NCBI GenBank assembly: GCA_016786485.1
Contig: JAEUWD010000057.1
Coordinates: 1-64,000, forward strand
Length of the DNA: 64,000 bases
Direction: 5' to 3'
Origin: Bacteriovoracaceae bacterium
GTDB lineage: Bacteria > Bdellovibrionota > Bacteriovoracia > Bacteriovoracales > Bacteriovoracaceae
In this document: positions 1-64,000 of the stretch, piece after piece
Layout of the letters: every line of letters starts with the position of its first letter
How positions within the stretch are numbered: the stretch's first letter is position 1
Made by a program: the position numbers and the translations under genes
The notes under the pieces: model-generated
Told to the model about the DNA's origin: nothing
What the model saw: the letters and a program-made list of their open reading frames with translations, nothing else
Database searches by the model: none

Positions 1-732
1 GATGAGAAAGGTATTAACCAGAGACTTAAATCAGAAAAATTTGTAGGTGGAATAAAGTATGTTGATGATGCTTCTGTTCATCCGATCAAATTATTAGAAA
101 AGATTCGTGCAGGATTAAGTGAGAATGTGACTGTTCACGACCAACACGAAGTGCATGAAATTACCAACAGCGGTGATAATAAATTAATTCGCACGAATAA
201 AACGAATATTGAAGCTTCCATGGTGGTTATTGCAACCAATGGTTACTCGCCGTTATTAAATAAATATTTTGATGATAAAATTTTTCCAACGCGTGGACAA
301 ATTTTAGCGACAGAAGCAGTGCCACTTTTTATGGAAGCTCCTTGCTACGCCAATTTTGTTCTCGATTATTTTAGACAGTTACCAACCGGCCAAGTTTTGA
401 TTGGTGGTTTTAGACAATTACAAAGAGATGTTGAAAAAGGTTACTCGGATGAAACGAGTGATATGATTCAAACTGCGCTCGAAAAATTTCTTCATGATCA
501 TTTACCAATGGTGAAAAAAGCGAAAATTACTCATCGCTGGTCGGGAATTATGGGATTCAGTGTTGATGGTCAGCCGATGGTTGGTGCGCTTCCAAATGAT
601 TCACAAATTTTCTTCTGTGGTGCTTATACAGGTCACGGCATGGGGCTAGCTTTTCATTCAGGTAAAGTGTTAACTGATAGTATTTTTGGAAGACCAATTC
701 CGAAATTTATTTCGGCCAAGCGTTTTCACTAG
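1..732 (+). CDS. FAD-dependent oxidoreductase (DAO family), 5' end cut off
   Basis: The frame is open from base 1, so the gene begins before the window; about 243 C-terminal residues are visible. The C-terminus has the pattern of DAO-family flavin oxidases of the gamma-glutamylputrescine or glycine oxidase kind: a beta-sheet substrate domain containing ATRGQ-like 'FPTRGQILATE', then 'HRWSGIMGFSVDGQP' and the FAD-binding end 'GAYTGHGMGLAFHSGK'. Such enzymes oxidise an amine or amino acid with release of ammonia and peroxide. The N-terminal Rossmann motif lies outside the window, so the substrate cannot be inferred. The secreted-protein gene follows 12 bases downstream, probably in the same transcript. 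Confidence 0.8.
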   Translation, partial: DEKGINQRLKSEKFVGGIKYVDDASVHPIKLLEKIRAGLSENVTVHDQHEVHEITNSGDNKLIRTNKTNIEASMVVIATNGYSPLLNKYFDDKIFPTRGQILATEAVPLFMEAPCYANFVLDYFRQLPTGQVLIGGFRQLQRDVEKGYSDETSDMIQTALEKFLHDHLPMVKKAKITHRWSGIMGFSVDGQPMVGALPNDSQIFFCGAYTGHGMGLAFHSGKVLTDSIFGRPIPKFISAKRFH

Positions 733-744
733 AGACGGTAATTT

Positions 745-1269
745 ATGAAGTTTTTATTTTTATTATTAGTTTCATTTTCAGTGCAAGCCAAGACTGAAGA
801 TTGGAAAAGTCGCAGCGGTAAATATCTATTAGTTGAAGTGAAAAGCATACGTAATATGTTTTCATCTGAAATGAAGACCTCAGAAGATGGTAAAATTGTT
901 CAATTTGATTTTTCCGACAATAAAGTAAAGAGCAAAGTTATATCATCAGCTAAGCAAGAAGAAATGGGTAAGGCTTGGTCATTGCTTGCAACTTTAAATT
1001 TCGAAGAATCCAAAAGAATTAAGCGACATAATTGGGCATTGATTTTTTTGATTTGCAGTAAAGATGTACATAAAACAAGTTCAAATGAAGCAAAAGTTGT
1101 TTATAGCAAAACAACCAGAACACGCTATCTTTGTATCTGGCCAAATAATGATCGTTATTACGTAAAACTTAAATACTTCGAAAAAAATAAGCAGTTAAAA
1201 ATTATCGCTTTTGATTCCGGCGAGCGTGAGAAAAAAGTTATTTATACTTATCAAAAGCTTGAAGAATAA
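745..1269 (+). CDS. Hypothetical secreted protein, 174 aa
   Basis: Not recognised. The first 15 residues (MKFLFLLLVSFSVQA, then K) form a clear Sec signal peptide, so the product is probably periplasmic. The mature part is basic (many Lys), has two Cys (about residues 109 and 129) and no membrane segment. The stop codon overlaps the start of the next gene in TAATG, indicating translational coupling with the EamA transporter. Upstream of the ATG is a weak GACGG ribosome binding site. No function is suggested. Confidence 0.65.
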   Translation: MKFLFLLLVSFSVQAKTEDWKSRSGKYLLVEVKSIRNMFSSEMKTSEDGKIVQFDFSDNKVKSKVISSAKQEEMGKAWSLLATLNFEESKRIKRHNWALIFLICSKDVHKTSSNEAKVVYSKTTRTRYLCIWPNNDRYYVKLKYFEKNKQLKIIAFDSGEREKKVIYTYQKLEE

Positions 1270-2132
1270 TGAGTTTTAATCGCGCAGGTCTAACGGCCAT
1301 TTTTGCCATCTGCTTATGGTCGAGTTTTGCTTTAATCGCTTCCTCACTTAAAGAGCTTCCCCCATTTTTTCTTTTAGGTATTTCTTTTTTGATTGGATCA
1401 TCTTTTGGATTAATTCAAATCAAAAATTGTTTTCCAGACCGAACGAATTTAATGGTCGGTGTTCTCGGTTTGTTTCTTTACCACATGTTCATGTTCCTAG
1501 CGTTTCGATATGCACCAGCATTGCAGGTTAATCTGATCAATTATATTTGGCCGGCTTTGATTGTTTTTTTGAGTCCATGGGTAAACGCCAAATTAAGATT
1601 AAATTTTTATCATTACATGGGAATCGGCGTTTCGTTTGCGGGGATTGCATTACTATTTGGTTTTGATGTTTTTATTCATTGGAATGAATCTCTTTTTGGT
1701 AAAAGCATGGCCTTTGCCGCTGCTATCACATGGGCCATTTATTCAGTAGTGTTGCAGAAACTAAAAGCTGTTTCCGTTTTTTCGAATGCTGGAATTTGTT
1801 TTATTTGTTCCATTTTAAGTTTTTTGCTTTCGTTTAGCTTAGGTGAATCTTGGTCACATGAAATTCCATGGCCACAAGTCATATTATTAGGTTTCGGACC
1901 GATGGGGTTATCTTTTTATTGTTGGGATTTTGCTATGAGAAATGGCGATCCGCGAGTTATTGGCGCTTTGGCTTTTTTAACGCCCATTTTATCCAACTTA
2001 TGGTTGGTTTTATTCACTCATGAAATCTTCTTAAATAACGTCTTCTTTTCGGCTGTATTAGTGCTCCTAGGTTGCCTCTTGGTGAATACTGATTCGATTA
2101 TGAATTTAATTAAAACTCAAAATAAAGGGTAG
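1269..2132 (+). CDS. EamA/DMT-family transporter
   Basis: A 287-residue protein with about ten hydrophobic segments and two EamA repeats, the usual size of drug/metabolite transporters. It begins with the typical 'AIFAICLWSSFALIASSL' helix; 'FRYAPALQVNLINYIWPALIV' in the first repeat and 'PMGLSFYCWDFAMRNGDPRVIGALAFLTPI' in the second resemble YddG-type aromatic amino acid exporters. It therefore probably sits in the inner membrane and exports an amino acid or similar small metabolite. It overlaps the preceding gene by one base (TAATG) and lies 31 bases before trpS; the pairing with trpS is suggestive of aromatic amino acids but is not proof. Confidence 0.82.
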   Translation: MSFNRAGLTAIFAICLWSSFALIASSLKELPPFFLLGISFLIGSSFGLIQIKNCFPDRTNLMVGVLGLFLYHMFMFLAFRYAPALQVNLINYIWPALIVFLSPWVNAKLRLNFYHYMGIGVSFAGIALLFGFDVFIHWNESLFGKSMAFAAAITWAIYSVVLQKLKAVSVFSNAGICFICSILSFLLSFSLGESWSHEIPWPQVILLGFGPMGLSFYCWDFAMRNGDPRVIGALAFLTPILSNLWLVLFTHEIFLNNVFFSAVLVLLGCLLVNTDSIMNLIKTQNKG

Positions 2133-2163
2133 ATTTTTTGAAGGTCATCAACTACTTTAAATT

Positions 2164-3156
2164 ATGACGAAGAAAATCATTTTAAGTGGTAGTACCGTTA
2201 CGGGAAATTTAACTCTTGGAAACTATATCGGGGCCATTAATAACTGGACCAAGTTACAGGAAGAGTATGAATGCTTGTATATGGTGGCCGATCTGCATGC
2301 ACTAACGGTGCGACAAGAGCCTAAAGAATTACAAGCGCGTATTTTAAGTTTTTATGCTCAATACATTGCTTGTGGGTTAGACCCAAAGAAAAATACCTTG
2401 TTTGTACAATCTCATGTACCAGCTCATGCAGAATTACAATGGATTCTTACCACCTTAACACCGATTGGTTATTTGAATCGTATGACTCAGTTTAAAGAGA
2501 AGTCGGAAAAGACGAATGAAATTCTGGCCGGTCTTTATATGTATCCAGTTTTGATGGCCGCAGATATTTTATTATATCAAGCCAATCTCGTTCCGGTTGG
2601 AGAAGATCAACGTCAGCATTTGGAACTTAGTCGTGATATCGTAACCTTCTTTCATAATCGTTATGGTGATACTTTTACCATGCCGACGGCTTACATCCCA
2701 AAAATGGGAGCGAAGATCATGTCATTACAAGATCCGACAAAAAAGATGAGTAAGTCAGATGAAAACGATAAATCATTTATTTCGATTATTGATCCACCTA
2801 AATCAATTGAAAAAAAAATTAAATCTTCAGTAACGGATTCAGAAACAGTTGTAAGTTACGATCCTGAGAAAAAAGCTGGTCTTGCTAATCTATTAACCAT
2901 CTACTCAGTTTTAACTGGTAAAAACATCGATAGCATTGTGGCTTCCTATCAAGGAAAAATGTATGGCCATGTTAAAGTCGATTTAGCTGAAATCGTGGTT
3001 GAAACTTTTAAACCTGTTCAAGAAAAATACCACGACCTTATGAAGAACCAAGATCATCTTTTAAAACTGATGAAAGAGGGGGCGGATAAGGCGAATGCTA
3101 AGGCCAATCAAACCCTCACCAATGTTTATAAAAAAATTGGTTTAGTTAATCTGTAG
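2164..3156 (+). CDS. trpS: Tryptophanyl-tRNA synthetase
   Basis: Charges tRNA-Trp with tryptophan in the cytoplasm. It is a class I synthetase of 330 residues, the normal bacterial length. The HIGH-type site is 'TGNLTLGNY' at residues 13-21 (the TxxxHLGN variant with the His replaced by Thr-Leu) and the KMSKS loop is intact at 194-198. 'MVADLHALT' and 'GEDQRQHLELSRDI' are family hallmarks of the Trp/ATP pocket. There is no strong ribosome binding site just upstream; a GAAGG lies about 20 bases before the ATG, so the start is assigned mainly from homology. Confidence 0.95.
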   Translation: MTKKIILSGSTVTGNLTLGNYIGAINNWTKLQEEYECLYMVADLHALTVRQEPKELQARILSFYAQYIACGLDPKKNTLFVQSHVPAHAELQWILTTLTPIGYLNRMTQFKEKSEKTNEILAGLYMYPVLMAADILLYQANLVPVGEDQRQHLELSRDIVTFFHNRYGDTFTMPTAYIPKMGAKIMSLQDPTKKMSKSDENDKSFISIIDPPKSIEKKIKSSVTDSETVVSYDPEKKAGLANLLTIYSVLTGKNIDSIVASYQGKMYGHVKVDLAEIVVETFKPVQEKYHDLMKNQDHLLKLMKEGADKANAKANQTLTNVYKKIGLVNL

Positions 3157-3221
3157 TCAATAAGTCCGATTACTTTACTCAGGTGCTCTAGACTTCATTT
3201 AAAAGAGCCGATAATTAACCG

Positions 3222-3674
3222 ATGAGCTATTTTCTTTATTTTGTCATATTTGCATTTTCTGTGATACCAAGCGCTTGGGCCAAGCTCGAAGTGTGTTTGC
3301 GTAATTACTTAAATGCAGAAGTTGAAATTCATCGTTGGCTCAACAACAATGGTATTTTAGTCAAAGAGCAGACGACAAAATCTTATAAAGAAATTAATGC
3401 TTCTAACTTCGAAGAAATTTTTCAGCATCAGTATATTTATCATGAGCTACCCGATGTTAAAGGGGCAAAATCTTTATTTTATAAAACAAATAATAATGAA
3501 CAGATTATTATTTTCTGGAAAACTGGAGACAGCTTAAAACCCAATAACATCCATCATCGTGATGCGCTCGCGAGTATGCTAAAAAATGAATATGAAGTGA
3601 ATGCTGATGTATTCGTGAAAACGGATTCTGGTGAAGAAATGAGTGATGTTTTAAAAAATGCCCAAAAAAAGTGA
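3222..3674 (+). CDS. Hypothetical secreted protein, 150 aa
   Basis: Not recognised. Residues 1-20 (ending SAWA before K) form a Sec signal peptide. The mature protein is about 130 residues, charged and without further membrane segments. Its last 17 bases overlap the next gene in another frame, so the two are probably co-translated. The ATG has no good ribosome binding site (GCCGATAATTAACCG before it). The 65-base gap after trpS may contain the promoter, but I see no convincing one. Confidence 0.6.
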   Translation: MSYFLYFVIFAFSVIPSAWAKLEVCLRNYLNAEVEIHRWLNNNGILVKEQTTKSYKEINASNFEEIFQHQYIYHELPDVKGAKSLFYKTNNNEQIIIFWKTGDSLKPNNIHHRDALASMLKNEYEVNADVFVKTDSGEEMSDVLKNAQKK

Positions 3675-4074
3675 AAATGATCTATACGCGATTGCATCTA
3701 ATCGTAGTCAAAATAGCATAAGTCCTGAACTCTTAAAAAGAAGTCAAGGATTTCAATTCACCTCGCATAAAGGTAAAATTATTCATATCGATCTTGATTC
3801 CAGTATTGTTCACGCTCAAATACAGCAAGGCCTCTTAGTCAAAGAAGATGTTTTAGAATCACTTCTCGCAACGATAAATGCTATTGATAAATCTTTGCTT
3901 GATCTTTCATCAATTAGAATTGTCGGCAATTCAGATGACATAAGAATGTTAGAGCTTAAGGATTATCTCGCTAAGGAATTAATAAAACGTAAGGCCAATC
4001 ACTATTTTTGGTCAAATAAAATTAAGGTAAAAATTATTAGTCGCGATGAAAAACCCGAGTTTAGTTTACATTGA
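3658..4074 (+). CDS. Hypothetical cytoplasmic protein, 138 aa
   Basis: Not recognised. It has no signal peptide or membrane segment. It is predicted to be mixed alpha/beta, with 'GKIIHIDLDSSIVHAQIQ' looking like a strand pair and 'LLKRSQGFQF' near the N-terminus. The start ATG lies inside the 3' end of the preceding gene (17-base overlap) and has no obvious ribosome binding site, so translation probably depends on reinitiation. It ends four bases from a convergent gene with no hairpin between them. Confidence 0.5.
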   Translation: MPKKSENDLYAIASNRSQNSISPELLKRSQGFQFTSHKGKIIHIDLDSSIVHAQIQQGLLVKEDVLESLLATINAIDKSLLDLSSIRIVGNSDDIRMLELKDYLAKELIKRKANHYFWSNKIKVKIISRDEKPEFSLH

Positions 4075-4078
4075 GTAT

Positions 4079-5488
4079 CTAATGGTAATGAATGACGATT
4101 TTCTCGCGCTGCAAATTCTTGCTGGCGGTTTCTTCTATAAAATCATTCATTAATTTTTTGGCAGAACTATCGATTCCATCCAGAGCGAAATAATGAATTT
4201 CAACCACGTTTTCTAAATTATTCATAATGACTGCATTTACCATATTTTGAAATTGTTTGAAGGTGCTAGACCAGGTAGGGGAACTTAAACTGAGTTTACC
4301 AGATTTTATTTCCCCCCAGGCTTGTGGACGTTCGACACCTTTAAAAACTATATCAATCTCTTTACCTGGTTTTACAACATAATAACTGACCTGGCTTAAG
4401 CTTCCAATATTTTGGCCCAGAAAAAATTCGTTTTTGAAACCTACAAGGCTCGACATAATTTTATTAATAACGGCCCTTTGTTCGTTTGGGCTATTGCTGC
4501 GACTAACGATGGATAAAATTTCATTAGCATCTTCTGAATTATAAATATTAATTAATTCTTCATCTACCTTTTCAATGTTGCGAGTGTCTTCTAAGCTTTT
4601 GGCCAAGTTTTCAATACTTTTTCGTTCGATACTACCCACAGGATAATCATTTAATAGATGACGAAGATTCTGAATGGTATTTTTGGTATAGTCACTGATG
4701 AGACCATGAAGTTCCGTCAGAGATAAGTTTTTTCCTGTGAGTTTTCTGTATTCTTCTGCTAAATCGTAAGGATCAATATCCAACATTTTATAAACTTTGA
4801 CTGCAAGATCTTTTCTCGCCAGGGGTACTTCACCCGCAATATCATCAACTAAGAGCAAAATTTCTTTCCGATGAAATTCGGGATTACTTACATCAACATT
4901 TTTACCCATAATGGAAAAATTTCCCGATGAATCAAAGTTAATAATAGATTTATCATATTGTGGATCATTGGTTTTAGCTTTCAGGTTTGGTGATTCTGCG
5001 CGTGCCCCCTTTACTCTTTCTCGACGAGGTTTTGGCTTTTCAAGATCGGCCACTTCCTTGGCATAGATGTCATTAAAAACTTTGGCATGTCCGGCATCCG
5101 TGTAGGCATTTTTCAGCGTAAGGTAATATTCTTTCTCTGCGATATTCTTCATTGTGTCGAATAACTCTTCTTCGGTTAAGCCTTTATAACCACCTCGTTT
5201 GGAAATGATGGCTTCAAATTGCTCGTGAACATTGGCGTAAAATTTTTTGGTAAGTATTTCGCTATTCACGTAAAATTTTTTATTGAGTAAATCAAACTTA
5301 TTTTTAAGTGAATTTTCAAAAGGCTCAGTGGTAAGCATCAGGCTATACTCAGCCTCTTCGCTATTGGTAATAACTTTATCTGCACGCGGGAAGCCTATCA
5401 GTTTATTGAATTCATCCTGTAGAAGCTGACATCTGCTATAACTAACAGTCGCCCAAAAAATAATGCTTAGAAAAAAGGCTAATTTCAT
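4079..5488 (-). CDS. Secreted protein with PD-(D/E)XK-like C-terminus, 469 aa
   Basis: An exported protein of unknown function. Residues 1-19 (MKLAFFLSIIFWATVSYS) are a Sec signal peptide. The middle is long, helical and charged, with a basic stretch near residues 150-165 (PKPRRERVKGARA). Near the C-terminus, 'GKEIDIVFKG' followed about 10 residues later by 'WGEIKSG' matches the acidic-x-E-x-K arrangement of PD-(D/E)XK nucleases (EID ... EIK). That suggests a secreted nuclease or a nuclease-fold binding domain, but this is inference from a short motif. It is a single gene, convergent with the plus-strand cluster and followed on its own strand by nothing. Confidence 0.6.
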   Translation of the reverse strand: MKLAFFLSIIFWATVSYSRCQLLQDEFNKLIGFPRADKVITNSEEAEYSLMLTTEPFENSLKNKFDLLNKKFYVNSEILTKKFYANVHEQFEAIISKRGGYKGLTEEELFDTMKNIAEKEYYLTLKNAYTDAGHAKVFNDIYAKEVADLEKPKPRRERVKGARAESPNLKAKTNDPQYDKSIINFDSSGNFSIMGKNVDVSNPEFHRKEILLLVDDIAGEVPLARKDLAVKVYKMLDIDPYDLAEEYRKLTGKNLSLTELHGLISDYTKNTIQNLRHLLNDYPVGSIERKSIENLAKSLEDTRNIEKVDEELINIYNSEDANEILSIVSRSNSPNEQRAVINKIMSSLVGFKNEFFLGQNIGSLSQVSYYVVKPGKEIDIVFKGVERPQAWGEIKSGKLSLSSPTWSSTFKQFQNMVNAVIMNNLENVVEIHYFALDGIDSSAKKLMNDFIEETASKNLQREKIVIHYH

Positions 5489-5532
5489 TCCTACTTCATC
5501 GGAAAAATAAGAGTGAAAATTTATAAAAGGAT

Positions 5533-6018
5533 TTAAGTCAGGTTCTTACTTTTCTTACGCGATTCTACCGCTTGTTTTTTGTGAAAATCGGTCACTTTTT
5601 TAGCGAGTTTTTTGTCTTCGAGCGCTAAAATTCGGATCGCCAAAAGTGCGGCGTTAGTTGCATTTCCTATGGCCACCGTAGCGACAGGTATGCCTTTTGG
5701 CATTTGAGCGATGGAAAGTAGACTGTCGAGGCCATCTAATTGACTACTTTTGATGGGTACTCCAATGACAGGTAAAATAGTGTGAGAGGCAACCATACCA
5801 GGTAAGTGGGCAGCACCACCGGCACCAGCAATAATAATTTGGATGCCTTTTTTGAGGGCAGTTTTTGCAAAGTCGGCCATATCATCAGGTGTTCGGTGAG
5901 CAGAAACAACTTTTTTTTCGTACGCAATTTGAAATTCCTCACAAACTTCAGCCGCTTCTTTCATCGTCTTCCAATCAGAATCACTTCCCATAATAATTGC
6001 GACGATTGGTTTTTTCAT
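5533..6018 (-). CDS. purE: N5-carboxyaminoimidazole ribonucleotide mutase
   Basis: Converts N5-CAIR, made by PurK, to CAIR in de novo purine synthesis. At 161 residues it is the class I bacterial PurE length. The hallmark 'MGSDSDW' is at residues 10-16, 'VSAHRTPD' carries the conserved active-site His, and '[11 protein letters not shown]' is the phosphate loop. The start codon overlaps the stop of the CDF transporter gene (ATGA), with AGGAAA as the ribosome binding site inside that gene. Co-occurrence with purK in one minus-strand operon confirms class I chemistry. Confidence 0.96.
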
Positions 6019-6947
6019 ATTTTCCTCATATTACTTCGATTAACTCCATACGACTCGTCAGGTTCATGATTTCCTATCGGTTCTACATGAATAACGATAT
6101 CGCAAAGGTTTGGTATATTTTGAATGAGTTTATCTTCAAAGTCTTTCACAATAATATGACTTTCGTTCACTGTCATTTGTCCATCGAGCTCTATATCCAT
6201 ATAAAGAGCATAAAAGTTGGCGATTCGACGAAGACGAATTCTATGAGGATTTTTAATGGCCGTAAACTGCGTCGCTATTTGAAAAATTCTTTCATAGAGA
6301 GTGGGATCATCAATGGCATCCATAAGCTCAAGATTCACAGTGGAAAAGATTTGATACGCAGTTTTTAAAATCCAGACGGAAATTAACATGGCCAAAATGG
6401 TGTCGATGATATGTGCATTGAAATAAACGCTTGAGATAATACCGGTTAAGACGGTGAATGAGATAAAAATATCATTTTTCATGTTGAGTGCATTGGCTTG
6501 TAGGAGTGAGCTTTCATATTTTTTCGCTAAAACATTTTGATAGCGATAAAAAAGAAATTTAATAAAGATTGATAGGACCGTAACGATAACAGCGATTAAG
6601 GTTGGAGCTTCTTTGGCTTGCGGAGTAAAAATTTGCGCAAGACAGTGATACAACATTTGTGCGCCAATAATAAAAATAATAAAAGAAAGCGCCTTCGTTG
6701 CAATAGTTTCGGCGCGACGATAACCAAAAGGAAATTTGGTATTTGGTGGTGATTTTAGAATTTTACCAGTGTAAGCCGAAATCAAATAAACGACGACATC
6801 ACTGGCAGAATCAATTCCATCAGCAATTAATGAAAGACTGTTAGAAGTTAAACCAACAATAATCTTCATCGTCGCCAACACGGCATTGATAATAATTCCC
6901 ATAATAGAGACAGAATAAATTTTCTGAGCTTTTTCTAATTCAGTCAT
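6015..6947 (-). CDS. Cation diffusion facilitator (CDF) transporter
   Basis: An inner-membrane divalent metal/proton antiporter of 310 residues, the normal length for FieF/YiiP-like proteins. There are about six hydrophobic segments, starting near residue 13. '[20 protein letters not shown]' has the D-x3-D metal site of helix 2. Helix 5 has '[12 protein letters not shown]', giving the H-x3-D half of the site. A cytoplasmic C-terminal domain follows ('ADGQMTV'-like '[13 protein letters not shown]', 'VIHVEP'). It is wedged between purK and purE by overlaps at both ends (TAATG with purK, ATGA with purE), so it is translated with purine genes. The metal cannot be fixed from sequence. Confidence 0.9.
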
Positions 6948-8098
6948 TATATCTTCGCATTGGCAGATAGCTTTAACGCCAATCCTTTTAAGCTTTCTAA
7001 ATCATCGCCATAAGCCGTTATATGACCCATCTTTCTTCCAATTTTACTCTGAAGTTTTTGGTAATTATGAATTGCGATATTTTCTGGTATGGGCTCTGTA
7101 AATTTAAATAATGGAGTTCCTTCTTGTGTTCCAAGAAGATTGGTCATAACGGCAAAAGGATATTTCATATTAGTTTGTCCAAGCTTATCGCCAGTCACCG
7201 CACGAATATGATTTTCAAATTGCGAAGTTCGGCAAGCTTCGATGCTATAGTGCCCCGAATTATGTGGTCGAGGTGCCGATTCGTTCAAAAAGATTTGGTT
7301 TTTTTTATCGATAAAAAATTCGAAAGCATAAATGCCAACGCCATCAATGGCTTCGATAGCTTGAAGAGCATAGGCCATAATTTTACGTTTGGTTGTTTCA
7401 TCTTCTAATGCCGGCGAAAAGACTAAATGACAAATATGGTTTTTTTGAACTGTTTCACAAACAGGATATGTCACAAAGCCGTTGGCATTGCGTGCGACTT
7501 GAATCGCGACTTCTTTTTTAAGATCAAGGTAGGCTTCAACCATCAATTGTTTTTTTTGAGGGCCACCTAAAGCCGCTATGCCTTTTTCAATATCGGCAGA
7601 TGATTTGATCAAGAAATTACCATACCCGTCATAACCACCTTTGGCCGATTTTAAAATAAGGGGCCAGCCGTGAGTTTTTGCAAACGCTAAAATATCTTCG
7701 CTTGAATTGACGGCGGCGAAGGGCACAACTGGAATATGGGCATTTTGAAAGGTGGTTTTCTCAGTAATCTTATCTTCAATTAGTTGAAAGGTCTTTGGCG
7801 AAGGGTAAATGGCCACGCCAGACTTGGTTTGCAAGTCTTCGAGTAATTTGCCATCAATAAATTCATTTTCCAGCGTCAAAACGTCGCAGGTTTTCGCAAA
7901 TTCATTTAATTGCGTAAGATCATTAAGCTTTCCCACCACAACTTTTTCCGCTAATTCACAAGCCGGCTCGCTGCCATTGTTTTCAGCGTAAATATGGACG
8001 CGATGAGATAGTTTTTTTGCCGCTATCGCACTCATCCGCGCTAATTGGCCTGCGCCTAAGATCCCAATAGTCATCGATTTATTTTGTTTGGAAAACAT
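6947..8098 (-). CDS. purK: 5-(carboxyamino)imidazole ribonucleotide synthase
   Basis: An ATP-grasp enzyme that carboxylates AIR with bicarbonate and ATP to N5-CAIR, the substrate of PurE. It has 383 residues, typical length. 'IGILGAGQLARM' (about 11-22) is the N-terminal hallmark, 'LKSAKGGYDGYGN' the ATP-grasp loop and 'FLNESAPRPHNSGHYSIEA' the metal- and AIR-binding segment. It is first in the purK-CDF-purE operon, with its start facing purF across 138 bases. An alternative start a few residues downstream (MTIGILGAGQ) is possible. Confidence 0.96.
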   Translation of the reverse strand: MFSKQNKSMTIGILGAGQLARMSAIAAKKLSHRVHIYAENNGSEPACELAEKVVVGKLNDLTQLNEFAKTCDVLTLENEFIDGKLLEDLQTKSGVAIYPSPKTFQLIEDKITEKTTFQNAHIPVVPFAAVNSSEDILAFAKTHGWPLILKSAKGGYDGYGNFLIKSSADIEKGIAALGGPQKKQLMVEAYLDLKKEVAIQVARNANGFVTYPVCETVQKNHICHLVFSPALEDETTKRKIMAYALQAIEAIDGVGIYAFEFFIDKKNQIFLNESAPRPHNSGHYSIEACRTSQFENHIRAVTGDKLGQTNMKYPFAVMTNLLGTQEGTPLFKFTEPIPENIAIHNYQKLQSKIGRKMGHITAYGDDLESLKGLALKLSANAKI

Positions 8099-8236
8099 GT
8101 GATGAATTTTAGCCTAGCGCATAGGGTGATGGCCATTCACAAATTTCTTACATTTGGCAAAAGCGCTGGTCAAGGGAGAGTAAAAAAGATATTTTAGATT
8201 GTCTCCGCAAATTTCATTGAATAAGGACACACACTC
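8099..8236. promoter_or_regulatory. Divergent purK/purF control region with candidate palindrome
   Basis: These 138 bases separate purK (minus) from purF (plus) and must hold both promoters. At 8126-8140 is GTGATGGCCATTCAC, with a perfect 8-base core palindrome ATGGCCAT and near-symmetric GTG/CAC flanks, a plausible operator. A possible plus-strand promoter is TGGTCA (near 8169) with TATTTT 17 bases on. I see no purine riboswitch. The assignments are inference from position and symmetry. Confidence 0.3.
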
Positions 8237-9718
8237 ATGTGCGGAATTATTGGGGTTATTGGCACTTCTTATGCCGCTCAGGAAGTCTATCAAGGACTCC
8301 TTTTGTTGCAACACCGTGGCCAGGATTCAGCTGGGATTTTGAGCTACGACTTCCACCGAAAAACTTATCATCAACATAAAGACCTGGGACAAGTTAGCCA
8401 AGTTTTTGATTTAAAAACTCTCGAACGACTTGAAGGGCAGATGTCACTTGGTCACACTCGTTATTCAACCGTCGGTGGTTCACAAATTAAAGATGTTCAG
8501 CCATTAGTTGTGGGATATCCCTTTGGTTTGGGTATTGTCCATAACGGAAACTTAGTTAATTTTTATCAACTACGTGAAAAATTATCGCAACAATCAAAAC
8601 GTCACATTTTTTCTAACAACGATCTTGAGGCTTTATTAAATCTAATGGCCGCAGGTTTGATTGAATCAAAAAATGAAGCGCTTTCTTTTGATGATATTAC
8701 CCATGCCGTTTCTAAAATTTATGATGCCGCTCTTGGTGGTTATTCAGTTTTAGTTTCAATTGCTGACCATGGTTTGCTGGCCTTCCGTGATCCGAATGGA
8801 ATTCGCCCGCTAGTGTGGGGAGAAAAAGAATTAAGTGAAGCTGAGAAAAAGCAAAGCGGTTCATCGAAGGCTTATTGTTTTTCTTCTGAATCCAATGCAC
8901 TTAATTTCTTAGGTTACAAACTTAATCGTGACTTAAAACCAGGTGAAGTTGTTTTCATCAGCAAAACCGGCCAAGTCTTTCAAAAAGTTCTCAATCAACA
9001 AACAACAGCAAACTGTATGTTTGAGTATATTTATTTCGCAACACCTGAATCGACCATGGAAACCAAAAACGTTTACCAAGTGCGATTACAAATGGGACAA
9101 GCACTAGCGGAACAAATTGAACCATTGATTGCATCTGGTGAAATTACACCTGATGTGATTGTGCCTGTACCTGAGACCAGTCGCGTGAGTGCTATTTCTT
9201 TGAGTGAAAAATTAGGCATACCTTATCGCGAAGTTTTAATCAAAAATCGTTACATTCAAAGAAGTTTTATTTTAAACACTCCGGAGAGTCGTAAGCGTGC
9301 GGTTCAACTCAAGCTCACACCGGTAGCGAGTGAAATCAAAGGTAAAAAAATCTTATTAGTCGATGACAGTATCGTGCGTGGAACCACTTCAAAACGTATT
9401 ATTGAAATGGTGAGAGATGCAGGAGCTAAAGAAGTTTATATCGCAACAACATGTCCACCGATTCGTCATCCTTGCTTTTACGGAATTGATTTTCCGAATC
9501 CAGAAGAGTTAGTCGCTTACAAAAAGACTGAAGAAGAGATTGCAGCAAATCAAAAAGCCGACAGAGTTGTCTACATGTCTTTGGATGGTTTGTTGAAATC
9601 GATAGGCAAAAAAGATTTATGCTTAGCTTGTATTACGGGAAAATACCCAGTGGATATTAGTGCTGGAGAATCTTTTAGTAAAAAAAGAGAAAAAGACAGA
9701 ACTGAAGAAAAATTATGA
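8237..9718 (+). CDS. purF: Amidophosphoribosyltransferase
   Basis: Makes phosphoribosylamine from PRPP and glutamine, the committed step of purine synthesis. It has 493 residues. Met is followed directly by Cys2 (MCGIIGVIG), the N-terminal nucleophile of the Ntn glutaminase domain, so no propeptide is present. 'LQHRGQDSAGI' and 'HTRYSTVG' are glutaminase motifs. The PRPP loop 'LLVDDSIVRGTTS' lies near residues 373-385. C-terminal Cys residues (LCLACITGKYP) could suit the Fe-S form of the enzyme, though this form has no propeptide. It heads the plus-strand pur operon and overlaps purC by four bases (ATGA). AAGGA lies 11 bases before the ATG. Confidence 0.97.
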   Translation: MCGIIGVIGTSYAAQEVYQGLLLLQHRGQDSAGILSYDFHRKTYHQHKDLGQVSQVFDLKTLERLEGQMSLGHTRYSTVGGSQIKDVQPLVVGYPFGLGIVHNGNLVNFYQLREKLSQQSKRHIFSNNDLEALLNLMAAGLIESKNEALSFDDITHAVSKIYDAALGGYSVLVSIADHGLLAFRDPNGIRPLVWGEKELSEAEKKQSGSSKAYCFSSESNALNFLGYKLNRDLKPGEVVFISKTGQVFQKVLNQQTTANCMFEYIYFATPESTMETKNVYQVRLQMGQALAEQIEPLIASGEITPDVIVPVPETSRVSAISLSEKLGIPYREVLIKNRYIQRSFILNTPESRKRAVQLKLTPVASEIKGKKILLVDDSIVRGTTSKRIIEMVRDAGAKEVYIATTCPPIRHPCFYGIDFPNPEELVAYKKTEEEIAANQKADRVVYMSLDGLLKSIGKKDLCLACITGKYPVDISAGESFSKKREKDRTEEKL

Positions 9719-10824
9719 GTAAATTGAATCTTATTTATTCAGGTTCGGTTAAAGATATTTACCAATCCACAGAAAATAATCATCTTTTTTTCGAGTTTTC
9801 CGATCGTTATTCCGTTTTCGATTGGGGACAAATGCCAGATTTAATCGAAGGTAAGGGAGAAGCGCTGGCCTTTATGGGTAAATTCTTTTTTGATTATTTA
9901 TCTAAGTCATCGACGTTTAAAAATATTCAAAAACCAGAAGCTTTAAGTGATACAAATTGGGAGAAAATGCTTTCGACCTCAGCGATGAAAAGACTAGAAG
10001 CGAAAGGGATGAAGTCGCATTTTATTTCCCAAGACAAAAATCGTCTTGAAGTTTTAGCGGTGCAAGTTCTGCGTCCGAGTTTTGAAATTCAAAATGATAC
10101 TAAAAAATGGAAATATGATTATACCTCAGCCACAACAGATGCCTTAGTTCCTTTGGAAGTTATTTTTCGTTTCGGTATGCCAAATGGAAGCTCACTAGTA
10201 AAACGCCTTGAAAAAAATTATCTGGACGAAATTGGCCTAGAGAAGCAACCCAAAGAAAATACTTTATTTGAAAATGTGGTGATTGAATTTTCAACCAAAC
10301 TTGAACCGGTCGATCGCTACTTAACTTATACAGAAGCCAAAAGTATTGCGGGCCTAAATGAAGCCGAATTTTCAGATTTGATAAATACCACGAAATTATT
10401 GGCAGTAGCTCTGCAAAATCTTTTTGCTCAGCTTGAAATCGATTTGTGGGATGGGAAGTTTGAATTTGCTTTTGGGAAAAGCCGTGAATTTATTCTAGTT
10501 GATTCTATCGGCATTGATGAATTAAGACTTATCAGTCGAGGCAAGCACTTATCAAAAGAATTTTTGCGTCAATATTACCGCGATTCGAGTTGGTATAAGG
10601 CCAGCGAAGAAGCTAAAAAAGCCGCGGCCAAAAATCCACGTCTTGATTGGAAACAATACTGTGTGAATGAATTAGGTGAAAAACCTCAAAAATTAGATTC
10701 TGTTCATTATCAAAAGGCCAAAGATCTTTATTGTTCACTATGTAATGAAATTGCTTTGAGTCTTGAACAAAGACCGCCATTTAAAGATGTGACGGCCTTT
10801 GATTTGTTTTTAAAAAACTTCTGA
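9715..10824 (+). CDS. purC: SAICAR synthase, long form
   Basis: Joins aspartate to CAIR with ATP. The N-terminus has the family signature ('LIYSGSVKDIYQ', then 'EFSDRYSVFDWG'), and 'LWDGKFEFAFG' with 'ILVDSIGIDELRL' matches the SAICAR-synthase signature with the metal-binding Asp. At 369 residues it is longer than the 235-300 typical of bacterial PurC; the extra length is spread through insertions and a C-terminal helical extension (about residue 290 on). It overlaps purF by four bases and is six bases from purD. Context leaves little doubt about the role. Confidence 0.93.
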   Translation: MSKLNLIYSGSVKDIYQSTENNHLFFEFSDRYSVFDWGQMPDLIEGKGEALAFMGKFFFDYLSKSSTFKNIQKPEALSDTNWEKMLSTSAMKRLEAKGMKSHFISQDKNRLEVLAVQVLRPSFEIQNDTKKWKYDYTSATTDALVPLEVIFRFGMPNGSSLVKRLEKNYLDEIGLEKQPKENTLFENVVIEFSTKLEPVDRYLTYTEAKSIAGLNEAEFSDLINTTKLLAVALQNLFAQLEIDLWDGKFEFAFGKSREFILVDSIGIDELRLISRGKHLSKEFLRQYYRDSSWYKASEEAKKAAAKNPRLDWKQYCVNELGEKPQKLDSVHYQKAKDLYCSLCNEIALSLEQRPPFKDVTAFDLFLKNF

Positions 10825-10830
10825 GGTGAT

Positions 10831-12129
10831 ATGAATATTTTTTTATTAGGATCTGGTGGACGTGAACATGCCTTGGCATGGAAATTTTCGCAATCTCCAG
10901 TAGTGAAGCGAGTTTACGTGTATCCAGGTAACCCTGGTATGAAATCTGAAAAGAAAATTGAGTTGATAAAGCTTCCAAGCAATAAAACTAAAGAACTTAT
11001 TCATTTCGCGAAAACCTATGACATCAATTTAACGGTGGTGGGACCAGAAGCTTATTTGGCGGAAGGTATCGTCGATCAATTTATCCAAGCTGGATTGCTT
11101 ATTCTTGGACCAAGTAAATGTGCCGCTCAAATTGAAAGTTCAAAATCTTTTGCCAAAAAACTGATGAAAGAAGCCAAAATTCCGACTGCAGAGTTTGAAG
11201 TTTTTGAAGATGCGAATGCAGCTTTCAAATTTATTGATAATTGTAAATGGCCCGATGGAATCGTGGTAAAATGTGATGGTCTTGCCGCAGGCAAAGGAGT
11301 TGTGGTCACAGAAAATAAAGAAAGCGCAAAACATGCCGTGAAGTTGATGTTAGTGGATGATGTGCTTGAGATTAATAATAAAAAAATTATTTTAGAAGAA
11401 AGAATGATTGGTCCCGAGGTCTCAGTCTTTGCTTTGTGTGATGGCAAGAATTCGATTTGGTTAGGCGACGCTTGCGACTACAAGCGATTAAAAGATAATA
11501 ATATCGGACCGAATACAGGTGGAATGGGGACATATTCTCCGGCTGACTGGCTAACCCCAGCTATGCGCCAAGAAATTAATCAAAAAATTATTCAACCAAC
11601 ATTAAATAAAATGCAGCATGATGGAACGCCTTTCACCGGAATTTTATTTGCAGGATTGATGAAAACTAAAGATGGTTTTAAGGTTATCGAATTCAATGCG
11701 CGTTTAGGTGATCCAGAGACCCAATCCATTATTCCCTTGATCGATGGCGATATTGTTCCTTATTTTTTAGCAGCGGCCAAAGGTCAATTAAGTACGATTG
11801 GTAAAAGTCTAAAATTTAAAGCGCTTTCAACTGTTCACGTGGTGATGAGTAGTTTTGGTTATCCTGGGACAGAAGGGACTAAAGTACGAACAGGTGACGA
11901 GGTTGAATATAATAAAACATATTTTCAAGAACTCGAAGAAGATGCAACGGCAAAACTTTTCTTTGCAGGTGTTAGCGAAAAAAATCAACAGTTACTAACA
12001 GCAGGTGGACGTATTTTAGGTTTAACGGCGTTTGCTAAGAATCGTCCAGCCGCTCGAGCAGAGGTCTATAAGCATCTCGATAAAATAAAAATTAATGGTG
12101 TGCAATTTCGGAGTGATATTGGATTATGA
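10831..12129 (+). CDS. purD: Phosphoribosylamine-glycine ligase
   Basis: An ATP-grasp enzyme making GAR from phosphoribosylamine, glycine and ATP. It has 432 residues, the usual length. 'IFLLGSGGREHALAWK' at the N-terminus and 'FNARLGDPETQ' near residue 289 are invariant PurD motifs; 'VVKCDGLAAGKGVVV' is the ATP-grasp loop. The ribosome binding site GAGGTG sits just before the ATG. It overlaps purN by four bases (ATGA). Confidence 0.97.
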   Translation: MNIFLLGSGGREHALAWKFSQSPVVKRVYVYPGNPGMKSEKKIELIKLPSNKTKELIHFAKTYDINLTVVGPEAYLAEGIVDQFIQAGLLILGPSKCAAQIESSKSFAKKLMKEAKIPTAEFEVFEDANAAFKFIDNCKWPDGIVVKCDGLAAGKGVVVTENKESAKHAVKLMLVDDVLEINNKKIILEERMIGPEVSVFALCDGKNSIWLGDACDYKRLKDNNIGPNTGGMGTYSPADWLTPAMRQEINQKIIQPTLNKMQHDGTPFTGILFAGLMKTKDGFKVIEFNARLGDPETQSIIPLIDGDIVPYFLAAAKGQLSTIGKSLKFKALSTVHVVMSSFGYPGTEGTKVRTGDEVEYNKTYFQELEEDATAKLFFAGVSEKNQQLLTAGGRILGLTAFAKNRPAARAEVYKHLDKIKINGVQFRSDIGL

Positions 12130-12692
12130 AAAGAATTGCAATCATGGCCAGTGGTAATGGCAGTAATGCAGAAAGTTTAATAACGAAAGCACAAGAGCTT
12201 GAGACCAAGTTAAATGTTGTTTTGGTTATAACTGATCAGCCAAAAGCTTATGTTATTGAACGTTGTAAAAAACATTATATTCCTTGCCTGATAATAGAAA
12301 AAAAATCTGATAAATCAGAGCATGAAAAAAATATTTTAAGCGTACTAAAAGACTTCAAAATTGATTGGATATTACTAGCGGGTTATATGCGAATTCTTTC
12401 GCCTACTTTTTTAAAACAATATCCAAAACGTGTGATTAATATACATCCGAGTTTATTACCGGCATTTCCTGGCAAAAGTGGTTATGAAGATGCCTTTGCG
12501 GCCAACGTTACAAAATCCGGGGTGACGATTCATTATGTAGATGAAGGAATTGATACCGGAGAGATTATCATGCAAGAAAGTTTTAATCGTATGAAAGATG
12601 ACACCTTTAGTGATTTTAAAAATCGTGGCATGAATTTAGAATATAAACTTTATCAGCAAACTTTAGAATGGATCGCCAATGGAAAAATTTAA
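12126..12692 (+). CDS. purN: GAR transformylase (10-formyl-THF dependent)
   Basis: Formylates GAR to FGAR using 10-formyl-tetrahydrofolate. It has 188 residues, standard length. 'IAIMASGNGSNAE' is the phosphate-binding start, and 'INIHPSLLPAFPG' carries the catalytic Asn and His; 'VDEGIDTGEII' supplies the catalytic Asp loop. It overlaps purD by 4 and purL by 14 bases, so the start of purL lies inside it. No purT is present in the window. Confidence 0.96.
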   Translation: MKRIAIMASGNGSNAESLITKAQELETKLNVVLVITDQPKAYVIERCKKHYIPCLIIEKKSDKSEHEKNILSVLKDFKIDWILLAGYMRILSPTFLKQYPKRVINIHPSLLPAFPGKSGYEDAFAANVTKSGVTIHYVDEGIDTGEIIMQESFNRMKDDTFSDFKNRGMNLEYKLYQQTLEWIANGKI

Positions 12693-15600
12693 GAGAATAG
12701 AAATTCTAAGTAATAACCTTACTCCTTCTCCAGGCATTGTTCAGTCCGTGGTGAAGTATCTGGAACTACCATTACAAATGGCCGAAGAAGTTCGTTTGTA
12801 TTGGATTCAGTCTGAAAGAAAATTGGCAACTGAAGTTTTTTCTGAAATTTTTGTTGATGATGTTTTGCAAACGGCGATTACAACGCTAGATGATTCTTAT
12901 AACAAGCGTGATTTTGATTTTGTGGTAGAGACTTCTTTTAAACCAGGAGTTACTGATAACTCCGCTCGTTCTGCTTTGGATGCTTTGAAATTACATCCGG
13001 CGTGCAGAGGGCAAGATTTTAAAATTGCGACAGGTAAAATGTATTTGCTTAAAGGCAAATTAACGTCAGTACAAGTAGAATTATTATCAAGAAAAATCCT
13101 CGCTAATGAACTTTTAGAAAATATTAAAATTTATTCAAAAGATAGTTTTCTGAAATCGGATAGATTCACCAATTATACCTTTCCGGAAGTAAAATTGGAA
13201 GAAGTCCCCGTGAAGACTTATTCACTTGATTTGGATGATCATGAATTAGAGAAAATGAGCCAGGATAATTTATGGGCCCTAAGTTTATCGGAAATGCATC
13301 AGGTAAAAAAATATTATGCCGATGAAAAAATAAAAGCCGAACGTCTTAAGAAAAAACTCCCAAGCGAACCAACCGACGTGGAAATTGAAATTCTCGCTCA
13401 ATCTTGGAGTGAACATTGTAAACATAAAATTTTTGGCTCTGAAATTGATTATATTGAAACCGATAACAAAACGAAAACTTTTGGTTCGAGCAAAATAAAA
13501 AGTTTGTACAAAACCTACATTAAAGGTGCCACCAATAAAATTGCCGATTCAGGTAAGGCCGATTGGTTAGTTTCCGTTTTCTCAGACAACGCTGGTATCG
13601 TACGTTTTGATAAGAATATTGATCTTTGTATTAAAGTTGAAACACATAATAGTCCGTCAGCGCTTGATCCTTACGGCGGTGCTTTAACCGGAATTTTAGG
13701 TGTCAATCGCGATATTATGGGTTGTGGGATTGGTGCTAAGCCAATTGCTAATACGGATGTCTTTTGTTTTGCCGACCAAGAAAATCTCAATAAGGCCAAT
13801 GTCCCTCTTCCAGAAAAGCTTTTGCAACCACAAAGAATTTTTCAAGGGGTTCACAAAGGTGTGGAAGATGGTGGAAACAAAAGTGGTATTCCAACTATTA
13901 ACGGTGCTATTTTCTTTGATGATAATTACGCTGGAAAACCTCTCGTTTATTGTGGGACCGTGGGTGTTCTGCCACAAAAAACCACATCACTAAAACCAAC
14001 CCATGAAAAAAATCAAAAGCCGGGTAATTTGATAGTGGTTGTCGGCGGCGCGGTTGGAAAAGATGGGATTCACGGCGCCACTTTTAGTTCACTGGAACTG
14101 ACTGAAGGTGCACCTGCGACGGTTGTACAAATTGGTGATCCGATTACTCAAAAACGCGTAATGGATTTTTTATTAGCAGCTCAGAAACAAGAACTCTATT
14201 GCAGTATTACTGATAACGGAGCTGGTGGTTTAAGTAGTAGTATTGGCGAAATGGCCGCACAAACCAATGGTGCTCGTATTGATTTAAAAAAATCTCCAAT
14301 TAAATATCCTGGTCTTTCACCTTTTGAAATTATGATTAGCGAAAGCCAAGAGCGCATGAGCGTGGCAGTCGAAGCAAAGGAAATTAAAAAATTCTTGGCG
14401 ATGGCAGAAGCTTACGGCGTTAAGGCTTCAGTTCTTGGAGAATTTACCGATAGTGGTTTCTTGGAAATTTTCTACGGTGAAAAATTAGTCGCTTACTTAA
14501 ATTTAAGTTTTATTCATGATTCTTTGATTCCACTCAAGCTAAAGGCCAAGTGGACAGGACCTGAAGAGCGAGTCTTTTGGCATAAAAAAGAGACACGTTC
14601 TACGTTACCAAATGTGACACAGAAAATTTTTGAACAGTTGCTAGCGCGGCCAAATATTAAAAGCAAAGAAGCGTGGGTGCGACAATATGATCACGAGGTG
14701 CAAGCTGCAACGTTAGTAAAACCATTTACCGGCAAAACCATGAGCGGCCCCTCTGATGCGGGGGTTGTATGGTTATATCCTCATGGTGGCGAGGAAAATC
14801 AGGCCGTGACGATTTCTTGTGGGATGTGGCCACAAATTTCACATTACGATTGTTATTTGATGGCACTTTATTCGGTCGATGAAGCCGTTAGAAATGCTAT
14901 TAGCACCGGTGCGAATCCTAAGAAAATGGTTCTCGTCGACAACTTCTGCTGGCCAGATCCAGTTCTTTCTCAAAAAAATCCCGATGCTGAATATAAGTGC
15001 GCTCAATTGGTTCGCGCCAATTTAGGTTTATATGAAGCCGCTACAACTTATAGCATGCCGTTTGTGAGTGGTAAGGACAGCATGAAAAATGATTACTACC
15101 AAGTCGATGCCCAAGGTAAGCCATTAAAAATAAGTGTGCCACCCACGTTATTGGTAACCGCGATGGGCGAAGTGGAAGAAGTGGAAAATCTTGTAACGAC
15201 TGATTTTAAGAAAGCTGACGATTTAATTTATATGGTCGGTTTATGTCAGTACCAAAACCTGAATGAATCGGAGCTAAGCCGTACTTTTTTAACGGATAAA
15301 GTGAAGCCAGAAGATGTTAATTTAGATTTTAATTTTTCGCTTTATCAAAAAATGTATCAACTCATTCAAAATAAAACCTTTTCTTCCGTTCATGATATTT
15401 CGGACGGTGGGATGTTAACTGCCGTTTTTGAATCGTGTTTAGGTGGAGACTTAGGTGCTGAACTTGAATTATCGGCTTACAAAAATAATTTACTACCATT
15501 GCTTTTTAATGAAAGTACCGGTCGGTTTGTTTTAAGTTTGAATCCAAAAGATGAAAAGAAAATGGAAGCCGAACTTAAAGATTTCAACCTGATTAAACTT

Positions 15601-15693
15601 GGTAAAGTAACGAGTGATTCAACTTTAAAAATAAATAAAGATCTCACTTGGAATATGTCGCATTTAAGTAAAATCTGGCGAGGTTTACCATGA
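12679..15693 (+). CDS. purL: FGAM synthase, PurS-PurL fusion (PurSL)
   Basis: The synthetase subunit that turns FGAR into FGAM, fed with ammonia by PurQ. It has 1004 residues, between small PurL (about 740) and large PurL with a fused glutaminase (about 1300). Residues 1 to about 170 resemble the PurS-like N-terminal domain ('DFVVETSFKPGVTDNSA'); a linker follows ('WALSLSEMHQVKKYY'), then the synthetase with 'SWSEHCKHK' near 241-249, 'KVETHNSPSALDPYGGA', and 'GPSDAGVVW' and 'VSGKDSM' in the second half. The glutaminase is a separate gene right after it, overlapping by four bases. So PurS is fused and PurQ is not. Confidence 0.95.
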   Translation: MEKFKRIEILSNNLTPSPGIVQSVVKYLELPLQMAEEVRLYWIQSERKLATEVFSEIFVDDVLQTAITTLDDSYNKRDFDFVVETSFKPGVTDNSARSALDALKLHPACRGQDFKIATGKMYLLKGKLTSVQVELLSRKILANELLENIKIYSKDSFLKSDRFTNYTFPEVKLEEVPVKTYSLDLDDHELEKMSQDNLWALSLSEMHQVKKYYADEKIKAERLKKKLPSEPTDVEIEILAQSWSEHCKHKIFGSEIDYIETDNKTKTFGSSKIKSLYKTYIKGATNKIADSGKADWLVSVFSDNAGIVRFDKNIDLCIKVETHNSPSALDPYGGALTGILGVNRDIMGCGIGAKPIANTDVFCFADQENLNKANVPLPEKLLQPQRIFQGVHKGVEDGGNKSGIPTINGAIFFDDNYAGKPLVYCGTVGVLPQKTTSLKPTHEKNQKPGNLIVVVGGAVGKDGIHGATFSSLELTEGAPATVVQIGDPITQKRVMDFLLAAQKQELYCSITDNGAGGLSSSIGEMAAQTNGARIDLKKSPIKYPGLSPFEIMISESQERMSVAVEAKEIKKFLAMAEAYGVKASVLGEFTDSGFLEIFYGEKLVAYLNLSFIHDSLIPLKLKAKWTGPEERVFWHKKETRSTLPNVTQKIFEQLLARPNIKSKEAWVRQYDHEVQAATLVKPFTGKTMSGPSDAGVVWLYPHGGEENQAVTISCGMWPQISHYDCYLMALYSVDEAVRNAISTGANPKKMVLVDNFCWPDPVLSQKNPDAEYKCAQLVRANLGLYEAATTYSMPFVSGKDSMKNDYYQVDAQGKPLKISVPPTLLVTAMGEVEEVENLVTTDFKKADDLIYMVGLCQYQNLNESELSRTFLTDKVKPEDVNLDFNFSLYQKMYQLIQNKTFSSVHDISDGGMLTAVFESCLGGDLGAELELSAYKNNLLPLLFNESTGRFVLSLNPKDEKKMEAELKDFNLIKLGKVTSDSTLKINKDLTWNMSHLSKIWRGLP

Positions 15694-16421
15694 TTCGTGT
15701 CGTTGTCATTTGCGGTGATGGTTTGAATTGTGAGCGAGAAAGTGCGCGTGCCTTTGAATTAGTTGGTGCCAAAGTTGATATTATTCATATCAACCAACTC
15801 AAATCATTGAAAAATTATCAGGTGCTGGTGATTCCTGGCGGATTTTCCTTTGGAGATGAAATCAGCAGCGGGCAAGTTCTGGCATTAAAACTTAAGTACC
15901 AATTAGCAGATGAATTAAAAAACTTTGTCGAAAGTGGAAAATTGGTTCTAGGGATTTGTAACGGATTCCAAGCATTAGTAAAGCTTGGCTTATTACCAAA
16001 ACCTTTTGAGCCTCGGACAATGACATTAACTAATAATACACAAAAACAATTTTTAAATCGCTGGGTTGATTTAGAAATTGGTGCGAAATCTCCATGCATT
16101 TTCACCAAGGATATGGCGACATTAAAACTGCCTATTCGTCATGGAGAAGGGAAGATTGTTTTTAAAGGTGATGAATCTCAGCAGAAAAAATATTACGAAG
16201 AACTAAAAAAGAATCATCAAATCGTTTTCACTTACACCGAAGATGTAAATGGTTCTTATCAGAAAATTGCTGGTGTTTGTGATCCTACCGGACACATTTT
16301 AGGTCTAATGCCGCATCCCGAGGCTGCTATTAACCAATTACTTATGCCGTATGGTGAAAAGAAAAATACGGCAGGTCCAGCATTAAAAATTTTTGAAAAT
16401 GCCGTGAGCTACTTTCAATAG
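15690..16421 (+). CDS. purQ: FGAM synthase glutaminase subunit
   Basis: A class I glutamine amidotransferase supplying ammonia to PurL. It has 243 residues. The nucleophile is Cys90 in 'LGICNGFQ', and the His-Glu dyad is in 'MPHPEAA' near the C-terminus. 'VVICGDGLNCERESARAF' and 'IPGGFSFGDEISSGQVLA' are PurQ-specific. It starts inside the end of purL (ATGA overlap), which supports stoichiometric synthesis of the two subunits, and lies seven bases before purH. Confidence 0.96.
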   Translation: MIRVVVICGDGLNCERESARAFELVGAKVDIIHINQLKSLKNYQVLVIPGGFSFGDEISSGQVLALKLKYQLADELKNFVESGKLVLGICNGFQALVKLGLLPKPFEPRTMTLTNNTQKQFLNRWVDLEIGAKSPCIFTKDMATLKLPIRHGEGKIVFKGDESQQKKYYEELKKNHQIVFTYTEDVNGSYQKIAGVCDPTGHILGLMPHPEAAINQLLMPYGEKKNTAGPALKIFENAVSYFQ

Positions 16422-16428
16422 GAGTTTT

Positions 16429-17973
16429 ATGAAACAAGAAAAGAGTAAAATTAAAAAGGCCCTGATCAGTGTTTCAGATAAAAGTGGTTTATTGGAATTG
16501 GCCAAAAAATTAAAACAACATCAGGTGGAGATCATTTCTACTGGTGGAACGGCCAAGTTTTTGGAAGAAAATAAAATTAAAACAACACCGATACAAGAAA
16601 TCACCGGGAATCCAGAAGCGTTCGGTGGTCGGATGAAAACCATCAGTTTTGAAATTGGCAGTGCTTTATTATTTCGCCGTTTCAATTCTAGCGATCTGAG
16701 TGACGTGGAGAAATTAAATATACCGCAAATCGATTTAGTTGTTTGCAATCTTTATCCTTTTGAAAAAGTGGCAGCTAGCACGACCAACGAAGACGAGTTG
16801 ATTGAAAATATCGATGTGGGCGGTCCAACTATGATTCGAGCAGCCGCAAAAAATTATGAGTCAGTGACTGTTCTTACCGATCCAAGCCAATATGAAATTT
16901 TCATAAATGAATTCGAAGCTTCAGCGCAAATGTCATTTGAAACTCGTAAGAAGTTTGCTTTTGCAGCGTTCGCCAAAACCGCCAAGTACGATCAATTCAT
17001 TGTGAATACTTTTGTGGGCGAAGCTGATAAACAAGAACTTCGTTACGGCGAAAACCCTCATCAAAAAGCGTGGTTAGCAAAACTAGATAATACGAAAGCT
17101 CGCGGAGTGGCGGGTGCGGAAGTACTGCAAGGAAAAGAATTATCATATAATAATCTGTTGGACGCAGACGCAGCTTGGAAATGTACCAGTGAAATTTATA
17201 ATCAATTCCCAAAAAATAAAAGTGTCAGCATTATTAAACATGCCAACCCTTGTGGGGCAGCGAGCGGAACAAATAATCTCGAAGTTTTAAAAAGTGCCTG
17301 GGCCTGTGATGCAACTAGTGCTTTCGGCGGCATTTTGTGTTTCAGTCATGAGCTAGATAAAGAGTGTGCTCAGTGGCTCGTCGATAAATTTATTGAAATT
17401 GTGATTGCGCCTAGTTTTTCGGCTGAAGCGCTTAAAATCTTTTCCAGTAAAAAAAATGTGCGTCTCTTAAAAACGCCACTGAACCCGCCAACTGCAGGTG
17501 AGATGGTTTATCGTAGTATTGCAGGTGGAATGTTGATTCAAAATGAAGACGAATACACGACACCACAGTTTGCTTTAAAAACAAAAAAAGAATTTCCACA
17601 AGCGAAAATGAAGCTAGCAGAGTTTGGTTTGTGTGTGGGGAAATATTTAAAAAGTAATGCCATCACTTTAGTGACCATACAAGATGAGATATATGTTTTA
17701 GCCGGTGCCGGCATGGGCCAGCCCAATCGTCTGGATAGTTTAAAAATGCTAGCGGCTCCACGAGCTCTCGCCAATCAACATGCGCTGGAAGATTGTATTC
17801 TTATTTCAGATGCTTTCTTTCCATTCCGTGATTCGGTCGAAGTCGCTGCAGCAACTGGAATAAAATATATCGTGCAACCAGGTGGTAGCATTCGTGATCA
17901 AGAAGTAGTGGATGCTTGTAACGAATTTGGAATTGCCATGGTATTTACGAGTGAACGTCATTTTAGACATTAA
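16429..17973 (+). CDS. purH: AICAR transformylase/IMP cyclohydrolase
   Basis: A bifunctional enzyme for the last two steps to IMP. It has 514 residues, normal length. The N-terminal cyclohydrolase (MGS-like) domain has 'KKALISVSDKSGLLELAK' and 'STGGTAKFL'; the transformylase has 'RYGENPHQ' and the catalytic Lys-His in 'IKHANPCGAA'. 'SDAFFPFRDSVE' and 'QPGGSIRDQEV' near the end are diagnostic. The ribosome binding site is TAGGAG. It is followed ten bases on by purM. Confidence 0.97.
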   Translation: MKQEKSKIKKALISVSDKSGLLELAKKLKQHQVEIISTGGTAKFLEENKIKTTPIQEITGNPEAFGGRMKTISFEIGSALLFRRFNSSDLSDVEKLNIPQIDLVVCNLYPFEKVAASTTNEDELIENIDVGGPTMIRAAAKNYESVTVLTDPSQYEIFINEFEASAQMSFETRKKFAFAAFAKTAKYDQFIVNTFVGEADKQELRYGENPHQKAWLAKLDNTKARGVAGAEVLQGKELSYNNLLDADAAWKCTSEIYNQFPKNKSVSIIKHANPCGAASGTNNLEVLKSAWACDATSAFGGILCFSHELDKECAQWLVDKFIEIVIAPSFSAEALKIFSSKKNVRLLKTPLNPPTAGEMVYRSIAGGMLIQNEDEYTTPQFALKTKKEFPQAKMKLAEFGLCVGKYLKSNAITLVTIQDEIYVLAGAGMGQPNRLDSLKMLAAPRALANQHALEDCILISDAFFPFRDSVEVAAATGIKYIVQPGGSIRDQEVVDACNEFGIAMVFTSERHFRH

Positions 17974-17983
17974 ACGAGGAAAT

Positions 17984-18967
17984 ATGGATTATAAATCAGC
18001 AGGCGTCGATATTGATAAAGGTGATGAGTTTGTTTCACGAATTAAAAAATTTGTGAAAAGAACTTATAATGCTCAAGTTGTTTCTGGTGTCGGTGGTTTC
18101 GCCGCTTTGTACGATATTGGTAATGACAAATACTTAGCGAGTGGAACTGATGGAGTCGGGACCAAACTCAAACTTGCGCAAGAATTAAATAAGCACGATA
18201 CCATCGGACAAGATCTCGTTGGCATGTGCGTGAATGATATTTTGTGTTGTGGCGCTCGACCGCTTTTTTTCTTGGATTACTTGGCGACAGGAAAATTAAC
18301 ACTCGAAGTTCACGAAAAAATTGTCGAGTCGATTGCGAATGCTTGTTTTGAATCTCAGTGTGTTCTCATCGGTGGAGAAACAGCAGAAATGCCAGGTTTT
18401 TATAAAGATGAAGAATACGACCTGGCCGGGTTTGCAGTCGGTGAGGTTTATAAGAGTGAACTTATAACTGGTGAAAAACTAAAGGCCGGCGATGCGATCA
18501 TTGGCATTGCTTCTTCGGGTTTTCACTCAAACGGTTATTCGCTCGTTCGAAAAATGATTCAACCTCATGAAAAAGAATTAAAACTTCAGTGTCTTGAACC
18601 AACTCGCTTGTATGTGAAACTGATTTTAGATCTGATCAAAAAACATCCAGCTCACGTGAAGGGCCTTGCTCACATCACAGGTAGCGGCTATTTAAATATT
18701 CCACGTATCAATGAAGATTTTGGATACGATATCACTGCTCCACTCACAGCAGAACAGTTACCGCCAGCGATGAAAATTATTTGCGAAAGAACAGAACTTG
18801 ATCAAGCTGAGCTTCACCGTACTTTTAATATGGGAATTGGCTTCGTGGTGGTTACGGACAGGCCAAAAGAAATCATGAAAAGTATTTCGAGTGTGTATCA
18901 ATGTTGGCAGATTGGCGAAATCTCAAATAAATTCAAAGGTATAAAGCTCAAAGGTCAAATACTATAA
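17984..18967 (+). CDS. purM: Phosphoribosylformylglycinamidine cyclo-ligase
   Basis: Closes the imidazole ring to AIR. I start it at the ATG at 17984, preceded by the ribosome binding site GAGGAA; an in-frame start at 17912 lies inside purH and would add a non-homologous leader. This gives 327 residues beginning MDYKSAGVDIDKGDEF, the usual PurM start. Motifs are 'SGVGGFAAL', 'SGTDGVGTKLKLA', 'VGMCVNDILCCGARPLFFLDY' and 'GGETAEMPG'. It is the last gene of the plus-strand pur operon. Confidence 0.96.
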   Translation: MDYKSAGVDIDKGDEFVSRIKKFVKRTYNAQVVSGVGGFAALYDIGNDKYLASGTDGVGTKLKLAQELNKHDTIGQDLVGMCVNDILCCGARPLFFLDYLATGKLTLEVHEKIVESIANACFESQCVLIGGETAEMPGFYKDEEYDLAGFAVGEVYKSELITGEKLKAGDAIIGIASSGFHSNGYSLVRKMIQPHEKELKLQCLEPTRLYVKLILDLIKKHPAHVKGLAHITGSGYLNIPRINEDFGYDITAPLTAEQLPPAMKIICERTELDQAELHRTFNMGIGFVVVTDRPKEIMKSISSVYQCWQIGEISNKFKGIKLKGQIL

Positions 18968-19064
18968 CATTCTGATTTTATTTGAGTTGTTTGCTTTTTA
19001 AAGCATCGATCTATAAAATGAGCTAAGATATAACAAAGCATGACCGTGCGCATTAGGAGTTTTT

Positions 19065-20792
19065 ATGCCAAAGTACAAAGCTGACCACCGGGACATATTC
19101 TTTAACCTTTTTGAAATGTTAAAAGTTCAGGATTTTAAAGATTATGGTTTGAACGAATCAGATCTTAAGTCGATGTTACTTGAGTATGACAAGTTCGTGG
19201 AAAATGAAATTTTTCCAACGCGTGAACCTTCAGATGCGCAAGGGGTAAAATTAGTTAACGGTAAAGTGATTGTGCCAGAGTGTCTTCACCGCGCGAATAA
19301 AGCTTTCTATGAAAATGGTTGGTTTGCTCTTGGTTTACCAGCTGAGTGGGAAGGCGCAGAGGTTCCAGAGGCTTTTTTCAATGCCTGTATTTCGCTTATG
19401 ACTGGTGCGAACGTAGGTTACTCAATGTACCCAGGCTTAACTCGTGCGGCGTTGAGTGTTCTTCTGCTTAAAGCTAATGACGAACAGAAAAAAATTCTTA
19501 TCCCGGCCATCATGAGTGGTAAATGGGGTGGAACAATGTGTTTAACGGAACCAGGTGCGGGTAGTGATGTTGGTGCTGCGAGAACACAAGCTAAGAAATT
19601 ACCGAATGGAAAATATAAAATTACCGGAACGAAAATTTTTATTTCTTCAGGTGAAAGCGATCTGTACGAAAATAATATTCACTTAGTTCTCGCCAAAACT
19701 CCAGGTGCAGCAGAAGGAACAAAAGGTCTATCACTCTTTATCGTTCCACGTTTTAAATACAATGCTGATGGAAGCATGGCCGGCTCAAACGATGTTATCT
19801 GTAAAAAAATCGAACACAAGATGGGGATTCACGCATCAGCGACCTGCGAACTCATGTTTGGTGAAGCTGGAAACTGTGAAGGTGAATTATTAGGTGAAGA
19901 ATTTGAAGGGATGACTAATATGTTCATCATGATGAACGAAGCACGTTTACTGTGTGCGGTTCAAGGTGAATCACAAGCCAATTTAGTTTATGGCATGAGC
20001 GAAAAATACGCTCGTGAACGAGTTCAATTTGGAACTGAAATTGTGAATATTCCAGACGTGAAAAGAATGTTACTCAAAATGCGTGCGGCTGCGCGTGGAA
20101 TGCGTTCACTTTGTGCTTATACCGCCAATTTATTTGATCTCAAAAAAGCTGATCACTCGATTGAAAAAGAAATCGGTTTCTTTACTCCGCTTTGTAAATC
20201 ATATTGTACGGAACTGGCTTTCCAAGTCAGCGTAGATGCGGTTCAAGTTCACGGTGGCTACGGTTACTGCACAGAGTACGGTATTGAGCAATTTGTACGC
20301 GATATTAAAATCGCCACCATTTACGAAGGAACTAACGGGATTCAGGCCTTCGACTTTTTAACGAGAAAAGTTTTAAAAGATAATGGTGAATTGTTAAAAA
20401 ATATTCTAGGTAAAATCGCAGGTTCGGTAAAAGCTGCACCAGCTGAGTTTAAACAAGAACAACAAATGATGCTTCAAGTACTCAATGATTCAGAAAAAAT
20501 TCTGAATAAACTCGCGGGTTATGCGGCCAAAAAAGAAATGAATAAATTACTTCAGCATGCGACAGAATTTTTAAATTACTTCGCGTCACTTGCTATGGCC
20601 TGGAGACTTTTAGAGTCGGCAAAATTATCGCAAAGCATGCTTGATAAAAACCCGACTAATGAAGACAAGACTTTTTATCAATCCAAAGTCGTTGATTTTA
20701 AAGTCTATTGTGCACACTACCTGGTGCATAACTTAGCACTTTCAAAATCGATGACTGATTTTGAGCTGGATTTAACCACGCTAGCGCTCTAA
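19065..20792 (+). CDS. Acyl-CoA dehydrogenase (DmdC-like, long form)
   Basis: A flavoenzyme introducing a 2,3 double bond into an acyl-CoA, probably in fatty acid breakdown. At 575 residues it is the long type with an extra N-terminal segment and a C-terminal extension, as in DmdC-like members. 'CLTEPGAGSDVG' is the FAD-contacting signature, and 'VHGGYGYCTEYG' and 'IYEGTNGIQ' (the Glu being the likely catalytic base) are near 390-430. It stands alone after a 97-base gap; the ribosome binding site is TAGGAG. A candidate -10 TATAAA is near 19012, with a small inverted repeat GCTTTTTAAAGC just upstream. The substrate is not determined. Confidence 0.9.
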   Translation: MPKYKADHRDIFFNLFEMLKVQDFKDYGLNESDLKSMLLEYDKFVENEIFPTREPSDAQGVKLVNGKVIVPECLHRANKAFYENGWFALGLPAEWEGAEVPEAFFNACISLMTGANVGYSMYPGLTRAALSVLLLKANDEQKKILIPAIMSGKWGGTMCLTEPGAGSDVGAARTQAKKLPNGKYKITGTKIFISSGESDLYENNIHLVLAKTPGAAEGTKGLSLFIVPRFKYNADGSMAGSNDVICKKIEHKMGIHASATCELMFGEAGNCEGELLGEEFEGMTNMFIMMNEARLLCAVQGESQANLVYGMSEKYARERVQFGTEIVNIPDVKRMLLKMRAAARGMRSLCAYTANLFDLKKADHSIEKEIGFFTPLCKSYCTELAFQVSVDAVQVHGGYGYCTEYGIEQFVRDIKIATIYEGTNGIQAFDFLTRKVLKDNGELLKNILGKIAGSVKAAPAEFKQEQQMMLQVLNDSEKILNKLAGYAAKKEMNKLLQHATEFLNYFASLAMAWRLLESAKLSQSMLDKNPTNEDKTFYQSKVVDFKVYCAHYLVHNLALSKSMTDFELDLTTLAL

Positions 20793-20843
20793 GAAAAGTC
20801 ATGCTATTCTGAAATTGATTTTTATTTAAAAGTAAGGTTTATC

Positions 20844-21662
20844 GTGAAAGACAAGATTTTCGAGCTCTCCCAAGAGTTCTCTGCGGAGACTCATGGTAGT
20901 TCCCATTATGACAAAGAACCGATCTTTGTTATGGGTAAAAACACGAATGAGTACGTGCCTTTCAGTTATATTCAGAAAAAAATTCCAGAAATTAAAACGA
21001 TTCGTGACCTGCTAATGAACGGCTTCGTTTATAGTTCTTTTGATTTTTTAGATACCGACCATTTTAAAAATTGGTATTTAAATCAATTCAGTAAAAAGTT
21101 ATTAGTTAAATCTTACAAGAGCATCGATATTTTTCATTTCCCAGATCAGAAAACGATTTTTGATGCAGTGGAAGTAGTGAATAAGCAGTTTGATGTTCTT
21201 CATAAAACTTTCGTTCTCATGAATAACAAAAATCTGCCAGTGCAATTAGGCGAGTGGTATATCAAATTAATTTTTGGTTTGAAGCAAGTCAAAACCAGTT
21301 CACAGCGTGGCTTTGATTTTTTTGATGAAAACGAAAAGAAAATTGAAGTTAAGGTTCAATGGGGCGATAAATCATCACCAAAAGGTGTTCGCATTAAGAA
21401 GTCCCTCATCGAACTAAGTGATCGCACGATTGTGGTTTATGTCGCCAAGAGTTTTATGATTCGAGATATTTTATATTTAGATTCAGATTTCGTTCTTCGA
21501 AAATTCTCGAGTAAAGGCCATGCGGTTTATTTAAAAGATACCGATGTTTCAGGTTACTTCTTCAGTAAATCAGATAAACACTTTGATAAAGTCATTAATA
21601 AAAATTCTTTGATGCGATTTGCATCTCCGGGATTTGCGATGAAATTATCGGGTAAGTTCTAG
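20844..21662 (+). CDS. Unknown protein with nuclease-like motif, 272 aa
   Basis: Not recognised. The start is GTG at 20844, with TAAGG as ribosome binding site eight bases before. It has no signal peptide or membrane segment. Around residues 142-175, 'GEWYIKLIFGL' followed by 'GFDFFDENEKKIEVKVQ' has the Glu, then Asp, then E-x-K order typical of PD-(D/E)XK nucleases such as restriction-like domains. The rest is basic and helical. It is convergent with and overlaps by four bases the methyltransferase gene. A DNA- or RNA-cutting role is possible but untested. Confidence 0.6.
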   Translation: MKDKIFELSQEFSAETHGSSHYDKEPIFVMGKNTNEYVPFSYIQKKIPEIKTIRDLLMNGFVYSSFDFLDTDHFKNWYLNQFSKKLLVKSYKSIDIFHFPDQKTIFDAVEVVNKQFDVLHKTFVLMNNKNLPVQLGEWYIKLIFGLKQVKTSSQRGFDFFDENEKKIEVKVQWGDKSSPKGVRIKKSLIELSDRTIVVYVAKSFMIRDILYLDSDFVLRKFSSKGHAVYLKDTDVSGYFFSKSDKHFDKVINKNSLMRFASPGFAMKLSGKF

Positions 21663-22879
21663 AACAGCTTATATTCCAACAAACGACATTCAATACTACC
21701 GTTAAAAAGAATAATTCTTTTACTGGTTCGTAATGAAATCTTTTTAGCTAGCTCAGGATTTCCAGTGAAGACATAAGCCCGATCACCTTTAAATTCATGT
21801 TTAAGGTTTTCACCGTAATTATGATAAACCTGCTCTAGTCCATCTTCTTCACCCATCCGTTTAGCGTAAGGAGGGTTACAGAAAAGGACATGTGGCGCTT
21901 GGAAAGGTTTAAGCTCTGTTGCATCTTCTTTCTTCACTTTAATCACACTATCAAGCCCTGAAGAAAAAATATTATCAGAGCACTCTCTTAGGCTTTTTAC
22001 AGAATCATCAAAACCGTAAACAATTCGTTTAGGATTCAGTGTAAATTTTGAAGCTTCCGCTTTCATTTTATTAAGGACTTCAATATTCTCTTTTTCCATC
22101 ATGAACGGAATGAATTGTTCAATGGCAAAAGTATATTCAGGGTAATTTTTGATTTTAAAATACGAAGGAGAAATCCCATGGGCCATCATGGCGGCTTCTA
22201 TCAGAACGGTACCAGAACCACACATGGTATCGACAAATGTTTCTTTATCGAAATCGATCTCCATCATTTGTACGAGGCCTGCCGCTAAATTTTCTCTTAG
22301 TGGAGCTTCGAAACCACCACGACGATAGCTACGATTACTTAATGGCTCACCACCAAGGTCCACCAAAATATGGGCACGTAAAAGTCTATCTTGCGTATCC
22401 GGTGAAATGTGAAGCAATAAACTGATTTGCGCATGTTTAACATCAACATCAGGGCGCTTACCATATTTAGAATTAAAAAAATCAACCATGCCGTCTTTAA
22501 AAATCTGGCTACAAATGAGTGAATTCTTAATCGGAACACCACGGTCTTTGGTACCAGAAAAAATAGTTTTAATTTTAAAGGTCTGGTTCATTCTCATCAA
22601 ATGATCCCAGTCGATATTGTTTGAAACCTTATACAGATCTTTTTCGTGGCGAATAGTTGCCGTGTAAAGGGATTGGAAAAGTCGACTAGCAATTCGCGAA
22701 TGGAGCAGAACTTCCAGATACTTATATTCTTTATCCACGAAACTAATTCCGCCACGTTCAGTGACATAATCTTCTATACCAAAGCTCTTGAGCTCTTTTT
22801 CTAAGAGTTGCTCAAGACCAACCGGACATGAAGCAAAATATTGATTTTTAGTTCGTTCTACGAATTTATTTAAGCTCAT
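21659..22879 (-). CDS. THUMP-domain class I rRNA methyltransferase (RlmL/YpsC-like)
   Basis: Probably an N2-guanine methyltransferase of 23S rRNA. It has 406 residues. The N-terminus carries a THUMP RNA-binding domain (about 45-160); the SAM-binding motif 'DTMCGSGTVLIEAAMMA' is near 210-226 and the catalytic 'NPPYAKRMGEE' near 330-340. 'RSYRRGGFEAPLRENLAAGL' is the usual linker. It lacks the second methyltransferase domain of E. coli RlmKL. The start overlaps the end of the kinase gene upstream by 14 bases, so the two are coupled. Confidence 0.9.
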   Translation of the reverse strand: MSLNKFVERTKNQYFASCPVGLEQLLEKELKSFGIEDYVTERGGISFVDKEYKYLEVLLHSRIASRLFQSLYTATIRHEKDLYKVSNNIDWDHLMRMNQTFKIKTIFSGTKDRGVPIKNSLICSQIFKDGMVDFFNSKYGKRPDVDVKHAQISLLLHISPDTQDRLLRAHILVDLGGEPLSNRSYRRGGFEAPLRENLAAGLVQMMEIDFDKETFVDTMCGSGTVLIEAAMMAHGISPSYFKIKNYPEYTFAIEQFIPFMMEKENIEVLNKMKAEASKFTLNPKRIVYGFDDSVKSLRECSDNIFSSGLDSVIKVKKEDATELKPFQAPHVLFCNPPYAKRMGEEDGLEQVYHNYGENLKHEFKGDRAYVFTGNPELAKKISLRTSKRIILFNGSIECRLLEYKLF

Positions 22880-23807
22880 AATAATTTATCGCCCTTTCAA
22901 GGAGTTCTTTATAGTTTTCTTTTTTTGTTGGGTCTATGTTTTTCTCAACAAAACGTCTTATTCTCCATCGGGCGATCGAAAAAAGACCGATTATAATATA
23001 AAAATCTAAGACCTCGGCTTCGGAATCAGTCAGCGGACGCTCAGACTGGTAGCCTTTCATATAGGCTTCAATCAGCGTTTTATCTAATAAGCCATTTTTT
23101 AAACATGAGCCTGAAATCGAAACGCCTAAATCAAAGAGATATTCACCCATGCCGGCTTGTTCAAAATCCAGCACGGCGATTAGTTCGCCATCTCGAAAAA
23201 GGGTATTATCGTAATAAAGATCACCATGGATAAGGCCTTGTGGCAGTTCTAAACTCGCCATTTTCGCGATGGCTTTTTGATCAAAAATCTTTTTAAAGGC
23301 CATATTGAAATAACTGGGACAATCAGCTTGCTCGGTGAACATTTGAATATCTTGAAAATCAAAGCCAACCGAACGGTGAGAGCGAATAAAGCTTGGGGCA
23401 GGTTCTTCGATGGTACAAAGGTGTAGTTGACCCAGGGCCTTTCCGATTTCAAACAGATTAGTTTCTTGAACCTGAGGCACTTCACCTTTGACGAATGGGT
23501 AAAGCACCCCTGTTAGTGATTCCCACTCATAAACGAAAGCACCGTTGAGGGTCTTGTAAGGCGCGAGTGAGAAGGGGTAGCCACGAGTCTGAAGGAAGTG
23601 CAGGATTTTCTGCTCTTCGTTAATCTCAGAGGCCATTTTATCATTGGAAATTTTAAGAATAAGCTCGTCTCCCGACTTGAGGGTGACGCGATAATTGGAG
23701 TTGGAAATCCCCGTTTTCTGGGGTGAAAGCTGTGCCAAATCACGAATGCCATAAAGCCCTAATATGGAATGTGCTGCTTCATGGGAAATATCAGTATAAG
23801 ATGCCAT
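22866..23807 (-). CDS. APH-family phosphotransferase, homoserine-kinase-like
   Basis: A small-molecule kinase of the aminoglycoside phosphotransferase fold, 313 residues. 'TGISNSNYRVTLKSG' begins the N-lobe, 'LIHGDLYYDNTLF' is the catalytic loop (Asp, with Asn downstream) and 'AVLDFEQAGMGEYLFDLG' the metal-binding Asp segment. Overall layout resembles type II homoserine kinase (ThrB2) and also choline kinases. Threonine-pathway genes are not beside it, so the substrate is uncertain. It is transcribed ahead of the rRNA methyltransferase and diverges from ahcY. Confidence 0.8.
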   Translation of the reverse strand: MASYTDISHEAAHSILGLYGIRDLAQLSPQKTGISNSNYRVTLKSGDELILKISNDKMASEINEEQKILHFLQTRGYPFSLAPYKTLNGAFVYEWESLTGVLYPFVKGEVPQVQETNLFEIGKALGQLHLCTIEEPAPSFIRSHRSVGFDFQDIQMFTEQADCPSYFNMAFKKIFDQKAIAKMASLELPQGLIHGDLYYDNTLFRDGELIAVLDFEQAGMGEYLFDLGVSISGSCLKNGLLDKTLIEAYMKGYQSERPLTDSEAEVLDFYIIIGLFSIARWRIRRFVEKNIDPTKKENYKELLERAINYYELK

Positions 23808-23825
23808 GTATTTCTCTTCAAACTA

Positions 23826-23854
23826 TTGTAACCGTTGCTGAACAGTGTTATCTT
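23826..23854 (+). promoter_or_regulatory. Candidate sigma-70 promoter of ahcY
   Basis: TTGTAA at 23826-23831 and TATCTT at 23849-23854 are separated by 17 bases, giving a transcript start about 55 bases before the ahcY ATG. It lies in the 110-base gap between the divergent kinase gene and ahcY. The match is partial; no SAH riboswitch is visible here. Confidence 0.3.
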
Positions 23855-23917
23855 GATTCCTATATTTACCACCTTAGCATAAAAAATCATGGTTAAAAAT
23901 CTATGAGGAGAAATAAT

Positions 23918-25252
23918 ATGAAAGCGGACTTTAAAAGTGGCGAAGTGACAACAAGTAAAACGAAATTCAAAGTAAAGGACCTAACATTAGCGGATTGGGG
24001 ACGTAAAGAAATCCAATTAGCTGAAGCAGAAATGCCAGGTTTAATGTCACTTCGTAAAAAATATCGCAAAACTCAACCGTTAAAAGGTGCGAGAATTGCT
24101 GGTTGTCTTCACATGACAATCCAAACGGCAGTTTTGATTGAAACACTGATTGAATTAGGTGCGGAAGTTTCTTGGTCATCATGTAATATTTTTTCAACTC
24201 AAGATCATGCAGCAGCGGCAATCGCAGCAGCAGGTATTCCAGTTTATGCTTGGAAAGGGATGAATGAAAAAGAATTTGACTGGTGTATTGAGCAAACACT
24301 TCATGCATTCAAAGGTGGGAAGCCACTTAATATGATTCTTGATGATGGTGGCGACTTAACGAATATGGTTCTTGATCGTTACCCACAATTAGTAAAAGGC
24401 ATCAAAGGGATTTCAGAAGAAACAACCACTGGTGTTTTAAGACTTTATGATCGCGTAAAAAATGGGACATTACCAATTCCAGCGATCAATATTAACGATT
24501 CAGTAACAAAATCAAAATTTGATAATAAGTACGGCTGTAAAGAGTCTTGTGTGGATGCTATCCGCCGAGCGACTGATATTATGATGGCCGGAAAAGTAGC
24601 AGTGGTAGCAGGATACGGTGACGTAGGTAAAGGTTCAGCAGCTTCTTTAAAGGGTTCAGGTGCTCGAGTTATTATTACTGAAATCGATCCTATTTGTGCG
24701 CTTCAAGCCGCGATGGATGGATTTGAAGTAAAGCCAATGGATGAAGCCGTTTTAGAAGCGGATATCATCGTAACAGCAACTGGTAACTGTAATATCGTAG
24801 TTGAAAAGCACTTCTTAAATATGAAAGATAAGGCCATCGTTTGTAATATTGGTCACTTCGATAACGAAATCGATGTTGCTTGGTTATCAGCGAATGCTAA
24901 GAAAGTAGAAATTAAGCCACAAGTCGATAAATTCACACTGAAGAAAACTCGTAAAGACGTTATTCTTTTAGCGGAAGGTCGCTTAGTGAATTTAGGTTGT
25001 GCAACAGGACACCCATCATTTGTTATGAGTAGTTCATTTACCAACCAAACGATTGCACAAATGGAATTATGGGCAAATTCAGGTTCGTACGAAAATAAAG
25101 TTTATACTTTGCCAAAACACTTAGATGAAATGGTAGCGCGCCTACACTTAGAAAAAATTGGTGTAAAACTAGAAACGTTAACCAAAGAACAAGCTAAGTA
25201 CATCGGTGTTAAGGTAACTGGACCATACAAAAAAGATGAGTACCGCTATTAA
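23918..25252 (+). CDS. ahcY: S-adenosylhomocysteine hydrolase
   Basis: Splits S-adenosylhomocysteine to homocysteine and adenosine with bound NAD. I start at the ATG at 23918 because GAGGAG lies at the right distance before it; an ATG at 23903 would read through that site. This gives 444 residues. '[16 protein letters not shown]' and '[16 protein letters not shown]' bind substrate; '[15 protein letters not shown]' is the NAD Rossmann loop; 'DKFTLKK' and 'GHPSFVMS' are family motifs near the C-terminus, which ends DEYRY. The homocysteine product links to the transsulfuration genes at 44088-46291. It overlaps rpiB by 17 bases. Confidence 0.97.
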
Positions 25253-25670
25253 GAAAATTTTTATTGCGAGCGATCACGCGGCTTTTAACGAGAAGGAAGA
25301 ATTAAGAAAATTTCTCTCGAAAAATTACGACGTGATCGATCTCGGTACGAAGTCTCTTGAGAGTACTCATTATCCAATCTACGCAAAAGCCTTGGCCGAA
25401 GAAGTTTTAAAGCACTCAGATGCTTACGGAGTTCTACTTTGTGGTTCTGGAATTGGCGCTTCCATTGTCGCCAACCGATACAAAGGTATCAGAGCGGCCC
25501 TTTGTCGTGATGAATATGATGCCGAGATGTCTCGCAAACATAATAATGCCAACGTCATTTGTTTGGGTGGGAGAGTGACTCCTGTGCCTAAAATGAAAAC
25601 GATGGTGGAGCTTTTTCTTAAGAGCGAATTTGAGGGTGGTAGGCACCAGGTTCGCTTGGATATGTTCTAA
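25236..25670 (+). CDS. rpiB: Ribose-5-phosphate isomerase B
   Basis: Interconverts ribose 5-phosphate and ribulose 5-phosphate. It has 144 residues, the normal RpiB length. 'IASDHAAF' at the start binds the phosphate, '[15 protein letters not shown]' carries the catalytic Cys, and '[14 protein letters not shown]' is the other active-site strand. The ATG is inside the end of ahcY (17-base overlap). The pairing makes metabolic sense because ribose phosphate feeds PRPP, but adenosine from AhcY would still need separate steps. Confidence 0.93.
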
Positions 25671-25728
25671 TTGTTAACTCACTTTACAATACAATATATC
25701 TAACATTACGAATTTACGTCTCTCGTTT

Positions 25729-25744
25729 TGGCATTAAATTTGCT
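25729..25744 (+). promoter_or_regulatory. Candidate sigma-54 (-24/-12) promoter
   Basis: TGGCATTAAATTTGCT matches the sigma-54 consensus at TGGCA and TTGCT, with the GG and GC dinucleotides 12 bases apart as required. The predicted start of transcription, about 12 bases after the GC, is near 25755, and the ribosome binding site (GGAG) and ATG at 25772 follow at once. Two positions (6 and 7) differ from consensus. Confidence 0.45.
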
Positions 25745-25771
25745 TATAAATGCTTAAAATTTGGAGTGTAT

Positions 25772-26182
25772 ATGATTAAGTTTATTTTAATCTTTTTATT
25801 TTCAATGCCTTTATGGGCGCAGGTAAAAGACTCGGTAACGTGTGTTGAGCCAGCACTAAAACAAGTCCATCTATCAGATTGTTCATTAGATATAACCATT
25901 GCGGGACAACTATATAAGCATGGTACCGCAGGCTGGGAGCGAGCGATCGATATTACATATGCTGAAGAATCACAAGGTTTAGCCGATATGAATGAAACGC
26001 TACGTGTTCCAAATGATTCATGCTCACTTTCATTTAAAATTGGTGATGTGACTCACTATATGTGCGATGAAGGTTTATTTGTCATTCGTGATCTCAAATT
26101 AAAAACGATTAGTGGCAAAGAATGGAATGAGATTCTCGCTGACGTTGTTAAATATCGCGAAGAAATGTGTTCACGCTACTAA
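25772..26182 (+). CDS. Hypothetical secreted protein, 136 aa
   Basis: Not recognised. I use the ATG at 25772 (GGAG six bases before); an in-frame GTG at 25766 overlaps the ribosome binding site. Residues 1-17 (ending PLWA before Q) form a Sec signal peptide. The mature protein is small with five Cys (near residues 24, 37, 91, 104 and 134), which suggests disulfides. A sigma-54-type promoter lies directly upstream. It converges with the large secreted protein at 26186, with three bases between. Confidence 0.65.
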   Translation: MIKFILIFLFSMPLWAQVKDSVTCVEPALKQVHLSDCSLDITIAGQLYKHGTAGWERAIDITYAEESQGLADMNETLRVPNDSCSLSFKIGDVTHYMCDEGLFVIRDLKLKTISGKEWNEILADVVKYREEMCSRY

Positions 26183-26185
26183 GAT

Positions 26186-27736
26186 TTATTCAACCTGCAA
26201 ATTACGGCGTCCACTTGTTCGATAACGCTGAGAAATAGCATCAAAAATTGAAGCATTATCAGCTTGATTAATTTCTGCTTCTTGCTGAGCTTTTTGAGCA
26301 AAATCTAAAACTTCCACATTGTTAGATGCTTTTTCAGTTTTTTTCTTATTTAGCATGGCGAATGGATCGAAAGCTTTATTTTTAGCACGACCACTGGTTG
26401 GTGATTTGCCACTTTCATACATAACAATCTGATGTTCCTTGGCGAGTTTCTTCTGATCGGCCTTCGGTGAAGTCGCGTTCAGGCTTGTGGCGTAACTGCT
26501 CGCGGTGCCAGGTACAGGCTGTGAAGCAACAAAAGCTGCAAGTTCATTTGGCATACCTAAATCTGCCATGAGCTTGGCTTCATTGAGTTGGGTCTTGTTT
26601 AAGTTTGCAGCAGGTAAATCTTTGACTCTATTTTTTTGTAAATACTGTTTTCCAATGGCCCCATATCTGTTGGCTTCAGCGGTGAGGGCCGCGCCATTGT
26701 AATTTCCATCTGTGATGGAATTTAAGTTAGGATAAAAACTCCCGATGTTATTTCCGAAATTAAGCTTCGCCCCCATCGCCTTAAACGTTTCACTAAAACA
26801 CGAATTGGTGGCTTTACAGCGACATTCAGTATCAGCTTTAAGATTACTATCAACACAAGTTAAAGCTGTTGCTGCGTTCTTTTTATTTTGGTGTTCTTTC
26901 GGAACACAATACTTAACGTAATTAGTAGCATCACTTCGCTGGGAAGCTTCCTCTTGGCAAAAGCAGTGAGTTGCACTGTGAGGATTGCAATCGCCAGCGC
27001 CTGGCATCGAGTCAGCGATACCTTGAATAAAGCGAGCATAGTCGAGATGTTCATGGGCCTTACGGGTATAAAAAGTTCCAAGCAAGGCAGAGCCCCCCAT
27101 TTTTAGACCCATTTTAAAATCAAAAACTGAACCTGTTGAGACGTAGGCAGTGTAACAGGCGGTAGTTGCAAACCAACCAGTAGCTTGAACGGTAGCTGAT
27201 TTTGCGCGAGCTTTATGTGTGCGTGCAACTTTTTCTAATGAAGTCCTGTGTATTGTTTCTGGTTTATCGGGAACTTCATTGATAGCATTTTGTTCGGAAG
27301 CCTGCATAGCGGTCGAAACTAATTCAGTTGCCATCGGAATATAAACGCAAACATCGTTTCGATCCTCTTCTTTCGAATCGGATTTTTCTATTTTGTTTTT
27401 TGTATTTTTTATGCCACTGCTTTTACCTGTGATAGCGCCCATACCTAAAATCATGGCGTAAACTTTTGAAACGGCAGGTACCAGTGCATCCAGGGTACTA
27501 TTCATGACAGTGATGTCTTCGTTTTTACAGTCATCAATCTTGTCTTTGTTTTCATCACATTTTTCGTTATAAATTCTTTCGGCTTTGCCCGCATGCAGAT
27601 AGTTTTGCGCCTCATAGGCTTCTTTGTCAGAGAGTTGGTTTTTTATACCGTCAAATTCTTCTTCCTGCGCAACCAAGTTTAAGCTTAAGAGCGTACAGAG
27701 GATAAAAGCAGGCTTTATTTTGAATCTATTTTTCAT
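26186..27736 (-). CDS. Large secreted Cys-rich protein, 516 aa
   Basis: Not recognised. Residues 1-23 (ending LVAQ before EEEFDG) look like a Sec signal peptide. There are about 15 Cys, grouped around 'CDENKDKIDDC', 'GDCNPHSATHCFCQ' and 'TECRCKATNSC', consistent with a disulfide-bonded extracytoplasmic protein. A weakly hydrophobic stretch 'VYAMILGMGAITG' is near residue 90 and another around 'GGSALLGTF' near 210. The C-terminal third is Ala/Lys/Gln-rich and ends in a basic tail. It is monocistronic, divergent from the DtxR-like gene. Confidence 0.6.
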   Translation of the reverse strand: MKNRFKIKPAFILCTLLSLNLVAQEEEFDGIKNQLSDKEAYEAQNYLHAGKAERIYNEKCDENKDKIDDCKNEDITVMNSTLDALVPAVSKVYAMILGMGAITGKSSGIKNTKNKIEKSDSKEEDRNDVCVYIPMATELVSTAMQASEQNAINEVPDKPETIHRTSLEKVARTHKARAKSATVQATGWFATTACYTAYVSTGSVFDFKMGLKMGGSALLGTFYTRKAHEHLDYARFIQGIADSMPGAGDCNPHSATHCFCQEEASQRSDATNYVKYCVPKEHQNKKNAATALTCVDSNLKADTECRCKATNSCFSETFKAMGAKLNFGNNIGSFYPNLNSITDGNYNGAALTAEANRYGAIGKQYLQKNRVKDLPAANLNKTQLNEAKLMADLGMPNELAAFVASQPVPGTASSYATSLNATSPKADQKKLAKEHQIVMYESGKSPTSGRAKNKAFDPFAMLNKKKTEKASNNVEVLDFAQKAQQEAEINQADNASIFDAISQRYRTSGRRNLQVE

Positions 27737-27857
27737 GGCAAATCCCTTGAAATTACTAAGTTTTTACATTTTAGCATGGTTTTATCTTAGGCAAGAGATA
27801 GGCAGCAATTTACAAATGCCGACATGTGTAATATCAAAGGGTTATATATTTAGACAA

Positions 27858-27872
27858 TAGGGATAAACCCTA
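27858..27872 (+). promoter_or_regulatory. Candidate operator palindrome before the DtxR-like gene
   Basis: TAGGG-ATAAA-CCCTA is a perfect inverted repeat 30 bases before the ATG at 27903. It is nested with a wider AGGGTT (27838-27843) and AACCCT (27866-27871) pair. Its outer TAGG/CCTA resembles half-sites of DtxR-type boxes, but the spacing is shorter. Autoregulation is an inference from position. Confidence 0.3.
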
Positions 27873-27902
27873 ACGCGTCTGCAACAAAATGAAGGCAGCT
27901 TA

Positions 27903-28424
27903 ATGACTGATAAAAAGTCCATTCAACACACGCATGATCATGAATTGACCCATTCAATGGTTCACTATTTATTGACCATTCATAAACTCAAAGAAAAGAA
28001 CGGTTATGCTCGTGTGACTGATATCGCACGTGAAATGCACCTAACAAAAGGAAGCGTTTCAACAGCAGTTAACAATCTCCAAAAACGTGATTTAGTTATC
28101 GAAGATGAAAGTAAATTTTTATCGTTAAGTCCGCAGGGCCATAAAGAAGTACATGCTATTTTATCTTCACGTACTTTGCTTTTTTATTTCTTGAAAGATT
28201 TCGTAGGCGTGAGCGAAGATGCTGCTCATAAAGATTCTTGTTTGATGGAGCATTTACTGAGCGAAGAAACGCGTGAGAAATTTTTTAGATTCATGAAGCA
28301 AATGTCTTCAGATCCAAAATCGCTTTCAGTTGATACAACTCTGAATTTATCAAAATATAATAGTTCGGATGAATTCCTGGAAAGCCAGACGGGTGATACT
28401 TATCTAGGTAAAATGGATGAGTAG
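27903..28424 (+). CDS. DtxR/MntR-family metal-responsive repressor
   Basis: A 173-residue winged-helix regulator. 'GYARVTDIAREMHLTKGSVSTAVNNLQKRDLV' (about 39-70) is the DNA-binding unit of DtxR/MntR proteins; the following helices form the dimer domain. 'CLMEHLL' near residue 117 matches the C-x2-E-H metal ligands of DtxR (iron-type) rather than the E-x2-E-H of MntR. The His in 'YRHELL' of MntR is replaced by Thr here. The SH3-like third domain is absent. It overlaps the transporter gene by eight bases, so it likely controls that gene. Confidence 0.83.
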   Translation: MTDKKSIQHTHDHELTHSMVHYLLTIHKLKEKNGYARVTDIAREMHLTKGSVSTAVNNLQKRDLVIEDESKFLSLSPQGHKEVHAILSSRTLLFYFLKDFVGVSEDAAHKDSCLMEHLLSEETREKFFRFMKQMSSDPKSLSVDTTLNLSKYNSSDEFLESQTGDTYLGKMDE

Positions 28425-29655
28425 TCTCGTCAGTACTTTTCGTAATCTCACCACTGAAGAACGTCGTCATTTTTTTCTTTTATTTCTCACTGATTTTTTA
28501 ATTCTTTTTTCTTATCCCTTTTTTAGAGCTTCAACCACGACACTTTTTTTAGAAAGTTACGGTGCAAAAAGTTCACCGCAAGCGTGGTTTGCAGCCATTT
28601 TAGTCATTGCTATTGTGATTGGTGTCATTAACTTTTCTCAAAAGAAATGGGGCATTCATCGTATTTATTCTGGGCTGACTATGTTCAGTGTTCTGATTTT
28701 TTTCGGTTTATATGGAGCTTATGAAAAAGGTCAAAACGAAGTCGCCTTCATGTTATTTGTTTGGAAAGAGGCCTACATCGTTCTCGTTTTCCATTTGTTA
28801 ATTGGTTACTGCAATAATTTTTTCAGCGCTGAACAAGCCAAAGTTTTTTACGGTCCGCTTACTGGTATTGGGAGCTTAGCTTCCATGTTAGGTGGTTTTG
28901 CGACAGCAGGTGTTTCGGAAACTTTAGGTGTCACTGGTGTCATCGTTGTTGGTAGCGCTCTATTGGTCTTGAGTATTCCAAGTTTCTGGCCCACGCCACG
29001 CTTAGGTTTAAAAAAACAAATTGAAAATAAAATCACACCGCTGAAATCGATTCAAGGCGTAGGTCCTTATGTTTTCTGTATCGCTGCTATCGTTATTTTG
29101 AGTCAATTTATCCTCACCATTACCGAATTAAAATTTAATGTTTTATTCGAACAAATTATTCCTATTTCTGCGGATCGTACCGCTTACTTAGGTTATATGT
29201 ATTCGGCGATTAATGGTTTTGCATTGGTGCTTCAGTTTATTATTTTCCCGCTGGTTCTATCTAAAGTGAGTAACCGTGTTCTGCATTACTGTATTCCTGG
29301 CCTTTATTTATTATTGGCGATTTTAGGTTTAGGTGTTGGGGCCCAATACCTGATGTTTGCCGCTATCGTCTTCATTGTCTTTAAGGGAACAGATTATTCG
29401 GTCTTTGCGGTAGCCAAAGAGTTTTTGTATCAAAATTTAAGCTATTGGCAACGTTATGGGGCCAAGTATATTGCGGATATGTTCTGTTATCGCAGCGGAA
29501 AAGCTTTTAGTTCGTTATTGCTTATTTATTTTCAATCTGAATTAATGTTGAGTGTTTTTCTTTATTCATGTCTAGCGTTATGGTTTGTGACACTTTATTT
29601 CCTTTTTAAATTTCAGCGCCAAGAGCCTAGGCTTAATTCTCAAGCTTCGTTATAA
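28417..29655 (+). CDS. Membrane transporter, ATP/ADP-translocase (Npt1/Npt2)-like
   Basis: A 412-residue protein with about 12 hydrophobic segments. The region 'FFSAEQAKVFYGPLTGIGSLASMLGG' (about 141-166) and 'YSVFAVAKEFLYQNLSYWQRYGAKYIADMFCYRSGKAF' (about 328-365; shown in parts) fit the NTT family pattern (AKRLFGLIGAGG; REALYxPL; AKxxIDxxxYRxG) better than ordinary MFS. Such carriers exchange or import nucleotides; some relatives move other ligands. Without an alignment it could also be another MFS-like carrier. It is translationally coupled to the DtxR-like gene. Confidence 0.62.
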   Translation: MSSLVSTFRNLTTEERRHFFLLFLTDFLILFSYPFFRASTTTLFLESYGAKSSPQAWFAAILVIAIVIGVINFSQKKWGIHRIYSGLTMFSVLIFFGLYGAYEKGQNEVAFMLFVWKEAYIVLVFHLLIGYCNNFFSAEQAKVFYGPLTGIGSLASMLGGFATAGVSETLGVTGVIVVGSALLVLSIPSFWPTPRLGLKKQIENKITPLKSIQGVGPYVFCIAAIVILSQFILTITELKFNVLFEQIIPISADRTAYLGYMYSAINGFALVLQFIIFPLVLSKVSNRVLHYCIPGLYLLLAILGLGVGAQYLMFAAIVFIVFKGTDYSVFAVAKEFLYQNLSYWQRYGAKYIADMFCYRSGKAFSSLLLIYFQSELMLSVFLYSCLALWFVTLYFLFKFQRQEPRLNSQASL

Positions 29656-29674
29656 TCATCTCTAGCGAGGTGTT

Positions 29675-31693
29675 ATGAATCCATTATTACAAAAACTCAA
29701 TTCAGATATTAACGTTATTCCTTTTGATAAAATTCAATCGAAGCATTTTATTCCGGCATTAAAAGAGTCGATTGCAGATGCGCACAAACAATGTGAGCAG
29801 TATAAGAAAAATACTACGATTGATTTTGATCACGTGATTGTGGAGCTTGAAAAATTAGGCGAGCCAATCGATTACATTAGTACTATTTATTACGCGCTTT
29901 ACGGTGCCGATGCGACCAAGGAAATTCAAGAAATTTCTGAAGAGTTTTCAAGCTTAATTACCAAATATTCAAATGACATTACGCTCGATCCAGAAATTTT
30001 TCAGAAAGTAAAAAAGCTTTATGAGAAAAAAGATTCGCTTAAGTTGACTCAAGAACAAATGCAAATCGTCGAGACTTACTTTCTAGATTTCACTCGTAAC
30101 GGTGCACTTTTAAATGAAGCCGATAAAAATATTTTAAGAGAGATTGATGAGAAGCTTTCTTCAATTGGCTTGAAATATTCGAAGAATATTTTAGACGCGA
30201 CTAATGAATACGAGTTAGTTATTACCAATAAAGACGATCTAGATGGTCTACCAGAAACAGCAGTGGAAGAAGCTAAAGAGACGGCGAAGGCCAAAGGTAA
30301 AGATCATGCTTGGGTTTTTACCTTGCAATTTCCAAGCTATTTACCGTTTGTCACTTATTCGAAAAAGGCCAATTTGCGCAAAGAAATTTTTATGGCCTAT
30401 GGCAAACGAGCTTTCGGTGGCAAATTTGATAATCAAGAAAACGTGCTGGAGATTATTGCTTTACGTGATAAACGCGCCAAGCTTTTAGGTTTCAAAAACC
30501 ATGCTGACTTTGTTTTAAGAAAACGTATGGCCTCTGAGCCAAATAAAGTTTTAAGTTTCCTTGATTCATTACTTTTAAAAGCACTACCTGCAGCAAAAAA
30601 AGAAAAAGCACAGCTTGAGAAACTAAAAAAAGACACAGAAGGTGGCGAACTTAACCGCTGGGATGTTTCTTATTATTCTGAAATTCTTAAAAAACAAGAA
30701 TTGGATTTCGATGATGAAGTTTTACGCCCATACTTTAAATTAGAAAATGTGGTAGATGGAATTTTTAAAGTTGCTAAAAAATTATACGGTCTGGATTTTC
30801 AAGAAGTGTTTGATCTTCCCAAATATCATGCTGATGTTCGGACTTTTAAAGTGATGGATAAAGGCGAGTATCTCGGTGTGTTCTATACCGACTTTTTTCC
30901 AAGAGAAACCAAACGTGGTGGCGCTTGGATGACGAGTCTATTTGACCAAGGTTTATTTGCGGGCAAAGTTCGCAGACCTCATATCTCAATTGTTTGTAAC
31001 TTCACCAAGCCAACCGCGACCAAACCGGCGTTGTTAACTCTCGATGAAGTTCTGACTTTATTTCATGAATTCGGTCATGCGCTACACGGACTACTTACGA
31101 AGTGTACCTATCGCAAGCTAAGTGGGACTAACGTGTATTGGGATTTCGTTGAGCTTCCGTCGCAAATTATGGAAAACTGGGCGCAAGAAAAAGAATGTCT
31201 CGATCTCTTTGCTGAACATTATGAAACTAAGGAAAAGATTCCTGCTGATTTAGTAAAAAAAATTGGTAAGAATAGAGTTTTTTTAGAAGGTTTAGGAACG
31301 CTTCGCCAGCTTGGCTTTTCATTCTTAGATATGACTTGGCACATGGGTGATATTCCAAAAAATACTGATGTGGCCGCTTTCGAAAAACAAATTCTAAAGA
31401 AGACCGATTTGTTCCAAGCCGTGAATGGAACTTGTATGTCGACTTCTTTCTCACATATTTTTTCAGGTGGATATTCAGCGGGTTACTATTCTTATAAGTG
31501 GGCCGAAGTTTTAGATGCTGATGCTTTTGAGTACTTTGTAGAAAAAGGTATTTTTAATCATAACGTGGCGATGAGCTTCAAGGAAAATATTCTGGAAAAG
31601 GGCGGCACGGTTCATCCGATGGAATTATACAAAAAATTCCGTGGACAAGAACCAAATGTGGATGCGCTTTTAAGACGTTCAGGACTTATTTAG
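29675..31693 (+). CDS. M3-family metallopeptidase (oligopeptidase A-like)
   Basis: A zinc oligopeptidase, 672 residues, probably cytoplasmic since no signal peptide is seen. The zinc motif HEFGH is at residues 464-468, with the third ligand Glu in 'WDFVELPSQIMENW' near 493. The C-terminal 'HIFSGGYSAGYYSYKWAEVLDADAF' and 'RGQEPNVDALLRRSGL' are typical of the M3A subfamily. The ribosome binding site is GAGGTG. It degrades short peptides, which fits the peptide importer at 53593-58962. The 3' end overlaps the convergent DUF4442 gene by eight bases. Confidence 0.93.
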   Translation: MNPLLQKLNSDINVIPFDKIQSKHFIPALKESIADAHKQCEQYKKNTTIDFDHVIVELEKLGEPIDYISTIYYALYGADATKEIQEISEEFSSLITKYSNDITLDPEIFQKVKKLYEKKDSLKLTQEQMQIVETYFLDFTRNGALLNEADKNILREIDEKLSSIGLKYSKNILDATNEYELVITNKDDLDGLPETAVEEAKETAKAKGKDHAWVFTLQFPSYLPFVTYSKKANLRKEIFMAYGKRAFGGKFDNQENVLEIIALRDKRAKLLGFKNHADFVLRKRMASEPNKVLSFLDSLLLKALPAAKKEKAQLEKLKKDTEGGELNRWDVSYYSEILKKQELDFDDEVLRPYFKLENVVDGIFKVAKKLYGLDFQEVFDLPKYHADVRTFKVMDKGEYLGVFYTDFFPRETKRGGAWMTSLFDQGLFAGKVRRPHISIVCNFTKPTATKPALLTLDEVLTLFHEFGHALHGLLTKCTYRKLSGTNVYWDFVELPSQIMENWAQEKECLDLFAEHYETKEKIPADLVKKIGKNRVFLEGLGTLRQLGFSFLDMTWHMGDIPKNTDVAAFEKQILKKTDLFQAVNGTCMSTSFSHIFSGGYSAGYYSYKWAEVLDADAFEYFVEKGIFNHNVAMSFKENILEKGGTVHPMELYKKFRGQEPNVDALLRRSGLI

Positions 31694-32183
31694 TTTTAAC
31701 TTGTGACCAAGATTTAATCTGCCAATTCGTCATAACGGTAGCGACGTGATTGTTTTTCAAGTCGTGCAGTTCGGTTTGCATGCGAATATTGGTTTTATCA
31801 GTTTTTAAAATCTGAAGAATTTTTTGTTTCTCAGTCGTTGAGAAGTGGCAACTGGCAATCACAGGCATGCGTCCTTGATAATGATACTTCACTTCGAGTT
31901 CCGATAGAATATAACGGTATTCTTTCATTCCAAAATTTTTTAACAAGAGAATTCCTGCTGCATATTCACCCGCGGTAGCGATGGCACAAGCATGAACTCC
32001 GCCCAAGTGATTTTTATTCACTCTTCGATAAGGAATTCGAATACTCATTTTCTCATCAGCAACTTCCATGAAGCAAAATTTATGGGGGCCATTAAAAGGG
32101 ATAAAACAATTAAAAACCTTAGTGATAAGAAAAAGTTTTATTTTACCAGGCTTATTGAAAAGCCAATTTAAAATCTTATCCAT
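31686..32183 (-). CDS. DUF4442 hotdog-fold protein (putative thioesterase)
   Basis: A 165-residue protein beginning MDKILNWLFNKPG, assigned to the ATG at 32183 because GGAG lies eight bases upstream; an upstream start at 32210 lacks this. 'NKNHLGGVHACAIATAGEYAAGILL' (about 63-87) is the central helix of hotdog thioesterase-like proteins of the DUF4442 family. Its substrate is unknown, probably an acyl-CoA. It overlaps the nitronate monooxygenase gene by eight bases, so both are one operon. Confidence 0.78.
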   Translation of the reverse strand: MDKILNWLFNKPGKIKLFLITKVFNCFIPFNGPHKFCFMEVADEKMSIRIPYRRVNKNHLGGVHACAIATAGEYAAGILLLKNFGMKEYRYILSELEVKYHYQGRMPVIASCHFSTTEKQKILQILKTDKTNIRMQTELHDLKNNHVATVMTNWQIKSWSQVKTK

Positions 32184-33159
32184 GGAATTGCTCCAGTTTT
32201 TTGTAAGCATTTTCGTAATCTTGAATTAATTGTACGACAATTTGGTTAATCGTTTCTTCTTTTTTTACAAACTCAATCGAGCTACCAGCGCACCAAACAC
32301 TTTTGTAGGTAGCAGAGAAAGCTGATTTCTCAAGCAGTTTCATCCCTTTATAAAAAGTTAACATCTTGGCATATTTTTTAAGCGTTCGGTTTTTATTTAA
32401 AATGCGCTCGAGAAAGTTTTGTTCGGTACCAATTTTTTTAACATACGGAGAGTTAATAACAGTACAGTTACTGCCAGATAATTTAGTGGTAGTGACAATG
32501 TCACCCGCACCGTATTGAATGACGGCTTTTTTATATTCGTTATTAATTTGTGATTCCTGGCAAGCGATAAACGGTGAACCAATCGAAAGCCCATCGGCCC
32601 CCAGAGCGAAAGTCGCCAATAGTCCGTTTCCAGTCGAAACACCACCCGCTGAAATAACGGGGATCGAGAGATCTTTTTTTAGCATTGGTACTAAAATCGT
32701 AGCAGGAATTTTGCCTAAGTGTCCGCCGGCACCAGAGTTAACCGCAATGACGGCATCGGCACCAAGGTCCTGAACTTTTTTGGCGTAAATACCATCCGTG
32801 ACATCGCAAAAAACTTTCGCACCATTTTTGTGTGCGTCTTTAATGACAACATCGGGATTACCCAGTGAAGTAATAAAATAATTCACACCGACTTCCAAAC
32901 AAATCTTTAATTGTTCTTTGAAGTAGGGGTTAGATTGATTAACGATAAGATTTACACCAAAGGGACCGACGGAATTTTGCTTAATATTTTCCAGGCCTGT
33001 TCTGAGTAGTTTTAAATCACGATAGTTAAGTGCTGGGATGCAGCCAGTAATACCCGCTTTAGAGGCTTCTATCATCATTTGGTCATTTGTTACTAAGAAC
33101 ATGGGCGCCATAATGATGGGATATTTAATTTTTAGCATTTCTGTTAACGCTGTTTTCAT
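32176..33159 (-). CDS. Nitronate monooxygenase/2-nitropropane dioxygenase family
   Basis: An FMN-binding TIM-barrel oxidase, 327 residues. 'PIIMAPMFLVTN' at the N-terminus, 'VNSGAGGHLGK' (phosphate loop and the conserved His) near 140-150, and 'PVISAGGVSTGNGLLATFALGADGLSIGSPF' (shown as the FMN motif around 170-200) are the family signatures. Some members are enoyl-ACP reductases (FabK-like); pairing with a hotdog protein could hint at lipid metabolism. Function is set by family only. Confidence 0.85.
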   Translation of the reverse strand: MKTALTEMLKIKYPIIMAPMFLVTNDQMMIEASKAGITGCIPALNYRDLKLLRTGLENIKQNSVGPFGVNLIVNQSNPYFKEQLKICLEVGVNYFITSLGNPDVVIKDAHKNGAKVFCDVTDGIYAKKVQDLGADAVIAVNSGAGGHLGKIPATILVPMLKKDLSIPVISAGGVSTGNGLLATFALGADGLSIGSPFIACQESQINNEYKKAVIQYGAGDIVTTTKLSGSNCTVINSPYVKKIGTEQNFLERILNKNRTLKKYAKMLTFYKGMKLLEKSAFSATYKSVWCAGSSIEFVKKEETINQIVVQLIQDYENAYKKLEQFHG

Positions 33160-33199
33160 ATTTTCGAGCCTTTTTATTAGATTTCAACACATGAAGTAA

Positions 33200-33228
33200 G
33201 AAGAGAAAAGACAATTTTTCTTCTCTTC
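33200..33228. repeat. Inverted repeat upstream of the M28 aminopeptidase
   Basis: AGAAGAGAA and TTCTCTTCT form a perfect 9-base inverted repeat with an 11-base loop, ending just before the -24 element at 33229. It may be an operator or a hairpin terminating reads from the minus-strand direction; no T-run makes it a classical terminator for a known gene. Confidence 0.45.
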
Positions 33229-33244
33229 TGGGAATTAATTTGCT
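33229..33244 (+). promoter_or_regulatory. Candidate sigma-54 promoter of the M28 aminopeptidase
   Basis: TGGGAATTAATTTGCT has the -24 GG and -12 GC spaced 12 bases apart and TTTGCT as in the consensus, but the C after GG is a G. The expected transcript start, about 33255, sits 23 bases before the ATG. The 9-base inverted repeat at 33200-33228 abuts it, which could be an activator or repressor site. Confidence 0.35.
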
Positions 33245-33277
33245 TGAATTCATCATTGACTTAAACGGGAGAGAATT

Positions 33278-34477
33278 ATGAAAATGTTTTTAACTTCACT
33301 GTTAGTGGTAGCGGCGCCATTGCTGGCCAGTGCTAAACCACAAACTAACTACTGGGTAACAGTTGGGAATGATACGATTGAATCGATTAAGAAATCGTCA
33401 AAAGTCGGATTATCTTTACACTCATCAAAAAATGGTGTGTCTCTAATTAATGTTAAAGCCGAAGAAATTGCGGATTTATCAACGCTTATGCATGAAGAAT
33501 TTAATCGTTGTGCTGGTTTCATGGGTCACGATTCATTAGAAGAAGCCAAAGCTGCACTTGAATTAACAGCAGATAAACAAGCTGCGGTTGACGGTGTATT
33601 TAATAATTATCAAATTGATCAGCAAGCACGCGTTATTCCAATGATGTCACAAGTTCAAGAAATGGGCGTACGTAAAGTGATCGAATCCTTATCAGCTTTC
33701 AACAATCGTTATTACAAATCGCAAACTGGTGTTGATTCGCAAAAATGGCTTAAAAATTATTGGTCAACATTAGCTGCTAGCCGTTCTGACATGAGAGTTG
33801 ATTTCTTCACGCATCCAAATTGGCCACAACCTTCAGTTGTATTAACTGTTCAAGGTTCAAAATATCCACAAGAAGTTGTTGTTATCGGCGGTCACGCGGA
33901 CTCAATCAATGGTGGTTACTTTAATGATAAAGTTTCTGCTAGAGCACCTGGTGCAGATGATAACGCTTCTGGTATCGCGACGATTACAGAAATCATCCGT
34001 GTTATGGTTGTGACAAACTATCAACCAGAACGCACTATTCAGTTTATGGGTTATGCGGCCGAAGAAGTGGGGTTATGGGGTTCACAAGCGATAGCATCTA
34101 GCTATAAGCAAAAATCAGTACAAGTTGTTGGAGTCCTACAATTTGATATGACTAACCACAAAGGTACTGCGAACAAAGATATCGTTATGATGAGTGACTA
34201 TACCAATGCTGCTCAGAACGCTTTTATTGGAAACTTAATTGATACATACGTTAAGCTTCCATGGGGTTACTCTAGCTGCGGTTATGGTTGTTCAGACCAT
34301 GCTTCGTGGACTAAAAATGGTTATCCAGCATCCATTCCATTTGAATCAACGATGCAAGATATTAATCACAAAATCCACACGACTGAAGACACCATCGGTG
34401 TTTCGGGTGGACATGCTCAGCATGCCTATAAATTTGCGCTTTTGGGCGTAGCTTATATGGTAGAACTGGCCAAATAA
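33278..34477 (+). CDS. Exported M28 zinc aminopeptidase
   Basis: A 399-residue exopeptidase like the Vibrio proteolyticus leucine aminopeptidase. Residues 1-19 (MKMFLTSLLVVAAPLLASA) are a Sec signal peptide, so it is exported. The di-zinc site is visible: His206 in 'GGHADS', Asp in 'APGADDNASGI', the Glu-Glu of 'AAEEVGLWGS', then Asp in 'QFDMT' and His in 'INHKIHTTED'. The ribosome binding site is GGGAGAG. It probably degrades peptides outside the inner membrane, complementing the peptide importer and the M3 peptidase. The N-terminal ~100 residues probably act as an inhibitory prodomain. Confidence 0.92.
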   Translation: MKMFLTSLLVVAAPLLASAKPQTNYWVTVGNDTIESIKKSSKVGLSLHSSKNGVSLINVKAEEIADLSTLMHEEFNRCAGFMGHDSLEEAKAALELTADKQAAVDGVFNNYQIDQQARVIPMMSQVQEMGVRKVIESLSAFNNRYYKSQTGVDSQKWLKNYWSTLAASRSDMRVDFFTHPNWPQPSVVLTVQGSKYPQEVVVIGGHADSINGGYFNDKVSARAPGADDNASGIATITEIIRVMVVTNYQPERTIQFMGYAAEEVGLWGSQAIASSYKQKSVQVVGVLQFDMTNHKGTANKDIVMMSDYTNAAQNAFIGNLIDTYVKLPWGYSSCGYGCSDHASWTKNGYPASIPFESTMQDINHKIHTTEDTIGVSGGHAQHAYKFALLGVAYMVELAK

Positions 34478-34495
34478 TTATTTAAAAGTTAAACT

Positions 34496-34541
34496 GGGGT
34501 CAGTAAATTCGTAATAAAGGTTCCTAAAATTTGCTGACCCC
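34496..34541. repeat. Inverted repeat (REP-like hairpin) overlapping the helicase start
   Basis: GGGGTCAGTAAATT (34496-34509) and AATTTGCTGACCCC (34528-34541) form a 14-base stem with one G-T wobble and an 18-base loop. The arms begin GGGGTCAG and end CTGACCCC, the same boundary seen in REP-type repeats linked to transposases in other bacteria. It also contains the TTG proposed as start of the helicase, in the right arm. Confidence 0.75.
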
Positions 34542-37221
34542 TGATTCATATCAAACAACATTTCAAGACCTCATTCAAAATATTGAATTATCAAGAAAAG
34601 GCTTTCAAGCTTCTGGTTCAGACAGCGAGGCTTTGCGTTCAACCGCAGATGCCGTTTTCGTTTTAGAAGCTTATCGTGACATTTATGAAAGTTACTTGAA
34701 GCTTACTACCGAGTTTCCTTCCATGGATGTTTTGGTAGAAAGAGATTTTGGCCATCCCAAAGAAATTTTTGAACGTGAATTTATGTTGGAAACTGCTTTT
34801 ATCGCGGATTCGATGTTTCCTATTTCAGAAAATTTTCCGATTGAACAAGACAGTGTTTTTAGCCAAGAATTGGTGAATTCCTATAAAAAAGCTTTTGCTG
34901 ATTGGTGTGTTGTAAAACGCGACTTCCATATTGAGACTCAAAAATTACTCAAAGAAAACTTTACGCTTAAGCTGGCCCAGCCGGATTTAAGCTGTCAGTG
35001 TTTTTCTTGTCTCGGTGATTTTCGTTCCAAGGTTCGTGATTCAGTCATGTCTGAGCATACGGAGCTAATGGAAAAATTAGAAGAAGAAATCTACGAGAAA
35101 ATTGTTTCGTCACGAATTAATCAAATTAGTGACCGGGTAGCAGAATATCGTAAACAAATGGATAAATCGCTGACGAATCTTCGCTATCGCTTGCGTCGTG
35201 GTTCGCTTAAAAAACTTGATCAAGAAATTCGAGATCTTTTTAAATCGAAATTTGATTTAAACTCTAAAGTGGGACAGGTCTATCGTGAAAAATTGATTTC
35301 ATTTTTCAATTCTTTATTAGTTGAGCATGGGCATAAACCCGAAATGATCACAGAAGAAGAGTATCAACGCTTCCTTGGACAAATGGGTGTTGGGATTTGG
35401 AAGGGCGAAGCTGTTCTTCGTAAAGAATTTGAAAAATTTTTAAAATCTATTTTAACTTTTAAACGTAAAGATATTTCTTCGAACATCTTAAAAGATTACC
35501 TTGGACAGTTCTGGCTTCACTCTGAAGCTCGGACCATAAATCGAAAAATTATTTATCACATGGGTCCAACCAACTCAGGGAAAACCTATCATGCTATTCA
35601 AGCGCTGTGCGAGGCGAAGTCGGGTTGTTACCTTGCGCCGCTTAGACTACTGGCCAGTGAGCTCTACGATACGATGAATGCTAAAGGTGTGAAGACGACA
35701 CTCTTGACCGGTGAAGAAGTTATTAAGGTGCCAGACGCCACTCACTTTTCTTCGACCATCGAGATGGCACGATTAAATGAAGATTTTGATTGCTGTGTTA
35801 TCGATGAAATCCAGATGATTTCTGATCCTCAGCGTGGCTGGGCCTGGACGCGTGCGCTAGTAAATATTAAAGCGCCTGAAATTCATATTTGTGGTGATCC
35901 TAGCGTTTTCAAGATGATTGAAGAATTGACGAAGTTAACTGGTGATACGCTCGAGATTAAAAATTATACTCGCATGACTGAACTCAAAATTATGGATAAA
36001 ACCATCAATCTTTCGGCTTTAAATCGTTCGGACGCGTTGATTGTTTTTTCACGTAGAAATGCGCTTAAATATAAAGCCGATTTAGAAGATCTCGATTTTA
36101 AAGTTTCAGTTGTTTATGGTCGTCTAAGTCCGGAAGTTCGACGCGAACAAGCTCGTAAGTTTGATGAAGGTGAAACCGATATCATGGTTGCGACTGATGC
36201 AATCGCGATGGGAATGAATCTTCCGATTAAAAGAATTATTTTTAGCTCACTCACTAAACACGTCGATAATAAAGAAATTGAAATTACTCCAAGTGAAATT
36301 AAGCAGATTGCTGGACGAGCGGGACGTTACAAGCGTTTCCCTGTTGGTGAAGTCACTTGTTTGAGCCGAGTTGAACATGGAATTGAAGATGTTCGAAATG
36401 CGCTGGCGATGGAGTTACAGCAAAAAACCATGGTTATGGTTGGACCTGACTTAGATATTTTCTCGCGAGTCAACAAAGCGCTAGAAGATAATGCGCTACC
36501 AGCACTTAGTCTTCCTGAATTTTTACGACTTTTTAATGCGATGACATTCATTAAGCCGTTCTACTGTGTTGATCTGAAGGAAATGATTGAACTGGCGGAA
36601 ATGGTAGAGGAAGCAGATAGCGAAGGTCATTTAACTTCTGCCGAGGTTTTTGGCTTTACATGTGCACCAGTTAATCTTGGTTTGATTGAACATGTGCAAT
36701 ACTATATTTGGATTCTAAATGGTTATGTGACTGAGAAGCCGATTGAAAATGAAGATATTGAAGTGGAGTCAGATAATATTGATTACCTTGAAACGGCCAT
36801 TAAGTGTGTCGAACTTTATCAGTGGCTGGCTCGTCACTTTGATGGAAAGAATTTTCAGTTCGAAGAAGAGCAACTTCTCCACAATAAAACCCAAGCTATC
36901 GAGCGCTTAAACGAATTACTTTCTGATAAAATTGCCCGTTATTGCTCAAGCTGTAGTGTTCAGTTGCCAGATAAGCATGAATTTAATATTTGTGAAAATT
37001 GCTTTGGCGAAAAGAAAAAAAGTTATCGTCGCGGGCCATCGGATAGAGGTGGACGTGATAACCGTGAACACCGCGGTGATCGATCGCGTAATGACCGAAA
37101 TGATCGTAATGAATCACGTTCGAGTAATAAGCCAAATAATAATCGGGGACCACGCAGTGAGAACCGTTTTGAGAAAAAAAGCAAAGGACCAAAGGCCAAT
37201 GCTTTCAAAAAATTTCGTTAA
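34531..37221 (+). CDS. SUV3-like DExH RNA helicase with zinc ribbon and basic tail
   Basis: An 896-residue helicase related to mitochondrial SUV3 (RNA turnover). Walker A 'GPTNSGKT' is at 345-352, 'DEIQMISD' (DExH) at 425-432 and 'IKQIAGRAGRYKR' (motif VI) near 590; an N-terminal helical region of about 340 residues precedes them. A C-terminal zinc ribbon (C805, C808, then CENC near 822-825) is followed by an Arg/Asn/Gly-rich tail. A Cys cluster 'CQCFSC' is near residue 153. The start is TTG at 34531, ten bases after AAAGG, because a stop lies just upstream; the next in-frame ATG is 34723. Confidence 0.85.
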   Translation: MLTPDSYQTTFQDLIQNIELSRKGFQASGSDSEALRSTADAVFVLEAYRDIYESYLKLTTEFPSMDVLVERDFGHPKEIFEREFMLETAFIADSMFPISENFPIEQDSVFSQELVNSYKKAFADWCVVKRDFHIETQKLLKENFTLKLAQPDLSCQCFSCLGDFRSKVRDSVMSEHTELMEKLEEEIYEKIVSSRINQISDRVAEYRKQMDKSLTNLRYRLRRGSLKKLDQEIRDLFKSKFDLNSKVGQVYREKLISFFNSLLVEHGHKPEMITEEEYQRFLGQMGVGIWKGEAVLRKEFEKFLKSILTFKRKDISSNILKDYLGQFWLHSEARTINRKIIYHMGPTNSGKTYHAIQALCEAKSGCYLAPLRLLASELYDTMNAKGVKTTLLTGEEVIKVPDATHFSSTIEMARLNEDFDCCVIDEIQMISDPQRGWAWTRALVNIKAPEIHICGDPSVFKMIEELTKLTGDTLEIKNYTRMTELKIMDKTINLSALNRSDALIVFSRRNALKYKADLEDLDFKVSVVYGRLSPEVRREQARKFDEGETDIMVATDAIAMGMNLPIKRIIFSSLTKHVDNKEIEITPSEIKQIAGRAGRYKRFPVGEVTCLSRVEHGIEDVRNALAMELQQKTMVMVGPDLDIFSRVNKALEDNALPALSLPEFLRLFNAMTFIKPFYCVDLKEMIELAEMVEEADSEGHLTSAEVFGFTCAPVNLGLIEHVQYYIWILNGYVTEKPIENEDIEVESDNIDYLETAIKCVELYQWLARHFDGKNFQFEEEQLLHNKTQAIERLNELLSDKIARYCSSCSVQLPDKHEFNICENCFGEKKKSYRRGPSDRGGRDNREHRGDRSRNDRNDRNESRSSNKPNNNRGPRSENRFEKKSKGPKANAFKKFR

Positions 37222-37782
37222 TTAGATAGTTTTCTGCGCCTTAAAGTAAGGGCTCGTATTTTCAACCCAGCTAACAATTTGTTCATTACCATTATAACAA
37301 TTGTTTAATTTATCCGTTTCATTTTTGGCATTAGCACAAGCTTCTCTGTCATGACTTACCATGCTTCCACATTTTTTCATGAACTCAGGAATAAGAGCAT
37401 TATACTGCAAACTCAAATTGGTAAGAGCGATTTGCATAATCTGTACTTGTTTTTGTTGATCTTTCTGTTCATCCAACATCTGTACGACTTTGCTCATATA
37501 ATTGATAGTCATGACATCAACTTTATGGTCAAAAACTGGTGCAATACTTCTGAAATCAACCAGTGATTTTTGGTCTGCTTCTTTTTTACTAAATTCAGAT
37601 AGAGATTTATCTAAACGGTTTAAGCCACGGATGTATTGATTTTGTTCTTCAACGTCGAGTAATTTCTTCGACACCATGTCGAAAGCAATTTGTGAACATA
37701 CCAATGGAATCTGGGTCGGTTCAGCCGCTTTTCCGATGCTAAAAGTAAGAACGATCAATGTGAGCAAAATAAGTATTTTCAT
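37222..37782 (-). CDS. Hypothetical secreted protein, 186 aa
   Basis: Not recognised. The start is the ATG at 37782, with GGAG seven bases before and a signal peptide MKILILLTLIVLTFSIGKA; the frame continues upstream to 38019 but this would overlap the DUF455 gene and remove the signal peptide. Mature residues are helical and charged, with a few Cys (including CGSM, EACAN and NNCYNG) near the C-terminus. It may be a coiled-coil periplasmic protein. It is divergent from the DUF455 gene. Confidence 0.6.
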   Translation of the reverse strand: MKILILLTLIVLTFSIGKAAEPTQIPLVCSQIAFDMVSKKLLDVEEQNQYIRGLNRLDKSLSEFSKKEADQKSLVDFRSIAPVFDHKVDVMTINYMSKVVQMLDEQKDQQKQVQIMQIALTNLSLQYNALIPEFMKKCGSMVSHDREACANAKNETDKLNNCYNGNEQIVSWVENTSPYFKAQKTI

Positions 37783-37856
37783 CTGTTTCTCCAACGCCGA
37801 CTCATCATAGAGCAAAAAGCGATCCACATCTATGGTTAGTGTAGAGAATCCTTCGT

Positions 37857-37880
37857 GTGTCAAAAAGTTAGACACTTTTT
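37857..37880. repeat. Nested inverted repeats in the divergent gap before DUF455
   Basis: GTGTC (37857-37861) and GACAC (37871-37875), and inside them AAAAAGT (37862-37868) and ACTTTTT (37874-37880), give two overlapping inverted repeats ending in a T-run. They sit midway in the 216-base gap between two divergent genes and may be an operator or a terminator. No promoter could be firmly placed in this gap. Confidence 0.4.
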
Positions 37881-37998
37881 CTCTTGAAAGCTGAGGTAAC
37901 TCCCTGAAAGTGCGTTCCCAAGATCGAAAAAAAGGGTCTAAAACGATGGTTGAGCTGAGGCGGCCGTGGTAGAGATATGACCCTAGTGAGGTGTCAAA

Positions 37999-38835
37999 AT
38001 GCAGTCTTGGGCGAAACAATTGCTCTTGGGTGGGGATTTAAGCGATAAGCTACAGGCCCCCTATGAGATGGATTTCGAGCAGAAAAGCGAACTGCTGACT
38101 CTACCTCAAGCTCCAGGTCGTATTGATAAGTATAAGTTTGTGACAAAATCACGGGATAAATTTCCAAAGCCTCAGCACCTGCATCAAGACAGCGCTAAAG
38201 GCAAAGCCTTACACGCTTTTGCTAATCACGAATTGCTTGCCATTGAGATGATGGCAGCGACTCTACTTATGTTTCCTCATGAGAATGACGAACATAAGAA
38301 GATTAAGAAAGGTATTATCCAAGCGATTCAAGATGAACAGAAACATTTAAGCCTTTATATCGCGAGAATGAATGAACTCGGTTTTGAATTCGGTGATTTT
38401 CACTTAAATGATTTCTTTTGGCGCCAGATGGGTTCGATTCAAAACATTCATCAATATTTAGCGGTGATGTCGTTAACTTTCGAAGCGGCCAATTTAGATT
38501 TTTCTTATTTTTACGCCCAACTATTTAAAGAAATTGGTGATGAAAAAACGGCGGCGATTATGCAAACCGTTTACGAAGATGAGATTTCTCATGTGGCCCT
38601 CGGTAGTCATTTTCTTGGTCGCTGGAAAGGCGATAAAAAACTTTGGGATTATTATCAAGAAATACTACCGTGGCCCATAACTCCAGCTCGCGCTAAGGGT
38701 TTAGTTTTTCATGCTGATAGTCGTTTGCAAGCTGGTCTCGACGCTGATTTTGTGGATAATCTCAAAAATTATCGAGGCGATTTTCAAGTGACGAAAAGAA
38801 AACAGTGGGAAGTTGATGCAAGCTTATCGAGTTAA
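37999..38835 (+). CDS. DUF455 ferritin-like protein
   Basis: A 278-residue helical protein of the DUF455 ferritin-like group, related to MiaE-type di-iron enzymes. The candidate metal ligands are spaced as in di-iron four-helix bundles: Glu83 in 'NHELLAIE', Glu113 and His116 in 'DEQKH', Glu162 in 'FEAANLD', and Glu195/His198 in 'YEDEISH'. Such proteins can be oxygenases or oxidases; the substrate is unknown. The ATG has GAGG eight bases before. It overlaps the ATP-grasp gene by 20 bases. Confidence 0.82.
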   Translation: MQSWAKQLLLGGDLSDKLQAPYEMDFEQKSELLTLPQAPGRIDKYKFVTKSRDKFPKPQHLHQDSAKGKALHAFANHELLAIEMMAATLLMFPHENDEHKKIKKGIIQAIQDEQKHLSLYIARMNELGFEFGDFHLNDFFWRQMGSIQNIHQYLAVMSLTFEAANLDFSYFYAQLFKEIGDEKTAAIMQTVYEDEISHVALGSHFLGRWKGDKKLWDYYQEILPWPITPARAKGLVFHADSRLQAGLDADFVDNLKNYRGDFQVTKRKQWEVDASLSS

Positions 38836-39751
38836 TATCGATTACGAATATTTTCTTTTTGATCCGCACTATCAGGCCAGCACGGCCAAATATCAGAAAA
38901 TGATTGAAGAGTGGGAATATATCTATTGGTACTGCGATAATTCTGGAACTTTATTAACTCAGAAAAATTACCCGACCATCGAATTAAAAAAAATCGAAAA
39001 AATTATTAACGCCGAAGTGAAGCTGACTAAGCAGACGGACAAGGTGATTAATTGGTTTGGCGATACCACCAATAAAGAACTGATGCAGAAGTGCAACTCG
39101 CGGGTTTATAGCACGCAGTGGGCACTGAATGAAAACCTGCTCGACACTAATCAAACCAAAATTCTGCCAACGCTGCCAGAGGAATTGCCTGCGGGATATC
39201 TCATGAAAGAAGAAGGAGGATTTTCTGGCATGGGAATTCACCAGAGCTTAAAAAAATGTCGGCCACCGGTGATTGTGGAACCTTACTATGAACGAACGGG
39301 AGATTTTTCAGTTCTTTTCATTGAAGGTAAGCCGCATTTTTATCAAAATAAAATTGATAATAAATTTCAGTATAAAGGTAGTGTGGTTAAAAACGCTCAG
39401 GCTTGGGAATTAAGAGACTTAGATTTATCCGATGAGCATAAGTCGATTGCTAGTGAAGTCTCACAAAAAATTTTTAAACATTATCATCAGATGAGTCCAC
39501 AAGCAGTTTGGGGTTATGATTTTTTTACTTATGAGCAAAATGGAAAAAGTAAAATTTATCCAGTGAACGAAGTGAATTTTCGTAAGACGCTGGGATACTT
39601 TTTTATAAAACTTTGTACCCATTTAGGTAAGAGTGCTGAAGGTGCCCAATTAGTTTTCGAGACAGCTCACATTCCCAAAAATTTCTCAGGGGAGATAGTG
39701 TCAGTTTCACCGAAGGCCAATAAATTTCAATTATCACTGCTTTTGACTTGA
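38816..39751 (+). CDS. ATP-grasp-like ligase of unknown substrate
   Basis: A 311-residue protein with ATP-grasp features: 'YLMKEEGGFSGMGI' as the nucleotide loop, 'VIVEPYYERTGDFSVLFIEG' (split motif) for the next strands, and 'KIYPVNEVNFRKT' with the metal-binding Glu and Asn. The start is the ATG at 38816 (GGGAAG before it); a TTG at 38813 is also in frame. No known ligase is matched. It starts inside the DUF455 gene, so the ferritin-like oxidase and this ligase are made together, like a two-step modification enzyme pair. Confidence 0.72.
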   Translation: MQAYRVNIDYEYFLFDPHYQASTAKYQKMIEEWEYIYWYCDNSGTLLTQKNYPTIELKKIEKIINAEVKLTKQTDKVINWFGDTTNKELMQKCNSRVYSTQWALNENLLDTNQTKILPTLPEELPAGYLMKEEGGFSGMGIHQSLKKCRPPVIVEPYYERTGDFSVLFIEGKPHFYQNKIDNKFQYKGSVVKNAQAWELRDLDLSDEHKSIASEVSQKIFKHYHQMSPQAVWGYDFFTYEQNGKSKIYPVNEVNFRKTLGYFFIKLCTHLGKSAEGAQLVFETAHIPKNFSGEIVSVSPKANKFQLSLLLT

Positions 39752-40350
39752 TGTTTTTTGTTCAATTCGAGCACGAATTTCCCCAATACGTTCTCATCGT
39801 CGCCTAAAATAAAAACACTATCCGGTAACTCATGCACTAAAACAATATTATTGGTTTGGTCTTTGGTTTCACTTTCAACTTCTTTTAAAAAATCATTGGC
39901 ACGTTTTTGTTCTAACTTAACGACGGGGTAGTCTTTGTTTTTAAAAAGAGTTTTTCGTATTTGGGGTTGATGAATATGAAAAATAAATTTGATATTCTCC
40001 AAAGCTTGGTAGATAGCGTAATGAACAAAGACATGTTCTGGAGGGGCGACCGAACCCTCGACTAGTATTTTCATTTTTTTTACATCGACTTCGGTGATTT
40101 TGGTATAGTGCTCACGTTTTAAATTCGGTAGTCCGCCAGTTTGTTCACCAGTAATAATAAAATGTTCACTATCGGTCACGTCACGACGAGAGAGTTCACC
40201 ATAGCTGAGTTTATCAATCGGGGATTCGCCTAGTAATTTTATTTTATGAAATAAAACCCGCCACTTTTCGAGTGAATGAATAATATGATTCTCAGGGCCT
40301 GAAGTTTTTTTTATTTGATAATTAAATTTTGGAGGTTCTTTATGTTTCAT
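39727..40350 (-). CDS. Class II aldolase/adducin-family protein
   Basis: A 207-residue protein with the class II aldolase fold: 'YGELSRRD' at the GNLS-like position, 'FIITGEQTGG' at the phosphate loop, 'PEHVFVHYAIYQA' and 'IFHIHQPQ' giving the zinc-binding His residues. Members cleave or epimerise sugar phosphates, or make methylthioribulose phosphate dehydratase (MtnB). Substitutions in the G-N-L-S and P-S-S-E motifs weaken any precise claim. The 3' end overlaps the ATP-grasp gene by 25 bases. Confidence 0.78.
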   Translation of the reverse strand: MKHKEPPKFNYQIKKTSGPENHIIHSLEKWRVLFHKIKLLGESPIDKLSYGELSRRDVTDSEHFIITGEQTGGLPNLKREHYTKITEVDVKKMKILVEGSVAPPEHVFVHYAIYQALENIKFIFHIHQPQIRKTLFKNKDYPVVKLEQKRANDFLKEVESETKDQTNNIVLVHELPDSVFILGDDENVLGKFVLELNKKHQVKSSDN

Positions 40351-40403
40351 ATTTGAAATTTACTCTGCCGATAAATGAACAACTAGTATAAAATGATAAT
40401 AAC

Positions 40404-41474
40404 ATGAACGATTTAATTGCGGATATTGAAAAAAAGGTCAAAGAATTTTTAAAGCAGGTTCCTTTCCTGAATAACCTGGTTTTTGGCAAAAATACCGAAG
40501 CAGATTCGTCAGAAGATCAAGCTGGCAATGAAGGTGCTGGCGATAAAACTTCTGTTTCTAGGGTCAATGTTCTTGCCAATGCTCAAGAAGAAGCGGGCCC
40601 TGACGGAGAAAAACCAAAATTCAAGTTAAAGCGTGTGCATATTATTGCATTAGGGATTATTGCTTATTTACTAGTCGATGATCAGTTATTAAATTTTAAT
40701 CCACCACCAACTGATCCGGCCCAAGCTAAAAAGATTGAAGAGCAAAATTTGGCGAAAATTAAAGCGGCGATTGATAAAATACCTGAAGCAAAACCTATTG
40801 TGCAAGCTCCAGCTCCTGTGGAAAAAGTGGAAGTGGCACCACCAGCAGTAGTAGAAACTCCGGTAGCAGAACCGGAGCAAGCTCCTGTGGTGGAAGAAAC
40901 AGCGCCGGTCGAAGAAGTGGCGATTGAAACACCAGGAAATTTTACCGAACCAGAAATCGTAGGAACTGAAACGATTGAAATTTCAGAAACGCTTCCGACT
41001 GAAACAGAAACAATTGAAACACCGACAGAACCTGTAATAAGTGCTGATGTAACTGAACCAACAATGGAAACGGAAACACCAGTAGCTGAAGAAGTTGTAA
41101 GCACAGAAGAGCTCGGTCAAAGCGAAGGAAGTGTGAGTGATGTGACACCTCCGCAAAACGTAACCGAAGATATTTTAGAAGATCTTGAAAACCAGTTTAG
41201 CCAGAAAACCCAAGATCGTAATGAGAAACTCTTCTACAGTATTCCTCGTTATGAATTCATAGGTCGTGGTTTGGTTTATAGTTGCACTGGTAAGCACTGG
41301 GCCTGTGTGAACGCAGAAAACTACGGTAAATGTGAAAAGAATTACAACTTTTTAAAGAATATTGATCGCTCCAAAGAGTGCTATCCAGCTGAAGTCTATG
41401 CGACAAATGAAGATTGCTCTACTGCTCAACAAAGCAAAGTCGATTCTACGCCCAAGTATGAATTTTGCCAGTAA
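40404..41474 (+). CDS. Inner-membrane protein with Pro/Glu spacer and Cys-rich domain
   Basis: Not recognised, 356 residues. The N-terminal 75 residues are charged; 'HIIALGIIAYLLVDDQL' (about 76-92) is the single membrane helix. About 160 residues rich in Pro, Glu, Val and Thr follow, like the TonB spacer that spans the periplasm. The last 75 residues contain six Cys (SC, AC, KC, EC, DC, FC), an even number fit for three disulfides. No ribosome binding site is seen, but stops just upstream force this ATG. It ends four bases from the convergent HD-GYP gene. Confidence 0.65.
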   Translation: MNDLIADIEKKVKEFLKQVPFLNNLVFGKNTEADSSEDQAGNEGAGDKTSVSRVNVLANAQEEAGPDGEKPKFKLKRVHIIALGIIAYLLVDDQLLNFNPPPTDPAQAKKIEEQNLAKIKAAIDKIPEAKPIVQAPAPVEKVEVAPPAVVETPVAEPEQAPVVEETAPVEEVAIETPGNFTEPEIVGTETIEISETLPTETETIETPTEPVISADVTEPTMETETPVAEEVVSTEELGQSEGSVSDVTPPQNVTEDILEDLENQFSQKTQDRNEKLFYSIPRYEFIGRGLVYSCTGKHWACVNAENYGKCEKNYNFLKNIDRSKECYPAEVYATNEDCSTAQQSKVDSTPKYEFCQ

Positions 41475-41477
41475 AAA

Positions 41478-42203
41478 TTAAGCGGCTTTTTTGGTAAACT
41501 CTTCACCCATGACTGAAATATAGAAAGTTTCTTTGTTTTTCTCGTCTTCTTTTTTCATGCCTTCAATAAATTGCGGAACCATCGCTGGATCAAATTGTGA
41601 ACCTGCAAAATCTAATAATTCTTGGAAGGCCACTTCGTGACTAAGACCCTCACGATAAGGTCTTGTCGAAGTCATCGCATCGAAAGTATCAGCAATAAGA
41701 ATCACACGTGAGAAGAAAGGGATTTCTTCACCTTGAAGATTATCTGGATAGCCCTTCCCATCCCATCTTTCATGGTGATGGCGAGCATTGATAGAAATCT
41801 GTTCAAAGCCTTCAAAGCCATCAAGAATTTCTGCTGACTTCACTGGGTGCTGTTTCATGATTTGAAATTCTTCTTCAGTTAACCTGTCTTCTTTTAAAAG
41901 AATACGATCCGGCGTTCCGATTTTACCAATATCATGAAAAAGTGCAGAAAGTTGTAATTCATAAAGCTCAGAAGGAGTACAACCTAATTGTTTTCCTAGC
42001 ACTAGCGAGTAGTAAGTCACGCGCATACTATGGCCAAAGGTATAATGATCTTTACAGTCAAGAGCGTGTAAAATGGCCCGTGCTGCCATTTCATTTGCTT
42101 TCTTTTGCGCCTCCACGAGCTCCTCGATTTTATTGGCAAGACTCACCAGAAGCATGGCAAGGTTCGCAGGTGGCATCCATAGAACATTATTCTTTTTTTG
42201 CAT
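41478..42203 (-). CDS. HD-GYP domain cyclic-di-GMP phosphodiesterase
   Basis: Breaks down c-di-GMP; 241 residues from the ATG at 42203. The metal site is intact: HDIGK at 90-94, His119 in 'KQHP', 'RHHHERWDGKGYP' at 141-153, and 'ADTFDAMTSTRPY' nearby. There is no receiver domain; the N-terminus is a short coiled coil ('NKIEELVEAQKKANE'). The reading frame continues upstream toward 42413, so a longer N-terminus cannot be ruled out. It is divergent from the degenerate PP2C gene. Confidence 0.88.
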   Translation of the reverse strand: MQKKNNVLWMPPANLAMLLVSLANKIEELVEAQKKANEMAARAILHALDCKDHYTFGHSMRVTYYSLVLGKQLGCTPSELYELQLSALFHDIGKIGTPDRILLKEDRLTEEEFQIMKQHPVKSAEILDGFEGFEQISINARHHHERWDGKGYPDNLQGEEIPFFSRVILIADTFDAMTSTRPYREGLSHEVAFQELLDFAGSQFDPAMVPQFIEGMKKEDEKNKETFYISVMGEEFTKKAA

Positions 42204-42236
42204 AAAACTGCTATACTCTTCTAAATTCAATATATT

Positions 42237-42249
42237 GGGACAAAGTCCC
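42237..42249. repeat. 13-base palindrome between HD-GYP and PP2C-like genes
   Basis: GGGACAAAGTCCC is a perfect inverted repeat (5-base arms, AAA between) in the 121-base gap between two divergent signalling genes. Its position suits an operator controlling both. Confidence 0.35.
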
Positions 42250-42324
42250 TCTTGGACATCTCGGCTGTTTTGAGAAAAAATTAAAGATAAATATTTGAAA
42301 CCAATCGCAATTAAGGAAGTGTCG

Positions 42325-43494
42325 ATGTTAGTGGTTGACCCAAGTGATAAGTTAAACAGATTGTTAAGATATGTAAGTGATGAAAATCCTGATCTGGCGA
42401 CCAATTGGCACACGCTTTCGGCCCAAGAATTTGAAAAAGTTAGCTACACCGAACAAGCTGTTCTCATACAGTTTGGCCAGGAATGGAGCTACCAACTTAA
42501 TCAGCAACAGCTTATCGAAAAACTTGGCCAATTTAAAACGGTTGTCGTTTTTTATGAAAAGGCCCATATCCACCAACTTTTAGAGGATTTTCTTAGTAAA
42601 TTGGTGAAAAAATCCGGCAATATTATTGGGATGTTTGATATTCAAGCCAAGAATAATGAATATACGGTTCTTCTTAATATGCTTAAGTACCTTGGTCGTA
42701 GCGAAGCTCATGAGACGGCGAGTAAACGTGACCTGATCAAACTCAATAATGAAATTCAAGAGGTCACCGATTTCGTTAATACCGAATTAATTAAAATCAA
42801 AAAGATTCACGATAAAATTTATCCGCCGAAACTTTCCAACATCAAAGGTTTGAAACTGGTTTCAAAATATGAAGCCGGGATTTCATCGGGTGGAGAGTTT
42901 TTTGATGTCATTAAGGATAACCAAAAGATTATTTTTATTTTAAGCTCCTGTGATTCTTACCTTAAAACCTCATCACTCATGAGCTTGATTTCGGTTTTAA
43001 AAGAAAAGAGGCGCTTAGATGATGCCAGTCTCGTTGCTTTTGTGGCGAGCATTGAAAAGCAATTTGATTATCTAAGCCTTAAAGATACGGATAAGAACCA
43101 TTTGCTGCTGGCGGTAGTAAATCTTTCTAACTTTGAGTGTCTAATTCATAGTTTTGGCCGGTTTGGGATTATTAGCGATTTAAACGAGGGTATTTTTTAT
43201 GGCGAGGAGCTTAAGATATCCAAAATCAATATGGCACGGGCCACCCATAAACGGGTTCTGAGCCGCGGTGAAAAAATCTACATACTCTCACCAGGGATTA
43301 TAAATAATTGGAAGAGTTTGCATAAAGACGTTGATTTATCAATGTTTATCAAAGATCATATAGAAGTTCCTGAAGACGAACTGATGAGCGAATTGTTTTA
43401 TCAATTAAAGAAAAACTCAGCCAGTGAATTTTTAGATAAAGACTCTACCGTCGTGTGTATGGAGGTTGGTCAAAATGTCATTGCACAGATTTAG
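42325..43494 (+). CDS. SpoIIE/RsbU (PP2C)-like protein with lost catalytic residues
   Basis: A 389-residue protein, starting at the ATG at 42325, preceded by AAGGAAG; a TTG at 42295 is less likely. The first ~150 residues resemble a receiver-like region without an obvious phospho-acceptor. From about residue 150, 'YPPKLSNIKGLKLVSKYEAGISSGGEFFDVI' (in parts) follows the SpoIIE layout, but the metal-binding Asp of GGDFYD is Glu (GGEFFD), 'GDVSGHG' is 'SSCDSYLK', and the C-terminal 'DDxT' is absent. It probably binds partners rather than removing phosphate. Confidence 0.7.
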   Translation: MLVVDPSDKLNRLLRYVSDENPDLATNWHTLSAQEFEKVSYTEQAVLIQFGQEWSYQLNQQQLIEKLGQFKTVVVFYEKAHIHQLLEDFLSKLVKKSGNIIGMFDIQAKNNEYTVLLNMLKYLGRSEAHETASKRDLIKLNNEIQEVTDFVNTELIKIKKIHDKIYPPKLSNIKGLKLVSKYEAGISSGGEFFDVIKDNQKIIFILSSCDSYLKTSSLMSLISVLKEKRRLDDASLVAFVASIEKQFDYLSLKDTDKNHLLLAVVNLSNFECLIHSFGRFGIISDLNEGIFYGEELKISKINMARATHKRVLSRGEKIYILSPGIINNWKSLHKDVDLSMFIKDHIEVPEDELMSELFYQLKKNSASEFLDKDSTVVCMEVGQNVIAQI

Positions 43495-44098
43495 CGTTTT
43501 ATTTTTAGTGATCTTTTCTTCTGCGGTTCATGCTTTTCAACCGAAAGAATGTCTATTAGCAAATTACGAAAGTGAAATTGTTCATAAGGGAAAATTCTTC
43601 GGCTTAATTCAAAATTATTTGTCGGTAACTAAAGAACGTTGTCTCGTTACTTTTACTCATAAAACCATTATGTCAGTTACTTGGAGCATCGACGTTTGTC
43701 GTGAGCCAGTTCATATTAAAATCGACAAGAATGGTGGCTTAGATGTTCTTAAAAGATCAGATGATTGTAGTTTATTAAAATCACAAAATCCTTTCTGTGA
43801 TGAACTTAGAGAATTGGTCGACGTGATTCAAGACGATGGTCTTATTTTTGCTGAAGGCGAGCGCAATAACTTAGCATTGCCACACGGCCGTGTTTATTGT
43901 GCTTACCAGTTACTAAGAAAATATCTTGAGAAGGGTTATATCTTTGATCCAGATGCAGAAGTTATTGAGTTTGAACCAAAACCAACAGCGCAATGCTCAC
44001 CAGATGCAGCTCCCGCAGTCTCTCCAGCGGCGCCAGCAGCACCAGCTCAGGCAGCTCCAGTCGCACCTAAGAAAACGGGTGAAAGCGCTAGTTACTAA
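43475..44098 (+). CDS. Hypothetical secreted protein, Ala/Pro-rich tail, 207 aa
   Basis: Not recognised. The ATG at 43475 has GGAGG nine bases before, inside the end of the preceding gene; a TTG at 43466 overlaps the ribosome binding site. Residues 1-20 (ending AVHA before FQPKE) form a Sec signal peptide. Seven Cys are present (including ECL, RCL, VCR, DDC). The last ~40 residues are Ala/Pro-rich, like a linker to the envelope. It overlaps the convergent PLP gene by 11 bases. Confidence 0.62.
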   Translation: MSLHRFSVLFLVIFSSAVHAFQPKECLLANYESEIVHKGKFFGLIQNYLSVTKERCLVTFTHKTIMSVTWSIDVCREPVHIKIDKNGGLDVLKRSDDCSLLKSQNPFCDELRELVDVIQDDGLIFAEGERNNLALPHGRVYCAYQLLRKYLEKGYIFDPDAEVIEFEPKPTAQCSPDAAPAVSPAAPAAPAQAAPVAPKKTGESASY

Positions 44099-45254
44099 TC
44101 GCTTTTAAAGCATTTTTTAAATCGTTAATTAAGTCTTGTGCGTCTTCAATTCCAACTGAGATTCGGACTAGGTTATCTTTGATACCAAGTTTTTCACGAA
44201 TAGGTGCAGGCACCGAAGCGTGAGTCATGATTGCTGGATGTTCAATTAAACTTTCCACTCCACCTAAACTTTCCGCGAGAGAAAAGAGTTCAACGGTTTC
44301 TAAGAATTTTCGAGAATTTTTAATTCCACCTTTGATGAAAAAGGTAATCATGCCACCAAAGCCTTTCATTTGTTTTTTAGCAATTTCGTGTTGAGGATGA
44401 GAAGGTAAACCTGGATAAATAACTTTTTCTACCATCTTATGTTTTTCTAAAAATTCAGCAATCAGTTTGGCGTTAGCTTCATGCGTACGCATACGAACCG
44501 CCAGTGTTTTAATCCCGCGAAGGACCAACCAGCTATCAAAAGGAGATTGCGAAGGACCAATAGAGTTTTGTAAAACCCACAACTGATCGTAGAGGCTTTT
44601 CTTATTTAGAATAATCGCACCACCAACTACATCACTGTGCCCATTAATATATTTAGTCATCGAGTGAACTACGATATCGATACCGAGGTTCAGTGGGTTT
44701 TGAAAATACGGGCTCATAAAAGTGTTATCAACAACAGTGATCACGTTAGCTGCTTTCGCAATTTCGGCCGTGACTGCTAGGTCAGTAATTTTTAACATCG
44801 GATTGGTTGGAGTTTCTAGCCACAATAATTGCGGTTTTTCTTTCTGAATAATTTTTTTTAATTCAGCGGTATTAGTTGTATCGGTAAAAATAAAACGATG
44901 AGTATTTTTAAAAACAGTTGTGAATAAACGATAAGTTCCACCGTAGACATCATCACCGCAGATGACGGTCGAATCTTTTGGCAACATATGCATGAGGAGA
45001 GTGGTCGCCGACATCCCACTGGCGGTAGCAATGGCAAATTTACCATTTTCAATTGCGGCCAAACATTCTTCTAAGCGCGTTCGTGTTGGGTTGTGGCTAC
45101 GAGTATATTCAAAACCTTGGTGCTTGCCTGGGGAACTTTGCACGTAAGTTGAAGTTTGATAAATCGGAGCAGTCACAGCACCTGTTTCTTTATCCGCATG
45201 CGCACCTGCGTGAATAACTTTGGTGGCAATGTCCTTACGTTGATATTTACTCAT
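44088..45254 (-). CDS. Cystathionine gamma-lyase/synthase family PLP enzyme
   Basis: Cys/Met-metabolism PLP enzyme, 388 residues. 'YTRSHNPTRTRLEECLAAIEN' (in parts) near the N-terminus and the PLP Lys in 'HSMTKYINGHSDVVGG' (about 210) are hallmarks; 'SLGGVESLIEHPAIMTH' is the C-terminal signature. It could act as gamma-synthase or gamma-lyase. Being behind the beta-synthase-like gene, it more likely cleaves cystathionine to cysteine (reverse transsulfuration). It overlaps that gene by four bases (ATGA). Confidence 0.9.
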   Translation of the reverse strand: MSKYQRKDIATKVIHAGAHADKETGAVTAPIYQTSTYVQSSPGKHQGFEYTRSHNPTRTRLEECLAAIENGKFAIATASGMSATTLLMHMLPKDSTVICGDDVYGGTYRLFTTVFKNTHRFIFTDTTNTAELKKIIQKEKPQLLWLETPTNPMLKITDLAVTAEIAKAANVITVVDNTFMSPYFQNPLNLGIDIVVHSMTKYINGHSDVVGGAIILNKKSLYDQLWVLQNSIGPSQSPFDSWLVLRGIKTLAVRMRTHEANAKLIAEFLEKHKMVEKVIYPGLPSHPQHEIAKKQMKGFGGMITFFIKGGIKNSRKFLETVELFSLAESLGGVESLIEHPAIMTHASVPAPIREKLGIKDNLVRISVGIEDAQDLINDLKNALKAISN

Positions 45255-46291
45255 AATTTTACTCCAGCATTTTTTAAAATTTTCTGAATTAAGTCTTGGG
45301 TTTTAGTATCAGTGTTCACTTGATAACCTTTTTCGCGCATCCACTGATCGTTATAAATTCTTCCCGCATAACGGTTACCTGAATCTGGTAGAACCGTTAA
45401 AATTCTTTTTGGTGTTTTTAAAGTCTCAGCGTAGCGGATAGCACCAAGAAGAGCGGCACCACAACTTCCACCAGCATAAATTCCTTCTTCTTTTAACATC
45501 CGACGAGTCATCTGAAATGATTCTTCATCTTTTACCATCACGAATTCATCGATAACATCAAACTTCACGTTGTCTGGCAGAAAATCTTCACCGATACCTT
45601 CAAGCACGTAACCGTGACCTTCTATCACTTCTTTCGTTTTATGATAGTGAGCAAGGATCGAGCCTTCAATATCGACACCGACAACTTTTAAGCCTTTAAT
45701 TTTTTCTTTTAAATAGGTTCCTGTCCCTGAAATGGTTCCACCTGTACCAACCCCTGCGCAGTAAACATCAAATTCACCACGAGTTTGTTCGAAAATTTCT
45801 GGACCAGTCCATTCATAGTGGCAGGCGAAATTATCTTTATTGTCGTACTGATTCATAAAAACCGAATTGGGAATTTCTTTGGCCATTAAAGCCGCCACAC
45901 TGTAATACGAACGCGGATCTTCCGGGGCCACGTTAGTTGGACAAGTAATAACTTCTGCTCCAAAAGCTTTTAGATTATTAATTTTTTCTTGTGATTGTTT
46001 ATCTGCCATGACGAAAACAGCTTTATAGCCATGAATAGCTGCGAACATGGAAATCCCTACGCCGGTGTTACCACTAGTTGCTTCAATAATAATGCCGCCA
46101 GGTTTTAATTGTCCGCGCTCAACGGCTTTTTTACACATGACATAACCTAAGCGATCTTTAATCGAACCACCTGGATTCATAAATTCTAACTTCACGTAAA
46201 TATCGGAGCTCACGTGTTTGGCCAGTTTGTTAATTTTAATAATAGGCGTGTTGCCGATAACATCCAGAATAGTTTTGTTTAAGTGTTTCAT
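45251..46291 (-). CDS. Cystathionine beta-synthase or cysteine synthase
   Basis: A type II PLP enzyme, 346 residues, with no CBS tandem regulatory domain. The PLP Lys is in 'NPGGSIKDR' (about 42-50), and the substrate loop is 'EATSGNTGVGI' (about 69-79). 'GVGTGGTISGTGTYLKE' binds the cofactor phosphate. The 'PGGSIKDRLG' form and the gene partner fit cystathionine beta-synthase, making cystathionine from serine and homocysteine, the latter from AhcY; a cysteine synthase is the alternative. It starts 8 bases after gshA. Confidence 0.85.
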   Translation of the reverse strand: MKHLNKTILDVIGNTPIIKINKLAKHVSSDIYVKLEFMNPGGSIKDRLGYVMCKKAVERGQLKPGGIIIEATSGNTGVGISMFAAIHGYKAVFVMADKQSQEKINNLKAFGAEVITCPTNVAPEDPRSYYSVAALMAKEIPNSVFMNQYDNKDNFACHYEWTGPEIFEQTRGEFDVYCAGVGTGGTISGTGTYLKEKIKGLKVVGVDIEGSILAHYHKTKEVIEGHGYVLEGIGEDFLPDNVKFDVIDEFVMVKDEESFQMTRRMLKEEGIYAGGSCGAALLGAIRYAETLKTPKRILTVLPDSGNRYAGRIYNDQWMREKGYQVNTDTKTQDLIQKILKNAGVKL

Positions 46292-46298
46292 GTTTTCC

Positions 46299-47516
46299 TT
46301 ATATTACGTCTTTAATTTCGTAGCTGCTGGCAATAGTCGAAAGGCGTGCGACGATCGAATAAATAGCTTCTTTGATTTGGTGTTCACAATTTTCTTTAAT
46401 CTCACTGAGACAATATTTTTGATAAACCATACCCTTAGCATTGAGATTCGACATGGTCGTGCGAAGAGGATTGGCCCGTAAAAATCCACCTATAGATTTT
46501 CCATCAATTAAGTAAACGGTCACTTCTGCTGGTGCACCATCGTATTTAAGTGCAGTTTCAACACCTTCTTGCACGAGAACAGTGGTGAATTTGATATTAT
46601 TTTTACCAATATCCATTTTATTGCGGGACTTGCGATTCATATTAAGAATTTCATCACCTGAACTCACCACACTAATGCCCATGCCGTAAGTACCTTGGCT
46701 GGCCTTCACGAAGATTTGTGAATCAGTGCCTACTTCTTCTTTTAAAGTATCAACCGCCTTAGCTAAATTTTCGAGACCTTCTTTGCTGGCGAAATCGACA
46801 TTTTCTACACGCTTAAATTGTGCTTGCATCAGATTTGGATCAATTGAAAATTTTTTACAAAATTCCGCGAGAACTTTTTGATAATAACAAAAGTGATTAA
46901 CCTTTTGACGAATAAACCAACCAATTTTCGGTGTCGGAATAACTGGTGTCTTAATGCTGTCCCATTCAATAGGTAAAGGATTCGATTGATCATTATTTAA
47001 AATAACCAGGTCATATGTTCCATTGGCAGTCGCAAAAACTTGGTTAGCAACTTTTGCTTTTAAGATAGCTAGCTGATGATTTGATTGTGAAGTTAAATTC
47101 AGCGTTTCTTGTTCATTCTCAAACAAAGCATTATCGATAGAAATCAGGTCGACTTGTACGCCAGCCTTTTCCAGAGTCGATTTTAAACTGTGGAGGTGAT
47201 CGAGATAGTATAAATTTTTGGTATGAGATTCAGGGATAATCGCCACACGCTTGCAGTTCTTGTAATTTTCTTGGAAATAACTTTGAATCCGACTGACTGC
47301 CGCATTTAAATCCCGTGAGCAAATATTATTAAAACCTGCTGGATAAATATTATTATCTACTGGTGCAAATTTATGCGTGCTTTCTCTCACATCGACACTT
47401 GAGTAAAAAGGAATCGGGAGATTTTCTTGCATCTTATCGATGGTGGCATTGAGCTCATTCCAATGCTTACATACGAAACTTTCTAATTCGTCTTTGGTGT
47501 TAATTTTAAAACTCAT
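46299..47516 (-). CDS. gshA: Glutamate-cysteine ligase (PF08886-type GshA)
   Basis: Makes gamma-glutamylcysteine, the first step to glutathione. It has 405 residues and matches the proteobacterial GshA family: 'APVDNNIYPAGFNNIC' near 52-67, 'IIPESHTKNLYYLDHL' near 98-113, and 'FVKASQGTYGMGI' as an ATP-site loop near 267-279. This is not the E. coli GCS fold. No gshB is in the window, so glutathione completion is not shown here. It is placed next to the cysteine-forming enzymes, which supply its substrate. Confidence 0.88.
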   Translation of the reverse strand: MSFKINTKDELESFVCKHWNELNATIDKMQENLPIPFYSSVDVRESTHKFAPVDNNIYPAGFNNICSRDLNAAVSRIQSYFQENYKNCKRVAIIPESHTKNLYYLDHLHSLKSTLEKAGVQVDLISIDNALFENEQETLNLTSQSNHQLAILKAKVANQVFATANGTYDLVILNNDQSNPLPIEWDSIKTPVIPTPKIGWFIRQKVNHFCYYQKVLAEFCKKFSIDPNLMQAQFKRVENVDFASKEGLENLAKAVDTLKEEVGTDSQIFVKASQGTYGMGISVVSSGDEILNMNRKSRNKMDIGKNNIKFTTVLVQEGVETALKYDGAPAEVTVYLIDGKSIGGFLRANPLRTTMSNLNAKGMVYQKYCLSEIKENCEHQIKEAIYSIVARLSTIASSYEIKDVI

Positions 47517-47518
47517 AT

Positions 47519-48568
47519 TTAGTCCTTCAATTCATTCCATCTTTTGGATAATTCAATAACATGTTGTTCTGGTTGCTTTTCGAAAATTTCCTCAAATTCT
47601 AACAAATTTTCGAAATTTTGTTTAAGCTTTTCTTTCAGCGCCTGCTCTTTAATCAGCGCAGATTCCTGAAGCTTTTTGAGTTGTTTCTGAGAAGCACTAA
47701 TCTGGGTCTTTTCCCATAATTGCGAGCTACACTTATTTAGCACTAAATAGCTGTCTTCATGGAAAAAATCACGTGCTTGATGCTTTAAACTCATGGCCTC
47801 TTGGATTTTTGAATGTTCCACCGATGTTACTAAAAACCAGTTGGAAGTCTCTCTTTTCTTGAGGTCCGATTGTAATTTAAGGGCTTGGGTGAAAATATTT
47901 TTGGTCTTATAAATAGCCGAAACCGCTTCCATGAAATCACTAATAAATTGTCCACCCGTCACAGTTTGTAGATAGCCCAAGAGTTTATTTATACCAGAAG
48001 AAACGACTTTTTTTAAAAGATTCACTGAAGGTTGGGCACCATTTTTAGCTTGGTAGATATAATTAAAAATATCCATAAAGTTTTTATCAAAAAAAGCTTC
48101 AATTTTTCGGCAGCTATTGAGGAAATCTACAAAGTGGCTGCCGGGCGGTGTATCCAGCACAATCACGTCATATTTACCGGTTTGTATTTGATACTGTAGT
48201 TCCACAATGGAGAGAATTTCGTTCATGCCCCCATAGGGACGGGACAAAATTTTAAGAATGCGATTCTTTATCAGTTGTCCATATCCAGCTTCTTGAATAA
48301 TTCTCTCCATCGTCACTTCAGGTGCCATTAGTAGAACATCGAATGTAACTTTCTTTGTTCCAAACTCTTGAATTGCGATTGTTTCACCTGAATGAGCGCT
48401 ATCAATTTTCATAATATCTTTGAGACGTTTGGAAGGATCAATTGTGATGAGTAGGGTCTTTTTGTGTTCATACTCCGCGAGGTAAAGGGTACGTGCTGTC
48501 GCCAGTGTTGTCTTACCAACACCACCTGAACCACAGAAAATTTCGATCGGTTTTGCGGTAAAAAGCAT
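47519..48568 (-). CDS. ArsA-like ATPase (second of a tandem pair)
   Basis: A 349-residue deviant-Walker ATPase. 'GSGGVGKTTLATA' (about 12-24) is the P-loop with the signature Lys, and 'LDTPPGSHFVDFL' (about 136-148) the switch II/A-loop region. The C-terminal ~70 residues are coiled-coil ('KKLQESALIKEQALKEKLKQ'). ArsA relatives handle arsenite or insert tail-anchored proteins; Cys arsenite sites are not obvious. Nine bases separate it from its paralogue, and gshA follows after two bases. Confidence 0.85.
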   Translation of the reverse strand: MLFTAKPIEIFCGSGGVGKTTLATARTLYLAEYEHKKTLLITIDPSKRLKDIMKIDSAHSGETIAIQEFGTKKVTFDVLLMAPEVTMERIIQEAGYGQLIKNRILKILSRPYGGMNEILSIVELQYQIQTGKYDVIVLDTPPGSHFVDFLNSCRKIEAFFDKNFMDIFNYIYQAKNGAQPSVNLLKKVVSSGINKLLGYLQTVTGGQFISDFMEAVSAIYKTKNIFTQALKLQSDLKKRETSNWFLVTSVEHSKIQEAMSLKHQARDFFHEDSYLVLNKCSSQLWEKTQISASQKQLKKLQESALIKEQALKEKLKQNFENLLEFEEIFEKQPEQHVIELSKRWNELKD

Positions 48569-48576
48569 AGCTAAGA

Positions 48577-49383
48577 CTACACTAAATTTTCCATTCCTGG
48601 TATCAGCTCTTTTATGATGTTTTCGCTCTGAGTTTCGAGGCTATGGGGCAGTGAAGGATAGTCGCCAAATGTTTCAACCACTTCATTTTCGATTTGAATT
48701 TTTTTCTTCAAAAAAGTTGGTAAATCGCCTGTTAAATCAGGGATTTTTGAGAGCATATTATTGATACTAATTTTGGTTTTAAGATGGGTGATCTCGGCCA
48801 CTTGTTTTTCAAATTCCAGTGCTTCATTCATGGCCAGCACACTGGGTAAAGTTACAATATTCACTTGGCAAAAATCTTCAGCATTGAGTTGGTTTAGCAT
48901 TTTAGTAGTGTCGTCATAAATAATTCCGCTCTGAAAAATAGATTGAAAATTATAAACTGATTCAAGCATAGTGAGCGCATGCCCAGAAGCAGGGGAGTCA
49001 AGCACCAGCACCATTTTTTCATCATCGGTATCATGGAGTGTTTGCAAGATTTGTCCCAAGTAAATGAGGTAGTTAAAACCCGGAATCATATTGATAAGTG
49101 CTCGAAAAAAAGGTGCGCGAATAATGCCCTTAGCAATGATCTTCGAATTCAGTCGGCTGGCGATATAGTTCTCTACACATTCTGCCAAAACCAGAGGCAT
49201 GTAATCGATTTCATCAGAGTGCATATACTTATTAACTTCATCATTTTGATCAAGGCCACTACTTCGAAAAGTCACGAGTTGTGGGTGATAACCCATTTCT
49301 TTGAGATAGAGGCAGAGTGCGTGTGCGGTTAAGCTTTTGCCCACACCGCCTTTGCCGGTGACGATATAAAATTTCTTAATCAT
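48577..49383 (-). CDS. ArsA-like ATPase (first of a tandem pair)
   Basis: A shorter 268-residue relative of the gene after it. P-loop 'TGKGGVGKSLTAHAL' is near 9-23, and 'LDSPASGHALTMLE' near 127-140 takes the place of the usual D-T-A/P-P loop. Tandem pairs of such ATPases are common in delta-proteobacteria-like genomes, suggesting a heterodimer. The substrate is unknown. The outer-membrane barrel gene ends nine bases upstream. Confidence 0.83.
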   Translation of the reverse strand: MIKKFYIVTGKGGVGKSLTAHALCLYLKEMGYHPQLVTFRSSGLDQNDEVNKYMHSDEIDYMPLVLAECVENYIASRLNSKIIAKGIIRAPFFRALINMIPGFNYLIYLGQILQTLHDTDDEKMVLVLDSPASGHALTMLESVYNFQSIFQSGIIYDDTTKMLNQLNAEDFCQVNIVTLPSVLAMNEALEFEKQVAEITHLKTKISINNMLSKIPDLTGDLPTFLKKKIQIENEVVETFGDYPSLPHSLETQSENIIKELIPGMENLV

Positions 49384-49392
49384 GATAATAAT

Positions 49393-50037
49393 TTAGAAGT
49401 TATAAGAGAGTGCCATTAATAGCTTGAAGTACATTCCTCGTACATCAGTTCGCTCATCTTGTTTCACGTTAAATGGTTTATGCAGAACTCCCATCATTCC
49501 TAGCGTGTAGTCTTCGTTAAGCTTGAGGTCTGTTCCGGCACCCACGTTAAAGCCGAAAACCATTTTACGTTCAGTTGTTTCCGTACTTACTCCATTGAAG
49601 CGGGTTTCTTGTGGCTGATAAAACCCTAATCCACCTAAAAAGTAAGGGGAGAACGAGTCAAAATCGAAAACTTTTGCCTTGATAGATGCTGATAAACCGA
49701 AGAGTTCTATGCTTTTATTTTTTGTTTCATGCTTTGAGACGTGTGCTGAAAGCATAAGGTCAAAAGAGTGGCTGGCTTCGTAAGTGTAGATCGCATCAAT
49801 TGTGATTGAGTCATCACCTTGACCTTCGAAATCACCTAAGAGGAAGGTCTGTCCGATACCAACACCCATCGCGTGTTTGCTAGGCTCTTTTGGAGCATAA
49901 CTGTTGCGATCAATTTTTCGGCTGATGGTTTTTTCGCTGTCTTGGTTTTTGGCAGCAAAGGCATTACTAAAAGCAAAAACCCCTATAACGGTTAAGATTA
50001 TAGGGGTTTTCATATTCATTGAGCTTGTTTTCTTCAT
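49393..50037 (-). CDS. Outer-membrane beta-barrel protein
   Basis: A 214-residue protein starting at the ATG at 50037; in-frame TTG at 50046 and ATG at 50019 are alternatives. A signal peptide ends at AFA before AKNQD. Amphipathic beta-strands with aromatic girdles ('YTYEASHSFDLMLSAHVS', 'FSPYFLGGLGFYQPQ') and a terminal Phe ('LMALSYNF') are typical of eight-stranded OmpX/OmpW-like barrels. It leads the minus-strand cluster with the ArsA pair. Confidence 0.82.
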   Translation of the reverse strand: MKKTSSMNMKTPIILTVIGVFAFSNAFAAKNQDSEKTISRKIDRNSYAPKEPSKHAMGVGIGQTFLLGDFEGQGDDSITIDAIYTYEASHSFDLMLSAHVSKHETKNKSIELFGLSASIKAKVFDFDSFSPYFLGGLGFYQPQETRFNGVSTETTERKMVFGFNVGAGTDLKLNEDYTLGMMGVLHKPFNVKQDERTDVRGMYFKLLMALSYNF

Positions 50038-50074
50038 TAAATCCAACTCACTTTTAAATTAAGATACTTAGATC

Positions 50075-50473
50075 TTAGTTCAAAGTGCTTGGAGTTTCAA
50101 CATTAGAAGAACCAAAAGCAGCTGAATTGGCGAAATTAGTGCCGTAAGCTGTTTCTGATTTAGCTTCTGGGAAGTTAAGGTTCAGTTTCGACTCAAGATT
50201 TTTGATATAACCAGTTAGGGTACCTTCTTCAGAACGGATTACGCGCTTAAGAAGTTCAGTGTTACCTGGCTTCAAAGACTTTCTTTCTTGATCAAAAAGT
50301 AATTGAATTTGAGTCATATATGTAATGTCGTTTTTAGTTTTATTATCGATAACTTGAATTTCGTTGCCTTCTCTTACGATTTGAGCAATTTCTTCTAATG
50401 TCACATAGCAGCTTTGAAAAGTGTCGTAAAGCTTGCGGTTTTGATACCTTTTAATGATTCTTACGTCTTTCAT
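50075..50473 (-). CDS. phaR: PHA/PHB accumulation regulator (PhaR-like)
   Basis: A 132-residue DNA-binding protein. The first ~60 residues, 'IIKRYQNRKLYDT' then 'YVTLEEIAQIVREGNEIQVID', are the PHB accumulation regulator N-domain (PF07879); a central region 'DITYMTQIQLLFDQERK' follows. The C-terminal 30 residues are a Ser/Asn/Ala-rich tail. In relatives it represses phasin and is released by polymer granules. No phaC or phasin gene is in the window, so the target here is unknown. Confidence 0.88.
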   Translation of the reverse strand: MKDVRIIKRYQNRKLYDTFQSCYVTLEEIAQIVREGNEIQVIDNKTKNDITYMTQIQLLFDQERKSLKPGNTELLKRVIRSEEGTLTGYIKNLESKLNLNFPEAKSETAYGTNFANSAAFGSSNVETPSTLN

Positions 50474-50593
50474 TTTCTTCTTCCCCTATTAGTTATGCCG
50501 TTGTCTTAAGCAAGGCGTTTTTGTTTTTCAATTAACCAAGCACATTTAGCTACTCAGCTCGGATAAAGACCAAGCTATAAAGTCTGATGCCTC

Positions 50594-50622
50594 TATAAAC
50601 CAAAGAAGCAAGTTCCTGTCAA
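50594..50622 (-). promoter_or_regulatory. Sigma-70 promoter of phaR
   Basis: On the minus strand, a perfect -35 TTGACA (50622-50617) is 17 bases from TTTATA (50599-50594). Transcription would start near 50587, giving a leader of about 114 bases before the phaR ATG. Confidence 0.55.
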
Positions 50623-50850
50623 CCCAGCCCGTCAAAAAAAGATAATAATGTCCTAGCTGCTATTCGTTTAGAAAAAATTACCCTATAGTTATTGCATTGC
50701 GTCTATTGCCCCATAAGCCTTTGATATTGATGGGTATTAGTTAAACTTTCTGAGAGGGAAATCGAGTAGGCAAAAATGCCCAGAGACTAAACTTACGCTA
50801 ATCTCAAAAAGCATTAATCCGATAGTTCTCTGTACAGGACCCGAGTGTCA

Positions 50851-50862
50851 AAACTCGAGTTT
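50851..50862. repeat. 12-base palindrome AAACTCGAGTTT
   Basis: A perfect 12-base palindrome 25 bases before the TTG start of the TPR lipoprotein gene. It overlaps a second inverted repeat, CGAGT/ACTCG, and may be an operator or a hairpin that affects initiation. Confidence 0.5.
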
Positions 50863-50886
50863 CGTTTTGAAGCAAAGAGGACGAGC

Positions 50887-52764
50887 TTGCAAAATATAAA
50901 ACAAATTCTCATTTACTCACTCTGTTTCGCTCAGATTTTTGTCCTCGGTTGCGCGAATATTTTAACTCAATCTGATGATGCAAAAAAACCAACAGCAGAA
51001 GAAGTGCAAACAGCAGAAGCTGCGACAACAGAAGAAAATAATCAAAAAATTATTGAAGAAGTTTCAGGTAAAATTCAAGAACTCGCCAAGGCAGCGAAAG
51101 CTTCTGGTCCTGAAGCTGTTCAATTTTTGGCCAGTGATTTATTTTTGAAGGCCAACTCATCACAGTTAGAAGAAGATTATGTGACTGCCAATTTTTTATA
51201 CCAGCATTTATTAGAGCTTGTGCCGGACGAAGTCTATTTACACAAAAAATATGCCATTTCATTAATTAAGTCTGGTGATTTGAAAACGGCAGAAGCGTCA
51301 CTGCTTTATGTGCATAAACATGATCCTGAAGATAAGAAAATGGGACTGATTTTAGCTGGGGTTCAGAGTAGCCTGGGTAAACTTAAAGAAGCTGAGAAGA
51401 TTTACGTCAGTATCTTGAAGACTGAACCAAATAATAAGGATGCATGTCTCTTCTTAAGTAAGGTCTATACCTTAGATGGCAAAATTGAGAAGGCGCATAA
51501 TTTGCTTTCAGACTGCCAGAAGCGCTTTAAGAAAGAGGGAGATTTCACATATTACATCGGGAAAATGTATCTAGAAAAAGGACAGATTGATAAATCGCTT
51601 AAATACTTTGAAGCAGCTTATGCCATCGATCCACAGCTTTCGGAAGCCGCAGTGGCAGCTGGTGTGATTTATGAAGAACAAGGCAAAACGGATAAGGCGA
51701 TAAGTCTTTATCGTAAACATTTAAAAATTAATCCTGAAGATGAAATGATTCTCGAGCGAGTCGTTCAATTATTATTCTCACTTGAACGTTTTGAAGAAGT
51801 GGTTGGTTACGCGGAAAAACTCAGCGATATTCAGTCGGACAATTTAAATCTTAAAGTAAAACTGGGAATTTTATATTCAGATACGAAGCAATACGAAAAG
51901 GCTTTAAGTACCTTTAAAGACCTTTTAGCTTATGCTCCTGAATCAGACCGAATTCTTTATTATCTTGCGGCCATCTACCAAGAGATGAATAGCTATGACG
52001 ATGCTGTAAATTATTTCTCAAAAATAAAACCGGAAAGTGCGCTTTATCACGACAGTATCGTGCAAGTGGCTTACATCTTAAGTTCGTTAACTCGTGACCC
52101 GGCAGCTCAAGGCGGCGGCAATCAAAAATTTCTTACTTATATTGATGAAAAAATTCAAGCCAATAAGGAAATCGCGGTTGAGTTAAGCTTAATAAAAGCC
52201 AATTTTTTTGAAGCTCGTGGCAATTATAAAGAAGCCGTATCAACGCTTGAGAAAATTAAATCGTTACCAGAGTTCACTAACTCACATAAGTATTACTTGG
52301 CTTCATTGCTTGAACGTGAAAAAGAATTCGATAAATCGATTACTCTCATGCTGGAAGTGGTGGAGAGTGAACCTAAAAACGCTCACGCTTGGAATTTTAT
52401 TGGCTACTCGTACATCGAGCGCGGCCTTGAACTAGAAAAAGCTTATGAGTACATAACTAAAGCAGTCAGTTTAGCGCCTAAAGATGGCTACATTCGTGAC
52501 TCTTTGGGTTGGTATTACTTTAAAATGGGCAATTACCCACAAGCACTTAAAGAATTACAACAAGCTTCGAAGCATGCGCCAGGTGATCCAACCATTACGA
52601 AACACTTAGGGCAGATTTATCAAGCTATGCATAAATATGAAGATGCGAAGAAGTACTATCATTTGGCGCTTAAGGCGTGCAAAGAAGAATCAGACCGACT
52701 TCAGATTATGAAGCACCTTGAAGAAATTGAAAGCTTCAGAGTTCCAGCTGCAAAAAAAAAATAA
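50887..52764 (+). CDS. TPR-repeat lipoprotein
   Basis: A 625-residue protein with about 12 or more tetratricopeptide repeats (e.g. 'AEKIYVSILKTEPNNKDACLFL', in parts). I start at the TTG at 50887, since AGAGG is six bases before; this gives a lipoprotein signal with lipobox FVLGC at residues 18-22. A GTG at 50845 would add 14 residues and bury the signal. It is probably anchored in the outer membrane. In other proteobacteria a TPR protein next to lolB has this arrangement, and a LolB-like lipoprotein follows here. Confidence 0.8.
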   Translation: MQNIKQILIYSLCFAQIFVLGCANILTQSDDAKKPTAEEVQTAEAATTEENNQKIIEEVSGKIQELAKAAKASGPEAVQFLASDLFLKANSSQLEEDYVTANFLYQHLLELVPDEVYLHKKYAISLIKSGDLKTAEASLLYVHKHDPEDKKMGLILAGVQSSLGKLKEAEKIYVSILKTEPNNKDACLFLSKVYTLDGKIEKAHNLLSDCQKRFKKEGDFTYYIGKMYLEKGQIDKSLKYFEAAYAIDPQLSEAAVAAGVIYEEQGKTDKAISLYRKHLKINPEDEMILERVVQLLFSLERFEEVVGYAEKLSDIQSDNLNLKVKLGILYSDTKQYEKALSTFKDLLAYAPESDRILYYLAAIYQEMNSYDDAVNYFSKIKPESALYHDSIVQVAYILSSLTRDPAAQGGGNQKFLTYIDEKIQANKEIAVELSLIKANFFEARGNYKEAVSTLEKIKSLPEFTNSHKYYLASLLEREKEFDKSITLMLEVVESEPKNAHAWNFIGYSYIERGLELEKAYEYITKAVSLAPKDGYIRDSLGWYYFKMGNYPQALKELQQASKHAPGDPTITKHLGQIYQAMHKYEDAKKYYHLALKACKEESDRLQIMKHLEEIESFRVPAAKKK

Positions 52765-52805
52765 CTTTTCTTTAAATTATAAGTGATTTTGTTACACTAT
52801 TCTGA

Positions 52806-53480
52806 ATGAATAAATCACTCAGTTTCTTCCTTTTTATATTTTTAGTTTCCTGTGCCCATTTTGCGCAAAAAAAATCGCGCTTCCTACAATTTGATGAAAG
52901 ATATGAAAATCAATGGACCAGTTATCTTGCTCGAAATTGTTATAGTGCTGAAGGCGTAGGCCGAATTCTGATTAATGATGAAGCTTTTCAATTCACTTAT
53001 GAGTCCATGCTTAATTCAGAGAAAGAGCAATTTGTGATTGGCTTGGCCTATCCGCTCATTGGGCAAGAGATTATTAATTGGGATTTTCGCAATAAAAAAA
53101 CCAGTGGCTCATTCTACCAACGTCTGCATCGAGCATTTGATCCGGAGCTGCAAGTGCATGTGGAGCAGACCAATCGCGCCATTATCGAATACTTTTCCAA
53201 TGTAAAAAATTTCCAAAAAAATCTGAAAACATGCCAAATCGAAGAATGGAATAAAGAGAGTCATAAAATGCAGCTAACTTGCCCTCACCGAATAAGTTGG
53301 ATGGCCGATGGTGATGAGATCACTTACATCAAAAGATTAAATAGTCGAAGTCGTTTGGAAATAAAATTGGGTGGTCTAGAAAAAAAATTTATGACGACAA
53401 AAATTTCCATCATCGCGAAAAGTTTCCTTCGAGAGAAAAATTTTTTCGAAATGGATTTGCGTGCAGAATCTTGTGATTAA
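52806..53480 (+). CDS. Lipoprotein, LolB-like (tentative)
   Basis: A 224-residue lipoprotein: signal MNKSLSFFLFIFLVSC with lipobox LVSC. 'GVGRILINDEAFQFTYESML' (in parts) and 'FVIGLAYPLIGQEIINWDFRNKK' resemble LolB-type outer-membrane receptor strands. That position, just after a TPR lipoprotein, matches lolB neighbourhoods elsewhere. The similarity is weak, so the LolB role is only a suggestion. Two Cys remain (CQIEEW, LTCPHR). Confidence 0.6.
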   Translation: MNKSLSFFLFIFLVSCAHFAQKKSRFLQFDERYENQWTSYLARNCYSAEGVGRILINDEAFQFTYESMLNSEKEQFVIGLAYPLIGQEIINWDFRNKKTSGSFYQRLHRAFDPELQVHVEQTNRAIIEYFSNVKNFQKNLKTCQIEEWNKESHKMQLTCPHRISWMADGDEITYIKRLNSRSRLEIKLGGLEKKFMTTKISIIAKSFLREKNFFEMDLRAESCD

Positions 53481-53534
53481 TGCTTTTGTAAGAAAATATA
53501 AGATTAATAGAGGGTAGTCATTCAAGGAGGATCC

Positions 53535-53582
53535 ATGTATCAAATATATAAGCATTCTCCGGGAAGCTACCTGAAAAGGTAG
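53535..53582 (+). CDS. 15-codon upstream open frame before the peptide transporter
   Basis: ATG at 53535, with AGGAGG ending four bases before it, opens a frame MYQIYKHSPGSYLKR that stops at TAG 53580-53582, 10 bases before the ATG of the substrate-binding protein. It ends on a ribosome binding site (GGGAGA) for that gene. Strong initiation and tight spacing fit a leader peptide. Conservation is not known. Confidence 0.45.
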   Translation: MYQIYKHSPGSYLKR

Positions 53583-53592
53583 GGAGACATTT

Positions 53593-55365
53593 ATGTTTTT
53601 AGTTTTACGATCAAGTCTAACTTGGTTGCTTCTGATTTTTGTCACTGCGTCTTGTGCGAAAAAAGACGATTACTCACAAAAAATTCTTTATGAACGTATT
53701 GAACAAAATGTTAAAGGTTTTGACCCTATTCATTCCAATGACTACTACTCTAGTCGTGAAGTTGGAAAAGTTTATGAAGGCTTACTCGAATTTCACTATC
53801 TGAAAAGACCTTATACCGTAACTCCAAACCTCGCGAAAGAAATGCCACAGGTTTCAAAAAATGGCTTAACTTATACTTTTAAAATTATTCCAGGTGTTCT
53901 CTTTCATGATGATGAATGTTTCCCCGGTGGAATTGGCCGCGAGTTAGTGGCGGAAGATTTTGTTTATTCATTTAAGCGTCTAGCAGATCCAAAACTAGTT
54001 GCCACTGGTTGGTGGTTATTTGATGAAAAAATCAAAGGCTTAAATGAATGGCGAAATGCTCAGAAAGATACGGCAATATCAGATTATAGTGCCAGTATTG
54101 AAGGCGTAAAGGCGTTAGATAAATATACTTTGCAATTTGTTTTATCTAAGCCTTTCCCACAATTTCTTTATGGTCTTGCGATGAGTTTTTCCTATGTTGT
54201 ACCGAAGGAAGCAGTTGATAAGTACGGCGCTGAATTTATTAATCACCCCGTAGGAACAGGTCCGTTTACCTTAAAAGTCTATTCTCCTCAGACCAATAAA
54301 ATTGAATATTACAAAAATAAAAAATTCCGCGATAAGTTTTACCCAAGTGAAGGTGAAGAGAGTGATAAGGCCAACGGTTTGTTAGCTGATGCAGGAAAAA
54401 AAGTTCCGTTCCTCGATAAAATTGTTTCATACATTATGGTTGAACATAATCCAGCGTGGCTGGCGATTTTAAAAGGCGAAATTGATGAATTTAAATTACC
54501 AAAAGATAATCTTTCCCAAGCGATAACAGATATGAATGGCCCGACGGAGGAGTTAAAATCTCGTGGGATTGAAGTTGTTGTTGAGCGAGCGCTAGATGTG
54601 ACTTATTCAGGCTTTAATACTCAATTTGAATTATTTAAAAATAACCCCAAATTACGTCAAGCTATGTCACATGCTTATGATGCCGGAACGGCCAATGAAT
54701 TATTTTATCATAACCAAGGTATTCTCGCGCAAACGCCGATTCCTCCAGGCATCGCAGGTTATGATGAAAATTACAAAAATCCGAACGTCGGTTATGACTT
54801 AGAAAAAGCCAAAAAATTATTGGCGGAAGCAGGATATCCAGGCGGCAAGGGTTTACCTGAAATTACTTACGATAACCTCTCTGATACTTTAGCTCGTCAG
54901 ATGGCAGAGTTTTTCAGTAATAGCTTGGCGAAAATTGGCGTGAAGATAAAGCCAATTTTTAATACTTGGCCAGAAATGACGAAGAAAATTGATCGCCAGT
55001 CAGTTCAATTATTTGCCATTTCTTGGATCGCGGATTATCCAGATGCTGAAAACTTTTTACAACTTTTCTACGGGCCAAATGCGTCACCTGGATCAAATAA
55101 TTCAAATTTTAATGATCCCGCTTACAATGCACTTTTTGAGAAAGTTTCAAAAATGCAGGATTCAAAAGAACGTACAGAGCTTTATAAAAAATTAGCACGT
55201 TTAGGTTCTGAACAATTGCCTTGGATTTTTGGTGTTCACCGAATGAATTTACGCTTAAAACATAGTTGGTTGAAAAACTACAAAGCGACAGAGTTTAAGT
55301 ACGGTATTGAGCAATACTGGGATATCGATCTTGAGCAAAAGAAATTAAAAAAACCACAACTCTAA
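53593..55365 (+). CDS. Peptide ABC transporter substrate-binding lipoprotein
   Basis: A 590-residue family 5 solute-binding lipoprotein. The signal has lipobox TASC (residue 21 is Cys). 'FDPIHSNDYYSSREVGKVYEGLLEF' (in parts) and 'LTYTFKIIPGVLFHDDECF' are OppA/DppA motifs near the N-terminus. It captures peptides for the permeases downstream. RBS GGGAGA lies just upstream of the ATG. Length and layout suit a peptide importer, which fits the exported aminopeptidase M28. Confidence 0.9.
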   Translation: MFLVLRSSLTWLLLIFVTASCAKKDDYSQKILYERIEQNVKGFDPIHSNDYYSSREVGKVYEGLLEFHYLKRPYTVTPNLAKEMPQVSKNGLTYTFKIIPGVLFHDDECFPGGIGRELVAEDFVYSFKRLADPKLVATGWWLFDEKIKGLNEWRNAQKDTAISDYSASIEGVKALDKYTLQFVLSKPFPQFLYGLAMSFSYVVPKEAVDKYGAEFINHPVGTGPFTLKVYSPQTNKIEYYKNKKFRDKFYPSEGEESDKANGLLADAGKKVPFLDKIVSYIMVEHNPAWLAILKGEIDEFKLPKDNLSQAITDMNGPTEELKSRGIEVVVERALDVTYSGFNTQFELFKNNPKLRQAMSHAYDAGTANELFYHNQGILAQTPIPPGIAGYDENYKNPNVGYDLEKAKKLLAEAGYPGGKGLPEITYDNLSDTLARQMAEFFSNSLAKIGVKIKPIFNTWPEMTKKIDRQSVQLFAISWIADYPDAENFLQLFYGPNASPGSNNSNFNDPAYNALFEKVSKMQDSKERTELYKKLARLGSEQLPWIFGVHRMNLRLKHSWLKNYKATEFKYGIEQYWDIDLEQKKLKKPQL

Positions 55366-55379
55366 AAAGGTGAGGTGTA

Positions 55380-56321
55380 ATGGATAACTTGAAATATTTT
55401 TTGAAAAGGTTGCTGCAAACCATTCCTATTTTACTCGGCGTTTGCTTAATTATCTTTCTGCTTTTTCATATCGTTTCGGGTGACCCAACTCACTTAATTT
55501 TAGGAAAGAATGCAACCAAACAACAGATGGCCGAATTGCGTGAACAATTAGGTCTTAATCGTCATTGGTTTATTCAGTATCTGGACGTGGTGAAGTCTGC
55601 TTTTACTTTTGATTTTGGTTCTTCGTGGGCGACAAAACAAAACATTGCAAATATGGTGAAGGAAGGTATCACGCCTTCACTCACGCTGACACTGCCGGCT
55701 TTTATTATTTCAACTATTTTTTCTCTGATGTTAGGTGTGCTGGTGGCCTATTACCGTGGCGGAAAAGTCGATCGTTATGTGCGAGTCATTTGTATTTGTG
55801 GCATGAGCATTCCAAGTCTTTCTTATATTCTTTTTTTTCAATGGAGTTTAGCTTACAAACTCGGTTGGTTTGATATTTCAGGTTATGACTTTGGATTTCC
55901 TAATTTTATTCCGTACATTATTTTACCCGGCATTATTTGGATTATTTTAAGTATTGGCCCGGATGTTCGATTTTTTAGAACCGTTATCTTGGATGAACTT
56001 TATCAAGACTATGTTCGTACTGCTCGTGCGAAAGGTTTGAATGAAGTGACGGTTTTATTTAAACATGTTTTAAAAAATACTTTGATTCCGATCATCACTT
56101 ACGTGGTGATTCAATTGCCTTATCTTATTTTGGGCGCATTGTTATTAGAAAGTTTTTTTAGCATTCCTGGTTTAGGTGGATTAATTTTGTCGGCTTTAAA
56201 CAATAACGATTTCCCCGTTTTGAAGGCGATGGCGATTTTGTCATCAATTGCGATCATCATATTTTCATTGATAACCGATTTTCTCTACACTCTTGCGGAC
56301 CCTAGAGTTAAACTAAAATAA
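55380..56321 (+). CDS. Peptide ABC transporter permease (OppB/DppB-like)
   Basis: Inner-membrane permease of 313 residues with six membrane helices, beginning 'MDNLKYFLKRLLQTIPILLGVCLIIFLLFH' (shown in parts) and the usual 'GDPTHLILGKNAT'. The EAA loop 'DYVRTARAKGLNEVTVLFKHVL' near 217-238 contacts the ATPase. The ribosome binding site is GGTGAGG. It is 14 bases after the binding protein and 9 before the second permease. Confidence 0.93.
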   Translation: MDNLKYFLKRLLQTIPILLGVCLIIFLLFHIVSGDPTHLILGKNATKQQMAELREQLGLNRHWFIQYLDVVKSAFTFDFGSSWATKQNIANMVKEGITPSLTLTLPAFIISTIFSLMLGVLVAYYRGGKVDRYVRVICICGMSIPSLSYILFFQWSLAYKLGWFDISGYDFGFPNFIPYIILPGIIWIILSIGPDVRFFRTVILDELYQDYVRTARAKGLNEVTVLFKHVLKNTLIPIITYVVIQLPYLILGALLLESFFSIPGLGGLILSALNNNDFPVLKAMAILSSIAIIIFSLITDFLYTLADPRVKLK

Positions 56322-56330
56322 GGATCATTA

Positions 56331-57242
56331 ATGATTGAAAGTGTTTTAAGAACCAGTCGAATTATTATGGATAAAATTATCGAAGAAAACCCTATCAGCG
56401 ATTCGCTTTATAAAAGCGCTTTTATTCGAATGGTAAAAGACCCATCGACGATGTTAGCGCTGACGGTTGTGATGATTTATACCGTAACGGCGATTTTATC
56501 TGCCCTCGGAATGGTCGCGACCGATTGGAATTTAGAAGTAGGAACTTCCTATGCCGCCCCATCACTTGAGCATTGGTTGGGTACAGATATTTTTGGCCGA
56601 AGTGTTTTAACCAAAGTTATTCATGGTACACAAGTGGCGATGTCAGTTGGTTTCTTCACTTGTTTAATAGCTATTCCCATTGGTGTTTTATTAGGTGCTA
56701 TCGCCGGATATTTTGGCGGAATTGTCGATGACTTTGTCGTGTGGTTTTATAATACGCTTAGTTCAATTCCTTCTATCATGTTAATTATTTCTATTTCGCT
56801 CATTATGGGGAGAGGTTTGTTGGCGGTTTATGTGGCCTTGGGAGCTACCAGCTGGGTGAATCTTTGTCGTTTGATTCGAGCTGAAGTGATGAAGCATAAA
56901 AATCGTGAATACGTGCAAGCAGCCCATGCTCTTGGTGCGGGAAATGCTCGTCGTTTGTTTCGCCATATTCTGCCCAATATTTTTCATATTGTTATCATTA
57001 ATACTTCTTTGCAATTTCAGACGGCCATTAAATCAGAAGTTATACTGTCTTTTTTAGGTATCGGCGTTCAAGGCCAGCCGAGTTGGGGAACGATGATCGA
57101 TGATGCGAAATTGGAATTAGCCCGCGGAGTGTGGTGGCAATTATTTGCTGCGACGGTGGCGATGTTTATTATTGTGTTAGCGTTTAATATTCTAGGCGAT
57201 GCGCTGAGAGATGCTCTCGATCCTAAAATTAAAGGGAAATAA
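56331..57242 (+). CDS. Peptide ABC transporter permease (OppC/DppC-like)
   Basis: The second permease, 303 residues. '[24 protein letters not shown]' (in parts) is the typical OppC start of the transport domain, and '[24 protein letters not shown]' (in parts) the EAA loop near 187-210. Six helices are expected, with the first near residue 44. The stop codon is followed after one base by the start of the ATPase gene. Confidence 0.93.
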
Positions 57243-57243
57243 A

Positions 57244-58962
57244 ATGAGTAACAAGTTACTAGAAATAAAAAACTTATCTATCGAATTTAATTCATCCGAA
57301 GGGGTGGTAAAAGCGGTCGATAATATTTCTTTTTCAATCGATCAAGGTCAAACGGTAGGTTTAGTCGGAGAATCAGGTTCAGGGAAAAGTGTTACTGCGC
57401 TAGCTCTTATGCGTTTAATTCCAAATCCTCCGGGCCGAATTACTTCGGGAGAAATTTTGTTTGAGGGGCGTGATATTCTTAAAATTTCAGAAAATGAGAT
57501 GAGAAAAATTCGGGGTAATGATATTTCGATGATTTTTCAAGAGCCCATGACGAGTCTTAATCCGGTTTTTCGCGTGGGTGAGCAAATTGTTGAAGTGCTG
57601 ATGCTTCACCAAAAACTAGCCTACAAACAAGCTTGGGCCAAAGCGATTGATTTATTAGATCAAGTTGGGATTCCTAATCCTTCACAGAAAATTTTGTCTT
57701 ACCCTCATGAAATGTCAGGTGGGCAGAAGCAACGAGTGATGATTGCCATGGCGATTGCATGTGAACCAAAGCTACTAATTGCTGATGAGCCAACCACGGC
57801 ACTGGACGTAACGATTCAGAAACAAGTTTTAGAATTAATGTTTAAGTTACAAGAAAAATATAAAATGGGAATGCTCTTTATTACACACGATTTAGGTGTT
57901 GTGGCAGATATTGCTGATGACATGGTTGTCATGTATCGAAGTAAAATTGTAGAGCAAAATCATAAGAACGAAATTTTCAAAAACCCTCAACATCCTTATT
58001 CTAAAGGGCTTTTAGCTTGCAGACCTTCACTTGCAGGAAATCCGAAAAAACTTTTAACTGTTAGCGATTTCATGACTGAAACTGGAGCGGAAAAAAAAGT
58101 GGATAAGCATTTATTAAAAATTCATCAAAAAGATTACACTTTTTCTGAAAAAGAAAATCCGATTCTGCTTGAAGTAGAAAATCTAAAAACCTATTTCCCG
58201 ATAAAGGGTGGAGTTATGGGCAGGGTCGTAAATCATGTCAAAGCGGTCGATGGTGTGAGTTTCACTCTGAGAAAAGGTAAAACGCTAGGTCTTGTTGGTG
58301 AGTCAGGTTGTGGTAAAACGACTTTAGGCCGTACTATTTTAAGACTGATAGAGCCGACAGAAGGTGTGATTAAGTACGCCGGTCAAGATGTGACAAAGAT
58401 GAATCAAAATGAGTTACGGCAACTGCGTTCTAAAATTCAAATTATTTTTCAAGATCCTTATTCATCACTCAACCCTCGAATGACAATTGGTGAAGCCTTG
58501 CTTGAGCCAATGATCATTCACAATGTTGGGCGAGATAAAAAAGATCGGATGGATCGCGCGAAGTGGTTGCTTAATCGCGTAGGACTAAATGCTAATCAAC
58601 TTAATCGTTACCCTCATGAGTTTTCGGGTGGTCAACGACAGAGAATTTCGATTGCGCGAGCGTTAACGCTCAATCCAGAATTCATAATTTGTGACGAATC
58701 CGTATCGGCTTTAGACGTTTCGGTTCAGGCGCAAGTTCTGAATTTATTATTAGAACTCCAAGAAGAATATAATCTAACTTATATTTTTATTTCTCATGAT
58801 TTAGGTGTTGTGAGTTTCATTTCCGATCAAGTCGGAGTTATGAATGATGGAAAAATTGTCGAATTCAATAATGCTGATAATGTTTATCGCAATCCACAGA
58901 ATGATTATACCAAGACACTTTTATCGGCGATCCCGAAAGGGTTACCGGCTATTCAGCTTTAG
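57244..58962 (+). CDS. Fused peptide ABC ATPase (OppD-OppF type)
   Basis: A 572-residue protein with two ATPase domains; the start at 57244 (ATG) is one base after the OppC stop, while a TTG at 57211 is inside OppC. Domain 1 (about 1-270) has Walker A 'GESGSGKS', signature 'MSGGQKQR' and Walker B 'LLIADEP'. Domain 2 (about 310-560) has 'GESGCGKT', 'FSGGQRQR' and 'FIICDES' (a Ser in place of Pro). Fused OppD-OppF forms (as in GsiA/YejF) need no second ATPase. Confidence 0.93.
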
Positions 58963-60422
58963 CGTGCGCTAAAATATTTTGGAAGTGTTTTTGCAAGAAC
59001 AAACATGCCAGTTATTGTAAAAGCAAAGCCGAAATAAACATTCCATTGCCAAGCGAATTCGTAAACATATGTATTAATCGCAACACCGGCAATTCCCAAG
59101 GCATAGCAAACCGGCGCAGAAATAGCGTTTAAGCTGAAAGTAAAATAATTTCTCATAAAGATTTTACCAACGACTAAGGCCAGAAGTGGTCCGCCAGTCC
59201 ATGAAGCAATTTTAAGACCTAAAATGAGAAGTCCAGAAGCATTAACCGAAACAAAAGCGACAACGAGTAATAATACGGTAATGATAATGGTATCAGTAAC
59301 ATAATAAAAATTAATTTTTGATTTGTTACGATTTGGAAAAAGATCATTGTAAACACAACTGCAGAGAGCATTGATCGTAGAATCTAATGTACTCATAGTG
59401 GCCGCCATAACCCCAGCAACCATCAAACCTTTTATGCCAGCAGGAAAATAATTTGAAATGAAATAAGCAAAAAGATGATCGGGTTTAACACCATCAGGAA
59501 CTGGTATCGTTTGATAATGTGACCATAATAAAGCTCCGACACTTAAGAAAAGTGTTCCGACGGTGATTGACATGGCGGATGAAGCAAAGATTGAAAGTTG
59601 AGCTCCACGCATACTTTTATTTGCGATGAGACGTTGCATATAATCTTGATCGACACCATGAGTGGCCATATCAAAAAGAAATCCGCCTAAGATACCTGTG
59701 ACGAATGACATCGGTGAATCTAGGTTAAAAATAGTCATTTTGTTAGCGTTATAAGCGGTTGAAATAAGATCTGACCAACTATGTTCACTTACATAAGGAA
59801 TCATAAAATGAGCGATAATTCCGCCGCCCAAAAAAATACCCATTTGCAGAATATCGGTTCTCACAACAGCTTTTAGACCACCAATTAAGGTATAAAAGAA
59901 AGTCAAAAAAGTAATAATAAAAATCGCGAGATAAATATTGATTTGGAAAAATTCAGAAATCAAAATAGAACCGGTGAATAGACGAACACCAACTGATAAA
60001 ATTTTATTTCCCATGTAAAAAAGTGAAATAGAACGTTGGCCACCTTGAGTTGAATGACTTTCACTGAGCGTTCCGTAGATAGTGAGATCGTGACCGTAAA
60101 ATTTGGGAATAAAGTATGAAGCAATAAGGAGTCGTCCAAAAATAGCTCCTATATAAATCTGTAAAAATGAAAAGTCCGTTGTGAAGGCGAAGGCCGGTAT
60201 ACCTAAGAAGGTAAGGGCTGAGGTCTCAGTCGCTATAATCGAGCAGAATGATTCAGTAAAAGTTAAGCTCTTATTCGCCAAGTACATTTCGTTGGCTGTT
60301 GCATTTTTTGAGTCAAGCGAATGGCCACTCATTTTACCTGAGCGAAATGCTATGTAAAATGTCAGAGTTAAGTACCCGATTATTACTGCGTAATCAATAA
60401 GTTGTATGTTCGACCAAATCAT
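58959..60422 (-). CDS. Sodium:solute symporter (SSF family)
   Basis: An inner-membrane sodium-coupled transporter, 487 residues with about 13 helices. '[18 protein letters not shown]'-like '[17 protein letters not shown]' near 58-74 and '[22 protein letters not shown]' (in parts) near 180-200 are SSF signatures. The solute may be an amino acid or organic acid. It is convergent with the ABC operon, overlapping its last gene by four bases. Confidence 0.9.
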
Positions 60423-60540
60423 AGTTTGTTTCTCTTTTTTGCAAATTTTTTAGGATGCTAATTTTCTTTAAATTACTAGATAAATCATCAAAATTAAAGA
60501 GTTTTCTACCGATATGTTGAAGGGGGAGGTGCGAATTTAA

Positions 60541-61665
60541 ATGTCGGAAAAAGAATTTAGTTTAAAGGGTCTTTCTTTTGACAAGAAAGATCTCAAAATT
60601 ATTTCACTAGACGAACTGGGAGAAAAGCAAATTTGTCCGGGGCATATTATTTTTATGTCCGCCAAATTTGGAAAACCCGTTTTATTACTTCGCGCCGGAG
60701 ATTTTGTTGATAGTACTTTTGTGGAAAAGTACAAGGCCAAGGGCCAAAAATCTTTTTACATTTTACAAGTAACCAACGATGAAGCGATTGAAAAATTTGA
60801 GTCGCTGTGGATGAAAGTGAAAATTGCTAAATTTGAAAATGAAAGTTTACTTGCACGCAAAGAATTACTCAAATATTTTTCAGAAGCTTATTGGTATAAC
60901 GACTCACAGTCTTGTGTCTTAGATTATTACAGCGCTTGCTTTAAAACATTCTCTCGTCTTTCAGATGAGATTTTAGTGCAATTGCGCGAGACCAGTAACT
61001 TGCTTTTCGAACGAGCGATTCAGGTAGCTTCACTCTCTGCCATGGTGGCCTTGGCGATTGGTTATACTGACTTCGAAGTGATCAGTGATGTTTTCCATGT
61101 TTCATTACTGCTAGATTTTGGTTTGACCGGAGATAAATTTAGTTTTCATATCGCGCAAGCTTGTGAGAAAGAGCGAGCAATGCCGGGTGAGGGAATTAAA
61201 TACTTGAAGAGTGTTAATGCTCCGCAAGCCGAAATAAAAATCTTTGAACAACATCCGAACCTGAGTCACTTAAATGTTTTTAATCGTTGTTATGGTGCTT
61301 TTTATAATTTGGAAATGATGAAGATTATTTCTTATCACCATGAAAATCGTGATGGTTCTGGTCTACCGAATAAATTTAATTTCTGGGGTCTGGCTGACAT
61401 CGATGTTGTTCCGGGATTTGTGGATGCTATGGTCCCGCATTCTGAGGTCATTTATCAAGCCGACAATGGTGGTGGAACATTAAAAAAATTAGTGGATGAA
61501 CTCGAGTCGGCAAAAAAATTAGATATTTTACCTGTACGTCGAATTTATGACCGATTGACCACTGTCATGAGTGAAGCCTTAGTAAGTAAAGAAGAAACAA
61601 AAGAAGAACAAACGGAAGAAGTTGCTGTCGTTGGAGATGAACCGTTAGTGAAATTTGGAAGTTAA
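60541..61665 (+). CDS. Degenerate HD-GYP-like protein
   Basis: A 374-residue protein. The N-terminal ~90 residues fit the DUF3391-like region of HD-GYP proteins ('RAGDFVDSTFVEKYKAKGQ'). 'HHENRDGSGLPNKF' at 266-279 is the strongly conserved HHxxxDGxGYP motif, but the HDxGK site is replaced by LLDFG around Asp192, losing the His. It is thus probably inactive against c-di-GMP and may act as a binding protein. The next gene starts right after the stop. The ribosome binding site is AGGGGGAGG, somewhat far (13 bases). Confidence 0.75.
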   Translation: MSEKEFSLKGLSFDKKDLKIISLDELGEKQICPGHIIFMSAKFGKPVLLLRAGDFVDSTFVEKYKAKGQKSFYILQVTNDEAIEKFESLWMKVKIAKFENESLLARKELLKYFSEAYWYNDSQSCVLDYYSACFKTFSRLSDEILVQLRETSNLLFERAIQVASLSAMVALAIGYTDFEVISDVFHVSLLLDFGLTGDKFSFHIAQACEKERAMPGEGIKYLKSVNAPQAEIKIFEQHPNLSHLNVFNRCYGAFYNLEMMKIISYHHENRDGSGLPNKFNFWGLADIDVVPGFVDAMVPHSEVIYQADNGGGTLKKLVDELESAKKLDILPVRRIYDRLTTVMSEALVSKEETKEEQTEEVAVVGDEPLVKFGS

Positions 61666-64000
61666 ATGAGTGATTTGAAAAAAATTCGCTTATTAAATTT
61701 ATCGGGAGTTTTATCTTCAAGACTCAACTCGTTCTTTACTCAAAATAACGTGGAAGTTATTTTTCCTGAACTCTTAGATAATATTAAAAATATCAATTTC
61801 ATTTTGGTCAAGGATTGGGTGGACTTTGCAACCCTTGAAGCTCGTTATCAACCTGTTGAAAATGGTATCACTGTCATTTCACTCAGCGGAGTGAAAGATG
61901 CTAAGGATTTCTTACTCACCAACGGGCGTATCATCATCGATGAAACTTGGTTAGATAATAAAGTGGGCCAGATTCTATTACAGAAAATTTTCCAAAAAGC
62001 TGGCACCATCCATTTGGATGAAATGTTCGGCTCTGAGTTTAAAGAATACCAAACTTGTAAAATTGCCAGTCACTTAAGACTTGGCCATTACAGCGATATT
62101 ATTTCACTCGACGCTTTTGAAAATGATTATAATATCGTGGCTATTCGCGGTTTTTTATACCACGTGATTTATTATTTCACTTATCTCAAACAAGCTGGCA
62201 TTGGTGGCGTACCGTTTGATGTTGAATACACTTCAAACTCTCAGTTCTTCGTGGTGAATGTTCACATGTCAGTTAAGAATTTTGTGGCGGAATATCTGCT
62301 GGACTGCTTTGGGGAAGATAACACGACAGACCCTTTAAAATATCTTTTAAAAACGGCTTCAAAGCTTGCTGACAATATGGACGTGACCTATATCGAAAAT
62401 CCGGCCAAGTTAGTTATCACTGGTATTTGGCGTAAGGTCAGCGAAGATCGCGTTTATCGTTACAGCACATTGCTTTTAAATAATATTAAAACTTCAAAAC
62501 AAATCATTGATGAAGTTGAGCGAACATTAGCGGCCGTCAATGTGATTGAGGGCAACCCTGAAGTCGATGCGCGTAATCAAACACTGGATGGTAAATTATT
62601 ACCAGGTAATTTAGTTGCGATGGTGCTCAATCATGGTGACCCGAACAGTGCTGTTAACAAAAGTCCTGAGAAAGCCGCTAGTGTTATGGCCTTTGTCGCA
62701 AGTGCGGCGGAGGAAATGGGTAAAAAGCCAGAAGAGTTAACGCCAGAAGAATTTGAATCAATTTTAGAAAAACACCTGGATCAATCTTTTATTGATGAAC
62801 TTTCTCCATCAGATAAAAAACATTTGATGGAACGACTTCAGAAGAAAAATATTGCTGAAGCCTACGGTCAAGAGGTTCAACGTGTTCAACAGCAATTGGA
62901 TCAAACACCTGAACACGTGGAAAAAATAAAAGAAGATTACGCCGAAAAAATATCGGAAAAAATTGCGAGTGTTTTAGACATTGATACACTTAATGAAATT
63001 ATCAGCAATCCAATTGATCTTGCAGAAGAAAATAAAACCGTTGTTCGAGGTAAATATGATTTAGACCTTGATCTCTTCCAAGTTCCAGAAGCTTCCAACC
63101 CGCTTAATAGCGATGAAAACAAAGTTTCAGGCGAGGTTATAGAGGAAGGGGATAACGTCAGAATCAAGGAAGTGACCGAGAAACGTAAGGATGGCAAAGA
63201 TGGTCTCAATGGGTCTATCTTTGATGAAGATGAAATTCGTATTGGTGGCGGCGATGAAGATGATGAAGGCGAGATTAAGGTCAAAGGTGGAGAAAACGAA
63301 GTTGATGAAAATGGCGTCAGAATAAAAGATGTCACTGAACGCAAAAAAGATGACATCACCAATGTTAAGGGTGGCGAACGTGAAGAAGATGAAAATAATT
63401 TAGTCAAAGGCAGTAAAGAAGATGCTGAGGACCTGCTTAACGTGGGTGGGGCAGGTGAAGGTAATGCCGATGATTCAGCTATTAACATAGCAGGCACAAA
63501 GGATGAAAAAGAAGCTCGCTTTAATGTGGGTGGTTCTCCGTTAGATATCGATACATCGAATGCAACAGTCAATGGCGTTACCGATACTATAGGTGATAAT
63601 AAGGCCGTCGGCCGACTTTCAGGTGATCAGAAAAAAGACTTAACCAATATGTTAGGCAGCGCTTTTAATGCTGTCACTCAGGCCTTAGGAAGCTCGGGAT
63701 TTGCCGGAACTGATTTTCCATCAGTGATGAATATGATGCGTCAGCATTTAATGGCACAACCGGGAATGGATCCTCAACTAGCTGAGATTGTCATGAAGAG
63801 CGCTGAACATTTCATGCAGCAAGCCTTTAGCGCAGCTGGGATGTTAAATAAAGCACAACCGCAAGAATTAAGTGCTGATTATTTAAACGAGTTTAAGAAA
63901 AAGAAATTTCCAAATCTGGTTGAAGCCGCTTTAGGGAATATCGTTGTTAATAATGAGCCTCAGGCGCCTGTGGGCGAAGTTGACTTGGGCGAGCAATTTA
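61666..64000 (+). CDS. Large acidic protein of unknown function, 3' end cut off
   Basis: The frame runs from the ATG at 61666 to the window end with no stop, at least 778 residues. It starts immediately after the stop of the degenerate HD-GYP gene. The N-terminus (about 1-270) is a folded-looking, soluble domain with no signal or membrane segment. The middle (about 310-430) is coiled-coil. Residues about 480-650 are acidic, Gly-rich repeats, then a Met/Gln-rich helical region begins. No family was recognised. Confidence 0.75.
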   Translation, partial: MSDLKKIRLLNLSGVLSSRLNSFFTQNNVEVIFPELLDNIKNINFILVKDWVDFATLEARYQPVENGITVISLSGVKDAKDFLLTNGRIIIDETWLDNKVGQILLQKIFQKAGTIHLDEMFGSEFKEYQTCKIASHLRLGHYSDIISLDAFENDYNIVAIRGFLYHVIYYFTYLKQAGIGGVPFDVEYTSNSQFFVVNVHMSVKNFVAEYLLDCFGEDNTTDPLKYLLKTASKLADNMDVTYIENPAKLVITGIWRKVSEDRVYRYSTLLLNNIKTSKQIIDEVERTLAAVNVIEGNPEVDARNQTLDGKLLPGNLVAMVLNHGDPNSAVNKSPEKAASVMAFVASAAEEMGKKPEELTPEEFESILEKHLDQSFIDELSPSDKKHLMERLQKKNIAEAYGQEVQRVQQQLDQTPEHVEKIKEDYAEKISEKIASVLDIDTLNEIISNPIDLAEENKTVVRGKYDLDLDLFQVPEASNPLNSDENKVSGEVIEEGDNVRIKEVTEKRKDGKDGLNGSIFDEDEIRIGGGDEDDEGEIKVKGGENEVDENGVRIKDVTERKKDDITNVKGGEREEDENNLVKGSKEDAEDLLNVGGAGEGNADDSAINIAGTKDEKEARFNVGGSPLDIDTSNATVNGVTDTIGDNKAVGRLSGDQKKDLTNMLGSAFNAVTQALGSSGFAGTDFPSVMNMMRQHLMAQPGMDPQLAEIVMKSAEHFMQQAFSAAGMLNKAQPQELSADYLNEFKKKKFPNLVEAALGNIVVNNEPQAPVGEVDLGEQF
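63157..63354 (+). repeat. Imperfect tandem repeats in the acidic domain
   Basis: Two 39-base units, 63157-63195 and 63316-63354, encode VRIKEVTEKRKDG and VRIKDVTERKKDD (residues about 498-510 and 551-563). Around them 'VKGGENEVDENG' (about 537) and 'VKGGEREEDENN' (about 566) repeat again. Together they make a modular Glu/Asp/Gly-rich array in an otherwise unrepeated protein. Confidence 0.7.

Follow-up and report, generated by a model that had tools for sequence, protein, structure and literature searches.

ATP-grasp enzymes use ATP to activate a carboxylate, which is then passed to a nucleophile. The placement of di-iron HDO oxidases beside ATP-grasp amino-acid ligases is a known biosynthetic theme, mangotoxin being one example (PMC13185094), and haem-oxygenase-fold di-iron oxygenases with ATP-grasp ligases were predicted earlier (PMC2922099). 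Ligases of the PGM1 type take ribosomally made peptides as substrate (PMC8939145). Here, we describe a locus in which a ferritin-like protein of the DUF455 family is coupled to an ATP-grasp ligase. It lies in a stretch of 64,000 nucleotides from a Bacteriovoracaceae bacterium (contig JAEUWD010000057.1, positions 1 to 64,000; hereafter, the window). Its split genes almost certainly encode one two-step enzyme, because the two parts form one fused protein in many other bacteria. The features of the region are the following:

34531-37221: SUV3-type RNA helicase (PF22527, E 4e-64)
37222-37782, minus strand: predicted secreted helical protein, with a signal-peptide-like MKILILLTLIVLTFSIGKA that begins at 37782
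37999-38835, plus strand: DUF455 gene, 278 aa (PF04305, E 1.3e-48, 166.2 bits against a gathering cut-off of 34.3); ferritin-like di-iron protein of the ligase-linked DUF455 subfamily, with FANHELLAIE and FExANLDF motifs and ligands E78, E113, H116, E162, E195 and H198
38816 (ATG) or 38813 (TTG) to 39751, plus strand: ATP-grasp ligase ORF, 311 aa from the ATG or 312 aa from the TTG
38816-38835, plus strand: overlap of both reading frames, 20 bases with the ATG start; relatives from other families and phyla are fused here
39727-40350, minus strand: class II aldolase, convergent (PF00596, E 1.8e-5)
40404-41474: 356-aa protein without a Pfam match; its middle is rich in Pro, Glu and Val, and its C-terminal part is conserved

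In the window sequence, a GAGG Shine-Dalgarno-like stretch precedes the ATG of the DUF455 gene, and the ligase is read in a different frame. The initial annotation, made from the sequence, had described a DUF455 gene overlapping the next gene by 20 bases; the overlap is exact with the ATG start at 38816, and the family assignment holds over the gathering cut-off. In the fusions, the chain continues through an N-x-x-x-E motif (N7 and E11), the same motif that opens the split ligase.

The association of the two genes extends well beyond the window. The ligase was present in 26 of 59 relatives, with DUF455 directly upstream in nearly all, while across 369 genomes of the phylum the ligase model matched in 132 (E ≤ 1e-3) and DUF455 in 246, nine of the 132 ligase matches being weak, short and to ORFs of about 420-440 aa that resemble PurD-type ATP-grasps. 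Matches to ORFs of this size in families f6, f11 and f22 were set aside as PurD-like by their size and matched range. Within the window's own family, the ligase is carried by 100 of the 100 genomes with a strong DUF455 match (E ≤ 1e-27), as tallied by hand from the ligase and DUF455 genome listings, and the only ligase-bearing genome there that is without a strong DUF455 has its ligase fused to a carbamoyltransferase. DUF455 lies directly upstream of the ligase in 53 of 55 family loci; of the other two, one has the genes about 1.2 kb apart and one is at a contig edge. In locus L182 (genome G003) both genes are kept, at 6712-7830 and 9004-9999, with another gene between them, and the ligase there is one of the most diverged.

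In further families of the phylum, a single ORF carries the DUF455 and ligase domains. When the fusion alignment was used to scan 84,980 named genomes, at least 548 relatives were returned, and 79 of the best 80 among these are single-ORF fusions, a figure that reflects the breadth of the fusion and not its rate, since the scan ranks full-length matches first. The phyla represented in these best 80 are Verrucomicrobiota, Gemmatimonadota, Latescibacterota, Planctomycetota, Myxococcota and Bdellovibrionota. Outside the window's family the distribution is patchy, the fusion-type unit being found in 3 of 145 Verrucomicrobiota genomes. The neighbourhood survey suggested in the initial annotation therefore finds the ligase-linked DUF455 adjacent or fused to an ATP-grasp in essentially every case sampled; the concern that the two might rarely be neighbours elsewhere does not apply to this subfamily, whereas DUF455 proteins of a second, solo subfamily have no such linkage.

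A different partner was seen in genome G035 (contig C10, loci L077 and L178), where an 879-aa ORF (L178:8335-10974, minus strand) fuses the ligase domain to a carbamoyltransferase (PF16861, PF02543) and not to DUF455; it adjoins a glycosyltransferase gene. The ligase can work without DUF455, as the G035 ligase is fused to a carbamoyltransferase instead, and this suggests that the domain also serves small-molecule tailoring.

In the DUF455 tree, whose bootstrap did not fully reach convergence, the ligase-linked and solo copies form separate clades (support 100/100). The linked copies carry FANHELLAIE and FExANLDF, and the solo copies LxxIELQAMEL and EGSGLDAGD. We rejected the idea that all DUF455 proteins are ligase-linked, as families f6, f11, f16, f17 and f19 carry solo copies. 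These solo proteins (PF04305) of other families in the phylum belong to the same fold family and keep the same six di-iron ligands; they differ in their separate clade, in having no adjoining ligase and in three residues that lie beside the iron ligands, within about one turn. H77, Y120 and N165 are found in 37 of 37 linked and 0 of 20 solo DUF455 proteins, the 20 solo proteins compared having Ile, Cys (19 of 20) and Gly at these positions. Such a contrast would fit a difference in substrate between the two subfamilies. The split pairs nest in a fusion-bearing clade (24 rows including two fusions, support 97/89), and the fusions never form one group in any bootstrap tree. Because the split genes nest among fusions, those of the window are most likely a secondary split (gene fission) of an ancestral fusion.

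A third, divergent DUF455-like group of about 415-490 aa, with weak DUF455 matches, was also observed (L179:2221-3468, L180:2692-4125 and L181:2509-3984). No ligase domain was found in these three proteins, and some genomes carry the group in addition to the fusion. Separately, fusions were present in metagenome-assembled records that bear the title Klebsiella pneumoniae or Akkermansia muciniphila (L140, L103, L105, L112 and L124). The title of L140 is probably wrong, because its protein groups with Verrucomicrobiota in the tree, and those of L103, L105, L112 and L124 may be wrong too.

The six di-iron ligands of the DUF455 protein are invariant in 57 sequences drawn from solo copies, split pairs and fusions, and make up the full ferritin-like set E / ExxH / E / ExxH. 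E113, H116, E162 and H198, the four ligands first listed for this protein, are all correct, and the list was incomplete, since E78 and E195 (and E83) are likewise invariant. O2 activation is common among ferritin-like di-iron proteins whose ligands follow this pattern. The AlphaFold model (pLDDT 92, pTM 0.89) is a four-helix ferritin-like bundle, with helices at 64-91, 97-126, 150-178 and 182-209. Its top Foldseek matches are aldehyde-deformylating oxygenases, weak at E 7.6e-3 and 13% identity, and the further top structures are DPS, bacterioferritin and rubrerythrin. As in other ferritin-like di-iron oxygenases, the likeness consists of the four-helix bundle with its E / ExxH / E / ExxH ligands; the similarity is weak, and nothing points to the same reaction. 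The placement of DUF455 in a ferritin-like/MiaE group thus stands for the ferritin-like part, through the model and the ligands, and the MiaE link found no specific support: PF04305 is the sole Pfam match over cut-off, and MiaE is absent from the top fold matches, which by itself does not count against such kinship.

No Pfam or NCBIfam family matched the ligase ORF, and a direct single-sequence PDB search was empty. Its AlphaFold model (pLDDT 93, pTM 0.90) has the ATP-grasp fold, so that a reading first guessed from the loops is now confirmed by predicted structure and fold comparison. The closest structures are PGM1 (Z 22.2 over 283 residues), 8ynd (20.4), BesA (20.1) and SAOUHSC_02373 (19.3), with housekeeping ATP-grasps reaching Z 15.8 at most (PurK, biotin carboxylase), and a PDB search with a profile of 42 cross-phylum ligase domains placed the peptide ligase 8ynd first (E 5.4e-5). 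PGM1 (3wvr/3wvq), BesA (8yi6), the Streptomyces peptide ligase (8ynd) and SAOUHSC_02373 (7r8q, which we take to be LdmS) resemble the ligase over nearly the whole chain (Z 19-22, 275-285 residues aligned) and share its pre-ATP-grasp domain and K/K/D/ExN/R set. They differ in sequence, with 9-14% identity and no family model over cut-off, and the window ligase is about 80-150 residues shorter and DUF455-linked.

Among the 42 ligase members, the LdmS model (NF047900) matched five, with a best E of 3.5e-5 and, for one member, 16.3 bits against a cut-off of 475, and the PF18604 PreAtp-grasp model matched eight (best E 0.0026); both stay below cut-off, and neither matched the window ligase. An identity as housekeeping D-Ala ligase, RimK, PurK or PurD was rejected, as the window ligase is without any family-model match up to E 10; in its relatives, housekeeping ATP-grasp models match sporadically and below threshold. 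The initial annotation had named a housekeeping enzyme such as a D-Ala or ribosomal-S6-type ligase as the outcome that would undo its proposal; no such model passes its cut-off, and by structure the protein lies closest to ligases of amino acids and peptides. Viral contigs contained no relative of this ligase. Scattered members of the 42-sequence set match DUF3182 (best 3e-9), which has been assigned to the ATP-grasp superfamily, near carbamoyl phosphate synthases and BtrJ (PMC4431377).

The catalytic set R/K96, K131, D235, E252-x-N254 and R256 is invariant or nearly so in the 42 sequences, from several phyla (K96 in 38/42, with Arg in the window; K131 in 40/42; D235 in 42/42; E252 in 41/42; N254 in 42/42). 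By the features that define the ATP-grasp superfamily, namely the fold, two lysines, an Asp and the ExN motif (PMC4431377), the window ligase belongs to it. Many amide-forming members are marked by an Arg in the first strand of the kinase-like domain (PMC4431377). At ligase position 165, judged equivalent by its D-x-R pattern in the sequence and not by superposition, Ser is found in 32 of 42 and Gly in 10 of 42; on this alignment, the ligase lacks the conserved Arg of the amide-bond-forming clade. The R2K clade (CDC123), defined by the absence of the linker Lys and of the ssxGbGl-type loop, was rejected, as linker K/R96 and an FSGMGI loop are both present.

Around the pair, gene order is shared within the family, with the aldolase nearby in 31, the 356-aa gene downstream in 43 and the SUV3-type helicase upstream in 41 of 55 loci. 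The aldolase noted at first beside the pair is present, as family-level synteny only, without conservation near fusions elsewhere. The divergent secreted helical protein is real and not part of the unit: only the window, and possibly its nearest relative, L003, was seen to have it in the interval that separates the helicase gene from the DUF455 gene. Its true start is probably not the listed TTG at 38019 but 37782, where the signal-peptide-like segment begins. None of these three proteins (aldolase, 356-aa protein, secreted protein) is conserved around fusions, and we therefore do not count them as parts of the unit. The surroundings of 79 fusions show no conserved biosynthetic gene cluster, transporter or further tailoring enzyme; the commonest neighbouring family occurs in 10 of 79 loci, and no ribosomal precursor peptide is conserved within 800 bases. 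The small ORFs that recur near fusions are confined to small groups of related loci, and several of these also have a large neighbouring gene in common at an equivalent position. Since no other neighbour or precursor peptide is conserved, the unit appears self-contained.

What could such an enzyme do? We lean, by a narrow measure, towards a di-iron oxidase and an amide ligase that work one after the other on a single substrate resembling an amino acid or peptide. The DUF455 domain would be a di-iron oxidase, its site catalytic and not storage-like, that uses O2 for the hydroxylation, desaturation or cleavage of a small substrate. In the ATP-grasp domain, a carboxylate would be converted with ATP into an activated acyl phosphate and then joined to an amine to give an amide. 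Together, the two domains could oxidise and ligate an amino acid, a peptide or a comparable common metabolite as a self-contained unit, no further gene in the vicinity being dedicated to the process. As the pair is fused without other partners, sequential or coupled use of one substrate is to be expected; both domains would then work on the same molecule. A two-step oxidation and ligation of a small molecule or peptide had been the initial proposal, and the coupling and both folds obtained here, with the conserved metal ligands and ATP-grasp catalytic residues, support it, while the chemistry is what we infer from them. Several findings weigh against this reading: no cluster is conserved around the fusions, unlike the HDO/ATP-grasp clusters; storage ferritins are among the fold matches, and a ferritin fold does not prove oxygenase chemistry; and the amide-clade Arg is replaced by Ser or Gly, with the G035 ligase fused to a carbamoyltransferase.

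The lack of a conserved neighbour or small precursor ORF is also what one would expect for a substrate made everywhere, and the unit might instead modify a macromolecule, the ligase attaching an amino acid to a protein or tRNA and the di-iron domain hydroxylating it, in analogy to EF-P lysylation and hydroxylation, RimK on S6 or MiaE on tRNA. PGM1-type ligases accept ribosomally made peptides (PMC8939145), and in 41 of the 55 loci from the family the pair follows the gene for the SUV3-type RNA helicase. However, an RNA-level link through this helicase was rejected, as it is family-level synteny and not recurrent near fusions; no RNA-binding domain was found, and the patchy presence (3/145 Verrucomicrobiota genomes) would be unusual for modification of a core factor. 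We consider a macromolecular target unlikely, though a serious contender. DUF455 could also be an iron- or O2-handling partner that shields or regulates the ligase, through storage, protection against peroxide or sensing. DPS and bacterioferritin score level with the oxygenases in the fold comparison, the Z of about 14 is close to the tool's noise level for helical bundles, and the predicted fold by itself cannot tell an oxygenase from a storage-type relative. Against this, the best Foldseek matches, the aldehyde-deformylating oxygenases, align over about 187 residues, more than storage ferritins, and the linked clade has its own invariant H77, Y120 and N165 near the iron ligands, as expected for a substrate pocket, which leaves an iron-handling role rather improbable. 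Finally, the helicase, the aldolase and the 356-aa gene are also often in place within the family, and the two genes could be neighbours by descent only, through conserved chromosomal gene order. Single-chain fusions in several families and phyla without shared neighbours, together with the one-to-one co-occurrence within the family, effectively refute this explanation, to which we give next to no weight.

In the literature searched, which covered few subscription papers, we found no function for DUF455 and no description of the DUF455-ATP-grasp pair or fusion. The idea of an oxidase plus a ligase is known; the pairing of DUF455 with an ATP-grasp as a fused stand-alone enzyme across phyla appears undescribed. 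In our judgement, the chances are about even that it is an undescribed self-contained oxidase-ligase, fused in at least six bacterial phyla and with no surrounding cluster, which makes either a widespread oxidised metabolite of the amide or dipeptide kind or a modification on a macromolecule. The fusion and the clade split supply a partner and a reaction type for one half of DUF455, H77, Y120 and N165 stand out as candidate pocket residues, and the single-chain fusions allow direct expression and assay. Mangotoxin MboA/MboC/MboD and similar clusters likewise pair a non-haem di-iron oxidase with an ATP-grasp amino-acid ligase; their oxidases have the haem-oxygenase fold and belong to multi-gene clusters, whereas here a ferritin-fold DUF455 is fused to, or overlaps with, its ligase and no cluster is conserved. 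If our reading is right, the oxidation-plus-ligation chemistry of antibiotic clusters would also exist as a stand-alone enzyme in many little-studied phyla.
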